From NCBI GenBank assembly GCA_029168955.1, contig JAPDOI010000133.1, positions 247,501-311,500 on the forward strand: 64,000 bases of DNA, given 5' to 3'. This DNA is from Aplectana chamaeleonis (taxonomy: Eukaryota; Nematoda; Chromadorea; Rhabditida; Cosmocercidae). The notes beneath the pieces are model-generated. The model did no database searches. It was not told where the DNA came from and saw nothing but the letters and a program-made list of their open reading frames with translations. The position numbers and the translations under genes were made by a program. Shown here piece by piece: positions 1 to 64,000 of this stretch (position 1 is the first letter of the stretch; the number at the start of each line of letters is the position of its first letter).

Positions 1-840
1 CGCGGAGTTCGAATATGCCCTTCGCAGCTGCCTAACACCACTCTGGAAAAAGTTACGCGCGTTTTTCAAATCCTGGCGGCAAAGTAAGGTTACCCCCCAT
101 GAAATTTTTAGCGTGTTTTGAAAAAAATTCGGGTTCGGCTCAAAAGTTGTATGCAGGGGTAATCTAGGGTGCTGAACACGATTCTGAAGTCTGCTTGTCG
201 AAATTCTGAAGTTTACTGTAGGTTACATGCCAATAGGTACCATGCCATTTAGAGGGCAAAACGTACCTTAGAAATTCGAAAATCGACAAATGGACCTTAA
301 ATTCGTATTCACCATCCCGAATAACCCCCGCATACAAATTTTGAGTCAAATCTGAAACTTTGACTAGACTACCGTATTCCCACCGTAATCTATCACAAGC
401 TGTCAAAAATAGATAAACTGACCTCAGAATCGTGTTCAGTGCTCCAAATAACCCCAAGAAAAACAATTTGAGCCATATATATCGTAGCATACAGGAAATC
501 GTCAAAAGTCGCGCTTTACCCTCAATTTTCTTCCCGATCGGAGGCTATTTCTCGGTCAAAACTCTCAGAGTACTCGGGGTGTTGAATACGAATTCGATGC
601 CCATTTGTCAAGTTTCGAATTCCCAAGGTAGGTTTTGCCCCTAAATGGCATGGTACCTATCGTAACCTACAGTAAACCTCAGAATTTCGATAAACGGACC
701 CCAGACTCGTGTTCGGCACCCTAGAAACTACATACATGTTTTGAGCAAAATCCGAAAAATTCTTCAAAACACCCTTGAAAATTGGCTGATGACCCAGTAG
801 TAATTTCCTAGTCAGGGTTTTTTTTGCGCTCATGATCCCT
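1..840. repeat. Dispersed repeat family L, partial copies
   Basis: This stretch is made of modules that recur elsewhere in the window (about 12.4, 15–16.7, 24.2, 44.2, 47.4, 51.4 and 57 kb). They include a run containing 'acctacagtaaacctcag', a run containing 'gtgttcagcaccctag', and 'gcccttcgcagctgcc' at the very start, which matches the terminal repeat of the complete 1-kb copies at 15178 and 44233. No coding signal was found; the ORFs here are short and unrelated to known proteins. Confidence 0.7.
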
Positions 841-905
841 CTCAACATCCATTAGATTTTTCATCTAATCCAATAAAATAAAATTTCATAGTGCATGGCG
901 TTTAT

Positions 906-1095
906 GATACTGCTTGTTAAACTCTTTCGATTTCAGATTTTTTTCGAATATTCGACTTTTTGAATAATTCGGGAATCGGCTTCTTCCGGATATTCGGTTC
1001 TCCGAATAATTCGGAAGATGGCCTTTTTCGAATGCTCGAACGATTCGAAGTCGACTTTTCCAGTCGAATGATTTTTCGAATCATTCGATTCGGTC
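906..1095. repeat. Degenerate TTCGAAT/ATTCGAA array (small copy)
   Basis: Repeated short motifs built from ttcgaat, attcgg and their complements, spaced irregularly. The same lattice forms a 1.1-kb array at 31930–33070. It is low-complexity, self-complementary sequence; the overlapping ORFs on both strands are by-products of the repeat. Confidence 0.6.
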
Positions 1096-1677
1096 AAAGT
1101 TATAGTGCTTTTCACCGATTTTGTTGCCCAGGCCAATATTCTTTTGATGTTACGTATTTGATGTTACATTCCGCTCAGCTTAATGACCGTGTGACATAAA
1201 AATCTTTTTGTGATAAAAAGGGTTATAGTAAAATGGCGAATACCTCAAAATACACTTCGAAACCATTTTACCCCTCACATAACGTGCAAAACACCTATCA
1301 AGATGCTTTGAAGGATTTGGGCGTAACGGTGCGCGTACTATGTGTGACTACACCACACAATTTAGCCGACGCCTAACTGCAATGACAGGTGCGTCCAAAC
1401 GGATTCAGCTGGATATTTCACACGATGAATTCATGCCAGTAAGGCCTGCCCGTTTAGTGGGATGACGTAATGCAGGGGTGGCAGGAACGAAGACTGCGGG
1501 CGGAAGAGCTGCGTTTACTCGAGACGAGTCCGTGAAATTGTTGCAAATACCGCAAATTAGGCAGGTTGGATCTGGCACAGTGCATATCGGAGTAGTAATC
1601 ATCCCTGACCGAGCATCAAACCTCCGGTGTGTGACCTTGAACGTTGTTCTAATGTTGAAATAATACATGAATTTTAG

Positions 1678-4600
1678 AAGTCATTGATGCTGAGGACAGG
1701 TTCTTCGATCAGTCTGAAGAAGAACGAGAGCTCTACTTGGTGCAACTGTTGCTAAGAGTGCAAAAACTTGCTCATGTGTACATGGGAAAATCCAGGGAAT
1801 TCTTCGAACATGAAAACCCAAAGGTAACACTATTCAAGCACTTCAAAAGCAACGCCCTCTACGCCAAGTTTTCACCCCGCACGACGATCCTTTTCAAGTG
1901 CTTGAGCAGAGAGGCTACACGTGGTAGCCACAGTCGTACCGTCGCTTCTCAGCCTTGTAACATAGATAAGATAAAAAATTCTGTGGCCCTTTCGCTCGCG
2001 AACCACCTTCCTCATCGGTTCAGAAGCCGGGACAGTTTAGAAAAAGTCACTCGTATATTCTAGCAAGTAATAATCATGCAATGTTTTCAGGACCTTGGGG
2101 AACTTTATAGAAAAGTGGGCGAAGCAAAGACGCACATTATGGAGAATCGCAAAATTCAGGAACCGACAGTAAAGCGGGTAATTGCATCATTTGCAGAAAT
2201 ATTATAGTTTGTCCTGCTACAGTGTATAAGACCCGACTAAAAGGACTGCGATAGGCAACTTTACGAAGTAGATGACCATACGAAGTATCATATGATACCC
2301 ATTACGCCGGTGGCAGCAACAGTTGATCAAGGGTAACCAGCAAGGAACGATGAAGGAGTTCAGGAGCGGAGTTCATCAACACGTGTCGTTGGGTAAGAAA
2401 ACGCGTCGGCAAGTTTGATTGATGATTACCCTGCAGAAGCTGAGGATTGATTCCCGATCGCGTCACTAACCAACCTAGCAGATAGGCTGGGGCAACTGAG
2501 ACACTGCCCGGCTAGGAAACCTTCCGCCCTCACGGGGTTGTCTTCAGACGCGCCGACGCCTTCACCCCTACCCAACAACACACGTTTATGAATTACGCCC
2601 TAGCATACGAAACTGCAGAGCAAAAAGACTAGGACTCACCCTAACCGCATGGCGAGGACAAGTGTTAGGGTGGGAAACGTTAGTCAACGATTTCCGGCCA
2701 TAGTTCGAGTGCTATATTTGAGCTTCGTAGCTCTCTTCTGACTGTTGATCAGGCACGCAGTAACATGACCGTGGCTAATGCCCTACAAGCACACCTTACG
2801 CCTATTTTCGTCGAAATCATTAAGTAAGACATTAGCATGGCTGAGTGTTCACAATGCAACGAAGCAAGGGTACACTAGGCGCTCCCACTAAGCTCAAACT
2901 CGGTACCGCTCACTTTGGGAAGTACGGTTCCAAGAACAAAGTTGGCTGCCGCCTTCCTGGGATGATCTATGACGAACTGGGTGTGTCGTAACCTCCATAC
3001 GACTGTCATCTAGAGAACGCCGCCTGGCCTCGCGTCACTGCTCCCGCCACGATCGCCTACCAAAAGAACTGTCATCATGCAGAGACGCAAAGGGCGCGTC
3101 ACCCTGGCTGTCTGGCAAGTCAGAGCGGCAGGCCATCGCAGATGCCGCTCATCGTGCGATCGCGTCACATGCTTGTGACGTCCTGCTCCGTCGGATCAAC
3201 GTCAGCCCTGCGAGCCGTCGTCTCGAATCCGCTTAAGGAAGAGAGTTGATAGTTCGGAGTTATCCTGCCCGCAGCTCCTCCGCGCGCTTCATCCCCTGAT
3301 GGTCGAGCAGGGCCTGGTCAAGATCCTGTCTGCACTGCACGTGCGTCCAGCTTCCTACAAAACCTAGGAGTTCTTTAGGTAGTTGAAGTTCGTTCTCACC
3401 CCGTTCTTAGCTGGGCAGTGTCTGTCCTCTGACGCGTCGGCGGAATTGCGTTTTGACCTACTGATATTTATTGCCGCGTTCATCAGTTTACTTCGGAGGG
3501 GCAATGCATATCTTATATGTGTACCCTGTTATGAAGCAATATCATGCCATACTGGCGGTCTATTCTTGATTCAGTGGCATAGCTATGTTGTGTTTTGTGT
3601 GTACCGCGCAATGAAGGTTGCTGTTGGTTCAGACCTATCCCGAGGTTGGCCTTGTTCTGTGAGTAAAGGCGTGTAGACAGCGTAGTGTGCGACCGGATGC
3701 TGTAGGGTCGAACACACTTGTATTGTTCCTATTAATCAGTTTCCACGTGACAGACTTAAACAAGGGGCGCGCCGTAATCCTCTGGTCCGATTCTGTTCGG
3801 GCTTGTGACTAGTTCAAAAATCGATGCCGCAAGGACGGAAAAGCAGACTCATTGTTAGGGAAGACCGATTACCGTCGCGACAGGATGAGCAAAAAGGTAG
3901 AGGCGTTCCTGATCTGATTAGGTTCATTGCAGCAGGTCCATTTCATAAGATACATGGGTACCTGTCAGTAAGCTGTTTATCTTTTGTACCACTAGATTTC
4001 CTTGGCTGGATTTTAGAGGCATTATACGCGCAGGGAGTCATCTTTCATTGTTGGGTTCTGCTCCACGACTGAGCCCTGTAGACGACACTGGTAAAGTCTG
4101 ACCATCAAAAATGTATCGCTTTGAGGACTGTGGGACTAAAATTCAAAAAATCAGGCGGACTACCCACCAATCACCAACAGTCCTCTAGCACTTCAATGAC
4201 CAAACCAGAAAAAAAGGTAAATGATCAATAATTTCTCTAGTCCTAGTGTACGGATGTTGATTTATGTGGTATGCACCTCTGGGGTGTTAGCGATACATAC
4301 AATCCGTGCATTTTCAGCTCACAGCGGACCGTGTCACCAGCATAGTACTTCTATCCTCTGATCCATACAAGGAGGAGCTGATATCGTACTCGATGAGCAG
4401 ACCTACACGGTAAGTAAAAGTAGAAGTCCTACCTCAACGTCGCAGAGAAGCTAAGTAAGAGCACCTCTTGGGAAGTCCCCGTGGCACGGACTATAGCAGG
4501 GAGCACTCGACGTTGGGGTCAGGGCTGGGCACGCGTCCCGGTTGACCTTAGAGGGGTGCATATTGGACGCTGCGGAGAGGGCAAAGGGGGGTGCCTAAAC

Positions 4601-5199
4601 CGAACACCCAGATAGAAACAAAGTGCCTGTTCTGCCGAATTTCAGGGAAAAAAAATAGTACACGCTTTTCTTTTGATTTGCCAACTCTTCTTCTCCGCTT
4701 TTCGAAAAAAAAAACACTAACAGAATTCAAATCATGGATAGATATGCAGGTTGCGTTCGCAAAAATTTATAGTTGCTGTCGAGGTTTCTTTTTAATAACA
4801 CTATGAATTAAGTATTATATATAATTTGTTTGATTACTTTGATAAAGAAATAAACACTACTCCGTTATCTAGTAGCAAGTAAGGATTGGTGTGATGTCAT
4901 GTTTCTCTGGTGCAACGTTCATTTATTACACGGGTGGTAACCGATTCGAGGCAAAGATACAAAGAGAGCGCTCAGAAGATCTATCGTTCACGTTCAAAAA
5001 AGAATCAGCGAACTGTTGTATTAGTACAGATTGAAATTACAGGTAGCACATTTGGTATCACGACTAGCCAAATAATTTTAGCTTATGAGAATGTGACTTA
5101 TGAAGAGATCCGATTGTGAAAATTGAGGACTTTGCAGTCTTGTGAGAGAAGTTAATGATCGTGTCCTCCTCCTTGAGAAGTACATTGTCTCTCATCATG
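1678..5199 (+). CDS. Unidentified multi-exon gene, internal exons
   Basis: Four exon-like ORFs join in frame across consensus GT–AG borders: 1678–1823, 2091–2177, 4318–4409 and 5138–5199. Acceptors are attttag, gttttcag, ttttcag and tttgcag; donors are GTAACA, GTAATT, GTAAGT and GTAAAA. Phases match at every junction: 0, 0, and then 2 nt plus 1 nt, which completes an Arg codon. The predicted segment is charged and helical, with acidic and Leu-rich stretches (for example DLGELYRKVGEAK and LVREVNDRVLLLEKY). I do not recognise the family. An open frame at 1478–1621 upstream has a possible donor but does not join in phase, so the 5' end is unknown. The 3' end is also missing; a foldback element begins 85 bp after the last exon. 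The long intron 2178–4317 may hide another phase-0 exon. Coding nature is inferred from splice sites and frame only. Confidence 0.5.
2178..4317. other. Long intron or intergenic, no feature recognised
   Basis: About 2.1 kb of mixed composition between two in-phase exons. I saw no transposase, no clear palindrome and no family shared with the rest of the window. ORFs of 97 and 82 codons lie at 3383 and 3824 but have no recognisable domain and are not flanked by good splice sites in a matching phase. Confidence 0.4.
4505..4620. repeat. Short dispersed repeat, paired with 6530–6625
   Basis: The string 'gggctgggcac' followed by a gcgtcccgg-like run and a 'gggtgcatatt…ggggggtgcct' module recurs in inverted and rearranged form at about 6530–6625. 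Both copies lie in putative introns of plus-strand genes. It is too short to classify. Confidence 0.4.
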
Positions 5200-5284
5200 G
5201 TAAAAAAAACTGCTATCAGTACCCTGCAGAGCACAAGTGCACTGAATAGGGCTTTGGAACTACAAAAACCCGAGTTGTAGCCAT

Positions 5285-6115
5285 CTGGAGTGCCGCAGTT
5301 CCTTGAAATTCGGCTCGCCGTGCGATCTGGTGCTTGTCCGCAGCAACACAGCGCACACTAGAGTGGACGCGCACACAATATTAATTTAAAAATGTGATTT
5401 ACTACAGAACGGGAAGGAGAAAAGGGCTGAAACTGGAGTAAATGGAAGAAGGCAGAGGTACGATACTTTCAATGTAACCATTATAGAAAGCTAATGTAAA
5501 TAAACTAAGTTGGAGCGGGGTGAGTTTTTTGGATTCGACAAGGTTCATTCAAATGAACCTAGTTGAATGAAAACAGCATTGAACATAAAAAGTAAGAGCA
5601 TTGAAAGAAAGAGGAGAATCTGGAAAACACCTTGGTTTCAATAAGTTTGATATTTGATGTGATATAAGGACCTTAAACCTCGTCCCGGTTTTGTCCCGGT
5701 TTTCGGGGTAAAGCCGGGACGAGATTTAAGGTCCTTAAATCACATTAAAAATCAGTCCTATTGAAACTAAAATGTTTGCCAGATTCTCCCCTTTCTAACA
5801 ATATCCTTTGCTCTCAGTTTAATGCTAGTTTTGATCAACTAGGTTCGTTTGAATGAACCTTGCCACGGCTAAATATTTACACCAGCTCTAACTTTGTTTA
5901 TTTACATTAAATTTCTAAAATATGTACATCCAGAATAGACTACCTTTACCATCTTCCATTTCCTTCAGTTTCAATCCTTTTCTCCTCCCCGTTCTGCAAT
6001 AAAATACATTTTTTATTAATATTGTGTGCGCGTCCATTCCCGTGTGCGCTGTGTAGCTGCGTACAAACACCGTATCGCACGGCAAGCCGATTTTTAAGGG
6101 GTTGCGGCATTCTAG
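5285..6115. mobile_element. Foldback element, 830 bp, nearly full-length palindrome
   Basis: The left arm (about 5285–5560) is the reverse complement of the right arm (about 5830–6115). For example, tgccgtgcgat-like ends, a gtgtgcgcgtcca segment and the motif aacctagttgaatg/gttcgtttgaatgaacct pair across the element. The centre (5666–5736) is a second hairpin, with aaggacctta and cgtcccgg pairing with ccgggacg and taaggtcctt. There is no transposase, so it would be non-autonomous. It lies between the last recognised exon of the 1678–5199 gene and the gamma-glutamyltranspeptidase-like exons. Confidence 0.8.
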
Positions 6116-6677
6116 GAGGGTAAACCTTCTACTCCCTACGAATCACATGAATCCTAACATTGTTCCACAACACAAAATAGTTCTGATTTCCACATCAGAA
6201 CAATCAAACACAGATTAACTAATCCTTTATAGGTTTATGAAAACATTCGACAGGAAACATTAATTATTGCAATAGTAGTAGTTTTGTTGTTGGTAATTGT
6301 GCAATTGTTTTGTATTGAAAAATGTTTTATCTTTTGTCATAACTTACCGTCTTACTAACAAATTTTCCTCATGGGGTAGTTTTGAAGTTCAGAAATTGCA
6401 CTACCTTTTTTGTTGCCATTCTCGGAATTTTCTCTATTCAGTGCTTTTTTTAATATTCTTGTTCATCAAAATCAGGAGGTCAAGATCATGGCTGTCCAAC
6501 TATTCGGAAAACAGCCAATTTCGATTTCCCATAAGGGGGTGCCTAAAAATTACCGAGCTAAGGGCGGTGCATATTCAGATTCGCCAAGCCGGTACGTGTG
6601 CCCAGCCCTGGTTGGGGTATGGATTCTAAAGCGGTATCTATCAAAGAAGACTAGGAGTGACATATCGGTTTTTGCAG

Positions 6678-8765
6678 CAACAATTCGGAAGGGACATGGA
6701 ATGCCTTATTGAGCGAGACCGATAGAGAATCTATGCGACCAGAGCTAAATGATGGTAGCATGATGAAGATGAAGCCGTTGTCATCAGCCGCTAGTGTGAT
6801 GCTACTGCTCGAAACGGGTGGCAATATGTCATCGGTAATTTTCAAAAATGCTACTCTTACAACAGAGTGTATGACGTGAAAATACTCCACCGACTTACTT
6901 TGATGGTCCGTTCAGCAGGAGGCCTCTGTGGGGACCAAAACTCCAATACAGCTTGATTTCCGGCAACCTGCATCCAATGTGATTGACCACGATCTCTGAA
7001 ACTCCCTTATTGAGTCGGACTATCGTAACGGAGGTCGTGACAGCGAGCTCCTTTAATTTCTTGAAAGGCACTCCGTGACGGATTCTCCACTTATCAGCGG
7101 TTCTTCTGAGTACATACCCGACTCAGCGGTGCTTGGACTTGTTCACGTACTTGAGCGGACGTGCGAGGCGCATTTCTGAACACCAATCAAATGGTGTTGT
7201 ATACTCTACCTTGGAATGAAATTTACTTCCGTTAATCGCGTGCATCGCGGCACGTATGCTGCGTATCCTTCTCTCCACACTTTCTCGCTGTCTGTACCCT
7301 CGCTACGCATAAGCGCGCGAAGGAACAGAGACAGGGGCTCTCTACACACCGAGGGGGGAGTTGTCTCGCCTTTCGAGGCTCTAGTTCCACTCGGGACCAC
7401 TTCATTTGAATTGAGTGGCGTGACGTGACGAACTGCGAAAACGGGACAACTCCTCCACCTGTGTGTAGAGAGCCCCTGTACCGAAGGAACACAGTAAATT
7501 TGGCTCCGATTCAGAGGATATGTAAAAATTCATTAATCATTACAGTTGGTCTATCACGTGGCAGTATCTGGCTCATTCCGGACATTTGAAGCTGCGCTGT
7601 CAGTTATCATTCGAATGATGTTTGAAGAAAAGTCGCCAGCCGAAGCCATCGGATCCAAAGCTGCTTTCTACCATCCGAAAAATGGCAAATACTATTGTGA
7701 TCATGACTCCGTGAGTATTACATTTTCTACTTCAACAGATACGACCGACATCCAGTCCAGAAGGGAAATTTCTTCGAAGGCACTGTTTACGATGAAGTTC
7801 GTTTTCATTTGTCCGCCGGAAATCGAAAGCTCGGGGTCTAGTTGAAGCAATAAGCTCATAAGAACCAACAAAAAAGCGCCCGAAAGAGCTCTATGTGGCC
7901 CCAAAGTCCACTCGCGGCCGAGTTTTTCGTGGACGAGTTTGCTTTATTCCATGGTTCGGCCCACGTTGCTTCATTCTCCTTTTCGCTAGTTTACTTCATA
8001 ATCTCTATTAAATATATAGGCGATAAAAATAATGCATTAATTTGAACGAAAATTGAGGTACACTTCAACTCCGCATTGCCGTTCAGTCCGAAAAGTGCAC
8101 GCTGATTGCGAAAGCGTGCTGCGGCGCGGTTGCGAGTATCCTCAGACAGGCATGTGGGATTACCCGGGCGGTTTTCGCCTTTGGTGCCCGGGTGATCCCA
8201 TATTCCTGTTTGGGGATACTCGCAACCACGCCGCAGCACGCTTTCGCAATCAGCGTGCACTTCTCGGACTGAACGGCAATGCGGAGTTGAACTGTACATA
8301 GAAATCAAATTGACGTCGTGGTTCTGCTCATGCCCATGCAACTTGGTCCAACATCGGAATCTTCCTTTGAATAAAAGGACCACCATTTGAGCCTTTTCGT
8401 CGTTTCTTCTGTGGTTCTTTCTCCACTAATGGGACAATCAAGTCCAAAACAGTTCACTTCTGGTGAAAACTGGGTAACGATTCTTATCGTGGACACTGCC
8501 TTCAAGGGATTCGAAGAAAAACATGAATTTCGTTCCTATCAGTAGCGAAATGACACTCAAATCTGTTCAGGAAATGATGGCGAATTTGGAGAAAAAATAC
8601 AATGTCACCTGTAAAGCGTTCCCCAAGAAGGGCGAAAGCGGATATGATAGATCGCTGGAGGATCGGGTGGTGATGGCGTTGAAGGTTGAAGACGATATGT
8701 ATAAGCATCTCAGAGTGGCTATGACCAATGTACCTGGACATTTCAACTATCCGAAAGGATACTGA
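6678..8765 (+). CDS. Gamma-glutamyltranspeptidase-like gene, 3' exons
   Basis: Three in-phase exons were read: 6678–6834 (acceptor tttttgcag, donor GTAATT), 7546–7710 (acceptor attacag, donor GTGAGT) and 8571–8765 (acceptor ctgttcag, stop TGA at 8763). Together they resemble the small subunit of gamma-glutamyltranspeptidase, which cleaves gamma-glutamyl bonds of glutathione at the cell surface. Exon 1 holds a KPLSS motif matching the family's P-L-S-S oxyanion segment. Exon 2 holds VSGSFRTFEAALSVIIRMMF where the family has a Gly-Gly-rich strand and helix. Exon 3 ends in PKGY, like the usual C-terminal Gly-Tyr. The Gly-Gly pair after PLSS is replaced by Ser-Gly-Ser, and the usual Asn-Asn-Glu-Met region is not conserved, so activity is doubtful. 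The exon carrying the catalytic Thr was not found. The two introns hold transposons (7212–7520 and 7779–8500). It may be a divergent paralogue or a pseudogene. Confidence 0.5.
7212..7520. mobile_element. MITE family C, with inverted termini
   Basis: Starts with a gaaatttacttccgt-type end and finishes with a gtaaatttggctccg-type end, with a purine/pyrimidine-rich interior that is partly self-complementary (ggggctctctacacac pairs with gtgtgtagagagcccc). Relatives lie at 19343, 29441, 37340 and 52004; they share a 'tatgctgcgtc.tcttct' module. This copy fills most of an intron of the gamma-glutamyltranspeptidase-like gene. Confidence 0.65.
7779..8500. mobile_element. Foldback element family M, copy 1
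   Basis: Begins with ggcactgtttacgatgaa and ends with the inverted form ttatcgtggacactgcc; the arms pair over about 120 bp (7779–7905 with 8385–8500). The flanks are tcgaa and ttcaa, a possible imperfect target duplication. The 8057–8303 palindrome lies in the middle as cargo. Other copies are at 12905–13812 and 25930–27422. No transposase was found, so mobilisation in trans is inferred. Confidence 0.7.
8057..8303. repeat. Near-perfect 247-bp palindrome
   Basis: The left arm, from aggtacacttcaactccgc to about 8150, is repeated in reverse complement up to gcggagttgaactgtaca; the centre contains cccgggcgg and gcccgggtg. Almost every base of the arms pairs, implying a recent insertion or strong self-complementarity. 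It is nested in foldback element M copy 1, in the last intron of the gamma-glutamyltranspeptidase-like gene. Confidence 0.85.
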
Positions 8766-9057
8766 TCACTGGTTTCTACATATGTGTGCGCCTTTAACAG
8801 GAATGAGCGGAAATTATCCGGGAAAGGATCGGCGACGGAAATCGGAAATAGTGTAGTTTCGGAAATCGGAAGCAAAGGCCAAAAAACACTTTTTCTGAGG
8901 GAAAAATTCGTAATCTTTCTCAATTTCTGAAAATTCATCTAAACATATAAGTTGTTTTTTTCGAAAGAAATTATCTGGGATTTTCGGAAAATTGATCAAT
9001 TTTGAAATCTTAGCGCAAAATATGGATGACTGACATTTATTCTTTGTGAAAAAACGT

Positions 9058-9190
9058 AATTCTCACCAATCGTGACCCCAGCGGCGCGCGCGATGCTGCT
9101 CCCTCCGTCTGTCATGCGCTCTCTCGCCGTCTCTAAACTCCGCTCCGCACCAGCTCGCGTAGGACCATGAGAATTTCGCGGTTTTACAGC
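9058..9190. repeat. Dispersed repeat N, copy 1 (pair of 18330–18435)
   Basis: Shares gcgatgctgctc with a following ctctctctgtc-like tract, and a later agga-ccay-g…atttcg end, with 18330–18435 in the same orientation. No inverted termini or coding potential were seen. Confidence 0.5.
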
Positions 9191-9475
9191 CTGCACAATG
9201 GCGCTCTATGAGTCTATGTTTTGGAAATATTTAAATAACTGACAACTGTGGGAAATCTGAATTCTGCTCATTCCTGACTGGCCCTTTTTCTCGTCTTAAT
9301 GTCATCAATTGCAACGTTATTCTTCATGGAAGCCAAATGTTTATCTAAAATTTATTATATAATTTTTCAATTGGCTTCCGTCTTCATTTTAACATTTGTT
9401 GACTGTTGTTCTGTTTTAGAGTAATAAAGGTTGTGTTTCTGTTTTACTGACCCTAGAGAGAAGACTCTCCACTTG

Positions 9476-9678
9476 AAGTCTGTCCGCTGACGCGGTCGGC
9501 GTGCGTGTCGAACGGCCGTTCATAGGACGTTTCTCGGACTAGCCTTCTCACTACTGCCTACAGCTGACTGGGATATGATTCACTATGCGTCCTATATTCC
9601 TACTAATCAAGTTGCTTGCCCGAAAAAACGCTGTCGCGGCGGCCACTCGACACGCACGCTGACCGCTTGGGCTGACCC
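9476..9678. mobile_element. Palindromic MITE family A, copy 1
   Basis: The left terminus holds tgtccgctgacgcggtcggc followed by gtgcgtgtcgaacggccg; the right terminus is its degenerate reverse complement (ggccactcgacacgcacgct, then gaccgcttgg). The interior of about 100 bp is variable. This is one of seven copies in the window (others start at 16779, 23687, 28586, 33859, 42835 and 48768). Confidence 0.85.
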
Positions 9679-10380
9679 GTCGTTATAGACCGGCAGGACG
9701 CTGCGGGAAGGCCAGGACAACTGTCACTCACTATGCTGAGGCACATCAAGAGGAAGAGTTTTTGCAGAAAATGCGGCGGAAAGTCGCACCGAGCAGTTAT
9801 ACACGCCGCGGCACTGTGTACTTCGTCGTTGCGGGACCTACTCAGTTGAAAACTTTCGTTGCGGGACCCAACCAATTTGAAATTTGCCATTTTCCACCAC
9901 CTGAATTTTCAGTCTCAATGACGCACTACTGCAAACGAATACCTAATTCGCACAGCCAGCTGCGGCAGTGAGATTGCGGGACATTTTCGTTCCGGCGGTG
10001 TATAACTACTCAGAAAGATGGAAACTAGTAGCTTGTAACATAAATGTAGCTTACTTGAACGTCTGAAGCAACTTAGATTTATATTGAATGTAAGTTACAC
10101 TTATGTTACATGTAACTTACATTTTTTTCACCGTGGGTGGCCTTCAAGCGCCGCATACGACACGCGACGCGGAGAGCGCGTCCGCACTGCTCACAGAACA
10201 CACGCTACGCGAAATACACTGTGCGAGGCGTTCCTTGTTGGTGTGGGGTCGAGTACCTCAAAACTGACAGGAAACACGATAGCCTCCTTTCTGCCTTCAG
10301 CCAAACATGGAAAAATCTCCAATCAACAATTATCTTATTACATTCTCGAAACCTGGACAGCCGATCATAGAGTACTATGA

Positions 10381-10491
10381 ATTGAGTACACGAAAACGGA
10401 CGAGTTGACCCACTTTGGGATCAAATTGCTTCAATTCTGTTTCGGGAAGCAAGAGACGGGATAACTCGTCCGCATGCGTGTGCTCAATCCA
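10381..10491. repeat. Short palindrome
   Basis: attgagtacacgaaaacggacgagtt at the left pairs with aactcgtccgcatgcgtgtgctcaat at the right, with a spacer of about 60 bp. It is a small inverted repeat with no coding signal. Confidence 0.7.
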
Positions 10492-10697
10492 CCCTCTTTT
10501 CATAAAACATGCTTTTTCTTGGAAACTCAAACATGCTCCATAAACACCCGTTGCTCCCCATACCCTCCAGCGCTCCGTGTGGGATGGCAGAGTTGCGGAC
10601 TAACATAAGCCAGCGCGAGCGGTCGCGTTGCGGCGCTCACAAACCTTCCTAGAATATGGAGTAGGAGCACGTCAGTTGAGCGCATTGCCTTTCCCTA

Positions 10698-10970
10698 GAC
10701 GGCCGTTTATACTGGCGCCGCTTAGCGACGCAGCACAGTGCATCTGTGTAGTATTGAACACGCGGCGCAGCATGGTCGATGCTATAAGGAGTCGTTTATA
10801 CTTCCGCCGCGGAGCGGCGCGGGCAATAACCCCAACCGCCAGGCGGCGCCGCTTGATCGATATGGCTGTATTGCAACTCGCCGCGCCGCCTCGCGGCGGA
10901 AGTATAAACGACCCCTAAGCTTGCGTTTCGCCGCGCCGCTCGGTGGCGGAGGTATGAACGACCCCAAAGA
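10698..10970. mobile_element. Palindromic MITE family E, tandem arms
   Basis: GC-rich arms containing gtcgtttatacttccgccgc and its inverse gcggcggaagtataaacgac (10787–10917), followed by a third related arm (gccgctcggtggcgga…atgaacgacccc). A relative is nested at 37789–37925. The overlapping 96- and 80-codon ORFs are composed of arm sequence and are not genes. Confidence 0.8.
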
Positions 10971-11292
10971 TATTGACTGACGCTAGCCGCGACGCGACTG
11001 TCCGCACTAACTCCATTTCATCTGCAATCTTCCACGGAAGGTTAGATTATCAAAAATCTTGAATACCTCGAGAGAAAGTGAGACCCGTTTTTTTCACAGA
11101 TGGCTTTCTAGGCCAAAATCAGACTCTGAAAAGAAACACTTCATTCCATCAACAAAAAGAGAAGAGGAAAACAAATAACCATTCGCGTACTATTAGTGGC
11201 GAGATATACTACGATATATATTACCCGGTAGTCGACCTACAGTACGAAGTAGGTACAAATATACTTTATCATAATGTAGTGAGTGAATGCAT

Positions 11293-11400
11293 GTACACAG
11301 CGTCCCACTGCAGCTGAACTCGCAAGCGGCGCGCGAAATGAGCGCGCTGGCTGCTAAAGGTCCGCAGCAAAATCAGCAGCAGTGGGACGCGCTGTATGTG
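11293..11400. repeat. Palindrome, 108 bp
   Basis: tacacagcgtcccactgc at the left is inverted at the right as gcagtgggacgcgctgtatg. The interior carries gcgcgcgaaatgagcgcgc. It has no coding potential. Confidence 0.7.
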
Positions 11401-11861
11401 GTTATCTGTCGCATTACAAAAATAGAGAATGCTATAATACTAGAAAAAATCCCGTAGTGAACAGTTATCTATTCGGGATTAGAGTCATTACACGCGTCTC
11501 ACATGGAAAAAAATTGAAAAAATCAAGCAAAGAATTCAATGTCGATAACAACTAGCGGATTATTAAAGCACCAAGCTAATAAAGTATGTACATCGAAGCG
11601 CAGAATTTAGAAGATACACATGTAAGTAGCCGTAGAAATAGTCCTGTAAGGCCTGATTGGCGAATATTTTCCTAATGTGGCTCCAGACTAGAGGGCCTGA
11701 GGAGCTGGTCGGAACGTTTGCAACATCGAGTAGGAGGTAGCCACGGTTTGAACCGGTTCCGAAATGACCGTACGCGTATCGCAAGAGTTGAATGAGAAGC
11801 CTAAATAGGGTTGGAATTAGAAAAAACATTTGAAACCACAAATATCAAGGCTGTTTCGTGG

Positions 11862-12143
11862 TACTGTGCTTCTTGAGGCCAAATTCCGGTCCGTATTTGC
11901 GTCTCGACACGCTTTGCAGCCGCACACTCCCGAAGCGTAAGAGTTTTCAGCGCCGCAGCCGCCGATTTGTTGAATATAGGTGATTTTTGGAAACTGGAAA
12001 CCAAAGAAATTGGAGAAAATGAGAAAAAAAAGCCACCTCGAGTCATCTTTGGCGCTGGAAACTGGACCGACTTAAGCGCGTGCGGCCGCAAAGCGTCCCG
12101 AGACGCAATTGCGAACCGGAATTTGATCTGGAGAAGCACAGTA
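11862..12143. mobile_element. Palindromic MITE family B, copy 1
   Basis: Ends in tactgtgcttc and its inverse gaagcacagta, which include the dinucleotide TA; the subterminal sequence is ttccggtccg with a tgcgtctcgacacgctttg run. Copies lie at 18730–19011 and 51518–51796. The 128-codon ORF across this copy is a product of the palindrome. Confidence 0.85.
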
Positions 12144-12399
12144 TGTCTATGGGTTCGACACATTATCGAACTCCCAGTGCCTAACAAGGCCCGGAAAAAA
12201 GGTTTGCAAAAAATGGAAAAACTACGAAGATTGCGCTTGAAATCCCCATTACCATAGTTGGTTTATAAAACTGTACAAAAGGTTTGACACATTACCGAAT
12301 TCCCGCTGCCTAAACATGGCTGGAGTAGACGAAAAAACAGAAACTTTTGCAAAACTGAAAAAGGCGCCTAAAATCGCAAATTCGAAGGGCCATTTGTGC

Positions 12400-12740
12400 G
12401 GCGCAGCACTAATCTGTGGTCGGCTTCTCGATTTTCCTTGAATTGCGGTATGTAACGGTGGGTATACGGTAGCTTGTTGAAGTCTCAGATTTGACTCAAA
12501 ATTTCTCTCTGGGCGTTATTTGTGACGCCGCACAGGAATTCGAAGTCCATTTTCCGATTTTCTTTTGAAATATAAAGGTAAGCAAGGGCAGTTAGAAGGC
12601 ATTATGCCTACCGTAACCTGCAGAAACCATAATTCTGGCGACAAACAGACCCCGAATTCGTGTTCTACGCCCAAGGTAACCCCCAACTGTAAGTTTTGAG
12701 CCGAATACGAGTAATTTTTTCAGAACACCCCGAAAATTCC
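12400..12740. repeat. Dispersed repeat family L, fragment
   Basis: Contains the gtgggtatacggtag, taacctgcagaaacc and gtgttctacgcccaagg modules seen in the complete 1-kb copies at 15178 and 44233, without terminal repeats. It is decayed. Confidence 0.6.
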
Positions 12741-13223
12741 TTTTTGTGAAGCAATGAAAATGCCCTTGTTTTCCGGAAACCTCGGTGGGATTTAGAGAAT
12801 TTCAAACGCAGGTCATTTATGTACTGTAACAGACCTACAGCAACGGAAACATGATTTTCCAAATATAGTCGTGGTGCGTGTAAAACAATCCCAAGAAAGT
12901 TAAAGGCAGTGCTTACGATAAAAACAGTCTTCGAGTTTTCACCGGAAATCAAGAGGTCTGAGACCAATTCCACCAAGAATGCTGAAAAAACGGCTAAGAA
13001 CGAGCACAAAAGAGCCCTTAACAACCCTACTGTTGAGTTTTCCAATCACTTTAAGAAAACAACATATACTCAGTAGGTTACATTTCATTCTGCTCAACAG
13101 AACTTACCCCATATGATGATCGGTTGCGTTTTTAAAACCAGATTTTCAGTTGTAAACTTTTTTCGGTAGCCGTTGAGGGAATAGGCGGGGCGTGAGCGAA
13201 ACTTTCCTGTTTAGAGTCGTATA

Positions 13224-13697
13224 CTCTGAGAGAAATTGCCGCTGCGGCTCCGCGATAGTGCCGCTTTAGAGCCTACAGACACCGAAGCAGCACTATAGCG
13301 CAGCCAAGTCGGCACTACCGCGGTAGTGCCGCCGCGGCTCCGGGAGTGCCTCATACGAAGCTAATTAAAACAAAGGAATACAACTAGGGGTGGGGGCTAA
13401 GAGCAAAAATACGCAACTGCGGTTGCTACGTCCCCTGTCTGATAGAGACAGAGGTTACTGCTGTTTTTAAGCCCAAGGATATACGGAATGAACCTCAAAC
13501 TTGGGTAATTGAGCCGCTGAAAATTTCATTTCACCACACAGGGCAGTACATCGTACTGCACGCGGGTTCGCTGCTGCATTCTCTCGGAGCTGACGCGGTT
13601 CTAACGCGCAGCCGCTGCGGTGCTATCGCGGAACCATCGCGGCATAGTCGAGGTTCGCCTTACTTTCCCGGCAGTGGCGCGGCAAATTTTCTCAGAG
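13224..13697. mobile_element. Inverted-repeat element with SL RNA-like cargo (family G-like)
   Basis: The left terminus ctctgagagaaattgccgc and the right terminus gcggcaaattttctcagag are inverted copies with one mismatch. The subterminal regions are rich in gccgcggctccg and its complement. The outermost bases ctctgagag are shared with the two SL-bearing elements at 20400 and 26195. It is nested inside foldback element M copy 2. Confidence 0.7.
13404..13515 (-). ncRNA. Spliced-leader RNA-like sequence, copy c
   Basis: Read on the minus strand, the first 22 nt match the nematode SL1 leader at 20 positions, with two T-to-C changes at positions 3 and 5. The leader is followed at once by GT, the expected splice donor. 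The 112-nt segment can then form stem I (nt 1–7 with 40–46, allowing G–U pairs), a 9-bp stem II (62–70 with 76–84) and a 4-bp stem III (91–94 with 99–102). It ends in AUUUUUG (106–112), which fits an Sm-protein site. This is the organisation and length expected of an SL RNA, though in known SL1 RNA the Sm site precedes the last stem. No 5S rRNA neighbour or promoter was recognised. It could be a functional variant or a fossil. Confidence 0.55.
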
Positions 13698-13948
13698 AAG
13701 GAGGTCTCTTTTACCGTTTTTTTTTTTCAACATTGTCGGTGAAGTTGGTCTCGGACATTTCGAAGACTTTCGGTGACGACTCGAAGACTGTTTTTTATTC
13801 GTGGACACTGCCTTAAAGAAAAAAAAACAGAAAACTGATGGAAGACTCGAAGGCGATGGGAATCCAATAATCAGTCAAAATCGTATTTAACCCTTTCAAA
13901 GTGATTTTTTTCGCATTTTTTTCTTGATTGCATTCGTTCCAAACTCAC

Positions 13949-14096
13949 CTTTCATATCACTCTCAAAGCCGCTGCTCGATGGTGACGGACTCATCCGTGA
14001 CGATTCCTCCTTCTCCTCCTCAATCACCGTCAGTCGATCCTCTTCAATGCTCACCTTCTGGGTATGAATCGACGGCAGAAGTGCGGTACATTGCGA
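13949..14096 (-). CDS. Exon-like segment, probable cytoplasmic tail of the minus-strand membrane protein
   Basis: On the minus strand, acceptor ttgtttcag at 14097 and donor GTGAGT after 13949 are both strong. The 49-codon frame is open, acidic and Ser-rich (VIEEEKEESS and SPSPSSSGFESD). It starts in phase 0, matching both the 19979 donor and the 19800 donor of the upstream exons, so it can extend either form of the membrane protein. It ends in phase 1, so at least one more exon is required below 13949, which I could not find. The plus strand of the same bases is also an open, spliced frame (13979–14437), so one of the two may be a shadow. Confidence 0.45.
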
Positions 14097-14437
14097 CTGA
14101 AACAAGCAAAATTCAATTAGAAAACAGCATCAAAAGGTTGAAAAATCGCTCCTTCTTGGGTAATTCTTGTTTAGAACGCTCCTATAGAAGTAGGTACTAT
14201 AGAAGATACCCTACAAAACCAATCAAGGTGAATCCCCCCCCCCCTCTCCGGATATGTACATATGCAACCTAATAACAACAGGACGATTACGGCTTAGCCG
14301 TGCCCTGGGATAATCAAGATTCTCATCCTGATAAACAATCAGAAGCCGGATTCCGTGAACTTCTCACTACCCCAGCAGCGTCCCGGGTTAGAAATCATCG
14401 GCCAAAAATCTCCTCAGCCTTCACAAGGTGTCCTTAA
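13979..14437 (+). CDS. Two-exon ORF of 134 codons, unknown function
   Basis: ATG at 13979 begins an open frame to 14227, followed by a 54-nt intron (GTGAAT to aacaacag at 14281) and a second exon, 14282–14437, ending in TAA. Both junctions are phase 0. The predicted protein is Pro/Ser-rich at the start (PPSPPQSPS) and Tyr/Arg-rich before the intron (RSYRSRYYRRYP), with a polar C-terminal half ending TRCP. There is no signal peptide or membrane segment. A cag-like trans- or cis-acceptor (tctcaaag) lies 11 nt upstream of the ATG, so this could be a first exon. AATAAA occurs at about 14682. The first half overlaps the minus-strand exon 13949–14096. No family was recognised. Confidence 0.4.
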
Positions 14438-14969
14438 TAAGCATCATGTCTAAGTGCTCATGTTCATGACGTAACAACCGGTTGACGGTCGCGTGCGCGC
14501 TCATTGCGTCACCCAACTTAAAAACCCGCAATTACCAGGAAACGCAGACAATCAACGCCTGATCCCAGACCGAGATAACGAATGGGAAATACCATCGGTT
14601 GGTTTGAAGAAAATGCAAAACTAGAGATATCCTAGAGATATTCCGGCACATAAAAAATCGAAGGGTTCGATTGAGAGGCTGAATAAAAAAGCTAACAATC
14701 ACCCTGGCCATTCCGGGTGAAATATACTTTCTTAGAACAAAATTTGGACGCAGAGTCCGACTATTTATTTATTTATTCATTTATTAGCATGCACGCTAAG
14801 TTGCTTAGGAAAAAAAAAGAACAGTATGTACGAAAACAAATCAACCAATTGTAATAGCCTAAAGGAATAAAACGAAAAGTGGAGGCATTTCATTATTAGC
14901 ATCTGAAAAGCTCATTGTAACCTTTCTTCTCAGCAGCCTAGAACCATTGTGCCAAAAGATATAGGCGTC

Positions 14970-15177
14970 TGTCAATGCCTCGCGGCCAGCTAATGGTACC
15001 CATCAGGAAAATTTTAGGGTGTTTTGTTTTGGAAAAAACTTTGTATTTTGTTCAAAATTTGCAGGTAGAGGTAATCCAGGATGCTAAACACGAATCTGGG
15101 ATCCGTTTGTTGTCGAAATTCTGGGGTTTACTTTACGCCTTACAGGGAAACTACTATCAGTCAAACTGGCCATTGCG
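14970..15177. repeat. Dispersed repeat family L, fragment
   Basis: Resembles the interior of the complete family L copies (gatgctaaacacgaatctgg and a following tcgaaattctgggg run). It directly abuts the complete copy at 15178. Confidence 0.6.
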
Positions 15178-16192
15178 ATCGAAACGTACTTTTCTAGAAT
15201 CATTTTTCGACGTAGAGTTTGAAATATGCCCTTCGCAGCTGCCCAAAATCCATCAAAAACAAGTTATAGGCGTTTCTACTCAAACTTTTGTACCCACTGT
15301 ACCCTTCAAAAAAGCGCAATGATTTTATGTAAAACCGGAAACGGACCTCATAATCGTGTTCAGGGCCCAAAACAACCCCCCTAGTCAAAGCTTGGGTGAA
15401 AACACATTTTCCGAACTATGTGCAGACTGTTGGCGTTTTGGACTTGTACGGACTTTCTGTTTAGCTTTCAATTATATCAATTACGGGGTACAGAAAGCGT
15501 TGAGAAAAATATTTCAGATTTGACTTAAAACTTGCCCTGGGGGGATTATTTGGAGTGTTGATCACGAATCTGATCTTCAATTGTCGTTTTCCCGAATTTT
15601 TCGACTGAATTTGTTCAAAGCTTTCCACCGGCAGAAAAAATTGACGGCGAAATCGAGTTCTGACGATTTCCGGAATGTGACGACAGATGTGGCTCAAAAT
15701 GTTCTTCTGGGGGTTATTTGCAGTGCTCAAGACGAATCTGATGTCAGTTTATCGATTTGTGGCAGCGGTCACGGTGGGTATACGGTAGTGTGGTCAAAGT
15801 CTCAGATTTGTCTCAAAGTTTCTATTCGGGGTTTTCTTTCTCGGGGTGTTGAATACGAATTCGATGTCCATTTGTCGATTTTCGAATTACCAAGGTAGGT
15901 TTTGCCTCCTGAATGGCATGTTACCTACCGTAACCTACAGTAAACCCTAAAATTTCGACAAGCGAGCCCCAGATCCGTGTTCAGCACCCTAGATTACCCT
16001 TACATACATGTTTTTAGCAAAATCCGGGACATTTTTCAAAAACACCCTGAAAGTGCCACGGCGGTAGGTACCCTTACCTTGCCGCGCAGCTTTAAAAACG
16101 CTCATAACTTTTTTCAGAGTGAGTCTAGGCAGCTGCGATGGGCATATTCGGACTTTACGTCCAAAAATGGTTCTAAAAAAGTACATTTCGTT
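15178..16192. mobile_element. Family L element, complete 1.0-kb copy with TIRs
   Basis: The left end, cgaaacgtacttttctag through the cgcagctgcc segment to acaagttatag, is inverted at the right end (ctcataacttttttcagag, then ggcagctgcgatgggcatat, ending gtacatttcg). TIRs are about 100 bp. The interior is built of internally repeated modules (ggggttatttgnagtgct, acgaatctgatg). There is no transposase. A second complete copy is at 44233–45260. Confidence 0.8.
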
Positions 16193-16199
16193 TGGAATC

Positions 16200-16745
16200 G
16201 TTAGGTACGACTTGTAGTAGTTCCCTTGTTAGTGATTCGAAAATCGACAAATCAACATCAAACTCGTGTTTCCCAACACGACAAACTCCCGTATAGAAAT
16301 TTTGGTTCAAATCTGAGACTCAAAAATTTACCGTATATCCACCGTAGTCTAATCAGTAACCCGAAGATTCCCATGGGGATACAAGTCAAAACTGAAACAT
16401 TTTCTCCCTAAACGCTTTCAGAACCTCCTAACTGATATGAGTAAACGCTCAACCAACAAGCCGTATAAGTCCGCTTGAAACGCTGTTACTCTACATATGC
16501 CAAGTTCTGAGAATGACCGTCCACCCAAACTTGGTCTAAGGGGTTATTTTGGAGCTGAACACAATTATGAGGTCCTTCTCCAGATTTTGTGCAGATTTAT
16601 GCGCGTGTCGGAGGATGCGTTGGGTTTGAAATTGCCTACAACTTTCTTCAGAGTAGTTCTAGGCAGCAGCGAAGAACATCCCCGATTTCTACGTTCGAAA
16701 TGATTCCAGAAAAGTACATTTCTTCCGGAAAGACAGGGCTGACTC
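16200..16745. repeat. Family L, truncated copy(ies)
   Basis: Continues with L-type modules and ends in a copy of the terminal region (gtagttctaggcagcagcg to gaaaagtacatttc), lacking the matching left end. It is probably a nested or truncated element next to the complete copy. Confidence 0.6.
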
Positions 16746-16778
16746 AAAGTAGTTCCCTCATCAGAGACCCCATAAGCG

Positions 16779-16967
16779 ACTGTCCGCCCACGCGGTCGGC
16801 GTGCGTGTCAATCAGCCGCTACGAGGGCATTCTTCGGACAAGCCTACCTATAAGCGAGATACAGCTCACTGGAACACTGTTCTTTATTCGTTTACAGGTC
16901 CGAAAAATACCTTCTCGATGGCCGATCAACACGCCCGCCGACGGCGTGGCCGCGCAATCTCATTCGG
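16779..16967. mobile_element. Palindromic MITE family A, copy 2
   Basis: Left end actgtccgcccacgcggtcg followed by gcgtgcgtgtc; the right end holds acacgcccgccgacggcgtg, a decayed inverse. It has the same architecture as the other six family A copies. Confidence 0.75.
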
Positions 16968-17379
16968 ACGCAATCTTTACAAAAACCCTAAATAAAACCA
17001 ATCAAGTCCTCATTTCATCAGAGCAGACTATCCAAATATAACCTTCTAGCAGCGCGAAGATTATGGCTATGGCTCAGCCTCGGGATAGAACAGATTCTTA
17101 TTTTGATCACCAACCAAAGATCATGGGTTTAACAAACTAATCCAGAATGGCCCGCTCTGAACCTTGATCATTGAATTGAACATTCTTTGACTTTTAAGAC
17201 ATAACTTTTCCAAAAGCTCACTTATTTTCAGAAAATAACAAAAACAATGTTTTCGGGTCCACGCTCAAGAGGTTTGAAATGGAACTTTCATTTGAAAAAT
17301 TTGAAAAAAAAATTGAAAGCCCGCAGGTCAACCCCTCATCTGGCCGTTTACATGAGAAGATGAATCATTTCCCTCATCT

Positions 17380-17830
17380 CTCCTAACTGGACAAGAGTAG
17401 CCACCTAATTAGGAGGCGAAATCTCTGATCCCAGGTGGGAAATCCTGCGATCTTTCAACCCTTAATTAATCGTAAAAGACCAGAAACCCTAGTTCACCAT
17501 TCCATAACTCAAGTTGGCAATACACTTTCAAACTTCCCGGAGATAAATGCTGTTCAGTCAACGTACAAATGCACTTTCTGGATAATTACTTACTATAATA
17601 ATGAAAATAATTATGTATCTCATCCCCTTAAGGCACCACGCAGTTTTAGTGCAGAATCATAGATTCGCTGAACCTTTAGTGCAAGAAAGCAGAAAGTTAA
17701 ATGTGGTACAAAGCCATTATGGACTAGCAAAGGTGTCTATAAATCTGCGATTCTATTCCCTTTGCAAGGTACATATTCTGTGGTTAACCATAAAACCTTT
17801 CTGCTACCATGTCTAGAGTTTAATACATAC
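17380..17830 (+). repeat. Long direct repeat, copy 1 (pair of 61320–61790)
   Basis: About 430 bp alignable in the same orientation to 61320–61790: aacaagagtagcc-like start, 'accagaaaccctagttcac', a 'cttcccggagataaatgc' segment, 'aataatgaaaataat', and 'aatctgcgattctat' near the end. The second copy stops exactly where the RTE-like endonuclease reading frame begins, so this may be retroelement 5' sequence or an older repeat. Confidence 0.65.
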
Positions 17831-17984
17831 ACATATGCACAAAGTATGCACAAAGTACCTTCCCATAAGACCACTTTGTAGGTTCCTAGGAAAGTTTCCT
17901 TTCGACTGGAATTGCAGGTGGAAATTTGTAGACAACGGAAAAGCTTGTGCACTCAAAAGTGAACTGGAAATTTACAAGACGTCA

Positions 17985-18065
17985 AAAAAAGCCGAACTGT
18001 CAGAGACGGCTCCGATCCCTGTTGAGCGCGGCTCGAAGCTAAGAGTCGCCTGGGTTAGACGATGA
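17985..18065. repeat. Family D fragment
   Basis: Holds gccgaactgtcagagacggctccg and a gtcgcctgggttagac end that recur at 28325–28405, 34845–34885 and several times in 42140–42545. It is a fragment of the family D element. Confidence 0.5.
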
Positions 18066-18174
18066 GTGAAGCGTCGCTACCGCTCGCGCTGTCCGCAGTT
18101 ACGCGAGCACTCGTGGACACAGCTAAATTGCACAAAAAAACTATAAAACTTTGTAGATATCAGAACCTGGACTT

Positions 18175-18330
18175 TTCGTATTTTATTTTATTTTATTTCA
18201 TTTTTTATTTATATTTATAAATATTTTATCAATTATTATTATAATGTTTTCATATAACAGAAACACGTAAATAAATATTTTTCATAGTAATATAATCCGC
18301 GAAAAAAAACGCAACTCTTCACTCCTCGCG
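18175..18330. other. AT-rich tract
   Basis: Repeated attttatttt and ttatttatattt runs, nearly pure A/T. No gene or structured repeat unit. Confidence 0.6.
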
Positions 18331-18435
18331 CTTGCGTGAGCGTGCGTGCGCCGGTGCGCGATGCTGCTCTCTCTCTCTGTCTTTAACCTCAGCCCTGCAA
18401 ATACTGGAGGAGGAACCACGGGGATTTCGTTTTTT
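18330..18435. repeat. Dispersed repeat N, copy 2
   Basis: Direct-orientation relative of 9058–9190 (gcgatgctgctctctctctc, then a gga-accac-gggg-atttcg end). Confidence 0.5.
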
Positions 18436-18729
18436 CACAGAATTTACCCACTTATCAAATTCAAAATTTTAATTCCACTTCATTTCCCATTTATTTAAAT
18501 ATGTAACAAAATTCAATGTTAAAAAATCTTACAAACAGCCAAATATTTCGAAATTTCTTTTTTAACTTTCCAATATTTTTTCTCTCATCCCATGTGGTCA
18601 GAATCTGATTTCGATCTCGTTTATGGGGGGGGGGCGGAGGGGGAAGAGTGGCAAAATAATCTTGCCTCGCTCTTTTTTCCTCGTTTTTTTATAATTTGAG
18701 CATCGTCTTAGGTCGACCTATTCGGGAGA

Positions 18730-19011
18730 TACTGTGCTTCTCTGGGCCTAATTCCAGTCCGCAATTGCGTCTCGACACGCTTTGCGGCCGCGCGCTTTCG
18801 AGTCAGAAGAGTTTCCAGCGCCGCAGCCGCCGATCTGTTGACTCTAGGTGGGTTTTAGAAACTGGAAAGTAAACGAAATTGAAGAAAACTATAAAAAAAA
18901 CCATATAGAGTCGGCTTTGGCGCTGGAAACTCGACTGACTCGAGCGCGTGCGGCCGCAAAGCGTGTCGAGACGCAATTGCGGACCGGAATTTGGCCCAGA
19001 TAAGCACAGTA
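18730..19011. mobile_element. Palindromic MITE family B, copy 2
   Basis: Ends tactgtgcttctctgggcc and ggcccagataagcacagta are inverted; the inner arms (acgcaattgcggac, gcgtctcgacacgctttg) also pair. It lies in the long intron between minus-strand exons 19800 and 14096. It is the best-preserved copy of the three. Confidence 0.9.
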
Positions 19012-19342
19012 TATTTAAGAAAAACATCTTTGCATTCTAAGACCTAAACGTGTTTTTTTCTGATGTCAAAAAAAACACAAACCTGATTTCAAGGAGATCG
19101 ATAGAAGGTAAAAAAATCAAACTTCAATTAACATAAATTTTAAGTAAAAAAAAGAAAAAAATTTGGTGAAAATTTCTAGACAAAGTCATCGCCTACAAGG
19201 AATTTAATGGTACATAACATTAGCGTCTTAAAGGACTTGGCCCAACATTTTCACCACATCGATCAAAAAAAATCAGATACTAGGTCAAGAAAAAACTTTT
19301 GGATAACCCTTTGTGGCAACGCAAATAGACATATCCTTCATT

Positions 19343-19448
19343 TCGAAGTGAAATTTATTTCCGTTTAGCGCGTGCGTCTGCGCTCTTATGCTGCGTCTTC
19401 TTCTTCCCCACTCATTCTCGTTGTCTCTTCCCTAGCTGCGGAGGAATA
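19343..19448. mobile_element. MITE family C fragment
   Basis: gaagtgaaatttatttccgt followed by tatgctgcgtcttcttcttc matches one half of the family C elements at 7212 and 29441. The other half is missing. Confidence 0.6.
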
Positions 19449-19799
19449 GAGTACATTTGCCAAAGTAATGAAGGATATAGTCGCACTTCAACTTGGGAAA
19501 TGATAGCATTGCGGTTTCCTGGCTTCCTGCAAGCGGTAGCGTCGCGGCAATCATACGCACGACTATACATTCACACGCGAGCCTCAGCAACGCAGAAATT
19601 TCGACTTTGTGCGTACGCAAAGAACTTTACAGACACAGGATCCTGAAAGATTTGAGAATAATTTTTTCGAGAAGAATTTGGAAAGCTATCTAGAAAAACT
19701 TCTGGAACTGAAGGTAGATCACATATATCATACAGTCGGCCTAGAGGCCAAGTGGGACAATCCCCAGACTCCACGGGGTATCTCAACCTTCTCCTACAC

Positions 19800-19978
19800 C
19801 TCGATCTCTAGACGAAGAATCCTCTTGCCCACACGAGATCGCAGAAGCTGCTGACTCGAGTTAATCACCCTCTTAAGCGCCACCTTGAGATGACGCAACT
19901 CATTTTCTTCAGAGATGATGCCATCGGATGTCCACGATTGCCCACGCTTCCCCCCGTGGTCGCCCTCATCAGACTCAC
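19800..19978 (-). CDS. Exon-like segment of the membrane protein gene, alternative cytoplasmic or soluble part
   Basis: The minus-strand frame from 19976 to 19800 is open for 59 codons, with an acidic then helical and basic composition (SDEGDHGGKRGQSW, and HLKVALKRVINSSQQLLRS). It ends phase 0 at a GTGTAG donor after 19800; reading on would give a stop two codons later. Its start abuts the 20124–19979 exon but is in a different frame. It can be reached either by a 1-bp shift at 19978 or by using AG at 19980–19979 as an acceptor joined to exon 20184–20286, which ends in the matching phase and would skip the transmembrane exon. Confidence 0.45.
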
Positions 19979-20124
19979 CTGCTTATGGAACTTCCGACTT
20001 GATCTGGCCGCCCTCGAGATTCGCACAAACAGATGATGTGTGAGGAACACGATGCCGACGCCTATCGTCAGAAACAACACTATCATCATCACCGTCAGCA
20101 GCAGCATCGGCAACGACGTTGACA
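19979..20124 (-). CDS. Transmembrane exon of a minus-strand membrane protein
   Basis: Flanked by acceptor ctttttcag and donor GTGAGT. The frame encodes about 30 hydrophobic residues (LPMLLLTVMMIVLFLTIGVG, then IVFLTHHLF) followed by a basic stop-transfer run (VRISRAARSSRKFHKQ). This is typical of a single-pass type I membrane protein with its cytoplasmic side toward lower coordinates. It follows exon 20184–20286 after a 59-nt intron; the phases fit (1 nt + 2 nt). The donor is phase 0 and can join exon 14096–13949. No family was recognised. Confidence 0.6.
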
Positions 20125-20183
20125 CTGAAAAAGTTTAGGGAAAATCCAAAAAAAAATCAGCAAAATCGCAAAGAAATACCCAC

Positions 20184-20286
20184 TTCCTAGCCTATCCGTG
20201 GCACAATCATCCGCTAAGACCGCTTTGCTATAGGTGGAATTCATGAAACATGTCACCTGCCCAGTTCGCTCCGTTAGGATGCATGC
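20184..20286 (-). CDS. Extracellular juxtamembrane exon with cysteines
   Basis: Acceptor atttcag at 20287; donor GTGGGT after 20184. The 34-codon frame carries three Cys (ACILTERTGQVTCFMNSTYS, then a later DDC) and an N-glycosylation site (NST), reminiscent of the end of a thrombospondin type 1-like or other disulphide-rich module, but too short to assign. It lies immediately before the transmembrane exon. The start is phase 0, matching exon 22666–22800 across a 2.4-kb intron. Confidence 0.55.
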
Positions 20287-20399
20287 CTGAAATTACTTAA
20301 TTTTCAAATCTGACACAGTTCCTGACCATCGCCATTTCTGGAAGATCAAGAATGGCCAATTAGGAGCTATGTCAGCCTGAGCCTGAAAAAGACCTATAG

Positions 20400-20926
20400 C
20401 TCTGAGAGTTTTGGCCGAGAAATAGCCGCGAAATGCCTTCTTGCCGCGTAATAGCCGCCGAATAATGCTCACCGCGAAATGGCCGAGAAAGAGCCGCTAA
20501 ATAATGCTCGCCGCAAAGTGCCCGCCAAATAGTGCTCGCCGCAAAATAGCCGCGAAATATCCGAGAAATAGTGCTCTCCATGTAGATCTACGGAGCATTC
20601 CAGAGCCATGATTTGGATGTCAGCACCTCCGTCGGTTCAATTACCCAAGTTTGAGGTACTTGAACCTCGTTCAGCCTCTGGAGGCCCCGCCCAACCGCTG
20701 GCGGCCCTAGATGGTGGCTCGGCGAGCCGGCTAAGGTTGCGTCTTGATCATTTTTGTTTACTTTTAAATATTTCTCGGGTATATCTCGGCTATTTCTCGT
20801 CTACTTCTTGTCCGTTCCGTGAGAAGCCGAGAAATAGCCGCGAAATAGCCGGGAAATAGCTCACCAGGAGCCGCTGCGGAGCCTGGTGGGCTATTTCCCG
20901 GCTATTCCGCGGCCAAACTCTTAGAG
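20400..20926. mobile_element. Foldback element family G with SL cassette, copy 1
   Basis: Begins ctctgagagttttggccgag and ends ggccaaactcttagag. Both arms are arrays of a degenerate 10–13-nt unit (gcgaaatagccg, with its complement on the other side). The middle holds the SL-like sequence at 20634. An inverted sister copy lies at 26195–26742. It is in an intron of the minus-strand membrane protein gene. Confidence 0.8.
20634..20756 (+). ncRNA. Spliced-leader RNA-like sequence, copy a
   Basis: The 22 nt at 20634–20655 match the nematode SL1 leader at 21 positions (T5 to C), and the next bases are GT. ggttcaa (20634–20640) pairs perfectly with ttgaacc (20660–20666), the equivalent of SL RNA stem I. 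Then follow three short self-complementary blocks (20674–20685, 20695–20704 and 20716–20728) and auuuuug at 20750–20756, a possible Sm site. It sits between the palindromic arms of a family G element. In nematodes SL RNA donates its leader to mRNAs by trans-splicing; whether this copy is transcribed cannot be judged from sequence. Confidence 0.55.
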
Positions 20927-21059
20927 AGGACAGTTGGGGCGGAGTTTCACAGACTGGATTCAAATCACACCCCTCTGTCACATACTAAAGTCCAGAAATT
21001 TCTGGCTCTAACCTCCAATCATCCAGTTTCAACAAAGAGAGAAAACCAGCATAGCAGTT

Positions 21060-22610
21060 TTCCCAGCTTGAACATGCCCCTGGTGACGACTGGGGCGAAG
21101 CTTACCGGTTCCTGTCCAAAAACCGCTCCTTTGATAAAATGTCTCATCAATCGAGTATTTCACTAGGTTGAGACACAAGAAAGCCGTCTTATGGTTTTAT
21201 AAGGTCCCAAATATGACCTCGAAGACGTTGGGGGCGGGGCTTGCTGGTCCCTTTCCAAACGCCGCCGTCTATCCCATAAAAAAGTTTGACAATTCACTAA
21301 CCAAACTTGACGGCGTGAAGGTTTTCGCACAAAGAAAATTATGTAAAATTCAGTTTCAGGACCACTGGGCGGGGTTTATCGATTCCCGTCCAGATCTGCT
21401 TCCTCTCATATAAAAAAAGTTTTATAACCGGTCAAAACTGCATATATGACACTATCCAGGTTTGACGCAGAAATGAAAACTCTTAATATAGCCATTCCAA
21501 CTCAAAAGTGGTTTTGAAGATAAAGGGGCGGAGGTTATTGACCCACGACGAAACCCGCCCCTTAACCATGGGAAGTCTCGATGGTTTATCGATCAATTTT
21601 AAAAAGATGGACGTTGTATGCAGAAAACCTTACATCGTAGTCAATGCAGCTCATAAGTGGTTTTGAAGACAGTTAGGGCGGGATTCGTCGGTATCTGTAC
21701 AAACTCCGCCCTTTCTGTTGAAACTGAGGACATTAGGGATGGAACTACTGGTCTCTTCTCTTAATCTGCACCCCTTCCTCTTGAGAAACGGTTAATAATT
21801 TGTCAAATCCATCAGACACTGCCCAGGTTTGACGCGCAAAAAATTGATATCATAATTACTGCAGTCTAAATTGAAGCTCCAGCACAATGTGGGCGGGGTT
21901 TATCTGTTCCTGTCCAACCCCGCCCTTTACCATGTAAAAACAGTGATAACTTGTAAATTCCCTCTGACACCACCTATGCTTGGGGCAGAAAAAAAACGCA
22001 CACACAACAGTGATTAGATCCTGAAAGCAACTTTCAGAAAAGTTGGGGCGGACATATGTTCCTCGCACAAGCCCCGCCCCTACACTTGGTCAGTCATCAC
22101 TTTGGAAGCGCCAAATGTGAGAACTGCCCCCGTCCAGTTCAAGGCCATCTACTAGAACAAGAAGATTTATAAATTTTCTAGCAGCTCCAACGCCGACTGG
22201 GGCAGGGCCTAGCGATTCCCATGCAAGCTCCGCCCCTCAGTCCACAGAACTCTTTTTTTCCTAGTTATAACCTTGTGTTGGCATCATTCAGAAGCGCCAA
22301 AGTCAAAAACTGGCATCATCTAGTTCAACTATATCGACTAAACGCAAATTATGAATCTGATCTGACGCTATTTGGACTATTTGGGGCGGAGTCTAATGTG
22401 CGTCGCTTAAGCCCCGCCCCTCTGTCCACAAAACTTTTTTGACAGGCTATAAGTTCAGTTTGGCTCATTTTTCAAGCGTCGCAGTTGGGAACCGGCCATA
22501 TCTGCACAGCCGAAGCCCACTGATTAGATATTCAAGTTTTTCTGGAACAGTGAGGCGGAACCATAATTGAAACCCCGCCCATCTGTCCTGGGCCATCCGC
22601 CTCGCAAATC
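21060..22610. repeat. Degenerate tandem array of G-rich hairpin units
   Basis: About ten units of roughly 140–170 bp, each with a ggggcgggg-like stretch, a short spacer resembling 'ttattggttcctgtcca', and a ccccgcccc-like stretch. Examples lie at 21080, 21222, 21358, 21520, 21670, 21885, 22040, 22190, 22380 and 22545. Between them are 'cagacactgcccaggtttgac'-like spacers. The unit forms an imperfect GC-rich hairpin. It occupies most of the intron between exons 22666 and 20286. Confidence 0.75.
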
Positions 22611-22665
22611 CTGATTTTTTTGGGTTTTAAAGGACGAAAAGACCTAATTTTTCATGTTAACATAC

Positions 22666-22800
22666 CTTAGCATAGTAGTCCTCCGGGGACGCCTCATAAA
22701 ACTGAACGTTCAGTTTCAACGGCCAATGTTCCGTGCCGATATTTCGCGAGTCCACACTTCGATCCCCGGCCAAAAATGTGGACACCGAGCGGACCTCATG
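22666..22800 (-). CDS. Exon of the minus-strand membrane protein, extracellular
   Basis: Acceptor atgtttcag at 22801 and donor GTATGT after 22666 are both strong. The 45-codon frame (HEVRSVSTFLAGDRSVDSRN, then a GTEHWPLKLNVQFYEASPED run) is open with phase 0 at both ends, so it joins exon 20286 in frame. No transmembrane segment or known motif was seen. Confidence 0.55.
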
Positions 22801-22859
22801 CTGAAACATAGAGAGAATTATCTACCCGGAACTTCGGAAATCTAGGCGACAAATGTCGG

Positions 22860-23600
22860 CTCTAAGTAATATGTAGATTATGTGTGTGCATGTCCGGTAA
22901 ATATCCGTGTTGTTATGGAAAACTGTGGGCGCAAAATCAGCAGGTTTCCCTCCAGACAGCACGGCCCGATAATTGCAGGCTATATGTGTGTGTTTTTCCC
23001 CAAAAAATTATACCTAATTACGGTAATATGTATGTATACGGTAGAAGGTGACATCAGTTGGACATTTCACTTTGCAATTCGCTGATTGGATTGGACTGGA
23101 ATCAGACCAGGGAACAATTAGAAAATTCGTCAGTTCTCTGAAGTCAATCAGACATTAACTTATTCAATGGTGGCGGAAATAGGGCAATTCATAATTAATT
23201 ATCCCTTGAAAGAGTATTATTAATGGGGTATGACGTCCCGGCCAGAGTACCCTGAGAGTTAATTGCAGAAAGGGCACATAAAGTCGTTTATTAGCGAGAA
23301 AAACTTCGCGTTCCCCGGAAAATGCAGATTGAAATTGGGATCATTTGGCGAAACATTTTGAGCCAGAAGAATGTCCAATTATTCATAGTATGGAAAGTTG
23401 TAAGGACATCACATATCTACTTTGACTGAATTTCATAGTTAAAGATCAATAAAACCTTGATAAAAATTTTTTTAGAGAACTTATTCAAATACTAACACGA
23501 TTATTCTACTTTTTTGACGACAAGATTGTATTTTTGGGGTGATGCGTAATTATCTTAAAGCAATACTTTCAACAGATGTATTGATTAGCTAGGATAATGG
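22860..23600. other. No gene recognised
   Basis: Intergenic or intronic sequence with short ORFs only. I saw no inverted termini or shared family here. Confidence 0.4.
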
Positions 23601-23686
23601 CTAATTAGGGTTCGATAACTGCTCGCAAACTCCTTTCAAAGTGGAACTCATAGCAGTCACCTGACTCGTGATGCAGTCTTTACATT

Positions 23687-23910
23687 CAGTCCGAATGGGA
23701 CTCTCCGTCGACGCGGTCGGCGCGCGTATGGAGCGGCCGTCGCGAATCGCCCTCTTTCGGACCAGCCTTTCCGTGGCTGCAAATAGCTGATTGTGATGTT
23801 GTTCCCCATATGTCAAGTCTTCCTTCCAATCGATTTCAAAGTGCGAAAATGCCTTCGCGACAGCCGTTCGACACGCACGGCGACCGCGTGGGTGGACAAT
23901 TTTTCGGCGC
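23687..23910. mobile_element. Palindromic MITE family A, copy 3
   Basis: Left end agtccgaatgggactctccg then tcgacgcggtcggcg; right end gttcgacacgcacggcgacc then gcgtgggtggaca. The 145-codon minus ORF 23601–24038 runs through the palindrome and is not a gene. Confidence 0.8.
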
Positions 23911-24199
23911 ACTTCAGAAGCATGTTGAATTTTGCTGTAAGCCTCCAGATACACACAGTGTGCCAGCAGCGCTTGGCGCAGAGGCAAGCGTTTGGCCTCT
24001 GACCAAGTAGTTGCGGAGTTCGATCCCCACAGAAGCACTTGTTTTGCATTCTATAAGATTCATTATTTTAATCATTCAAGAACATTTCTGAATCAGCAAA
24101 GGCTCTGAGTTGAGCTACGTGAATAATATTGTATTCCGAACCTAGTTATGGCGGGTTTCCCCAGTTGGGCGGGTAGATAGGGGCCATTTTTAGGGTGGC

Positions 24200-24720
24200 C
24201 CGAAAAATTGCTCACTACTTCGTTCAGAAAATTTCCCACAGTCCCGATTACAAGGCAGAGGTCCGTTCCTCGATATTCTGAGGCTTACTGTAAGTTACGG
24301 TAGATGTAATGCTATTTAACTATCGTAACCTACCTTAATACTTCAAAAACCAATAAGTCAGACTTCAAATTCGTGTTCAGCGCCCCCAGAAACCCTCATA
24401 TATGTAGAAGTTCTGAGCCATATATGAGACATTTAAATCACCATATACCCACCTTAAATCGCAGTAATCTGTCGGAAATTGATAAACGGATCTCAGATTC
24501 GCGTTAATGACTCCAAAAAACCTTTACGTGGAAGTCTCAAGACAGATATATCATTTGGCGCTTTGAAAATCATCAAAAGTCGCATTTCGAATCGAAAATT
24601 TTCCCGATGAGTCTTTGTACGCCATCGGAAGTACATCGAATGGTATAAATTTTGTTGAAAATTGCGTTTTCGACCAGTTGTCCTAGTTAAGGCTCTGCGG
24701 TAGACGTCAATTAAAAATTT
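24200..24720. repeat. Dispersed repeat family L, fragment
   Basis: Contains gattctgaggcttactgtaa-like, aattcgtgttcagcgcccc and atatacccaccttaaatcgc modules of family L, without termini. Confidence 0.6.
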
Positions 24721-25420
24721 TGAAGACGATTTTGGAAAACTTTAAAGCATTCAAATTTAACAAACATAGGGATATCAAAAAGTTTCCGAAACATTAAAAA
24801 AAAACGGCTACCGCAGAGCATTTGTGGGAGAAATGCAGCCTATAAGGAAAATATTTTCCACTCAAACCCAACTTATTGAATCTCTTTGACTTCAGTCAAA
24901 GCCTTGTCGACCTCTTTGTGAAGTGCATGTCAACATATGGACCACAAAACACCACTCTCCAGTGAAGTCCATTCACACAGCTGGGCTCTCTCTCACAGAA
25001 GAGGACGGCGCGTGCAATAAATGGCACTTAACACAGGACCAAGCCCTGTGTTCTAGCTCGTCTCCCTCCAGAGGAAACATCGAGTCAGGCAGCATGTCGT
25101 AAACATAGCATCAACACAGTAAATGTCAAATCGACACCATGTACGCGCACATAACAAGCATATGTAGTAAACAATAGCTGGTTCTATCCCGCGTCAGAGT
25201 TCCCTCCCTTGGGATTTCCCCCTTTCCTTCCGTCATCCGGCAGAGAACATTCAAATTCCACGCCTCAGAGTACGATTTCCACAAATTTCACACCGCAAAA
25301 CATACATTAGAGCAAAAGGAAACACCAAGTCACACCTCAACTTAAGACCCATTCCCCTCGTTTTCGCAGACTTTGCACAATGGAAATATCATTAAACCTA
25401 TACCATAGAGTGCACACAAA
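24721..25420. other. No gene recognised
   Basis: No convincing exon or repeat unit, apart from a small self-complementary block near 25035–25055 (caggaccaagccctgtg). Confidence 0.4.
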
Positions 25421-25421
25421 G

Positions 25422-25578
25422 TCAGACAATAGGTGCGGACTGACCGCTGGCAATCAAGGCCTCTGCGGGCGGCACGCCAGCAAGTTGCGGGCGGATCGCT
25501 GGCTAGTGGCGGGCGAATGGCGGGGAGATGTCGATCCGCCCGCAAAAAGCCAGCAACTCGCCCACGCCTACTGTCTGA
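25422..25578. mobile_element. MITE family O, short copy
   Basis: Starts tcagacaataggtgcgg and ends in the inverse cctactgtctga; the interior holds direct and inverted copies of gcgggcggatcgctggc. The longer relatives at 31094–31807 and 50551–51353 begin with the same ctgaccgctggcaatcaagg block. A tataaaag sequence lies directly outside the right end. Confidence 0.8.
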
Positions 25579-25654
25579 GTATAAAAGGTAACGAGACAGT
25601 TGCACCTTCTCGGAGTTGTAAAGGTTTTGTCAATTAGAGACGAACTTAGCTTAC

Positions 25655-25839
25655 TATAAGAAGGTATCTTAGACAAAGATCCCTTGTTGGTCGGATTAGC
25701 TTCCCTACAGCAACCGGGGGTGACTGAGGCTCACATTCAAAGCCATTTCCATTGACTTCAGCCGACCAACAGGATATCCTCCGACAGAGAACCTTCTGTT
25801 GACAATCAGAATGAGGCGTGTTCGCCACGAAAAAATCGC
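25655..25839 (-). CDS. Cys-rich exon-like segment, possibly of the membrane protein gene
   Basis: The minus-strand frame, open for about 61 codons, ends at a GTAAGC donor in phase 0, which matches exon 22800. It has five Cys in its middle section (SDCQQKVLCRRISCW, then GFEC). The acceptor is weak (gatag at 25840), so the 5' border is uncertain. The pattern suggests a secreted disulphide-bonded module, family unknown. Confidence 0.35.
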
Positions 25840-26194
25840 CTATCACCCCGGGGAGCCTTTCTGATTCGCCAGAAACCTACCTTGCTCCTTAAAAACCTGC
25901 TTATTGTCCACCACTAGGCCTTCCTCAAAGGCAGTGTACACGATGAAAGGGTTTCCTGTTTTTTTTTTCTGCGTAAACGTAAGCATTGAGTCCTTCCAAA
26001 AAGAAAGCGATGAAAGTGGGACCAAAAACGGCCAGGAAAGGGGTGAAAATCTAGTGTGCCAGCCGACCCAATGGATCACTCCGCCCACGCAATCTACCAC
26101 TTGCCCTGCGTTCGTTCCACCAGAAGAACAGTTTTCTGCATTTTGAAAAATTTTTAATCGTGTAAGATTCTGACATCTAAGCATGTGCATTGGA

Positions 26195-26742
26195 CTCTGA
26201 GAGTTTTGGCCTCGAAACAGCCCAACAGGCTCCGCAGCAGCCCCTGGTGGGCTATTTCGCGACTATTTCGCGGCCATTTCCCTGCTTCTCACGGAACGGA
26301 CAAGAAATAGCCGAGAAATAGCCGAGATGTGACCGAGAAATGTTTAGAAGTAAACATAATCAACCAAGACTCAACCGTCACCGGCTCGCCGAGCCACCAT
26401 CTGAGGCCGCCAGCGGTTGGGCGGCGCCTCCAGAGGCTGAGCGAGGTCCAAGTACCTCAAACTTGGGTAATTGAACCGACGCAGTTGCTGACATCTGAAT
26501 CATGCCTCTGGAATGCGCCGTATATCTACCAGGTGAGCATTATTTCACGGCTATTTCGCGGCTATATCGCGGCGAGCATTATTTGGCGGCTATTTTGCGG
26601 CGAGCATTATTTAGCGGCCATTTCTCGGCTATTTCGCGGCTATTTCACGGCGAGCAATATTTGGCGGCTATTTCGCGGCCATTAAGCGGCAAGCAGGCAT
26701 TTCTCGGCTGTTTCGCGGCTATTTCTCGGCCAAAACTCTCAG
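26195..26742. mobile_element. Foldback element family G with SL cassette, copy 2 (inverted)
   Basis: Begins ctctgagagttttggcctcg and ends ctatttctcggccaaaactc then tcag. The right arm repeats units such as ggctatttcgcggc and the left arm holds fewer complementary units. It is the inverse of the 20400–20926 copy and is nested in foldback element M copy 3. Confidence 0.8.
26354..26477 (-). ncRNA. Spliced-leader RNA-like sequence, copy b
   Basis: On the minus strand the 22 nt at 26477–26456 match SL1 at 21 positions with the same T5-to-C change as copy a, followed by GT. Stem I is kept with one G–U pair (ggttcaa with ttggacc). The later self-complementary blocks are conserved with copy a, but the auuuuug site has become auuaug, so this copy looks decayed. 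Confidence 0.5.
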
Positions 26743-26847
26743 AAAAGCAGCTTATTTATATGAACTTTCTGATACAAGAAATAGAAAATAAACGCACTTA
26801 CCTAAGAATGTTGGAGCGCTATACCTTTTCTGACGCTTGAGTTGGCG

Positions 26848-27104
26848 AAGTCCGCAGTCCCCCGAAACACACCAAACAGGCGTAATTAAATATTTTTGCG
26901 GTTTTTTTGAACAGATTCAATATATACTTCATTTCGTGGACTTGTCTACTCAAAAACATCGAAAGTCCACGAAATAGACGATAATGGGAAAAAGTTGTCA
27001 CAAAACTCACTAATATTGGAGGAAAAAAAGCTGTTCAACAAAAACCTCTAAAATATTTAATTACGCCTGTTTGCTGTGTTTGGCGCACTGCGGCCTTTCG
27101 ACAA
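26848..27104. repeat. Palindrome family P, copy 1
   Basis: The left arm gtccgcagtcccccgaaaca to ggcgtaattaaatattt pairs with the right arm aaatatttaattacgcctg to gcgcactgcggcc. A half-copy occurs at 30005–30075 (gtccgcagtgcgcagaac, aggcgtaaataaatattt). Confidence 0.7.
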
Positions 27105-28010
27105 TTCCAACGTTGCGAATGGTTTTGCGCTTAAGAATTCCTAGGAAAGTGACTTTGGTTTCTTTTTCTTGTACCAAAAACTCTTCGAATGTTCAAATCT
27201 TTGCCATTAACGAATACTCAAATATTGGGCAACTGTTCCTCTGGTGAAACCTACGCAGGACAACAGTTATATGACGTGGGCGGGGTGATCCAATGGGTCG
27301 GCTGGTGCACGAGATTTTCACCCACTTCCTGGCCGTTTTTCGTCGTACTTTCGCCCTTACTCTTCTTGGAGGGACCCAAATAGTGCGAAAAAAGGGCAAC
27401 TTTTTTCATGGTGAGCACTGCTTCTGAGTCATCCCCATCGAAAGCTGTGCCAAGTCCATAAGGACAGTGAGATTAACTACAATTCCTTGGGATCATACAC
27501 TTTTGAATCACCGATATTTTCCCAAAGTTCATTTCTCAGGAATCTCATAGACAGCAAAATTCACCTCTATTCACTCTAGCCTTCACTCTAAGCAAGTACG
27601 TCTACCTCGATAACTCTCACAAAGTGCATGCACTTCGTAGACTGAATGATCCTCAAATCAAAAAGGAGCAGGAATGAGTAAGCGCTCATGATGTGCACCT
27701 CGGGAAAAAAATTAGGGAAAAAACATAAAAATCCGAAGGCAAATATTCAGAAATGCGGAAACTCCCCCCCCCCCGCACCACCAAGGAATCCGTCCAGGAC
27801 CCCATGATTATAAGGCAGAAAGCTTTTCCATTTCCCCCGATTGCAATGAACTTTTTCTGCCAATTTCCCTCCACTGCACTCTCTTTTCCCATTAGGCAAC
27901 ACAGCCCTTTTAGGGTGTTTTTTCCTCGGTCAAGCGCCCGATTCGCAGCTTTCTAGATGAGTTCAGGGTCATTTCCACCAAACAGAATCGCGAATATGTC
28001 CCCATGGAGC

Positions 28011-28156
28011 CTAGTCCTCGCGCCAAACACATCTGTCAGCATTGTTTTTGTTTCCAATGAACATCTCCCGGCTCAGCATGTTTTTCTGCTTCTCTTCGAC
28101 AAACAGTAGAAAAACATCTTCATACAGCTGCCACACGCCCCAAATATAGTAGACAT
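28011..28156 (-). CDS. Possible terminal exon, unknown protein
   Basis: Minus-strand acceptor aacccag at 28157 and an open frame of about 47 codons ending TAG at 28011. It is aromatic and charged (VYYIWGVWQLYEDVFLLFVE, then EKQKNMLSREMF). If spliced at GTGTTT near 28034 it would be in phase with the exon at 25839, but that donor is weak. No homologue was recognised. Confidence 0.3.
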
Positions 28157-28239
28157 CTGGGTTCGTAAATGCGGACAAGACACTACTCAGACGATTCGCA
28201 GCCTCTAGCCACCTAACAACTCGGCTCGTTATCTCAATC

Positions 28240-28405
28240 TGCGGGTCCGCTTCTGTTGCTTTCCGGGCCCCTGCAGCTGATTTTCGAGCTCCACCAGCTC
28301 GCCTGGACAACAACAGCAGTGACCCTGAGACTGAGAGAACAAGCCGAACTTTCAGACGGCTCCAATTCCTGTCCGGTGCAGCTTGGGGCGGAGAATCGCC
28401 TGAGC
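28240..28405. mobile_element. Family D element fragment
   Basis: Carries gctcgcctggacaacaacag, gagaacaagccgaactttca and ggagaatcgcctgagc, the same modules in the same order as parts of 42140–42545. Confidence 0.6.
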
Positions 28406-28585
28406 TTAAACAATGTGAATTGGATGAAACAGCTTGGAGGGAATTTCACACCAGTATGAGCGCGCACACTGTGCCAAAATAAAGATGCGGCTGAGTCTAG
28501 TGAATAACGTGACATATACTTTTTGAAAAAAAAATTATCAACACGCAGCTATTGCGACGCGACCGCTCGCCTAACAATCACCCAC

Positions 28586-28823
28586 TGAAGTCTGTTTGAA
28601 GGAGATTGTCCGCCTACGCGGTTGGCGTGCGCGTTGAGAGGCCATCGTGAAGAAATATTGCGAATGAGCCTCTCCACGGTTGCAAACAGCTGGCTAGAGC
28701 GTTAATATCTGAACGTCTAAAATTCCCGCTTATCGATTAACAGGTCCAAGAAACGCCTTCGCGCCAGCAGCTCGACAGGCGCGCCGACCGCGCGGGCGGA
28801 CAGTTCGATTCGGACTGACTTTA
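28586..28823. mobile_element. Palindromic MITE family A, copy 4
   Basis: aagtctgtttgaaggagatt followed by gtccgcctacgcggttggcg at the left; gccgaccgcgcgggcggaca then gattcggactgactttac at the right. Confidence 0.85.
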
Positions 28824-29440
28824 CATACGAACATGACATTTGACGGATGAAAACTAATTGTATTGAACGCATATATGAGTTCAAAGGTTGCCTTGTTGGT
28901 ACTTTTTTCTGCGACTTTTGCAAATCTTAAAATCTGCACTATTCAAGGAAGTTGTACCCCATCATGTCATCGAGGACTAGAGAAAAACTAAAGAATTTAG
29001 CATTCAACTTCGAAACTGATATAGAAAATTTCAGCTCACAGCGAATGACTTTTCAAGTCGTTCATGAATTCACTTTTGCTAGACGTCGAGAAAACTTGCA
29101 TTCGCGATAAGCCGATTTTGTTGAAGAAAAACAGAAAAGTTTCATGACAATAATTTTAAAAAGTAAAATAAATATAAAAATACGCCAAAAGTAAAACACG
29201 ACTCTGTGCGAAAAAAAATTGAAGTCCATAAATGGCATCAGTTATTGAACTGTTTTGAAAAATAGTCAAAACATCATCAAAATCATTATTTAAACATTTG
29301 GAAGGACATTTTCAAATTCTCTTTGTAAACAATTTGAATCTCAGATTCCGAAAAATGTGATTTTTTTCCAAAAAAAAATTGAACCCTAAATTTGACACCC
29401 AACTGTATAATTAATATGCAGACTCCTCAACTAACATATA
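28824..29440. other. AT-rich, no gene recognised
   Basis: A/T-rich sequence with poly-A tracts. No gene, palindrome or satellite seen. Confidence 0.5.
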
Positions 29441-29592
29441 CTCTGTTTCCGAGCCAAATTTACTTTGCTTCCAAGCGTGCGTGTGCGGAGCGAGGAGAGT
29501 GACACTGAGAAAGCGTGGGAGAGAGGGAGACGCAGCATACGCGCGCGGACGCACGCTATCGACGGAAATAAATTTCACTCCAGAAGAGATGA
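29441..29592. mobile_element. MITE family C, compact copy
   Basis: ctgtttccgagccaaattta at the left and aaataaatttcactccagaa at the right, with gagggagacgcagcatacg inside; close to the copy at 52004–52145. Confidence 0.75.
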
Positions 29593-29768
29593 TGCTAATG
29601 GATCAATGTCGTCCTTCACTTGGAGAGAAAATTCTATGAAAATATTTTTTAGCTAAAAACGCGAATCTATTACATTTTTACATTGATGGTCATTAATAAT
29701 TCTTTGATAGTCTTAGTATTTTGAAAAAAATTCAATACTCATTTACCCATATATACTGTATGTACTGT

Positions 29769-29965
29769 CGTTCTCGGAGCCTAATTCCGGTCCGCAGTTG
29801 CGGACTACGGCTGTGGCATCACGCAACACAAGATATTCGGGCTGGGAGAAGGGTGACTTGTGCCCGGACCAAGTGGTCCTAGCACGATTATCATGCTGTT
29901 GTGTGATGCAACAGCCGTAGTCCGCAACTGCGGACTGGATTTCGGCTCCGAGAACGACATTACCT
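29769..29965. mobile_element. Palindromic MITE family Q, copy 1
   Basis: Left tgtcgttctcggagcctaat then gcagttgcggactacggctg; right cagccgtagtccgcaactgc and ggctccgagaacgaca. Arms of about 60 bp are almost perfect. The ttccggtccgcagttgcgg segment is shared with family B termini. Confidence 0.85.
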
Positions 29966-31093
29966 GAGAATATCAGAGCTCAAAACCATTTGCGACGTAT
30001 GGTTTGACGCTTTGTCCGCAGTGCGCAGAACACACCAGCAGGCGTAAATAAATATTTCATAGATTTCTTGAACGAACTACTTCTCCAATATATTCCAGGG
30101 TTTTATAGGGAGTTTTTCCTGTTATTCTTTTTGACTTCGTAAACTTGCCACCCCAAAAACCTAGAAATCTAGACCTAGAAAACACCATTTTGCTCTGCTC
30201 GCCTCACATTTTCATTTTTTCATTCTTCCTTCTCAGTTCTGTTCCTCAGCGAGGAGCCCCGGCAAAGCTGTTTAATAGAGTTTGTCTGAGACCTGGGGCT
30301 AATTGAATTTTTCCCCTTTGACTTACTCTTAAAGAGTAATCTGATGATAGAGTCTAACATAATTATGGCGTTTTATTCATTTCCTTGTTCATAATTGGTA
30401 TATACTCTTATACACATAAACTTCATTACGTCTCAGTATGAATTAAAGAATACGTTTTTTTTAAATCGGGAACAATGCCTTTAACAAATGGGTTCATTGA
30501 TGATGAAACCTTTCCCCAGTCACACTTCGGAGCCGGACTTACCTTAAAGGTGATTTGGGAACAAATCCTAATTTTAGTAGTCCTTAACAACTATTCATCC
30601 CTCATTAACCTAATATGGTGCTCAAAGGCATCGTTCGAGGTGGAAATCAGTTTCCATTTTCAGGCCCAATTTCATGAGTGAGGCCGGTAGACCACACCAG
30701 TAAACTTCGGTGCGTAAAAACGTAGGGTTATGATGTGGGACGGGGTTAAAAATGAGGCATCCGCCACCAGTACTCATCAGTCATCTAGCACTTTTTCATA
30801 GAATTTTGATGCGACTGCAAACAAAATGAAAACCACCTACGGCACAAACTCCACATGCAGAAAAACTTCGAAAATGACAGTGGCGAGGTCTACAAATGTA
30901 GAAAAGGTTTAAAAACGATTTTGACGCGAAATTTGAATTAAATTTTACAGCATGTTCAGACTGACTTTTCTTTACAAGTAAAGGTTTTTCATGGGCCCTT
31001 TGGACATTTTCCTTCCCTATAGAGGCCAAGCTACACAAAATCATCAAAAAATTAGTCTACGGGTTCCTGTGCGTACGATGGCCTCTGAGAACG

Positions 31094-31807
31094 TACTCAG
31101 ACAGTAGGTGCGGACTGACCGCTGGCAATCAAGGCCTCCCCGGGCGGAACGCCGGCAAGTTGCGGGCGAATCGCTGCTCACCGTGGCCTCGGCAGGCGGA
31201 TCGCTGCCTCCCGTCGTCTCAGCGGGCGGATCGCTGCGTTTTGGCGGGCAGATAGCAGCACCTGGGAAAGTTGATCACGCTAGCGGGCGGATCGCCGGCA
31301 AGCTCTCAAACGGCGATCCGCCCGCAACCTACCAGCGATCCGCCCGCCAGGGCTTTGATAGCCAACGATCCGCCCGCTAGAATTTTACATGGTGAAACTT
31401 GTCAATCATTGATGAGTTCTTTTCTGGTATCCGTATCATGCTCAGAGTAAACAAACCGAAGGGTATAAAAGGCACTCCATCGCACTGACTGCTCACTCGG
31501 CATTTCGAGGCCGATTCTGAATGGTGACTTAAAGTCATCTCTGAAGGATCACTCGGAGGCCGAAGGATATATTTTGGCAGCTGAGGGGATGGATCCCCGC
31601 ACACCGAGCCCGTAGCGGGAACCACCGGAAACCAACATGTGGCATCGAAAGCGGATCGCTGGCTACTGGCCGGCGCATTGCTGGCTAGTGGCGGGCGGAT
31701 CGCTGGCTACTGGCGAGCGGATCGCTGGCTACTGGCGGGCGGATGGCGAGGGGATGTCGATCCGCCCGCCAAAAGCCAGCAATCCGCCCGCACCTACTGT
31801 CTGAGTA
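31094..31807. mobile_element. Family O element, long copy with TATA-containing core
   Basis: Ends tactcagacagtaggtgcgg and cacctactgtctgagta are inverted. The flanking modules are arrays of gcgggcggatcgctggc in both orientations. The core (about 31381–31640) is unrelated to the arms, contains gggtataaaaggcactcc, and is repeated in inverted orientation at about 50690–50980. Confidence 0.8.
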
Positions 31808-31929
31808 TGTATTGTATGCAGGTTAAGAAATCGAAAATGTTTTGCCGAACGTGATCATTAATTCTCAACACCCCTCGGCCATCAGAAATTGCGTACAATT
31901 CAGCTGTCTTCTAATATGTAATACTTGGA

Positions 31930-33070
31930 CGACTTGGAATTTTTTTTTCTCATACGACCGACTTTTTCGATAAAGTCAAAAAATCCCACTTTTTCAAATG
32001 ATCGACCTTTTCAAATGAGTTTTTTTTTCGCATTTCCTCAAATAATCGACTTCCCGAAAGAGTCCAAAGTCACTTTTTTCTCGAATAATCGACTTCCCGA
32101 ATAGGTCGGAAATCGTGTTTTTCGAATGGCCATTTTTTTTTCGAATAAATCCGGAATCACATTTTCTCGGAATATCTTATGTCCAAACGAGTCGAAAATC
32201 GCGTTTTTTTTTCGAATGCTCGACTGTTCGAATGAGTCGATGACCACGTTTTTCGAACGATCGACTATCCGAATAAGTCGAAAATCGCGTTTTTCAAATG
32301 ATCGACTTTTTCGAATAGATCGAAAATCACGCTCTTCCCGAATGACCGAGTATTCGAATTAGACAAAAATCGTGTTTTTCGGTAGATCGGCTTTTTGAGT
32401 AAGTCGAAAACCACCTTTTTCGGATGACCGACTATTCGAATGAGTCGAATATCATGATTTTTCGAATGATCGACTAGCTGAATAAGTCTAAATTCGCGTT
32501 TTTCGAACGTTTTTCGAGTGATCGACTTTTTCCAATAAGTCGAGAATTACACTTTTTCGGATGATCAATTTTATAAGTCGAAAATCACTTTTTTTCAAAT
32601 GATTGACTATTCGAATAAGTCGAAAATCAGACTTTTTCGAATGATCGACTATCCGAATGAGCCGAAAATCCCGATTTTTTATGATCTACTTTTCGGAGAT
32701 TTCGAAAATGGGATATTATCGAATGATCGGCTTCTCGACTTATCCGAAAATCAGGATTTTTCGACTAGTCGACTCTTCCAAATGAGTCAAAAATCACGTT
32801 TTTTTCCTCGAATAATCGACTATTCTAATGAGTTGAAAATCGCTTTTTTTTTTCGAACGACCGACTTTTTCGAATAAGCCGACAATCACACTTTCTCGAT
32901 TGCCCGACTATCCCAATAAGACGAAAAACGAGTTTTCCGGATAATCGCTAAGTCCAATTTCGCCTTTTTGAATGACCAACTATCTAATTTATCCGGGATT
33001 TCATTTTTTCGAATAATCAACTAAATCGACTTGATCGAAGTCGAGTTTTTTTGGAACCCGATGATCTTTC
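31930..33070. repeat. Degenerate tandem satellite of TCGAATGATCGACT type
   Basis: About 1.1 kb of units near 50–60 bp, each roughly 'tttttcgaatgatcgact' plus 'tcgaataagtcgaaaatc'. The motif is partly self-complementary, so both strands show similar ORFs; none is a gene. A related short array is at 906–1095. Confidence 0.85.
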
Positions 33071-33195
33071 GATCATTCGATTGAGCCCAAGTGTACGCGA
33101 ATGAATCCCTTTAGCACGTCTAAGCATTGGTTACGTTCCTCCCAAACCGTACTTGACGACGGGGGGTTTGCAAACAAACATTCCTGACATCCTAC

Positions 33196-33343
33196 CACTG
33201 GGTGTGTAATCCAATTAGGTAAAGAGACTCCCACAGGAGGGTCTTTGACGTTTCCGACACCACTCGACGCTCCAGAGGGAGCCGGCCTACCGTCACGAAG
33301 TCAACCGATAATTGGTAACTGTCCACAAGAGCATGTGTGGCCC
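33196..33343 (-). CDS. Exon-like segment, unknown extracellular protein
   Basis: Minus-strand acceptor atctcatcag at 33344 and donor GTAGGA after 33196. The 48-codon frame is open (HALVDSYQLSVDFVTVGRLP, then LERRVVSETSKTLLWESLYL) with alternating hydrophobic residues suggesting beta strands. It begins with 2 nt and ends with 2 nt of a codon, so it does not join directly to the other minus-strand exons. It may belong to the same or another gene. Confidence 0.4.
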
Positions 33344-33689
33344 CTGATGAGATATGCAAACACGCGTGTGACATTCGTTGGTCGTCGTCGTCCTAATTAA
33401 TCCTCCTACACCTCATCCATCCATCCTTGCATCCACTATGAGCTCCCTTCGCCCATATTTGCATACGTTGCACCGCTAATCTTCCGCCTTGCGTCATGGG
33501 AATTCAAGAAAATTAGAGGCTCAATTCTGAGCGTGTCCACTAAATTGAAAAAAAAGAAACCCGATTTTTTTTCTCAGAAAAAAATCATTATTCATTCAAA
33601 ACGAAAACTTGATAGTTCAGTTCAGTACACGTTCAAGTAAAAATAATGATCGAAATAGTGGTTCAAAAATGTGCTATACTAGGAGGAAG

Positions 33690-34990
33690 AGTAGAGCGTA
33701 AACTTCATGGGTGGACTCTAAAATGTGGATCACGAGAGCCGACTAAACGTCATGGGTAGCCCTTTTAATGTCAACTCTGTGGATCGATTGGAAAGGAATG
33801 TCACAAGAACGGGTGACGGAGGTCCGATGAACCTTTCCCTATGGGTGGCTACTCAGTTAAAGTCTGTCCGACTGAGACTGTCCGCCCACGCGGTCGACGA
33901 GCGTGTCGAGCGGTGGTCGCGAAGGCATTTTTCACACCTGTAAACTGATTAGCAGAAATATGAGACGCATCATAAATAACAGCCTAGCCAACTGTTAGCA
34001 GTCGTTGAAAATATGTCTTTGTGAGGGCCTCTCGACACGCACGCCGACCGCGTAGGCGGACAGTCTCATTCGGCAAACTGAAAAAAATAGGAAACAGATT
34101 GGAGGAGGGAGAGTAAGTTTCATATATGCCATTATATAGCGAACTTTTGATCGGATTGGGACGGTGTGAACATCATGGGTGGTCCCCGAAATACTAATCA
34201 CTGGGAAAGGGTTGAAAACAGTGAATATAGAGGGTGGTCCTGCATAGAGACGCAGAATCTGACTGAACAATTATAAACATGATTTGTGGTCCCAATTGTG
34301 CGAACAGGTTAGTCGAGGTGGTCCCTAGATTACCGCGAACTGGAAAAAGTATGAAGAAAAGTTACCATCATAGATTGTCAGTAGAAGATTAATTACGGGA
34401 ACTGACCGGAGAAGAATAAACTTTGTAGGTGGTTCTCCTAGATATGATTTTTGGGTAACAGATTGAAGAGAATCCCACCTTCCGGGGTATCTCTAGAGCA
34501 TCAAATGTAGCAACGGGGGTGCAGAAGAATAAACATCAGGGGTGGTCTATGGGATAGAGGCTGTTATAAATGACTGAAGAGGAGTAGGCATCATGGTTGG
34601 CCTCTCAGGCACCTAGTTCGGAAACACATTGACAATTACCACTAAATGTCAGGGGTGAGCTCTCGGATACCAACTAACAAGGACAGCTGAAGAGTAAACC
34701 TCCTGGATTTTTCTATAGAAATCAACTTTGGAAGCTGACTAGAGTGATGTAAACTTCAAGGGTGGTCACCACAACATGGTACAGAAACGATAGTGGAGGA
34801 AACCAGAAGGGCCCGCATAGCAACAGAAGCCGACCCGCAAATGGAGAGTACGAGCTGAACTGTCAGGCAGCTCGGGGACGAGAATAGCCTCATACAGTAT
34901 GTATATCAACTATGCGACTACTTTGAATCAAGGTAAATTTCATGTGTTGCCCATAGGACCAAACTCGTTGTGTAACCTTAATTTATTCGT
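33690..34990. repeat. Degenerate tandem repeat, ~70–75-bp unit with 'catgggtggtc'
   Basis: Recurring phrase aaacttcatgggtggtccc followed by a variable 'aga/taccaact…gga' part, seen near 33705, 33750, 34165, 34230, 34300, 34425, 34540, 34590, 34655 and 34755. MITE family A copy 5 (33859–34077) interrupts it. There is no coding potential. Confidence 0.7.
33859..34077. mobile_element. Palindromic MITE family A, copy 5
   Basis: aaagtctgtccgactgagac then tgtccgcccacgcggtcgac at the left; acacgcacgccgaccgcgta then ggcggacagtctcattcgg at the right. It is inserted in the 'gggtggtc' tandem repeat, so it is younger than that array. Confidence 0.85.
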
Positions 34991-35307
34991 TTTGAACATT
35001 TTTTCCAATGGAAACTAATTCCTGGAAGCAAACTAAGATGGGGGCATTCAATTTTTTCCTCTAGAAAAAAAGTTTTTGCATATAATACCTTCGGCGTGCG
35101 AAAAAAAAAATTGTGGAGAAAACACCTTCAAGACTTGCAACCTTTCGGTTTTTACCAATTTTTCTTTGTAATAGCATTTTCAGCGAAACGCTCCAAAAAA
35201 TACAAGATTATTGAAAAATGATGTATATCGAGTCTGAACCCTGAAAAAAAAATTAGAAACAGAAATTTCAACAAATTTTCTAATAAAAATCTTACTACAA
35301 AATGTTC

Positions 35308-35482
35308 CTATCGGAGCGAAGTTTCGAACCGCAGTTGCAGACGACCGCTGTTGCAAGACGCAACACTATGGTAATCCAGCCTGGAAAACAGTTGAACCAG
35401 GTGGTCCCAACACGATTATCACAGTGTTGCGTGTTGCGGTTGTCTGCAACTGCGGACCGGAATTTCGTTTCGATAAGACTAT
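35308..35482. mobile_element. Palindromic MITE family Q, copy 2
   Basis: Left end atcggagcgaagtttcgaac then cgcagttgcagacgaccgct; right end gcggttgtctgcaactgcgg then accggaatttcgtttcgat. The centre ccaggtggtcccaacacgatt matches the centre of the 29769 copy. Confidence 0.8.
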
Positions 35483-36149
35483 TATTATGGCGTTGCGCAA
35501 GTTGAACTTTTCAAAAAAAAAGAATAATATCAAACAGTTTTCAGCCAAAGCTCCTCCACTAGTGCACAAATTTAGTTTGAAAAATGTCCTACGTGCCAGT
35601 CCAATCGTCTCCAGATTAACCCTAACCCATTTTGAACCCCAAAGATTTCCATAATATGATCTCTTCGAGCGCGGCACGAGGAAGTTTTTTTGTGCAAGAG
35701 GCCTCATCTGAAACACGGAGTCTCCTCAGCCTCGTAATAAATATTCATTAGCACGTTCTTGGGAATGTGGATTAAGTCAGAGCCGACCACAGTGCCCGAC
35801 TGGCGTCACACACCAAGTCATTCATGGAAAAGTTTGGAAGATTAAGCTAATCCCTGGATGGGAGGTCTTTTTTCAGTTCACAATTTCCTAGAAGAGGACA
35901 TCCCTGCACTTGGAAACATATAAGCCACTTAGCCACTTATCGGCGAAGAAATTGGATAAGTTAGTGCAAAGTCATGCATATTCTATGTATGGACTCCGTC
36001 GAGTTGATGAATTTTCGAATAGGCGATAGGGTTGTTCTAATGAAGAACTAAGGCCCAAAATAGAAGTTCTATGGCTAAGAACGACCATTTCATGGGTTTA
36101 TGCCGTAGTTCCCACACTCGACTTGAATTTTTTTTTCAAAATCCGCATT

Positions 36150-37170
36150 TCGTGTGACAGCCGCCTGCGTGACCCCCCCCCCCGTAACAATCGTACGACC
36201 CCCCATGAAAAACTACGACCCCAAACGTGCGACCCCTTCAAAAAAATGTACGACGCCCTGAAAACTTGCACGACCTCCCCTCCAGAAAAATTTACAACCC
36301 TAAAAATCGAATGACCCCTCCCGGAAAATCATGCGCCCCCGGCAGAAATCCTACGATACCCCCCCACCAAAAAATCGTACGACCCCTCCAAAACGACAAA
36401 ACCTCCTTCTAGACGTAGAATTGCCCACTGCGATCACTCGTTACCTATCTCCCATATGTTGAAGCCCCTTTACGACATCTCAATACGATGCAGTACCCTT
36501 GGGCGTATTTCGGAAGTTCATCGACCACCCTGCTTGAACTGATGTTATAGCCACACCGAGAGATGATAAGACCCCTCTCTCACATTGCGTAAAACCCCAC
36601 GACCCCCTACAAATGAAAGAATACCCCTCAAGGTGGATAGTAACTCGCACGATCCCTCTGAAGTAACCTAATGTCCTGTTAGATGTATGAATGCCTCCTA
36701 CGTCTGCTCCTCCCGGAATAGCTAGAGTAACACTCAAAACCCTTTCACGACCCCCCCCGTAACGAGAGAAAAGCAACTTTTTCGAAGATGTAAAGACCTC
36801 AGAATCCCATCATGACCCCCCTCCATGAGCAAGATGGTTCTCACAATGAGCAGACATTTCTTACGACCCCTGAAAATAGTGCCACACTCTCACCAAAAAT
36901 GGGTGGAAACCCAAAACGACCCCCTCCAGAGAAAAACGCAGATTTCTTTCATGACAGCCTTGAGTGAAAGGAAGTCTTACTGGACCCCTCAAGCTCTAAC
37001 ATGACGATCCTCACAAAGGAACAGTCGCTCCCTGTATCCCTCTCGGAAGTGGAACACCTCGAACGTCTTCTACGACCCTCTCGGTGTACTCATCAGGATG
37101 TCGAGAATACTTTTGCGACCCCCTCTCAAAACTGCATGGAACTTCCTACGACACTTACTACACTCCGACC
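36150..37170. repeat. Degenerate short-period repeat of 'tacgacccc' type
   Basis: About 1 kb in which variants of (t)acgacccc(c/t)(c/t) recur every 20–60 nt with A-rich spacers. It is pyrimidine-rich on this strand. ORFs here are composition artefacts. Confidence 0.75.
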
Positions 37171-37339
37171 CACGCAAAAGGGATAAAAAATAAAAGGAAA
37201 AAAAACAAATAAACAGATTCTATAAGGCAGAAACTTTACGTTTCCATATTATTAACAATCAACAAAAATTAATATCAACGACAATAGAGAATACTTCGAT
37301 AAGAAGCCTGAATTGTGTACATATAGTCTATTTCAAAAA

Positions 37340-37480
37340 AAAAATCCCCTCAGGTCGATCGCGTGCGTGTGCGCGCGTATGCTGCGTCTCCTTCTCATCC
37401 ATACTCTCTCGTTGGCTCCCTTCCTCACTCTGCATACGCGCGCAAAAAAAAAAGAAGCGAAATTCTTTCCGAAATATAGT
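37340..37480. mobile_element. MITE family C fragment
   Basis: gatcgcgtgcgtgtgcgcgc then gtatgctgcgtctccttctc, a family C half-element, directly followed by an inserted palindrome (37482). Confidence 0.6.
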
Positions 37481-37481
37481 G

Positions 37482-37637
37482 TACATAAAGTCGGCACAGG
37501 TCGTACTGATACTTTGCGTTACTTGATCTGCGTTGGCGCAAACTCGGTGTGCATATGTTACAATACAAGTACACCAAGTTTGCGCAAAGGCGCAATAAAA
37601 GCACAAAGTATCAGTAAGATCCGTGCCGACTGTATGT
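37482..37637. repeat. Palindrome, 156 bp
   Basis: tacataaagtcggcac and gtactgatactttg at the left are inverted at the right as caaagtatcagtaagat and gtgccgactgtatgta; the inner arms ttgcgcaaac/gtttgcgc also pair. Confidence 0.8.
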
Positions 37638-38043
37638 ACTCTGTTTCCATCGAGTAGGTCATCCTAGAGCGCAGAGAGCCAACACTCTGACTCTGCGCCA
37701 CTGCTCTACGCAATTATAATGCACGCAGCACCGCCTACCGTAACCAAAAAAATAGACGATTCAATCGGCGCCGCCATCACCGCCCTCAGGCGTCGTTTAT
37801 ACTTCAGCCGCCGAGCGGCGCGGCGAGGTGCGATCCTGCAGCATCGATCGTACCGCCACGCGTGATCAATATTACAGAAATGCACTGTGCCGCGCCGCTC
37901 GGCGGCGGCAGCATAAACGACCCCTCACCTTGCTGGCGGTGAATTTGACTCTGAGTCTATGCCTCCCTCTCTTGCCGTCTCGTTTCTCATTGGTGTATGG
38001 ACTCTCTACACTCTAAGATAGCCTACTCGATGGAAACAGAGTA
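37637..38043. mobile_element. TIR element with nested family E palindrome
   Basis: Ends tactctgtttccatcgagta and tactcgatggaaacagagta are perfect inverted repeats, extending further with mismatches (agagcgcagagagcc / ggactctctacactct). At 37789–37925 it contains a family E palindrome (gtcgtttatacttcagccgc / gcggcagcataaacgac). Confidence 0.85.
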
Positions 38044-38220
38044 TAAACCTGTAGATTATGCAGGGAAAGACGAAATCTTTCACTGAACGACGGAATAGTC
38101 ATGACTAAATACCAAAATTCACGAAAAATAGCTCAATTTTCGAGATGAGCATCATTTTGCGCGAAATCTGGGGCGATTCTTGCTATTTTTACCAGACCAT
38201 AGCTTGAGAAAATTACTCAC

Positions 38221-38337
38221 AATCACTCGAATCGAGAGCTCAGCCGGCTGTGCACAAACGTTGAAATTTGTGGTGACCCTAGCGGCACCAATCTCAGGTA
38301 GAGGCAAATCGCATCGTGGTAGGCAGCTGACGTCCAT
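38221..38337 (-). CDS. Cys-containing exon-like segment, unknown extracellular protein
   Basis: Minus-strand acceptor aatatttcag at 38338 and donor GTGAGT after 38221 are both consensus. The 39-codon frame (MDVSCLPRCDLPLPEIGAAR, then VTTNFNVCAQPAELSIRVI) is phase 0 at both ends, with three Cys. It could join the exon at 56133, which also ends in phase 0. Function unknown. Confidence 0.5.
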
Positions 38338-38934
38338 CTGAAATATTCTGAAGTCTGAAGGCGAGATTATCTCCGCTCTACTACATACTCTAATCGGATA
38401 CGGTAGATTAGGCAATTCACTGCAATAAGCTAGAAATAAATTGAAGCTAATCAGCAGAAAAACTGCAAATTACGGACTATTCACTGGAACTACGCTAGAG
38501 AAAGGGCTAAAGATAAGGCCAGCTCAACAAGACCTCATCAGGAGCACATTCGAGAACAATTCTCTCGGAAAGAAAGCCCTCAGGGGACATGAGAGTATCT
38601 CGCATAATAAATAAATAGGCTGATTGACGAGCTCGGAATTCGAGGCGTACTATGAATGCCCTCAATCCATTCAAAACAGGCTGACATTTGTAGTCAGTAA
38701 GTGCAACTTTCCAGGAAAAATCCGCTCTTAGCCAGATTCTCTAGCACGCCTGCCATATAGATGAATGAATTATGGGGTGAATTGGGGATTATGCTAGCCA
38801 GCGGGCGATTTTTGATATGTAATTATAGCTAAAACTTTCTTCCGGCATTGGACACACTTTTTCAAGAAAAATCGGGAAATTTGAAATGCCTCAAGTTCAT
38901 AAATAATTCCGACCTTGGCTCGGAAAACCTACAC

Positions 38935-40180
38935 CTATGTCGCATATAGGGCGTCGCTCGTCGCTCGAACGGCATTTCGCGATTGAAATTGCTATACTTC
39001 AATTGAATCTTGCTCTACATTAATGACCGCATGACACGTTCGTGGTGTTCTGATCCCCGCGCGGCAAGATTTCTCACGCCCAAGTCAAAATAATACGCAG
39101 ACTTTGGTTCAGAGAGCCTACCAAAACGTCGCAGAAACTCCATCGCGCGACGATTGAACGACGCTTCGCGATTGGAGCCACCCTAAATGTATCGCGCTTT
39201 GTAGCCTGCCGCACTGCGCCATCGCGTCGTTATGATCGCCGCTTGGCACGATTTTTCACGCACATGCCCAAATAATACTCTGGCACTGGTTCAGAGAAGG
39301 TACCACGTCGTCGCGGAAACTGTGTCGCGCGACGATCGAATGACGTTGCGCGATCAAAGCCGCTATACTCAAGCTGCACCGCATTAGCTGCAGCTGGCCA
39401 TCGCGGCGTTCTGACCGCTGCGCGGCAAGACTTTTCATGCCTACGCCTGACGAATACTCTAATACTGGTCCAAAAAACCTACCACAGCATCGCAGAAACT
39501 GTGTCGCTCGACAATCGCGTGGCGTTTCGTGATTTGATTCGTTATACCTAAATTGTATCGCTACTATATAGCTAGCCGCGCGGCGTTCTGGTAGCCGCGC
39601 GGCAAGATTTATCACGCCCAATCCGCAATGATATCATGGATATGGTTTAGAGAGTCTACCAGGGCGTCGCAGAAATGCCGTCGCGCGGAGATTAAACGTC
39701 GTTCTGCGGTCGAAGCCGCTATACGTGAATTGTACCGCACTATGTAGCTAACCGCGCAGCGCCATCGCGGAATTCTGATCGCACGCGGCAAGTCTTTTTT
39801 CGTGCCTTAGCTAAAACAATGCTATAACACTGGCCCCGAGAACCTACCGCGGCGTCGCAGAAACTGTGTCGCCCGACTATCTAGCGTTGTTTCACGATCG
39901 GAGTCGCTATACTTGAACTGAATCGCACTATATAACTGGTCGGGCCGCGCCATAGTGGCGCTCTGACCACGGCGTGACAAAATTTTTGAAGCTCAAACAT
40001 TGTTCTGGCACTGGTTCAGAGAGCCTGCCACGACACTGCAAGCCTGGCATGGCGCGCCACTCGCGCGGCCCTTTACTTTTTAAGCCGTTATGCTTGAATT
40101 TGGCCGCACTCGCCGTCCGCGCGACGCATTCGCGACGTCCTGTTCACATCTGCGACGACGCGGTAGGTTCTCTAAATCGG
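38935..40180. repeat. Tandem satellite, ~180–190-bp unit, about seven copies
   Basis: Each unit contains a version of gtcgctatacttgaattg, a 'cgcactatatagctagccgc' segment, 'ggcaagatttttcacgcc', 'ctctggcactggttcagaga' and 'cgtcgcagaaactgtgtcgc'. Unit starts fall near 38990, 39175, 39355, 39540, 39712, 39903 and 40083. Copies are roughly 65–75% alike by eye. No other copy was seen in the window. Confidence 0.85.
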
Positions 40181-40496
40181 GTCCAATTCTTGTCCTGCAA
40201 AATGTCTAGATGAACTGACTACAATTTTTTTCACGTTTTAAAAAACCATAAAAATCAAGTTTTGAAACCATTTTTAGGAATATAGCTCGGTGTTGAGACA
40301 AAACTATGCACTTTCTCATACACGAATACTATTCCAGAAAAATCTTATCTCTAGAAGCCCCAAAACGAACTTCACTGAATCCTCCCCCTATTCGCCGAAA
40401 ACATCACTCATCTGAGAAACCTAGTGGCTGAAATACAAAAACTAGTTAGCCATGTGATGAAACCCGAAAAGAGCATTGCTATTTCGAGACATTATA

Positions 40497-41783
40497 TTAG
40501 GTCTAGAAGTTAATTTCCGCGTTTTTGTTGTTATTGATATTTTGTAAAAAATAAAATTATTTTTATATAACGAATTTTATGTTATAATGCTCACTGTATT
40601 ATCAGCTTTCTATTGATATATAACTTGCTTCACGTACCTTATAAAAAAAGTATTATTTTAGTTTCAGAATATGTCAACTTTTGTGCCGGAAAAACGCCAT
40701 TTGCGGGAAGCTCTCCTTTTCCTTTTTCATCTCAAGAAGAAAGCCACTGACGCGCACCAAATGCTTGCCCAAGCTTACGGGGATGCTGCTCCATCCATAA
40801 GAATCTGCCAAGAATGGTTTCAGCGTTTCAAATCGGGTGATTTTGACGTTAAGGACAAAGATCGACCAGGACAGCCAAAAAAGTTCGAAGACGAAGAACT
40901 TCAGGCTTTGTTGGATCAAGATTCGGCTCAAACGCAAGAACAGCTCGCGGCATCTCTCGGCGTCACCCAAAAAGCAATTTCTATTCGATTGAAGGCAATG
41001 GGGAAGATTCAAAAGGAAGGAAAATGGATCCCCTATGAGCTCTCAGAACGCAACAAAGAGCAGAGAAAACAACTTCACAAATCTTGTTGGACCGATTCCA
41101 AAGAAAGTCTTTTTACACCGCATCATAACTGGCGATGAAAAGTGGGTGTACTACGACAATCCGAAGCGAAGAAAATCGTGGGTTAGTCCTGGTGAAACAA
41201 CAACTTCGACCGCAAAACCAAACATCCACGGGAAGAAGGTCTTACTGTGCATATGGTGGGATCAACGCGGTATACTGTACTATGAACTTCTTCAACCTGG
41301 CGAAACAGTTACTGCGAATCGCTATCAACATCAACTAGCGCAATTGCGGCATGAAATCGAAGCAAAGAGACCAGAATGGGCGAGTCGACACGAAAAAGTC
41401 ATATTGCTTCATGATAACGCTCGACCTCATGTTGCTCGAACGGTAAAGGGTACGCTAAAAGAGTTCAAATGGGAAGTCTTACCGCACCCGCCGTACTCTC
41501 CAGACATCGCCCCGTCGGATTATCACCTTTTCCGGTCAATGGCGCATGGTCTAGCGGAGCAGCGCTTTCAAGATCGTCAAGATGTCAAAAAATGGCTCGA
41601 TGAATGGGTGGAGGCCAAACCAGAAAAATTTTATTATGATGGAATCCATAAGTTACCCAAACTCTGGGAAATGGTTGTTATTAATGACGGAAATTATTTT
41701 GAATAAAAATTTTGTTTAAGTATGTCCAGTTTTCAATAGTGTAAAAAGCGTAAAAAAACGCGGAAATTAACTTCTAGACCTAA
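40497..41783 (+). mobile_element. Mariner-family DNA transposon, element 1
   Basis: The element is 1,287 bp, flanked by TA on both sides (40495–40496 and 41784–41785). The terminal inverted repeats are 30 bp and identical (40497–40526 and 41754–41783, beginning ttaggtctagaagttaattt). It encodes a transposase (40671–41706). Size, TA target and termini are those of IS630-Tc1-mariner elements. The perfect termini suggest recent insertion, although the transposase frame is broken. It inserted just downstream of the 185-bp satellite. Confidence 0.97.
40671..41706 (+). pseudogene. Mariner transposase, two 1-bp deletions
   Basis: The ORF from ATG 40671 encodes the N-terminal helix-turn-helix region (starts MSTFVPEKRH; contains GVTQKAISIRLKAMG) up to WIPYELSER, the mariner linker motif. 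Frame is then lost in the A run at 41066–41069 and again in the T run at 41111–41115; between them the third frame reads as transposase. From there to TAA at 41704 the catalytic domain is intact: first Asp in TGDEKWVYY, second in LLHDNARPH, third in PSDYHLF, with 34 residues between the last two (DD34D). Overall resemblance is to cecropia-type mariners. Each lesion is a single missing base in a homopolymer, so sequencing error is an alternative. Confidence 0.93.
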
Positions 41784-42139
41784 TAGAACACTTTCATGGC
41801 AAAAATTACCTGAGAGAGGTCGAAATTCTGCCAAAAATGTAGTCTGATATGAAAATTCAACAAAAATCTGAGCCTTAATAACATTTTTTTCGCAAAAATA
41901 AAGTTTGTAGATAGGAGTCACGGGGCAGAATGAGCCAGCCGTCAACAGAGAGAGAAAATAGAACTACATTGGAAGTTGCTAGGACAACTCATGACTCTCC
42001 TAGAATAGAATTGATAGCGGATCCTAGCGGCCTTACGCGACTCCAAGTTCCTAATAAAAGAGAGGTTCAGTTCAAGGATTCATTGCCTACGAATGATTTC
42101 TGCTTGATGGAAAAAAGACTTCAGAAAATAACATATGCT

Positions 42140-42545
42140 CCTGCGATTATCGGCTCCGAGCCGAACCGAACAAGATTCGGAGCTGCCCTAAAATTGGGCT
42201 CGTTCGTCCGATCTCCGAGCCACTTCTGTTACCGTTCGGGCGAACTGGAAGAGCCAGGACAACAACAGCAGCCCGCTCGCAGATGGAGAACACCTCAGGC
42301 GATTCTCGGCCCCGAGCCGCATCGAACAGGGATCGGAGCCGCTTGACAGTTTGGCGCGTTCTCCCAATCTCCGGGCCACTACTGTTGCTGTTCGAGCCAA
42401 CCGGAATAGCCCGGACAGCAAGTGGCCCGGACAGCAGCAAGAGCCGAGCCGCAGAGTGGGAACCCGAGCCGAACTGTCAGGCGGCTCGGAGCCGATAATC
42501 GCCTGAGACGAGCCAACCTGTCAGCGGCTAGGGCTCGAGACTCGC
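42140..42545. mobile_element. Family D element, repeated inverted modules
   Basis: Alternating direct and inverted copies of modules such as gagccgaactgtcaggcggc, cgattctcggccccgagccg and gagccacttctgttaccgtt (with complement acaacagcagcccgctcgc). Fragments occur at 17985, 28240 and 34845. The ORFs on both strands are repeat-derived. Confidence 0.7.
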
Positions 42546-42834
42546 CTTAGTACCATCAAGGATAACTTTCCAACTTCCGTGACCTATGACTTCCGTGAAC
42601 TACCTGAAAAAAAAAACTCGAAAATTGAAAAAATTGGAGTAGTTCTACAGCGGTGATATTTTATGACGGGCTTATTACACAGTTTTTTTACAGATACGAA
42701 ATGCTAAAATGGGAATCAAATCTCTCCTAAAAACCAAACAAGATAATTAATAACAGAAAACAAGAACAATGGAAGCACTTTGACTATAACAACATGTCAA
42801 TAAAATAGCGACTACAGTCCATCCAAATGTGAAT

Positions 42835-43041
42835 GTCCCTTCCACGTACCCGGCGTGCGTGTCGAGCGGACGCCGCGAAGGCATTCTTGGGACTTGTAAA
42901 TCGGTTGGCAGCGAAATTGGACGATTAGTGAATAACATCCCCATCAGCCGTTTGCAGCCGTGAGGACTCGTACGAAAAATGACTTTGCGACGGCTGCTCG
43001 ATACGCACGCCGACCGCATAGGCGGGCAGTCCCAAACATGG
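42835..43041. mobile_element. Palindromic MITE family A, copy 6
   Basis: Left ccacgtacccggcgtgcgtg then tcgagcggacgccgcgaagg; right ggctgctcgatacgcacgcc then gaccgcataggcgggcagtc. The outermost bases of the left arm are eroded. Confidence 0.75.
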
Positions 43042-44220
43042 GAATACATGAAACAGAAAGAATAAAAAGAGAAAAAATTCGATTTTTAAGCAGAACGCCG
43101 AAAAAACGTGGAAAGACAGGAGAAGAACATGCTGAAAACCATGTTTCGTTTTTGAGCGTTTTTGAGTTGTTAGCCTCCTACGGTGACTAAAGATAGCGAA
43201 AAGCCCGCTCAAAAACGTTAACTTTTCAAGAAAAAACGTTTTAAAAAAACTTCTGAAAATCATTTGAAATTCGCGCCGGCATCGACTCGGGATAGTTACG
43301 CGGAGGGCGCAAGGAACAGTTCTACATACAGTGGCATGCCCTGTACTTAGCGACACGACGTTCTGCTCAAATATTGCGAAAGTGCCAAATGATTGACGGA
43401 AGGGCCGGCTTCTTTTGACGGAATTCCTTACATTCCACTTCCTCTACGCTCACAATGGTACGTTTTTGAGCAGCCAAGCTCGTTGTGCGTTCTAACAGGG
43501 GCCCGAGGAAGGGAATGAGCATAAAAAATGGAAAGTGGATTTCAGCGCGTACGATGCCTTTAACATTTCAAAATTTAACATCATAGAAAAAGTCGGAAGA
43601 CGAAAAACGAAAAAATAGGTCGTCGATTTTCGGGAACTACTTTTTCCGGAACACTTTCAGTTAAAAAATTATTTCTGGGAATTTTCGAAAAATTTCATAA
43701 AAGTGCCATGAGCAGGAGCAGACAATGGTGACGGATGAGATATTCATGTACGAAGAACCGAGAGACAAATTTTGATTTGACCTAACACGCGGTGAAAACA
43801 CCCATTTTTTTTTCAAATTTTCACCTGAATCTGAAAAAACTGCGGTATGAGAGAAAAAAAAGGGAACAATTGTTTCCTAGAAGACCAGAAGACGGAGGAA
43901 AAACTTCAAAATTTCTCAAAAACTGCAAGCAAGTGAAAAAAAAGAGTTTTCAAAAAATTTTTTTTTTCAAAATAATTCTGGGAAGAAGAGCTCAAAAGAG
44001 GGCCAAGAGGCGGGGAAACAGAAACACTAAATAGAAAAACTCAACGAGTAAAAACTTCAAAATTTATCAAAGTTCAATAACGGTTAGACTGGTTTCGCTA
44101 ATTTTTTGGAAGAAAAAACCCAAAAAAAAATGGTTATGAGAAAGTTGGAAAAGTTGAAAACAAAAGGATCGCGAGATGGAAAACGGAAGAGATGAGAGAA
44201 AACCTCTCACAAGGGAAGCA
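43042..44220. other. A-rich, no gene recognised
   Basis: Purine-rich sequence with many aaaaa runs, especially 43780–44200. An 80-codon Lys/Arg-rich ORF at 43792 reflects composition. No splice-flanked exon or TIR was seen. Confidence 0.5.
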
Positions 44221-44232
44221 CAATAAGTAATA

Positions 44233-45260
44233 GTGACCATTCCAAATGAGATGTACTTTTATAGAACCATTTTCGGACGAAAAGTCCGAATATGACCATC
44301 GCAGCTGCCTAGACCCACTCTGAAAGAAGTTATAGGCATTTTTTCTCTGACTTTCGTGCCTATTGTACCCTCCAAAAAGCGCATAATGTTTACGAAAATC
44401 CGGAAACGGACCTCATAATCGTGTTCAGCGCCCAAAACTATCCTACTGAGCAAAGTTTGGGTGAAGGAACATTTTCTGAACTTTGAGGAGACTAACAGCG
44501 TTCTGGATTTGTACGGATTTTCGGTTGGGCTTTTATTTATACCAATCAGAGGGATCTCGAAGCGTTTTAGAAAAATATTCCAGATTTGACTTGAAATTCG
44601 CCCTGTGTGTTATTTGGGGTGCTGATCACGAATCTGAGGTTCATTTATCGATATTCCGAAGTTTTCGACTGTATTCGCTCACAGATTCCCATCGGGGGAG
44701 AATTTCATAGCAATTCGCGACTTTTGACGATTTCCGGAGCGCTACTATAGATTAAGCTCAGATTATTTCTCTGGGGGTCATTTGGAGTGCTGAACACGAA
44801 TCTGATGTCGGTTTATCGATTTTTGGTAGCTTACGGTAGATTACGGTGGGTATACGGTAGTTTGATGAAAGTCTCAGATTTCTCTCAAAGTTTCTATGTG
44901 GGGGTTATTTGGGGTGCTGAATGCGAATTCGATGTTCATTTGTCGATTATCGGAATATTGAGGTAGCTTTCCCCTCCTAAAAGGCATGTTACCTACCGTA
45001 ACCTACAGTAAACCCTAAAATTTGGGCAAGCAAACCCCAGATTTGAGTTCAGCATCTCAGACTACCGCTACATACATGTTTTTAGCGAAATCCGGAGAAA
45101 AATTTGAAAACACTCTGAAAAATTCATGGTACCTTGCCGCGAAGCTTTCAAAAACGCTCATAGCTTGTTTCAGAGTGGGTCTAGGCAGCTGCGATGGGCA
45201 TATTCGGACTTTTCGTCCAAAAATGGTTCTAGAAAGTTCATTTCATTTGGTATGGTCACT
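44233..45260. mobile_element. Family L element, complete 1.0-kb copy with TIRs
   Basis: The left end agtgaccattccaaatgaga through ccgaatatgaccatcgcagc to aagaagttatagg is inverted at the right (catagcttgtttcagagtgg, ggcagctgcgatgggcatat, ending tttggtatggtcact). TIRs are about 105 bp and outer flanks agtgacc/ggtcact pair. The interior has the same modules as 15178–16192. No transposase is present. Confidence 0.85.
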
Positions 45261-45979
45261 ATGACTTATTGTGGTTCCCTTGTCAGAATTTACCAGAAAA
45301 CGACTTTTCGACGAATATCCGACTTTTCGGCTATAGTCGGATTTCGGGCTTTTTCGAATATCCTAGCTTCCGTGAAAAAAAAGCGACCTATACTAGTTCA
45401 GACTGAATGTAAGGTGAAAATATGGACACTTTTTCTTGCACAACCTCTTTCTGCGAATTCCAACCCACTTAGTACTAATTGTATTTCACATTCTTAGATT
45501 CCTATGGCCTTTTCAAGACTTTAACTGTCTTAACTGCAGCTTGCAAATGCATATATCATTTACGTTGTGGTATAGAAATTCGAATAATATGCAGCTAATT
45601 GACTGCTCATTATTGACCACCTACGTATCTATGTATAGAGAAAATAACATGGCTGAGCACAAACAGCCTTACCGACGGCTGAAATAGAATATACTTGTTA
45701 TTCTCTAGCATTCTGCACAAGTTATCCTGCCTGGAAAACAGTAACTAAGCTAATTAAGTAGCAGGTGATGAAAGTCAATCTACGATCCAGCAATTAGAAG
45801 TCGGGAAGGAAGGAATCTGACAGAATTTCCGTCACAAACACAACACGACGAGACAAATTACCACCATCAGTGGAGGGAAGTGGTCTCTTCCCACGGGCTC
45901 AGCCGTCGTGGTGGTGCTCGCGGCTCAGACGACATCGAAGGAGGAGGAGCTGCCTGGCCACGCCCACATTGTATGATGG

Positions 45980-46112
45980 ACCACCTGCGAACAGATTGTC
46001 CGCTGATACGCATCTGCACGGCTCTGCAGGGGACTGACAAGGGAAGTATGCAAAGCGTATGTCGGCTCTGCGGAAACGAATAGTGTTGCTAATATCTCTT
46101 GGGCATATATAG
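45980..46112. repeat. Short dispersed repeat, inverted relative of 48290–48376
   Basis: gtatgcaaagcgtatgtcgg, then cggaaacgaatagtgttgct, is the inverse of 48290–48376 (actattcgttttcgcaggtc, cgacatacgctttctatac). A third relative is at about 56945–56990 (gtatctgcggaaacgactag). The second mariner is inserted directly beside it. Confidence 0.6.
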
Positions 46113-46114
46113 TA

Positions 46115-47349
46115 TTAGGGTGAGTCATAAGTTCTTGGAATTTTTCAAAAATTCATATTAATTCGCGCGCGAATAGATCAAATGCCACTCGTGCGCGGTT
46201 GTTTGCTAGGTAGACCAAACCTCGTTAATCAATACCTGCCAGCCCTCGAAACGCCATTCGTGGCTCAGTAAAGTGTCGGAAAAAGAGCACGCTCGCGTAC
46301 TGATTCTTCACTACTTCGAAAGAGGTTCCACAGCTGCTCAAACTGTTAAGGAAATAAGGGCCAACGAAGGAAGGTATCGAATTGCGGCCAGTACTGTGTA
46401 CAACTGGTATCAAAAGTTTCGCTCCGGCAGCTGCTCTCTGAAGGACAAGCCGAGATGTGGAAGGCCACGAATTCACGACCCCACGTTGGCGGCGAATGAG
46501 CTGGAGAAAAACCCGCACCTTCACAGCAGAGGTCAGCTTACAGGGAGTTCGCAGTCAACCGCAGTTCGCCAGCTACACAATATGGGACTGAGACCGAAAA
46601 AGCCGTCCGTGATTCCTCACACTTTATACGACACCGACAGGAATCGCAGGATGGCCATTTGTCAAGAACTACTGAAACGGCACCACAAAGGAAGTTTTTT
46701 GGTCGCATCATTACATGTGATGAGAAGTGGTGCTACTATAACAATCCTGACCTGTCTGTGCAATGGGTTAAGCCCTTTGCGTCGCCAGATCCTGTGCAAA
46801 GTCGGGATATCCACGGAAAAAAGAGTCTACTGACCGTTTTTTTTTTTGTCCACTGATGGAGTTGTGTTCTGGAAATTACTTCCGCCAGGAAAGACTATAG
46901 ATGCTGACTACGTCTGCCAAGAACTAGAAGAAATGGTCACCAACGCGGAGAAAAATGGACGAAAACGTGACCAGATCCTACTGCTCTGGGACAACTGCCG
47001 CCCACACATAGCGAAAAAAACTCAAGAAAAATTGAAGGAGCTGCAGTTGGAAACTCTCCCTCATCCAGCCTACAGTCCAGATATTGCTCCATCGGACTAC
47101 CATTTATTCAGAAGCCTCGAACACTGGTTGAGGGGAAAGCAGCTTAAGACCGAAGAGAACTTGAGGACCGAGTTGGACGCTTTTTTTGCATCGAAGCGGC
47201 GCTCATTCTACGACTACGGTATTCGAAGTCTCGCTCGTCGTCTGCAGAAAGTTGTTCGTTGTAATGGCTCTTACTTTGAATAAATTTGTTACCTTGTGTT
47301 TAAGAAAAAATAAAAATAAAAAATTCCAAGAACTTGTGACTCACCCTAA
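46115..47349 (+). mobile_element. Mariner-family DNA transposon, element 2
   Basis: The element is 1,235 bp, flanked by TA at 46113–46114 and 47350–47351. The 31-bp terminal inverted repeats (46115–46145 and 47319–47349, beginning ttagggtgagtcataagttc) differ at one position. It encodes a broken transposase (46273–47283). Termini and protein differ clearly from the element at 40497, so it is another mariner subfamily. Confidence 0.97.
46273..47283 (+). pseudogene. Mariner transposase, frameshifted
   Basis: The frame opens at a GTG (46273), probably a mutated start codon, and encodes the DNA-binding half (SEKEHARVLILHYFERGSTA…). It shifts in the T6 run at 46695–46700 and again in an 11-T run at 46837–46847, where the usual Trp-rich strand has been replaced. 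The catalytic triad is readable across frames: first Asp in ITCDEKWCYY, second in LLLWDNCRPH, third in PSDYHLF, with 34 residues between the last two. It ends in NGSYFE, the normal mariner C-terminus. It is not functional as read. Confidence 0.92.
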
Positions 47350-47355
47350 TAGAAC

Positions 47356-48277
47356 TGCGCAGTACCCCGTCCCGAGCCGGAGGTTCAGAGAAGTTATAAG
47401 CTCAAAACGGTCAATTTTTGCGATTTTTGTACCTTTAAAAACGCGCATTAGTCTTCGAAAAATCCTGAGACAGATCTCATAATTGTGTTCAGCGCCCGAA
47501 ACTACTCCCCCCCCCCCTGAGCAAAGTTTGGGGACCAGCCGATTTTCCAAACTTTGCGCAGACTGATAGCGTTTTTGACTTGTACGGATTTTCAATTGGG
47601 CGGTTATATATATCAATTTGGGGTTGTTAAGGCGCTTCAGAAAAATGTTCCAGATTTGACCTAAAATTCTCCCAGGGGGGAGGTTTGGGGCGCTGATCAC
47701 GAATCTAAGGTTTGTTTGTCGATTTTCCAAAGTTTTCGGCTAATTTCGTTCAAGGCTTCTCAACCGGGGAAAATTTTGAGGAAAAAACGCCACTTTCGAA
47801 ATTTTCGAAGTGCTACGGTAGATATTGCTCAAATTGTTCCTCTGGAAGGTTATTTGGAGTGCTAAACACGAATCTGGAATCCGTTTATCTATTTTCTTCA
47901 GATTACGGTAGATTACGGTGGGTATACGGTAGTTTTGTCAAAATCTCAGATTTTACTCAAAATTTGTATACGGCGGTTATTCGGGGTGGAGAATACGAAT
48001 TTGATGTCCATTTGCCGTATTTCAAACATTTAATATAGGTTTTGCCCCCCAAATTACATATTACCTACCGTACCCTACAGTAAACCTCAGAATTTCGACA
48101 AACAGACCCCAGATTCGTTTTCAGCATCCTAGGTTACCCCTACACACAAGTTTTCAGCAAAATCCGAGAAATTTTTTCAAACTCCCAAAAAAAAAATGGG
48201 GACCCTTGCCTTTTCGCGGAGCTTGAAAAATGCTCATAACTTGTTCGAACCTGCACCTCGGGGCGGGATGCTGCGCA
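47356..48277. mobile_element. Family L-related element with different termini
   Basis: Starts cgcagtaccccgtcccgagc to agaagttataagctc and ends with the inverse gctcataacttgttcgaacc to ggggcgggatgctgcgc; the interior carries family L modules (gtgctaaacacgaatctgg, gtgggtatacggtag). It is probably a subfamily. It begins 7 bp after the mariner element. Confidence 0.75.
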
Positions 48278-48767
48278 TTTTTACTATTGAGCCACAAGAG
48301 ATACTAACGATACTATTCGTTTTCGCAGGTCCGACATACGCTTTCTATACTTCCCTTGTGAGACTGTCCAGATGTTCACAAAATTGCCTCCCACCCAAAA
48401 TATTCGGGGAGCTGACATGTTTTTTACAGTTCAAATTCCATTTGGGACCACTTCGCTTGAATTGAATAATCTGATATTTTGAACTGGGAAATATGGATCA
48501 AGTCGTCTATTTTTCTGTACTGAAAGCAAAGTTGAAGAATGCGTATACCTGCGAGTGCGGAATGAGACCAGCATTCCAAAACTTAAGGTAAAGAAAGGAA
48601 AAATTATACGCTAGCTGAATTTTATTGATTACTTACATCTTGATGAGCTAAACTTAACACTTTCCCAAGCATCGTAACCCACTAAACTTAACAAACAATT
48701 AACAACGCATTCGATCTACATCAGGGATGGGGTGGAGTGCTACGTTGGCCCGGACCTTGTTGGAGCT

Positions 48768-49013
48768 AAAGTCGGCCCGAATTAGACTGTCCGCCCACGC
48801 GGTCGGCGTGCGTGTCGAGCGGCCGTCACAAAGTCTTTTGTTGGAAAAGACAACCCACGAGATACAGCGAGATATTGTAAGATACAGCTGAATAGGATAT
48901 TGTTAACTATTTGTCTGGTATTCCTGCGAATCGACTCAAAGGACACAGAAACACCTTCGCGATAGCCGCGCGCCGACCGCGTGGGCGGACAGTCTCATTC
49001 GGACAGACTTTAC
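48768..49013. mobile_element. Palindromic MITE family A, copy 7
   Basis: aaagtcggcccgaattagac then tgtccgcccacgcggtcggc at the left; gcgccgaccgcgtgggcgga then cagtctcattcggacagact at the right. It is the longest copy. Confidence 0.85.
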
Positions 49014-49884
49014 GTCCCCCCTTGGTGACCACAATTTTCAAAAGAAGTCGAATTTTTTTCTCAAAACTTCGACAATCTTGGGGCCGAAGAGTTGGAAAGC
49101 GAATTTTTTTTGTAATTCTTACTTTATATACAACACCCTTTTCCCTCTTGACGAGTTTGGGTGAGTGTTTCCCAATTTTCGCATGAAAATGTTTACGCCC
49201 CCCCCCGATTTCCGATTTTTCGGAAATTTTCACGTCATCCCTCCTTGTCCAGTAACTCATCAACCACTTCCCACTGATCAGGGATGCACGGAACCATCCG
49301 CCTTCCGGTTTCCGGTTCCGTTTTTCGGATTTTCGGAACATCCGTTTTTCGGAATTTCGAGGTAGATATCAAAAAAATCCGATTAAAGCGGTCTGGCAAA
49401 AGCGTCTCTTCTCACTATGCAACACTCACATCCTCATACCATAATGCATCAAAAAACATGTTTCCATTCAGGGAGGACTTAAACCCGAGCTAGAAATATG
49501 TACATGTTGTCTGCTCATGTAGGGCTCACCACAAGTGCAAGTGAGCAGATGATCGAGATAATTATAGCCACTAAAATTGCATTTTCAGTGCAAACTCAAA
49601 AACATTGTATTTTTCTGCCCAGCACTCAGGCCATTCAGAAATCTGACACAGCGTGGAGCAGTGGGAGGAGCAACACAATAATAAAGATGTAAAGCTAAAA
49701 TTAAACTTTTATGTACTGTATGGTTAAGGTCCACGTAAGGTTCCAAGATGCTCTCAATATGGAAGAACTTTTCGACGATCCGTGGCCGTATTCATGAAAC
49801 TGCGCGGGTTAATGAACGACTCTGGACCCTCCTGAGAAGCTCCCGTAGTTTCAAGAACACGGTCACCGGCCTTTTGCAGCGATA

Positions 49885-50313
49885 TCTACTTAAGCGCATC
49901 TTTTATAGTCCTCACCGCAAGCGCGGCACGCGCGTGACGCGCGGGAAGGACGGTTGACTATGAAAGTACTTACCGCGCGGCAGGCTCGGGACTTTCATAG
50001 TCCATCAGCACCGCCATAACGGCGCCGCCCAGATCGCCGTGGCGGTTTTACCGTTTAAATCAATAATTGTTTCTCGATTTGAGTCCACTTCAACATTAAT
50101 AGTTCTGGTACTATCCTGGGCTACCGCATACGCAAACGCAAGCTAGGAATTTCTGTACAAGTCCCAGTTGAGACCCGACTTTTACCCGCACCGCCATGGC
50201 GGTGCCGCCGGAGATTTCATAGTGACTTCCCGCTCGTCCCGCGCGTCACGCGCGCGCCGCGCTTGCGGTGAGGACTATAAAAGATGCCTTAAGTTATGTC
50301 TACAAATATTTCC
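49885..50313. mobile_element. Foldback element, 429 bp, GC-rich arms
   Basis: Left atctacttaagcgcatcttt, atagtcctcaccgcaagcgc, ggcacgcgcgtgacgcgcgg pairs almost perfectly with the right gcgcgtcacgcgcgcgccgc, gcttgcggtgaggactataa, aagatgccttaagt. The interior holds further pairs (accgccatggcggtgccgcc). No coding potential. Confidence 0.85.
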
Positions 50314-50550
50314 AAATCTAGGTGTGTAACTGCTAAAGATAGCTTCAAGACGGCCTGCGGGGACGTTTTCTCAGCCGAGTTGGAACAGTAACTAGAGATC
50401 CGGCAGATTTTAAGGTGTTCAGAGGACTTTTCCCGCTTTCGGCTCAAAGCGCTATCTATGGGCGTCACTCAGGGTGTTGAACGCGAATCTGAGGTCCGTT
50501 CCTCGACCTAAGGTCGATATAACGCTGTTTAGCCAGCCTAGACTGCATAA

Positions 50551-51353
50551 TACTCAGACAGTAGATGCGGGCGGATCGCTGGCTTTTGGCGGGCGGATCG
50601 GCATCCCCCCAAAATCCGCCTGCCAGTGGCCAGCGATCCGCCCGCCATTAGCCAGCGATCCGCCCTCGATGCCACATGTGGGTTATTCCGATGGTTCCTA
50701 CCACGGTCTCCATGTACGACCATCCCCCCCCTAGCCGTGGGGACTATTCTCTCAGCTGCCAAAAATTATTCTCCAGCTTCTGAGTGATCCTGCAAAGGTG
50801 ACTTGAAGTCACTTTCTAGGATCGTCCTCGAAATTCCGAGTGAGCATTCAGTGCGATGGAGCGCCTATTATACCCTTCGGTTTGTTTACTATGAGCATGA
50901 TACTGATACCAGAAAAGAACTCGTCAATGACTGACAAGTTTCATCGAGTAAAATTTGAGCGGCCAGATCGCGGGCTATCAAAGCAGTGGTGGGCGGATCG
51001 CTGGCTATCAAAGCCCTGGTGGGCTGATCGCTGGCAGGTTGCGGGCGGATCGCTGCATCTTATAGCTCAGCGGGCGGATCGCTGGCTAACAAAGCCCTTG
51101 CGGGCGGATCGCTGGCAGGTAGCGGGCGAATCGCCGCTTTTGAGCTTGCTGGAGATCCGCCCGCCAGCGTGATCTACTTTCCCAGGTGCCGCTATCCACC
51201 CGCCAAAACCCAGCGATCCGCCCGCGGAGACAACGAGAGGCAGAAATCTGGCCGGCGAGGCCACGATGGGCAGCGATCCGCCCGCAACTTGTTGGCGTAC
51301 CGCCCGCAGAGGCCTTGATTGCCAGTGGTCAGTCCGCACCTATTTTCTGAGTA
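50551..51353. mobile_element. Family O element, long copy (inverted relative of 31094)
   Basis: Starts tactcagacagtagatgcgg and ends gtccgcacctattttctgag then ta. The core at about 50690–50980 is the inverse of the core at 31381–31640, including the TATA-like block (here tattatacccttcgg). The remaining sequence is arrays of gcgggcggatcgctggc and its complement. Confidence 0.8.
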
Positions 51354-51515
51354 GAGTATTTCAAAAATCGATAAAGAGATTTCAAATTCGTGTTCGGCAC
51401 CCAAAGTAGCCCCCAGAGGAAAGTTTTGAACTAAATTTAGGACTTTCACAAAACTACCGTTTACCCACCGTAACCTACTGTAATATATCAAAAATCGATA
51501 AAAGGGGCCGAGTTA
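51354..51515. repeat. Family L fragment
   Basis: caaattcgtgttcggcaccc, taacctactgtaatatatc and aaaatcgataaa modules of family L, without termini. Confidence 0.5.
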
Positions 51516-51517
51516 TG

Positions 51518-51796
51518 TACTGTGCTTCTATGGGCCCGATTCCGGTCCGCAATCGCGTCTTGACAGGCTTTGCGGCCGCACGCTTCCGAGTCGAAACAGT
51601 TTCCAGCGCCGCAGCCGCCGATCTGTTGACTCTAGGTGGGTTTCGAAAAGTGGAAACTAAAAAATTGGAGAAAACTATAAAGCAGCCTTATCGAGTCGGC
51701 TTTGGGGCTAGAAACTCGACTGACTAGAGCGCGTGCGGCCGTAAAGCGTGTCGAGACGCAATCGCGGACCGGAATTTGGCCCAGAGAAGCACAGTT
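51518..51796. mobile_element. Palindromic MITE family B, copy 3
   Basis: Starts tactgtgcttctatgggccc and ends ggcccagagaagcacagt; the inner arms match copies at 11862 and 18730. Confidence 0.85.
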
Positions 51797-52003
51797 TTGA
51801 GCATTCAAAATAATCTGTATAGAAACGTTTCGAGGCAAACATACCGCAGCGGTACAAAAGTCATCAAAAGTCGCATATTATCCCATACATTTTCCCGTAG
51901 CTGCTCAGAGAGTGACACCGGTCGGATCGCGGGCGTATGGCGGGCCTAGCAACGCCCACTTCGCTATCCTACCGCCATTGTCCCCGGATCAGCCCAGCAT
52001 ATC

Positions 52004-52145
52004 CTCTGGTTCCGAGCCAGATTTACTCTGTTCCCTCGCGCGCTTGTGCGGAGCGAGGGTAGAGACAGCGAGAAGTTGTGGGGAGAAGGAGACGCAGCGT
52101 ACGCACGCAGACGCAAACAGAAATAAATCACACTCGGAAACAGAG
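52004..52145. mobile_element. MITE family C, compact copy
   Basis: atcctctggttccgagccag at the left is inverted as ctcggaaacagaggat at the right; the interior gcggagcgagggtagagaca then agaaggagacgcagcgtacg matches 29441–29592. A second self-complementary block, 52180–52360, follows. Confidence 0.75.
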
Positions 52146-52399
52146 GATATAGATCCTGCCGGGCTGATTCCGGAACAAGAACGGGGTGGATGTTGCTCGG
52201 CCCACCATGCGCCAGCGCTCCGATCGAAACCCAAACGGCTGTCCTCGATCCGATCGACGACTTATCGCGATCAGGCCGTCCAGCCTACCGCCATTCACAC
52301 GCCAAGCTACCGCCATTCACCCGAAGAGGCTTTCAGCGCCGGCGGTCCGACCGGTGTTACTATCTGAGTGGAGGCTGCTAACCAAACCTGTGAAGAGTT

Positions 52400-53790
52400 C
52401 TCGAAATTGACAAACGGACCCTCGATTCGTGTTTAAATCCCCGAGCGAGCCCTAGAGGCAAGCTCTCAGCTGAATCCAAGGCAATTTTTCTGAGATATGC
52501 ATAATGGGTGAATTTTTTCGCCCGATTGGGAAAATCCCACTAACCAGGTTCAGAGAAGTCTTCAGCAGCTAAAAGCACAGACTTGAGAACGTCATCAGAA
52601 GTACATTAGCTGGTATGAATTTCGTAGAAAATGTCATTGTTGACTACTTTTGAGTCCTACAACTTTAAGATTTCCTAATCGTACTCTTCACATGCGTAAA
52701 CACACAAAAAATGCAAGCAAGTCGAAACCTTACTAGCGCCCTAATGAGTCCCTTCTCGTGTTCATGTGATTACAGCAAAAAAAAACAACACCAATTAGAG
52801 TGGATTTTTCTAGAATGTGAATATTTTTTCACATGTTTGTGTATATGTATGTATATGCATAAATACTACATAGTTCTAATGATCTTACATTCAGCAACTT
52901 TTTTTCCAAGAACCTCCACATTTCAACACATTCATTTTTGACTTGGTCAATGAAAAACGAAATTTTCTCTTATTAAAGATTTTCAACACACCTATCAAAT
53001 CCGAAAAAATACGTTTTTTTCACAAAAACTTTCGATTTTTTTTAAATTTTTTATTTTGAATTTTTTTTGGAGAAAATTTTGAACTTTCTTGAAATCCATC
53101 CAGATTCCGCCGGAAGAATGCAAGTCAAAACATAAGAATATCATCCTATCGAAGAAAATTTGTGAAAATTGTGAGGAGAAGGGATAACTCCAAAACCTCC
53201 GCATATATCAAAAGTAGTATAAACCATTATAAGAAAAGCAAACAAAAATTGGGGTGCATAATTCGAGGAGAAAAACAAGGAATATTCTCTAGGAAAATTC
53301 GCCGCGATTGGACCGTGATAATGCCGCGTCGGCACCCGCAAGGCGCAGACAAGGCCTCGCCGCGGAGCCTACGGTGTTCTATTCAGTCGATCGGGCCGAT
53401 GTAAGACGTTCAACGCGAAATGTTCACCGATAGAGTAAGGAGCATAATCGGCATGAGCAGTCCTCTGTGCAAGGGAAAACAGTCCAAACACTTCAAGAGG
53501 CTTAGGGCCATGGAAAAAACCCAAGGAACGACTAGTCGGACGAGACCTAGCGTGAGTCAGGCAAATAAATAGCCCAGTGGCGTCTGCAATTGCGTGGCAT
53601 ATCTAATGTTCACGATAGCAAAGTTCGTTAATCGGACGCGGTCTCTGGAACTTCGAGCCACCTTCTCCTCATGGCTGCACGAAAATATTTTTGACAGGAA
53701 GTACACTTCAGGACCTATCCATATTTCAAAACCGGAAGTGAGCTTGGAAGTGGCTTGAGTACGAATTCGAGAGACAAGCCAGGAGCATTA
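52400..53790. other. No gene recognised
   Basis: A short family L fragment at 52400–52480, then A/T-rich sequence (52690–53250) and unclassified sequence to 53790. No splice-flanked exon was found. Confidence 0.4.
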
Positions 53791-53795
53791 TACCC

Positions 53796-55095
53796 GGGAC
53801 TAGTGTAAATAACCTCCTAGAACGCCTTGGGCTCACTTGTGCCTGACGCGGTCAATTCGCATCTTTGCCGAGGTGTGCAGTCCTAACAGTCAGTCGTGTC
53901 CACTTGTCATGGTCTTCAGCCACAATTTGAACAAATTCCATCTTTCTGTCCACTTCCAGCAAAGATAAATATCGAGCCTGAATTGCCTTTCAATGCCAAG
54001 TGATTTCAAATCCTCCTTCATCTTATCCGTCCAAAACCTTCACACACGTCCAGGCGACCGTTTCCACACAGGACTCGGAAGCATCCTTAAAAAGTGTTGA
54101 AGAAGGCGATCTGGCGGTCTTCTCAAAATATGCCCGAACAGACGAAGACGACCTTCTGTTGCCGCTTAAGATGACGTTGGGAGACGTTGACACCTCCCTC
54201 GTCTCAATCGATAATGTTATGGGTCGATTTCGTTGTAGAAATCTTCGTTGTGACACATCAGCGGCCGGAAATATCCAAGCAAAAGTTTTAACAGCTACCT
54301 CTCCGTGCAATCCAACCTCTCCATCTGCGTCTTCGGTGCTGCCCACGTCTCCGATCCGTACATCATGATAGGGCGAAAAACGGATAAGTAGACGCGCAAC
54401 TTGACTTCCTTCGCGATGTCGGTAGACCACAAACACTTGGTTAGGGACAGAAATCATCCACCAGTTTGATACGTTGTCCGTCCACACAAACACCCGTTGA
54501 AGGCCTCTGAGAGACCCACATCTGCTTGCATTTGTCGGGACAAAGACGAAGTCCATAGGCTGCGGCATACTTCGAAACGAGGTTCGCAACCCTTTGCAGT
54601 TTTGCGTTGTTTTCGGAAAATAACACAATATCGTCGGCGTTTTCCAGGTCGACAAGGGAGCGCCTTGATAGTGTTAGTATCAAGTCCGCAGTAAACTGAT
54701 CTGCAACTCTAGGCATAATGTCATTAACGGCGAAGTTTAATAGAAAAGGTCCTGCTACAGCTCCTTGTCTTCCTACTGTTTTCACCTCGAATGCTAACGT
54801 AAATCCGACAGGTGTACAAGCTGCTGCTGTTGTTTCTTTGTCAAAGTCCTCGATTAGTCGAACATACTTTTCCGGAACTCCATCGGCTCGCAGAGTGTTG
54901 AGCAATCGATCACGATGAGGAGATATGAATGCGGCTCCGAAGTCTAAGAAGACCACTACTTTGGCTCCGAAAATCGCTGCCACAATTCAACTAATTCTAT
55001 CACGAAGAACGCTGAAAAAGATTGCAGATCTTCCAAGTCGGAATCTCAGCTTGCTCAGGAGCCGTCTCTTCTTCACAATCTGAGAAACCCACAAC
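53796..55095 (-). pseudogene. RTE-like non-LTR retr-element fragment (RT and C-terminal part)
   Basis: On the minus strand this aligns with the reverse transcriptase at 63720–64000: conserved text includes RDRLLNTLRADGVPEKYVRL (about 54880) and the upstream finger region out to about 55090. The motif-A equivalent reads FLDFGAAFIS and the catalytic box reads NADD rather than the usual Y/F-A-D-D, so it would be inactive. From 54500 down to about 53850 the C-terminal domain (PIMMYGSETWAAP, then a GHILRRPPDR block) is readable only by switching frames and passing stops. It is truncated upstream of motif 2, as expected for 5'-truncated retrocopies, and ends near 53800 without a visible poly-A tail. 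Confidence 0.88.
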
Positions 55096-55099
55096 TGAG

Positions 55100-56130
55100 T
55101 CTCTCACATGATGTTACTGAGGCGCTACCACCGTAGGAGACCCTCCTACAGTGTTCTACTGAGGTCATGTTGCGACCACTATCCACGATTGCGGCTTTTG
55201 AAGTCAGAGGGTTACTCTCAGAGATCTCCTTCTGTAGCCCTTTGCAAATTTGGTGCTCAAAAATCACGCCTACCTCAACCAGCCTACTGGCAGGCAACGA
55301 TGGGCTAAGACTGGGCAACAGGTCCACCAGGATTTCAGTGTCTTATTCTGAACCCCTCAGCTCGCCCGAGAATGACGACGCTCGATCCTGTAATCCACAG
55401 GGTGCGACTGAATCGGTCTACTACGGCATTGACTGTTTGCATATGTAGGATACTGGATAGCCATCGCGAAGACTCCGAAAGGGACCCAAAGGAACGTGCA
55501 CAGGCGGACAACAGTCAGGCCTCTGAGCCCCTTTCATAGTCGGCGCAAAGGCCGGACTGAGCCGTCCTCTCCCGTTCCTGGTGATACTGAGCCATCCTGC
55601 GCCACCAGAACTGTGTTGGCTGCATGCCAATCGACTATGGAGGCGTACTCGAGTGCACCGCGGCCGGCTTAGTCCGGCCACATCAGAGGCATTTTTCGCC
55701 GCAGTAAGCACTGCATTGAATACGTATCCACAAGGACGACCACACCTGGATCAGGATGGACCGCGACTCAGTTCCACCACATCGTGAGGATTCTGCGTCC
55801 TGAGTGAGCAATGTATTACACGCGTATCGACCGAGACGGCCATAAACGGCACAGGCAGGCTCACTGCTACTACAACGGGTAGAAATACTCCACACACGAC
55901 CCGCATGAGATAAATTCTCATCCACCATGCTGGCTACAGCCTATCAAACGACTATGACGGGGGCTCCAGAGCGAAAGGAAGATGTTTTGTTTTGGCTGTC
56001 AACACGAAATGGTTCATGAGGTGACGCCCTATCGACCTGTAGTCGACAACTGATAATGCTCTAAGAGAGTGTGCTGGGCCCTTGTGCTTCATTCACATCA
56101 GTTTTGGGCGAATTCACTGAGCCATGTCCC
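55100..56130. other. Unclassified, GC-richer, no supported gene
   Basis: Open frames of 80–96 codons occur on both strands (for example 55421–55711 and 55683–55928, minus) but without consensus splice borders in matching phase and without recognised motifs. Confidence 0.35.
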
Positions 56131-56132
56131 AC

Positions 56133-56259
56133 CTTTTCCATTATCCATTTACGTGCGCTTTGTCTTCCAATTCGCAGAGGCAGAAATGTACTTGACTCGT
56201 AACTACTTATTACATCGACTACAACCGGTACGTCATTCAGTGACGATGGCACATTAGTT
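56133..56259 (-). CDS. Exon-like segment, unknown protein
   Basis: Minus-strand acceptor taatctacag at 56260 and donor GTGGGA after 56133. The frame of 42 codons (NVPSSLNDVPVVVDVISSYE, then SSTFLPLRIGRQSARKWIME) is open and ends in phase 0, compatible with exon 38337. No domain was recognised. If linked, the intron would be 18 kb, mostly transposons. Confidence 0.4.
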
Positions 56260-56989
56260 CTGTAGATTACGCTACAATTACTGAGCTGGCATGCTCATCA
56301 AAAAGACTCCATCGCATGATACACCTCAGAGAACGGTCATTGATGCAATCAGTAATTGTGATGAAGACACCGAAACTCCATGAAGAATACGAACAAATGA
56401 ACACCCAGACGCGTAAAAAGTGATGACAGCGCCATCACAATGCCACTCATGCATTGAAGCGTATCAGCAGTGAATTTTCTCTAAGTGGTTAAAGCATGGG
56501 AGGGGGGGGGGGTACAAATCGTAGAAGTCGTTATGAAAGCAAAATCATACTAACACGTGACCAACAACTCCCACGAAAAACCTCATTAAACTGCGCCGGC
56601 GGGCAACGAGGCAGTTTGCAGGACACTTCATGCCAGTTCAAAGACTGCTGCAGCTGCTGCTGATGTGGTTGCAGGAGGTGCAGGAAGGGGTAAATACAAT
56701 TAAACTGCTTAGCATCGGAATCCTCCAAAAGGGCAAGTTCTCACTTAATGAGAACGCTCGGTCAACATGGACGACGAGGAAATTCGACCACCTCACACTC
56801 ATCATTAATTTAGTTGGAAGAACTCGATTTTTTCTTGGAAGGAGGGATTTCGGAAGTCCAGTTAAATTTGAAAGAATAGTGTTTCAACTGGAGCTATTAG
56901 TGAGAACAAAGTTAGTCTTAAGGGAAGTGTTTTTAGTGGTAAACGTATCTGCGGAAACGACTAGTATTGTTAGTATCTTTTAAGCCTCA

Positions 56990-57250
56990 ATAGGAAAACT
57001 GCACAACTGGCCCCACGAGTTGCGGGTTTCAAGAAGTTAGAAGCGTTTTTCAAGCTTTGCAAAAAAGCAAGGAAAAGGCCCACCCCATCAGATATTTTTT
57101 TGGGTGTTTCAAAAATTTTTCTCAGAATCAGCTCAAAACTCGCATTTAGGGGTAATCTAGGATGGTGAACACGAATCTGAAGTCCGTTTGTCGAAATTCT
57201 GAGGTTCACTGTAGGTTACGGTAGGTACCATGTTATTTAGGGGGCCAAAA
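56990..57250. repeat. Family L fragment
   Basis: gatggtgaacacgaatctga then agtccgtttgtcgaaattct and gtaggttacggtaggtacc are L modules. The left part (gggtttcaagaagttagaag) resembles the terminus of the 47356 subfamily. Confidence 0.6.
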
Positions 57251-57539
57251 CCACCTCAATAATTTGTGAAGGGGCGAGTGTTGGGCAATGGCAAGAGGCG
57301 CCACTGTCACGCACACGGTCGAGTGATCGATCCTCGCCCAAGGTCAACCAAGCCTTCTATCGCTCAGCGGTCGGCAAATTGATACCAGACTTATCTGGGA
57401 GGATAAAAACACTGACTTAACCATCGGCTGGCCCCCGAAAGTCATTGTATCGACCCCATACACATTCAAAAGCCTCTACGATTCTGAATGGAAGTCGAAT
57501 GTGTGGCGCATCCCCAGAGCATTGACACATGTACGCCGA

Positions 57540-57715
57540 GAACTTTATCCTTTTGAAAACGCTCAACCGAAAATCCGTTCAATTTCAAAACCCTTTCAGT
57601 CTGTACAAAGTTCGGAAAATGTGCCCTCACCCAAACTTTGCACAGGGAGCTGGTTTTGGGCGCTGACCACAATTATGAGGTCCGTTTCCGGAAGTTCCAA
57701 AGACTAATGCGCGTT
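57540..57715. repeat. Family L fragment
   Basis: Contains cacccaaactttgcacaggg then gggcgctgaccacaattatg and ccaaagactaatgcgcg, matching the interior of family L in inverted order. Confidence 0.55.
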
Positions 57716-58169
57716 TTGGAAAGTAGAATAGGACACATGAGGCATAAATAATAAATAGAGCGCTGGAAGAAGCATTAAACACTATTCTTGCCTACGGCGC
57801 TAAGCGTTTACAGTGTAAAGAGCGAACGCACCGATTGTCAACACAGAAATCCGTTTTTGTTTTTCGGTCCACAACACGCAAACGTAAGTTGGCGCTTCTT
57901 AACAGGCCCTTGTTTCCACTAATACCAAACTTATAGCAAACCAATACACGGCGAATGTGGCCACGGTTTGGCCTGCGAAATCAATTTTGGCATCCTATTG
58001 GTTGGCGGTTGATAACGACTGTGCATTTTGGTATAGAACTCACAACAGCGAGTGTCTGAGACAGACTGAAAGGGAGATGAATGAATCATGTGAGTGGCTT
58101 GATTATGTGGGAACTCCCTTCATGAATCGCGGCCATGATTGCAAAACAATCTGACTCATTCCTTGACCT

Positions 58170-58420
58170 AGGATGGCTTATGAACGGTCAGAGTCCCACG
58201 GAACACCGCGACTTCCGAACGTGTCGTGCGAAAGAGTCTGACCACGATGAAAGTGGATGGATACACCATACATATCTGCTTCTTTTAGGGCTTCCAAGCG
58301 CTGGCTGGGAACTGTGTTTTCCTCCGCACTCAAAAGACCTTGCTCTAGCAGACTACCATCCAATGCGCTTCTTGGAAAACGAGCTGTCTGAGAAGAAGAG
58401 CGGAGGCCGTAACCTCTATG
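58170..58420 (+). pseudogene. Decayed mariner transposase relic
   Basis: Within a 202-codon ORF (58135–58743) the segment LGLPSAGWELCFPPHSKDLA followed by LADYHPMRFLENEL aligns by eye with the mariner 'GWE-LPHPPYSPDLAPSDYHLFR' region; WLMNGQSPTE upstream resembles the 'W…PGE.P' strand. The third catalytic Asp is retained in ADYH, but the SPD motif has become SKD and the remainder is unrecognisable. It is an old copy unrelated to the two young mariners. The rest of the ORF to 58743 is not transposase-like. Confidence 0.6.
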
Positions 58421-59487
58421 GCATATCTTTTAAGGCTCTTTCTTTCTCTAAGACTTGCAAAACTGGGAAGGAACCTGGGAGCTATGACGGCAGTGACACA
58501 TCCCTACCGCTCTTCGCTTCTTATGTGAATTCTGTGAGTTATCCCTTGGAGAGCGCAGTCGGCCTTTCAGGGCCGCTCCTGAAAGGTGACTACGAGTCAC
58601 TTTCTAGACGACTTTTGACCGCCGAGGGGGTCTCCCTCGCGGTCCTCAGCGAGGGAAGCTCCCCTGTTGTCGACCGCGGGGAGGATGATGTCCTTGTCGC
58701 GGATTGCGGTGTGGGTGACCCTTTGTTGCAGGCCGTGACATGAACCGTATCCTTGTTGGGGAGACCTGCTCCTATCGAAGGGGTGGGACCCCAGCGCCAC
58801 GTGCTTCTACTGTGTAGGACGATGTGCTGCTGAGTGTTAAACGGGGGTGCGGCAAGGGTTTTGTCTCTCTGCGCCACGTAGCCCTGTCGAACAGACCACG
58901 TGCTCCCCAGAGCAGCACTTGCTGCTGCGAAAGTTCCTTTCAACTCGACTAGGTACCCGATTACAAAGCCTATCGGGGCCGAATCAGACCCCCGACTCTC
59001 TGAGTACGTTACTGGGATCGTATCGCCCCGAGCAGAACGGTGTCAAGATCACTTAGTTCTGAAAATCCAGCGACTTCTGTCTAGCCTCTTCTTCAATTTG
59101 AGAAACATGACCAGCCATCATGGGCTTGATTTCCCCGGTCTTTTTGCTGGTGTCGCAAAGCCCCGATGTCCATCAGAATCTTGTTCTTTTGAACATCGCA
59201 AATTAAGAAGTTTTCCAGGACTCGTCTCTTGTCATTTTCACTGTTAAATAGCACCTTTTTCCTCCAAAACAGTCATACCCAAGGTCTCACAGCCAGTGGG
59301 TTACTGAGATGGTGATGATATCACATCGCGAGCTCCTCTCTCACCACTCTTGTGAATGAAACCCAATGAAGCCGCAGAAGTCTCTATGAACAGGTAGCTG
59401 ACCGTTACAGGACGGTAGACAAACTTACAATTTCCGGCTTTTCATAATTTCCAGAATTCCTAGATGCCTCAGAAGTTCTTCGTTCAC

Positions 59488-59792
59488 CACATGATCTCCG
59501 GATGAGACTCACAGGACTGCTCTTTACACCCTTTCACGGTAAAGGCCACCTTCTTTCCATAAATAAAGTGCTCAGGTCTCACAGATGTAAGTGCGACGCT
59601 GAAAAATGTGTCGATGCTATATGTAGAGCTAATCGCTGTCGTCTCGTTAACATCTAAAAGAAATTCAGGCCAGCGAGTATTATCCTTTTGTGTGGTTCCG
59701 GAAAGGATGCTCCCTTTTCGCCTTCTCCGTTGACAGTTGATTGATTTCGACTCCCGGCATATGCTTGGCGCTTCGAGAGTCGATGTGTGAAG
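59488..59792 (-). CDS. Exon-like ORF, unknown secreted or extracellular protein
   Basis: The minus-strand frame is open from 59792 to 59488, with the best-looking part NTRWPEFLLDVNETTAISST through GKKVAFTVKGCKEQSCESHP. It has an NETT glycosylation site and paired Cys. A donor GTGAAC follows 59488, but an in-frame TGA comes at the same place. A 1-bp shift there continues open as VNEELLRHLGILEIMKSRKL to about 59430, so this may be a frameshifted pseudogene. A further open minus frame lies at about 59125–59240. The start is uncertain. Confidence 0.35.
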
Positions 59793-60402
59793 TCATAGTT
59801 CAGCTGGTGATCTTTGACTTTCTATACTTCAGATTTGACGTCGCATGTGCTCTACTCCCACTGTCATTTCTAGCCCAGCCCTCTGACACTCTTCATTCTT
59901 CTCTGACAAGTACACATATGGAAGCGCAAGTCTGTGCCTGCTAGTGCTTTCTTCGAGGACTACATTCATTTGCAGAAAGATTAGCACAGCTTCATGTTCT
60001 TTACTCGAAATCCATTGAGCAGAGTAGAAACTAACATTGCTGGAGAGCTCACCATTTTCAGGACAAGCCGGATTTGGCTTACCTTGACCTCAAGTAGGAG
60101 GCGGAAGTGGACAATGCAGAGGATGCGATAGGTTTAAAAAAAACCTAAGCTGTTGCTACGTCAGCGATCAAACACTGCTTAAGCAATCTGCCTCACAGAC
60201 CAAAGATAGCCTAATACGTATTAAGGTTATTCTTAGATCGAGTGCCTAAATGTCCCGTTTCCTTTTTCGCATAGGATCTCTGCAATAGGTTTTACGAAAA
60301 AAAAGAATCACGGTGATGGGACTACTAGAATCAAATTATATATAGTTAGTCGCATTTTCGTTGATCTTTTCGTAATAATGTTCTGATATGTAATACATAC
60401 AT

Positions 60403-60945
60403 ATTGCGGTCACGTTAGTGATGTTACAGTTTACCGCAATGTTCAAATGACATGGTGCGTTTGCGGTCACACACTAAAACTACGGTAGAAGACGCCAGAT
60501 TATCGATCGACAGCACAGCTGATTTTCAGAGTAAGTTACGGTTGTTCTTTTTTTCTTGTTTGTTTCAGCATTATTTTTCTTTCTGAGTGTTTAAATATTG
60601 CGAATGGGGGCTATTCTTAGTGCTTGAGGGAAATTAGCCGCTCGTTCGGGCTTCAAAGTATTTTTTTCAAAATTCTGTTTTGAAATTGAAAAAAAAAACG
60701 ATAAGATCCTCTCGCACACTATGAGAAGCCCCTATTCGCAATATTTAAACAGTCAGAAAGAAAAATAATGCCGAAGCAAACAAGAAAAAAAAAAGAAAAA
60801 CCGTAAGTCATCCAGAAAATCAGATGTGCTGTCTTCGATAATGAAATCTGGCGTCTTCCACCGTAGTTTTAGTGTGTGACCGCAACCGCAACATGTCTTT
60901 TTAACATTACGGTAAACTGTATGTTGCCCTACTGTTGATACTATA
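60403..60945. repeat. Large palindrome, ~540 bp
   Basis: The left arm (gcggtcac…gttacagtttaccg, then acacactaaaactacggtag and ctttctgagtgtttaaatat) is inverted at the right (aatatttaaacagtcagaaa, ctaccgt-like block, tagttttagtgtgtgaccgc, acattacggtaaactgta). Arms are about 230 bp with few mismatches. No protein-coding content. Confidence 0.85.
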
Positions 60946-61319
60946 ATGTGGTCCACCAAGAGTTATTTGTTTGCATACGAATAAAAAGCGGTCAGTTGGA
61001 AATCAATACGCATGTATTCCATGGCATCGCGCTCACCACCGGTTGAACGAGAGAGGTTGCACCGGTGGCGAGCTTGATGTCATGCCGAACAACCACGAGG
61101 CTTCTGTTGCTATTCTGTTCGGCTACTAGCGCAAAATTATCGGAGTTCTCTATCAAGTTGTGTATAATTTTCAATTATTTCAGTTTTTTTGTTCTTTCTG
61201 CGAATTCAGCCATTTCCAAAAATTAGGAGAACGAAGTTTTGTATTCTTTTTTTTTGGGGGGGGGGGGAATTGAAAATCTGTCGCACAATATGACTAAACC
61301 AAATAAATGTGCATATTCA

Positions 61320-61790
61320 CTCCCTAACTCTCTGGTGGCTGAACAAGAGTAGCCTTTCCACCTGATTAGGAGGCTAACTCTCAGACTACAGGTGAGAACA
61401 CCTGCGATATTTTAACCTTCCATTACTCATAAGTGACCGAAAACCCTAGTTCACTCTTCGCTTTTTCAAGCTGGCAACACAATTCCAACTTCAACTTCCG
61501 GGAGATGATAAATGCCACTCAGCTGACGTACGTACAGATGTACTTTCGAGAGAACCACTCACTACATAATAATGAAAATAATGATGTATCCCTTGGAAAA
61601 TCTACCCAGCTCAACTCCACGTAATCCTTAAGCAAAATCATGGATTCGATGAACCCATAGTGTAAGACAGTAGGCAATCAAATGTAGTCCAAAGCCATCA
61701 TAGGACAGCAAAAGTGTCCATGAATCTGCGACCTTATACCTTATGCAAGATCTTTTCTGATAAGACATAAAACCTTCGTACTACTCCATT
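61320..61790 (+). repeat. Long direct repeat, copy 2 (pair of 17380–17830)
   Basis: About 430 bp similar to 17380–17830 in the same orientation. It ends where the RTE-like endonuclease frame begins, so it may be that element's 5' untranslated region. Confidence 0.65.
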
Positions 61791-64000
61791 GGGGGTGTGT
61801 ATACAAGTCTGTTGGTACCTGCTCGTTGGTGCCCCTGCTTCTACTGAACCCAGCAGACGTTTGAGTATACACAGGGAACGTTCGAGCGATATAGCGTGCA
61901 CAACTATATCGCGAAAGTATCCCGCACATTGCATAAAGGTGTCGCCGTCCGGCACACTAAGGCCTCTGGTCCATAACACCTTAGGATCCGTACCTAGGGA
62001 GTTCATGGAGTCTTTGGCCACAAGCCACAATTTCGCCACCCTGAATTGCCGGTCATTGTCGAGTGATATCCAACAATCTGCGTTGTCCAATCTTCTGAGC
62101 TACTTCCATGCACCGTTTGCTGCTTTGCAGGAAACTCGCCTCGAGGATAGACCAGTCATCAACGTCGGAGAGTACGTCATCTACTGTGGTGACGCTGATG
62201 ATAGGAGAGTGGGAGGCTGAGCGATAGCTGTAAGGAAGGACTACAATGGTATGATCGAGGAATTCGGCTCGACGTCGTGTAGGAATGCATTTGTGCGACT
62301 GCGGGATCACAGTGGATTCAATCTGTGGATAGTGAGTGCTCATGCGCCCATCGAAACCGCCGAAGACAATTCCAAGGATGCCTTCTACGAGGAATTCAAT
62401 ACGTTGCTAGCCAGGATACCTTGTCAACATGCTGTTGTGGTGGGAATCGACGCAAACGCGAAGATGGGACTTGATCAGGAATCCGAAGTACTCGGTAAAT
62501 GGTTCTTCCCAGTGGAGCAAACATCGGACAATGGCTACCGCCTTGTCGACTTTTGTGAACGCAGTGCTCTGATTATTGCATCGACATTCAAGAGGAATCA
62601 TCGCCGCCATCAGCTTACGTGGCAGGGACCAACCCAGCTATCTCTGAAAGAGCAGTGGAAGCGGAAGATGACAACTTTGAAACTACAGCTTGACTATGTC
62701 CTGACGAGGAATATTCCAGTATCGGACATTCAAAGGTCTAGAGCTGTGTGGGATGTCGCATTCGATTCGGATCGCCGTCCTGTTCTGTTGAACTTCACTG
62801 CGAGGATTCATAAGAGGAAGCGAGATGCTAAGCCTCTCCAGAGAATTGATACGACAAGTCTCAGGGATGAAGAATGCAGAAGAAAATTCCGACAACGCGT
62901 TTCTGTTCATATCGGAGTACGGACTAAGAAGAAACTTTGCGACGCGGACTCTTTCGTCAAGTGCATCCAGGACGCTTCGAAAGAGGCACTCCCGGTTGTA
63001 CAGCCCAGGAAGAAGCTCGCCTACGTCTCAGAGGAAACAACATCTACTTACAACAGAGTATGTGCTCTCCGAACTGCAGGAAACTTCGTGGAGGAGAAGC
63101 GTCTCAGGAGGATTTTGCGCCGGCAGCTTCAAAATGACCGCGATCGAGAATGGACGTGTAGAGCTAAGGAGTTTGAGAAGGCCTGGGAGGAGAAGAATCC
63201 GAGGAAAGCCTACACGTTGTTACGACAGTATAGCGGCAAGATGAAGAGATGTTCTGCTGTCCTCAACACTACCAATGGAGTTGCAGTTGGTGATGCGACG
63301 CTGCCATTATGAAGGGATTACTTCAGTTCACTACTGAATCGTCCAGTGCCATCAGTACCAGAGCTGCCGCATGTTCAGAGAGCACATTACGATGTCAGTG
63401 AAGAACCGCCGACTGAGTCTGAAGTTTCGAATTGTGTCCGGAAAATGAAGAATGGAAAGGCAGGTGGAGATGAAAACATCACTGCTGAAATGCTGAAAGC
63501 TCTTCCTCCGTCTGGGATTCGTGAAATGACCAACACCATCCGTGCCATATGGATGAGCGAAAGGATACCCGATTCGTGGAGACATGCGATCATCGTACCT
63601 CTTCACGAGAAGCTATCCGTCACGGATCCCAAGAACTACAGAGGAATCTCTCTACTTCGTGTTATGTACAAGGTTTTAGAGCGTATCATTCTCGAGCGAC
63701 TTATCAAACATCGTGAAGGAACGACCAGAGATGAGCAAGCCGGTTTTCGACCTGGAAGATCGACCATCGACCAAGTGTTCGTCGTGAGAAGAGTAATTGA
63801 ATCGTGGCAGCGGTTTTCGAAGCCATTACAGCTTGCTTTTTTGGACTTCGAAGCCGCGTTCGACTCTCCTCATCGTGATCGATTGCTCAATGCTCTGCGA
63901 GCCGATGGAGTCCCGGAAAAGTATGTTCGGTTAATCGAGGACATGAACAAAGGAACAACAGCAGCAGTTCGTACGCCTGTCGGATTTACGTCAGCTTTCA
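61789..64000 (+). pseudogene. RTE-like non-LTR retroelement, endonuclease and RT, runs off window
   Basis: A single frame (61789 onward) is interrupted by TGA at 62218–62220 (after VGG, where a Cys codon would fit) and at 63310–63312 (where a Trp codon would fit). The first part is an apurinic-type endonuclease: TLNCRSL near 62030, catalytic Glu in LQETRLED near 62130, Asp in VGIDANAK near 62445. The normally invariant His of the SDH motif is Arg (SDRRPV near 62770), so nicking activity is probably lost. RT motifs follow: NYRGISLLRVMYKVLERII, DEQAGFRPGRSTIDQVF and LAFLDFEAAFDS (about 63835). The YxDD box lies beyond the window. Its upstream border may include the repeat at 61320. Confidence 0.92.

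Follow-up and report, generated by a model that had tools for sequence, protein, structure and literature searches.

SL RNA genes are usually seen as host gene arrays, and the C. elegans SL1 RNA gene, with its sequence and its 5S linkage, is used here as a yardstick. What, then, does an SL1 leader with a single mismatch represent when it lies at the centre of a transposon-like element: an SL RNA gene dispersed by mobile DNA, and if so, one whose copies still work? The question is raised by a 64,000-nucleotide stretch of Aplectana chamaeleonis DNA (the window; contig JAPDOI010000133.1, positions 247,501 to 311,500, forward strand).

An SL1-like leader within a foldback element

An earlier note on this DNA had described an SL1-like leader (21/22), followed at once by GT, inside a 527-bp palindromic element. 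The leader was confirmed as GGTTCAATTACCCAAGTTTGAG at 20634-20655, with one mismatch to SL1 (T5C, a C at position 5), followed by GTAC. When the SL1 22-mer was scanned across the window at up to three mismatches, three matches were obtained (20634 +, 26456 - and 13494 -) and none in 100 shuffles; the leader in copy a is not due to chance. The length and foldback character of the element also held, but GAAATAGCCGC-type units make up its composite arms, and "palindromic" applies only loosely as there is no single long perfect palindrome. The features referred to below are as follows.

20400..20926, + strand: F1 foldback/MITE-like element, copy a; 527 bp, ends at 20400-20417 and 20909-20926
20578..20597, + strand: candidate promoter (PSE-like) block, -56 to -37 from the exon, by F1/F2 consensus sharing
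20634..20655, + strand: SL1-like exon of copy a, T5C variant, 21/22 match to SL1
20656..20666, + strand: GT donor and 3' side of stem-loop I (GTACTTGAACC); 34-nt fold, z -3.96
20749..20756, + strand: Sm-like U-tract CATTTTTG, predicted unpaired; F1 family consensus TTAATTTTGTTT
26195..26744, - strand: F1 element, copy c; 550 bp, 2-bp flanks GA/AA, not identical
26456..26477, - strand: SL1-like exon of copy c (T5C), from the SL1 22-mer scan, 21/22
13224..13697, - strand: F3 element, copy b; 474 bp, arms and body differ, 2-bp flanks TA/AA, not identical
13494..13515, - strand: SL1-like exon of copy b, two mismatches to SL1 (20/22)
10009..10262, - strand: shortened F2 element; its exon is reduced to TTTGAG plus the donor GTAC, at 10253-10262

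The window contains two F1 elements, one F3 element and one truncated F2 element. Copy a runs from CTCTGAGAGTTTTGGCCG at 20400 up to CTCTTAGAG at 20926 and is flanked by AG/AG, making it the only one of elements a, b and c to have kept an exact target duplication. Within its U-tract (CATTTTTG, from 20749), ATTTTTG begins at 20750; the corresponding tract of copy c is interrupted (GATTATG). Nothing in the window reached the gathering score in Rfam. An F1-like right end with one mismatch was also seen at 553-570, inside another inverted-repeat structure at 163-725, and is possibly a remnant or a nested insertion. Elsewhere in the window, a LINE endonuclease-type ORF or fragment lies at 62221-63309 (the best 120 of 208 matches were all Necator americanus proteins, a likeness that would suggest a clade V nematode as host), and ORFs at 54441-54986, 40662-41706 and 46210-47283 resemble, by eye, pieces of reverse transcriptase and mariner-type transposase.

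Three abundant element families carry the leader

The genome (1.037 Gb, 2,087 contigs) was searched for the C5 22-mer at up to three mismatches, giving at least 15,952 places (7,927 + 8,025; all such place counts are lower bounds) compared with four for the reversed control. Exact C5 copies occur at about 5 per Mb (79 in contigs C1 and C2, 15.5 Mb, five of them in the tandem array at L031). The first 30 exact-C5 loci, which came from the first contigs in the list and not from a random draw, were clustered by their flanks together with the three window copies, producing F2 (19), F1 (11, including two window copies) and F3 (3, including one).

Alignment revealed sharp element ends, the F1 boundary being the point beyond which alignment was lost among 11 F1 copies. 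F1 elements end in CTCTGAGAGTTTTGGCCG...CGGCCAAAACTCTCAGAG and span 403-574 bp (36 elements). F2 elements end in CTCAGAAAAATGAAAACAAG...CTTGTTTTGATTTTTCTGAG and span 427-711 bp in 11/15 cases and 1,128-1,238 bp in 4/15, where these four spans above 1.1 kb may join two neighbouring copies. The three F3 copies begin with CTCTGAGAgAATTTGCCG... and measure 474-510 bp. Ends are of the CTC...GAG type, with terminal sequences that include CTCTGAGAG and CTCAGAAAAATG, and the arms consist of short repeats specific to each family. Inverted terminal repeats with defined ends, as expected of MITE/foldback elements, are present. A 24-base F1 flank was found at 1,631 places (up to three mismatches) and a 27-base F2 flank at 2,833, indicating many dispersed copies, although these family sizes count short patterns and not whole elements. 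The elements also look clustered: the 3-kb loci L001-L061 held fifteen leader-like sites (up to four substitutions) beside the sampled ones, which is above the genome-average expectation, though some may have been counted twice where loci overlap.

Target site duplications are 2 bp long. Identical 2-bp flanks were found for 29/36 F1 and 11/15 F2 elements, against 258/1260 and 36/210 in cross-locus controls, and 3-bp duplications for only 2/36 and 0/15. These counts cover elements with both ends (5/41 F1 and 4/19 F2 loci were left out) and are not fully independent, as L010 and L034 are one element and L014 and L015 share flanks. The 2-bp duplication applies to F1 and F2; F3 copies are few, and most rows retrieved with the F3 end pattern are F1 elements. 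Tc1/mariner elements duplicate TA, and a TA-only origin failed since TA makes up just 16/40 of the F1 and F2 duplications; AT was seen in 0/40, the others comprising TT, AA, TC, GA, CA, CT, TG and AG. This mixture also ruled out an AT-only ISL2EU assignment: ISL2EU/PHIS elements share the 2-bp length, but the duplication described in the available text is AT (PMC4482050). Mutator elements of the Tm1 type were ruled out because 9-bp duplications would be expected. F1, F2 and F3 are probably short, non-autonomous DNA transposons of the foldback/MITE-like kind.

The cassette resembles an SL RNA gene in its architecture

F1 and F2 arrange their cassettes in one order: an upstream block near -55, the exon, a GT donor, a stem-loop I in which the exon takes part, and a U-tract. 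The F3 cassette comprises exon, donor and U-tract, with no clear stem-loop I. The 22-nt exon matches SL1 at 21/22 positions in copies a and c and 20/22 in copy b, and the T5 form (22/22) occurs in some F1, F2 and F3 copies. GTAC follows the exon in the F1 and F2 consensus, and the donor has been lost from some copies (e.g., L030, L063 and L143). As in nematode SL1 RNA genes of the C. elegans type, a 22-nt exon (21/22), a GT donor, an exon-intron stem-loop I and a downstream U-tract are thus combined; unlike those genes, the sequences described here lie in transposon-like elements, mostly have C at position 5 and possess a body that varies by family.

Directly after the F1 exon, GTACTTGGACC pairs with exon bases 1-7; beyond it lie GC-rich stems and an AAUUUUG tract that stays open. 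Copy a pairs perfectly (exon GGUUCAA with UUGAACC, the TTGAACC of GTACTTGAACC), and its 34 nt of exon and first intron bases fold at -14.4 kcal/mol, a value equalled by 0/200 shuffles. Longer folds were modestly better than shuffles, with z -1.69 for copy a (127 nt; 11/200 as good), z -2.27 for copy c (3/200) and z -2.50 for copy b (2/200). The F2 consensus keeps the exon, followed by GTACTTGACC and a long U-tract in a loop of the minimum-energy fold, and its stem-loop I has the same shape as that of F1, including the C5-G pair. F3 has its own hairpin and U-tract, and stem-loop I did not form in the folds of copy b and L016.

The U-tracts read AAUUUUGU in F1, CAUUUUUGU in copy a, CAUUUUUUUGC in F2, and UAUUUUGU and UAUUUUUGC in F3; that of copy c is lost. 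An Sm site is described, in the part of the source available, as a single-stranded purine-AU4-6G-purine (PMC6362198). When compared with this rule, the tracts did not have the required purines at both ends.

The upstream block is shared between F1 and F2. Their consensus sequences agree at 15/20 bases at -56/-55 (0/300 shuffles as good for the 20-base block; 3/300 and 2/300 for 12- and 16-base blocks), and the local alignment of positions -75 to -1 was matched by 0/500 shuffles. The block is GRTRTACGRMGCAYTC-like and lies at a nearly constant distance from the exon in both families; in F3 it is weak at most in copy b and absent in L016. In nematodes, snRNA loci have a SNAPc-binding motif in their upstream region, according to the accessible portion of one study (PMC6436959), and for this reason the block is a candidate PSE, an snRNA-type promoter element. 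Because of this shared block, F1 and F2 probably possess one cassette by common descent, as judged from sequence. Homology of the bodies is not claimed, since 34/500 shuffles aligned as well.

Homology of the F3 cassette to F1 or F2 outside the exon was rejected, as upstream and body alignments were no better than shuffles. Position-constrained tests with 12, 16 and 20 bases gave, respectively, 6, 8 and 19 of 300 shuffles as good for F2 against copy b; 173, 88 and 125 for F2 against L016; 184, 19 and 177 for F1 against copy b; and 296, 246 and 267 for F1 against L016. As its clear likeness to the other families is limited to exon and donor, F3 may have arisen by a capture of its own or represent a cassette that has diverged far. 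The same restriction suggests constraint on, or recapture of, exon and donor in source lineages, which counts against the account of the cassette as a mere passenger.

The cassette architecture also bears on the possibility that the leader is the fossil of a trans-spliced mRNA that was reverse-copied into DNA and then trapped by a transposon. The genome does contain T5 SL1 lacking an SL-RNA-type body (27/40 contexts, see below). However, an mRNA copy would have no GT donor, no intron with stem-loop I, no U-tract and no upstream sequence common to F1 and F2; the donor, intron fold and shared upstream block rule out a retrocopied mRNA as the source of the MITE leader, and this origin is highly improbable.

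Most inserted copies appear to decay with the rest of the element

To see whether the exon diverges less than its surroundings, copies were sampled by flanking sequence and not chosen by exon: 30 F1 loci that match the 24-base flank exactly, and 20 short stretches fetched with the 27-base F2 flank. Both samples are tilted toward young copies because an exact flank match was required. The earlier note had made its reading depend on further leader copies within the element family, and the exon region is indeed present in 30/30 F1 loci (exact C5 in 7/30). In F2, a recognisable exon was found in 18/20 (exact C5 in 4/20); L092 lacks the exon and L094 has only an 8-edit match.

Divergence from the F1 consensus is 40/660 (6.1%) in the exon, 15/300, 44/828 and 70/1480 in the intron and body, and 46/779 and 63/900 just upstream. 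In the 18 F2 copies it is 29/395 (7.3%) in the exon, 13/180, 51/503 and 70/884 downstream, and 74/713 and 77/529 upstream, placing the exon at the low end of the range (7.3% vs 7.2-14.6%). Exon-specific protection is absent among the F1 copies and at most slight in F2, where weak constraint may exist; copy-level purifying selection on the exon was not clearly found in either flank-sampled set.

The presence of the exon region (30/30 F1 and 18/20 F2) marks it as part of the mobile unit. This would also be expected if the SL-like unit served the transposon itself, for example as a transcript or a binding site for mobility, with its likeness to SL RNA due to descent only, and the tandem growth inside one element (L031) points the same way. 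Against this, no tested link ties the cassette to mobility, and copies lacking it were sought only in flank samples whose patterns adjoin the cassette. Such a role is improbable. At L031 itself (C1:5164000-5173999), a single F2 element contains a tandem series of ~370-bp units with six SL exons, of which five are exact, indicating that the cassette unit also grows inside an element; in Rfam, this locus gave just two weak miRNA-family matches.

Exact C5 leaders are confined to the elements in the contexts sampled

The genomic contexts of the two leader forms were compared. All 50 exact C5 contexts fell in F1, F2 or F3, and 0/50 lay outside the MITEs. Thirty of these were classified by the flank clustering above, including L030, an F3 copy without donor, and 20 more were taken in list order, leaving out five sites inside L031 (themselves F2) and one neighbour. 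In this second set the script assigned 5 to F1, 10 to F2 and 4 to F3, and L126, "other" by script, is F2-like by eye. By the rule of three, 0/50 allows up to about 6% of C5 outside the MITEs, and modest C5 use may be compatible with it. The canonical T5 SL1 has 1,024 exact places in the genome. Of 40 contexts (20 classed by eye and 20 in list order by script, skipping three probable partner LTRs), 13 were MITE copies (F1 11, F2 1, F3 1) and 27 were non-MITE sequence, although these 27 are not independent, as several are one repeat family or two ends of one element. The F1 copies with T5 mostly carry GTACGTGG.

These contexts weigh on whether some intact copies, a minority, still act as dispersed SL RNA genes that Pol II would transcribe from the upstream block and whose RNAs would assemble with Sm proteins and donate C5 to mRNAs. 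Exon, donor, stem-loop I with its C5-G pair, U-tract and an upstream block at near-constant distance in F1 and F2 speak for such genes, as do some 5 exact C5 copies per Mb. However, C5 was joined to non-MITE sequence in 0/50 contexts compared with 27/40 for T5, exon-specific conservation is not clear among copies, and the U-tracts do not match the published Sm rule at both ends (PMC6362198). Decay of most copies may still be compatible with a working minority, and we regard activity of this kind as rather unlikely. The fuller proposal, in which Pol II SL RNA genes reside in at least three foldback families and their intact minority supplies the C5 leader to some mRNAs or under some conditions, is to be considered unlikely; if it were true, the leader repertoire of the animal would be partly set by a mobile element. 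The earlier note's suggestion that foldback elements disperse SL RNA genes is accordingly upheld for the gene sequence, which F1 carries genome-wide and of which two further families hold related cassettes, and finds little favour for working genes.

Overall, there is good support for transposons having dispersed SL RNA gene cassettes. The preferred reading, to which we assign a probability of roughly two in three, is that captured SL RNA gene sequence is a passenger of MITEs and mostly dead after insertion. Host SL RNA gene sequence would have been captured by foldback/MITE-type elements, and a putative transposase supplied in trans would then have multiplied them. The cassette would remain recognisable in source lineages, with each inserted copy decaying roughly like the rest of the element. 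Most copies would be SL RNA pseudogenes, and C5 would presumably make at most a small contribution to the pool of mRNA leaders.

Comparison with known systems

In this nematode, several abundant DNA transposon families, with thousands of copies, include SL RNA gene architecture in their mobile unit. Should some of the copies be active, transposition could alter the identity and dosage of the leader. If inactive, they amount to a large natural series of SL RNA gene mutants, and also an annotation trap, as counts of SL1-like sites would greatly overstate the number of SL genes. Genomic SL1 sequence was reportedly found in many transcribed regions of Onchocerca, to go by the title of Zeng, Alarcon and Donelson (1990). 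The exact C5 22-mer appeared in 0 papers of the open-licence literature, and in the text available from that literature no report was found of a transposon that contains an SL RNA gene.

Related systems are known from Meloidogyne. MelSat01 / Mi-SL1b is a repeat family with an SL RNA gene, arranged as a tandem satellite, whose exon and Sm site are reported, in the portion of the article available, as conserved between species, in contrast to the decaying, dispersed inverted-repeat copies described here (PMC9673304). The Tm1 Mutator/Foldback elements have composite short-repeat arms, with a histone hairpin between them in one group; they differ in their 9-bp target duplications, other termini and copy numbers in the tens, and no SL RNA gene was noted in the accessible part of the paper (PMC3169594). 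In C. elegans, spliced mRNA of the LTR retrotransposon Cer1 occurs with and without SL1. As presented in the available text, Cer1 receives SL1 by trans-splicing and carries no SL RNA gene, unlike the elements here (PMC3315495).

T5 SL1 outside the foldback families

Among the non-MITE T5 loci, L083 (C4:6301-8300) and L084 (C4:16401-18400) contain SL1 within a direct repeat that resembles an LTR (96.5% identity over 1,040 aligned bp). SL1 directly follows TATTATAAA, with about 106 bp of the match remaining beyond it, a position that would suit a leader written into the start of the element's transcript. Seven more same-strand T5 pairs lie 7.7-16 kb apart, and their likeness to L083/L084 is one of spacing alone. 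T5 SL1 runs straight into other sequence, with no SL-RNA-type body, at L064/L065, L069/L070, L071, L072, L074, L075, L078-L080, L106-L115, L117, L119, L123 and L124; such loci are candidates for retrocopied trans-spliced transcripts or SL1-bearing retroelements.
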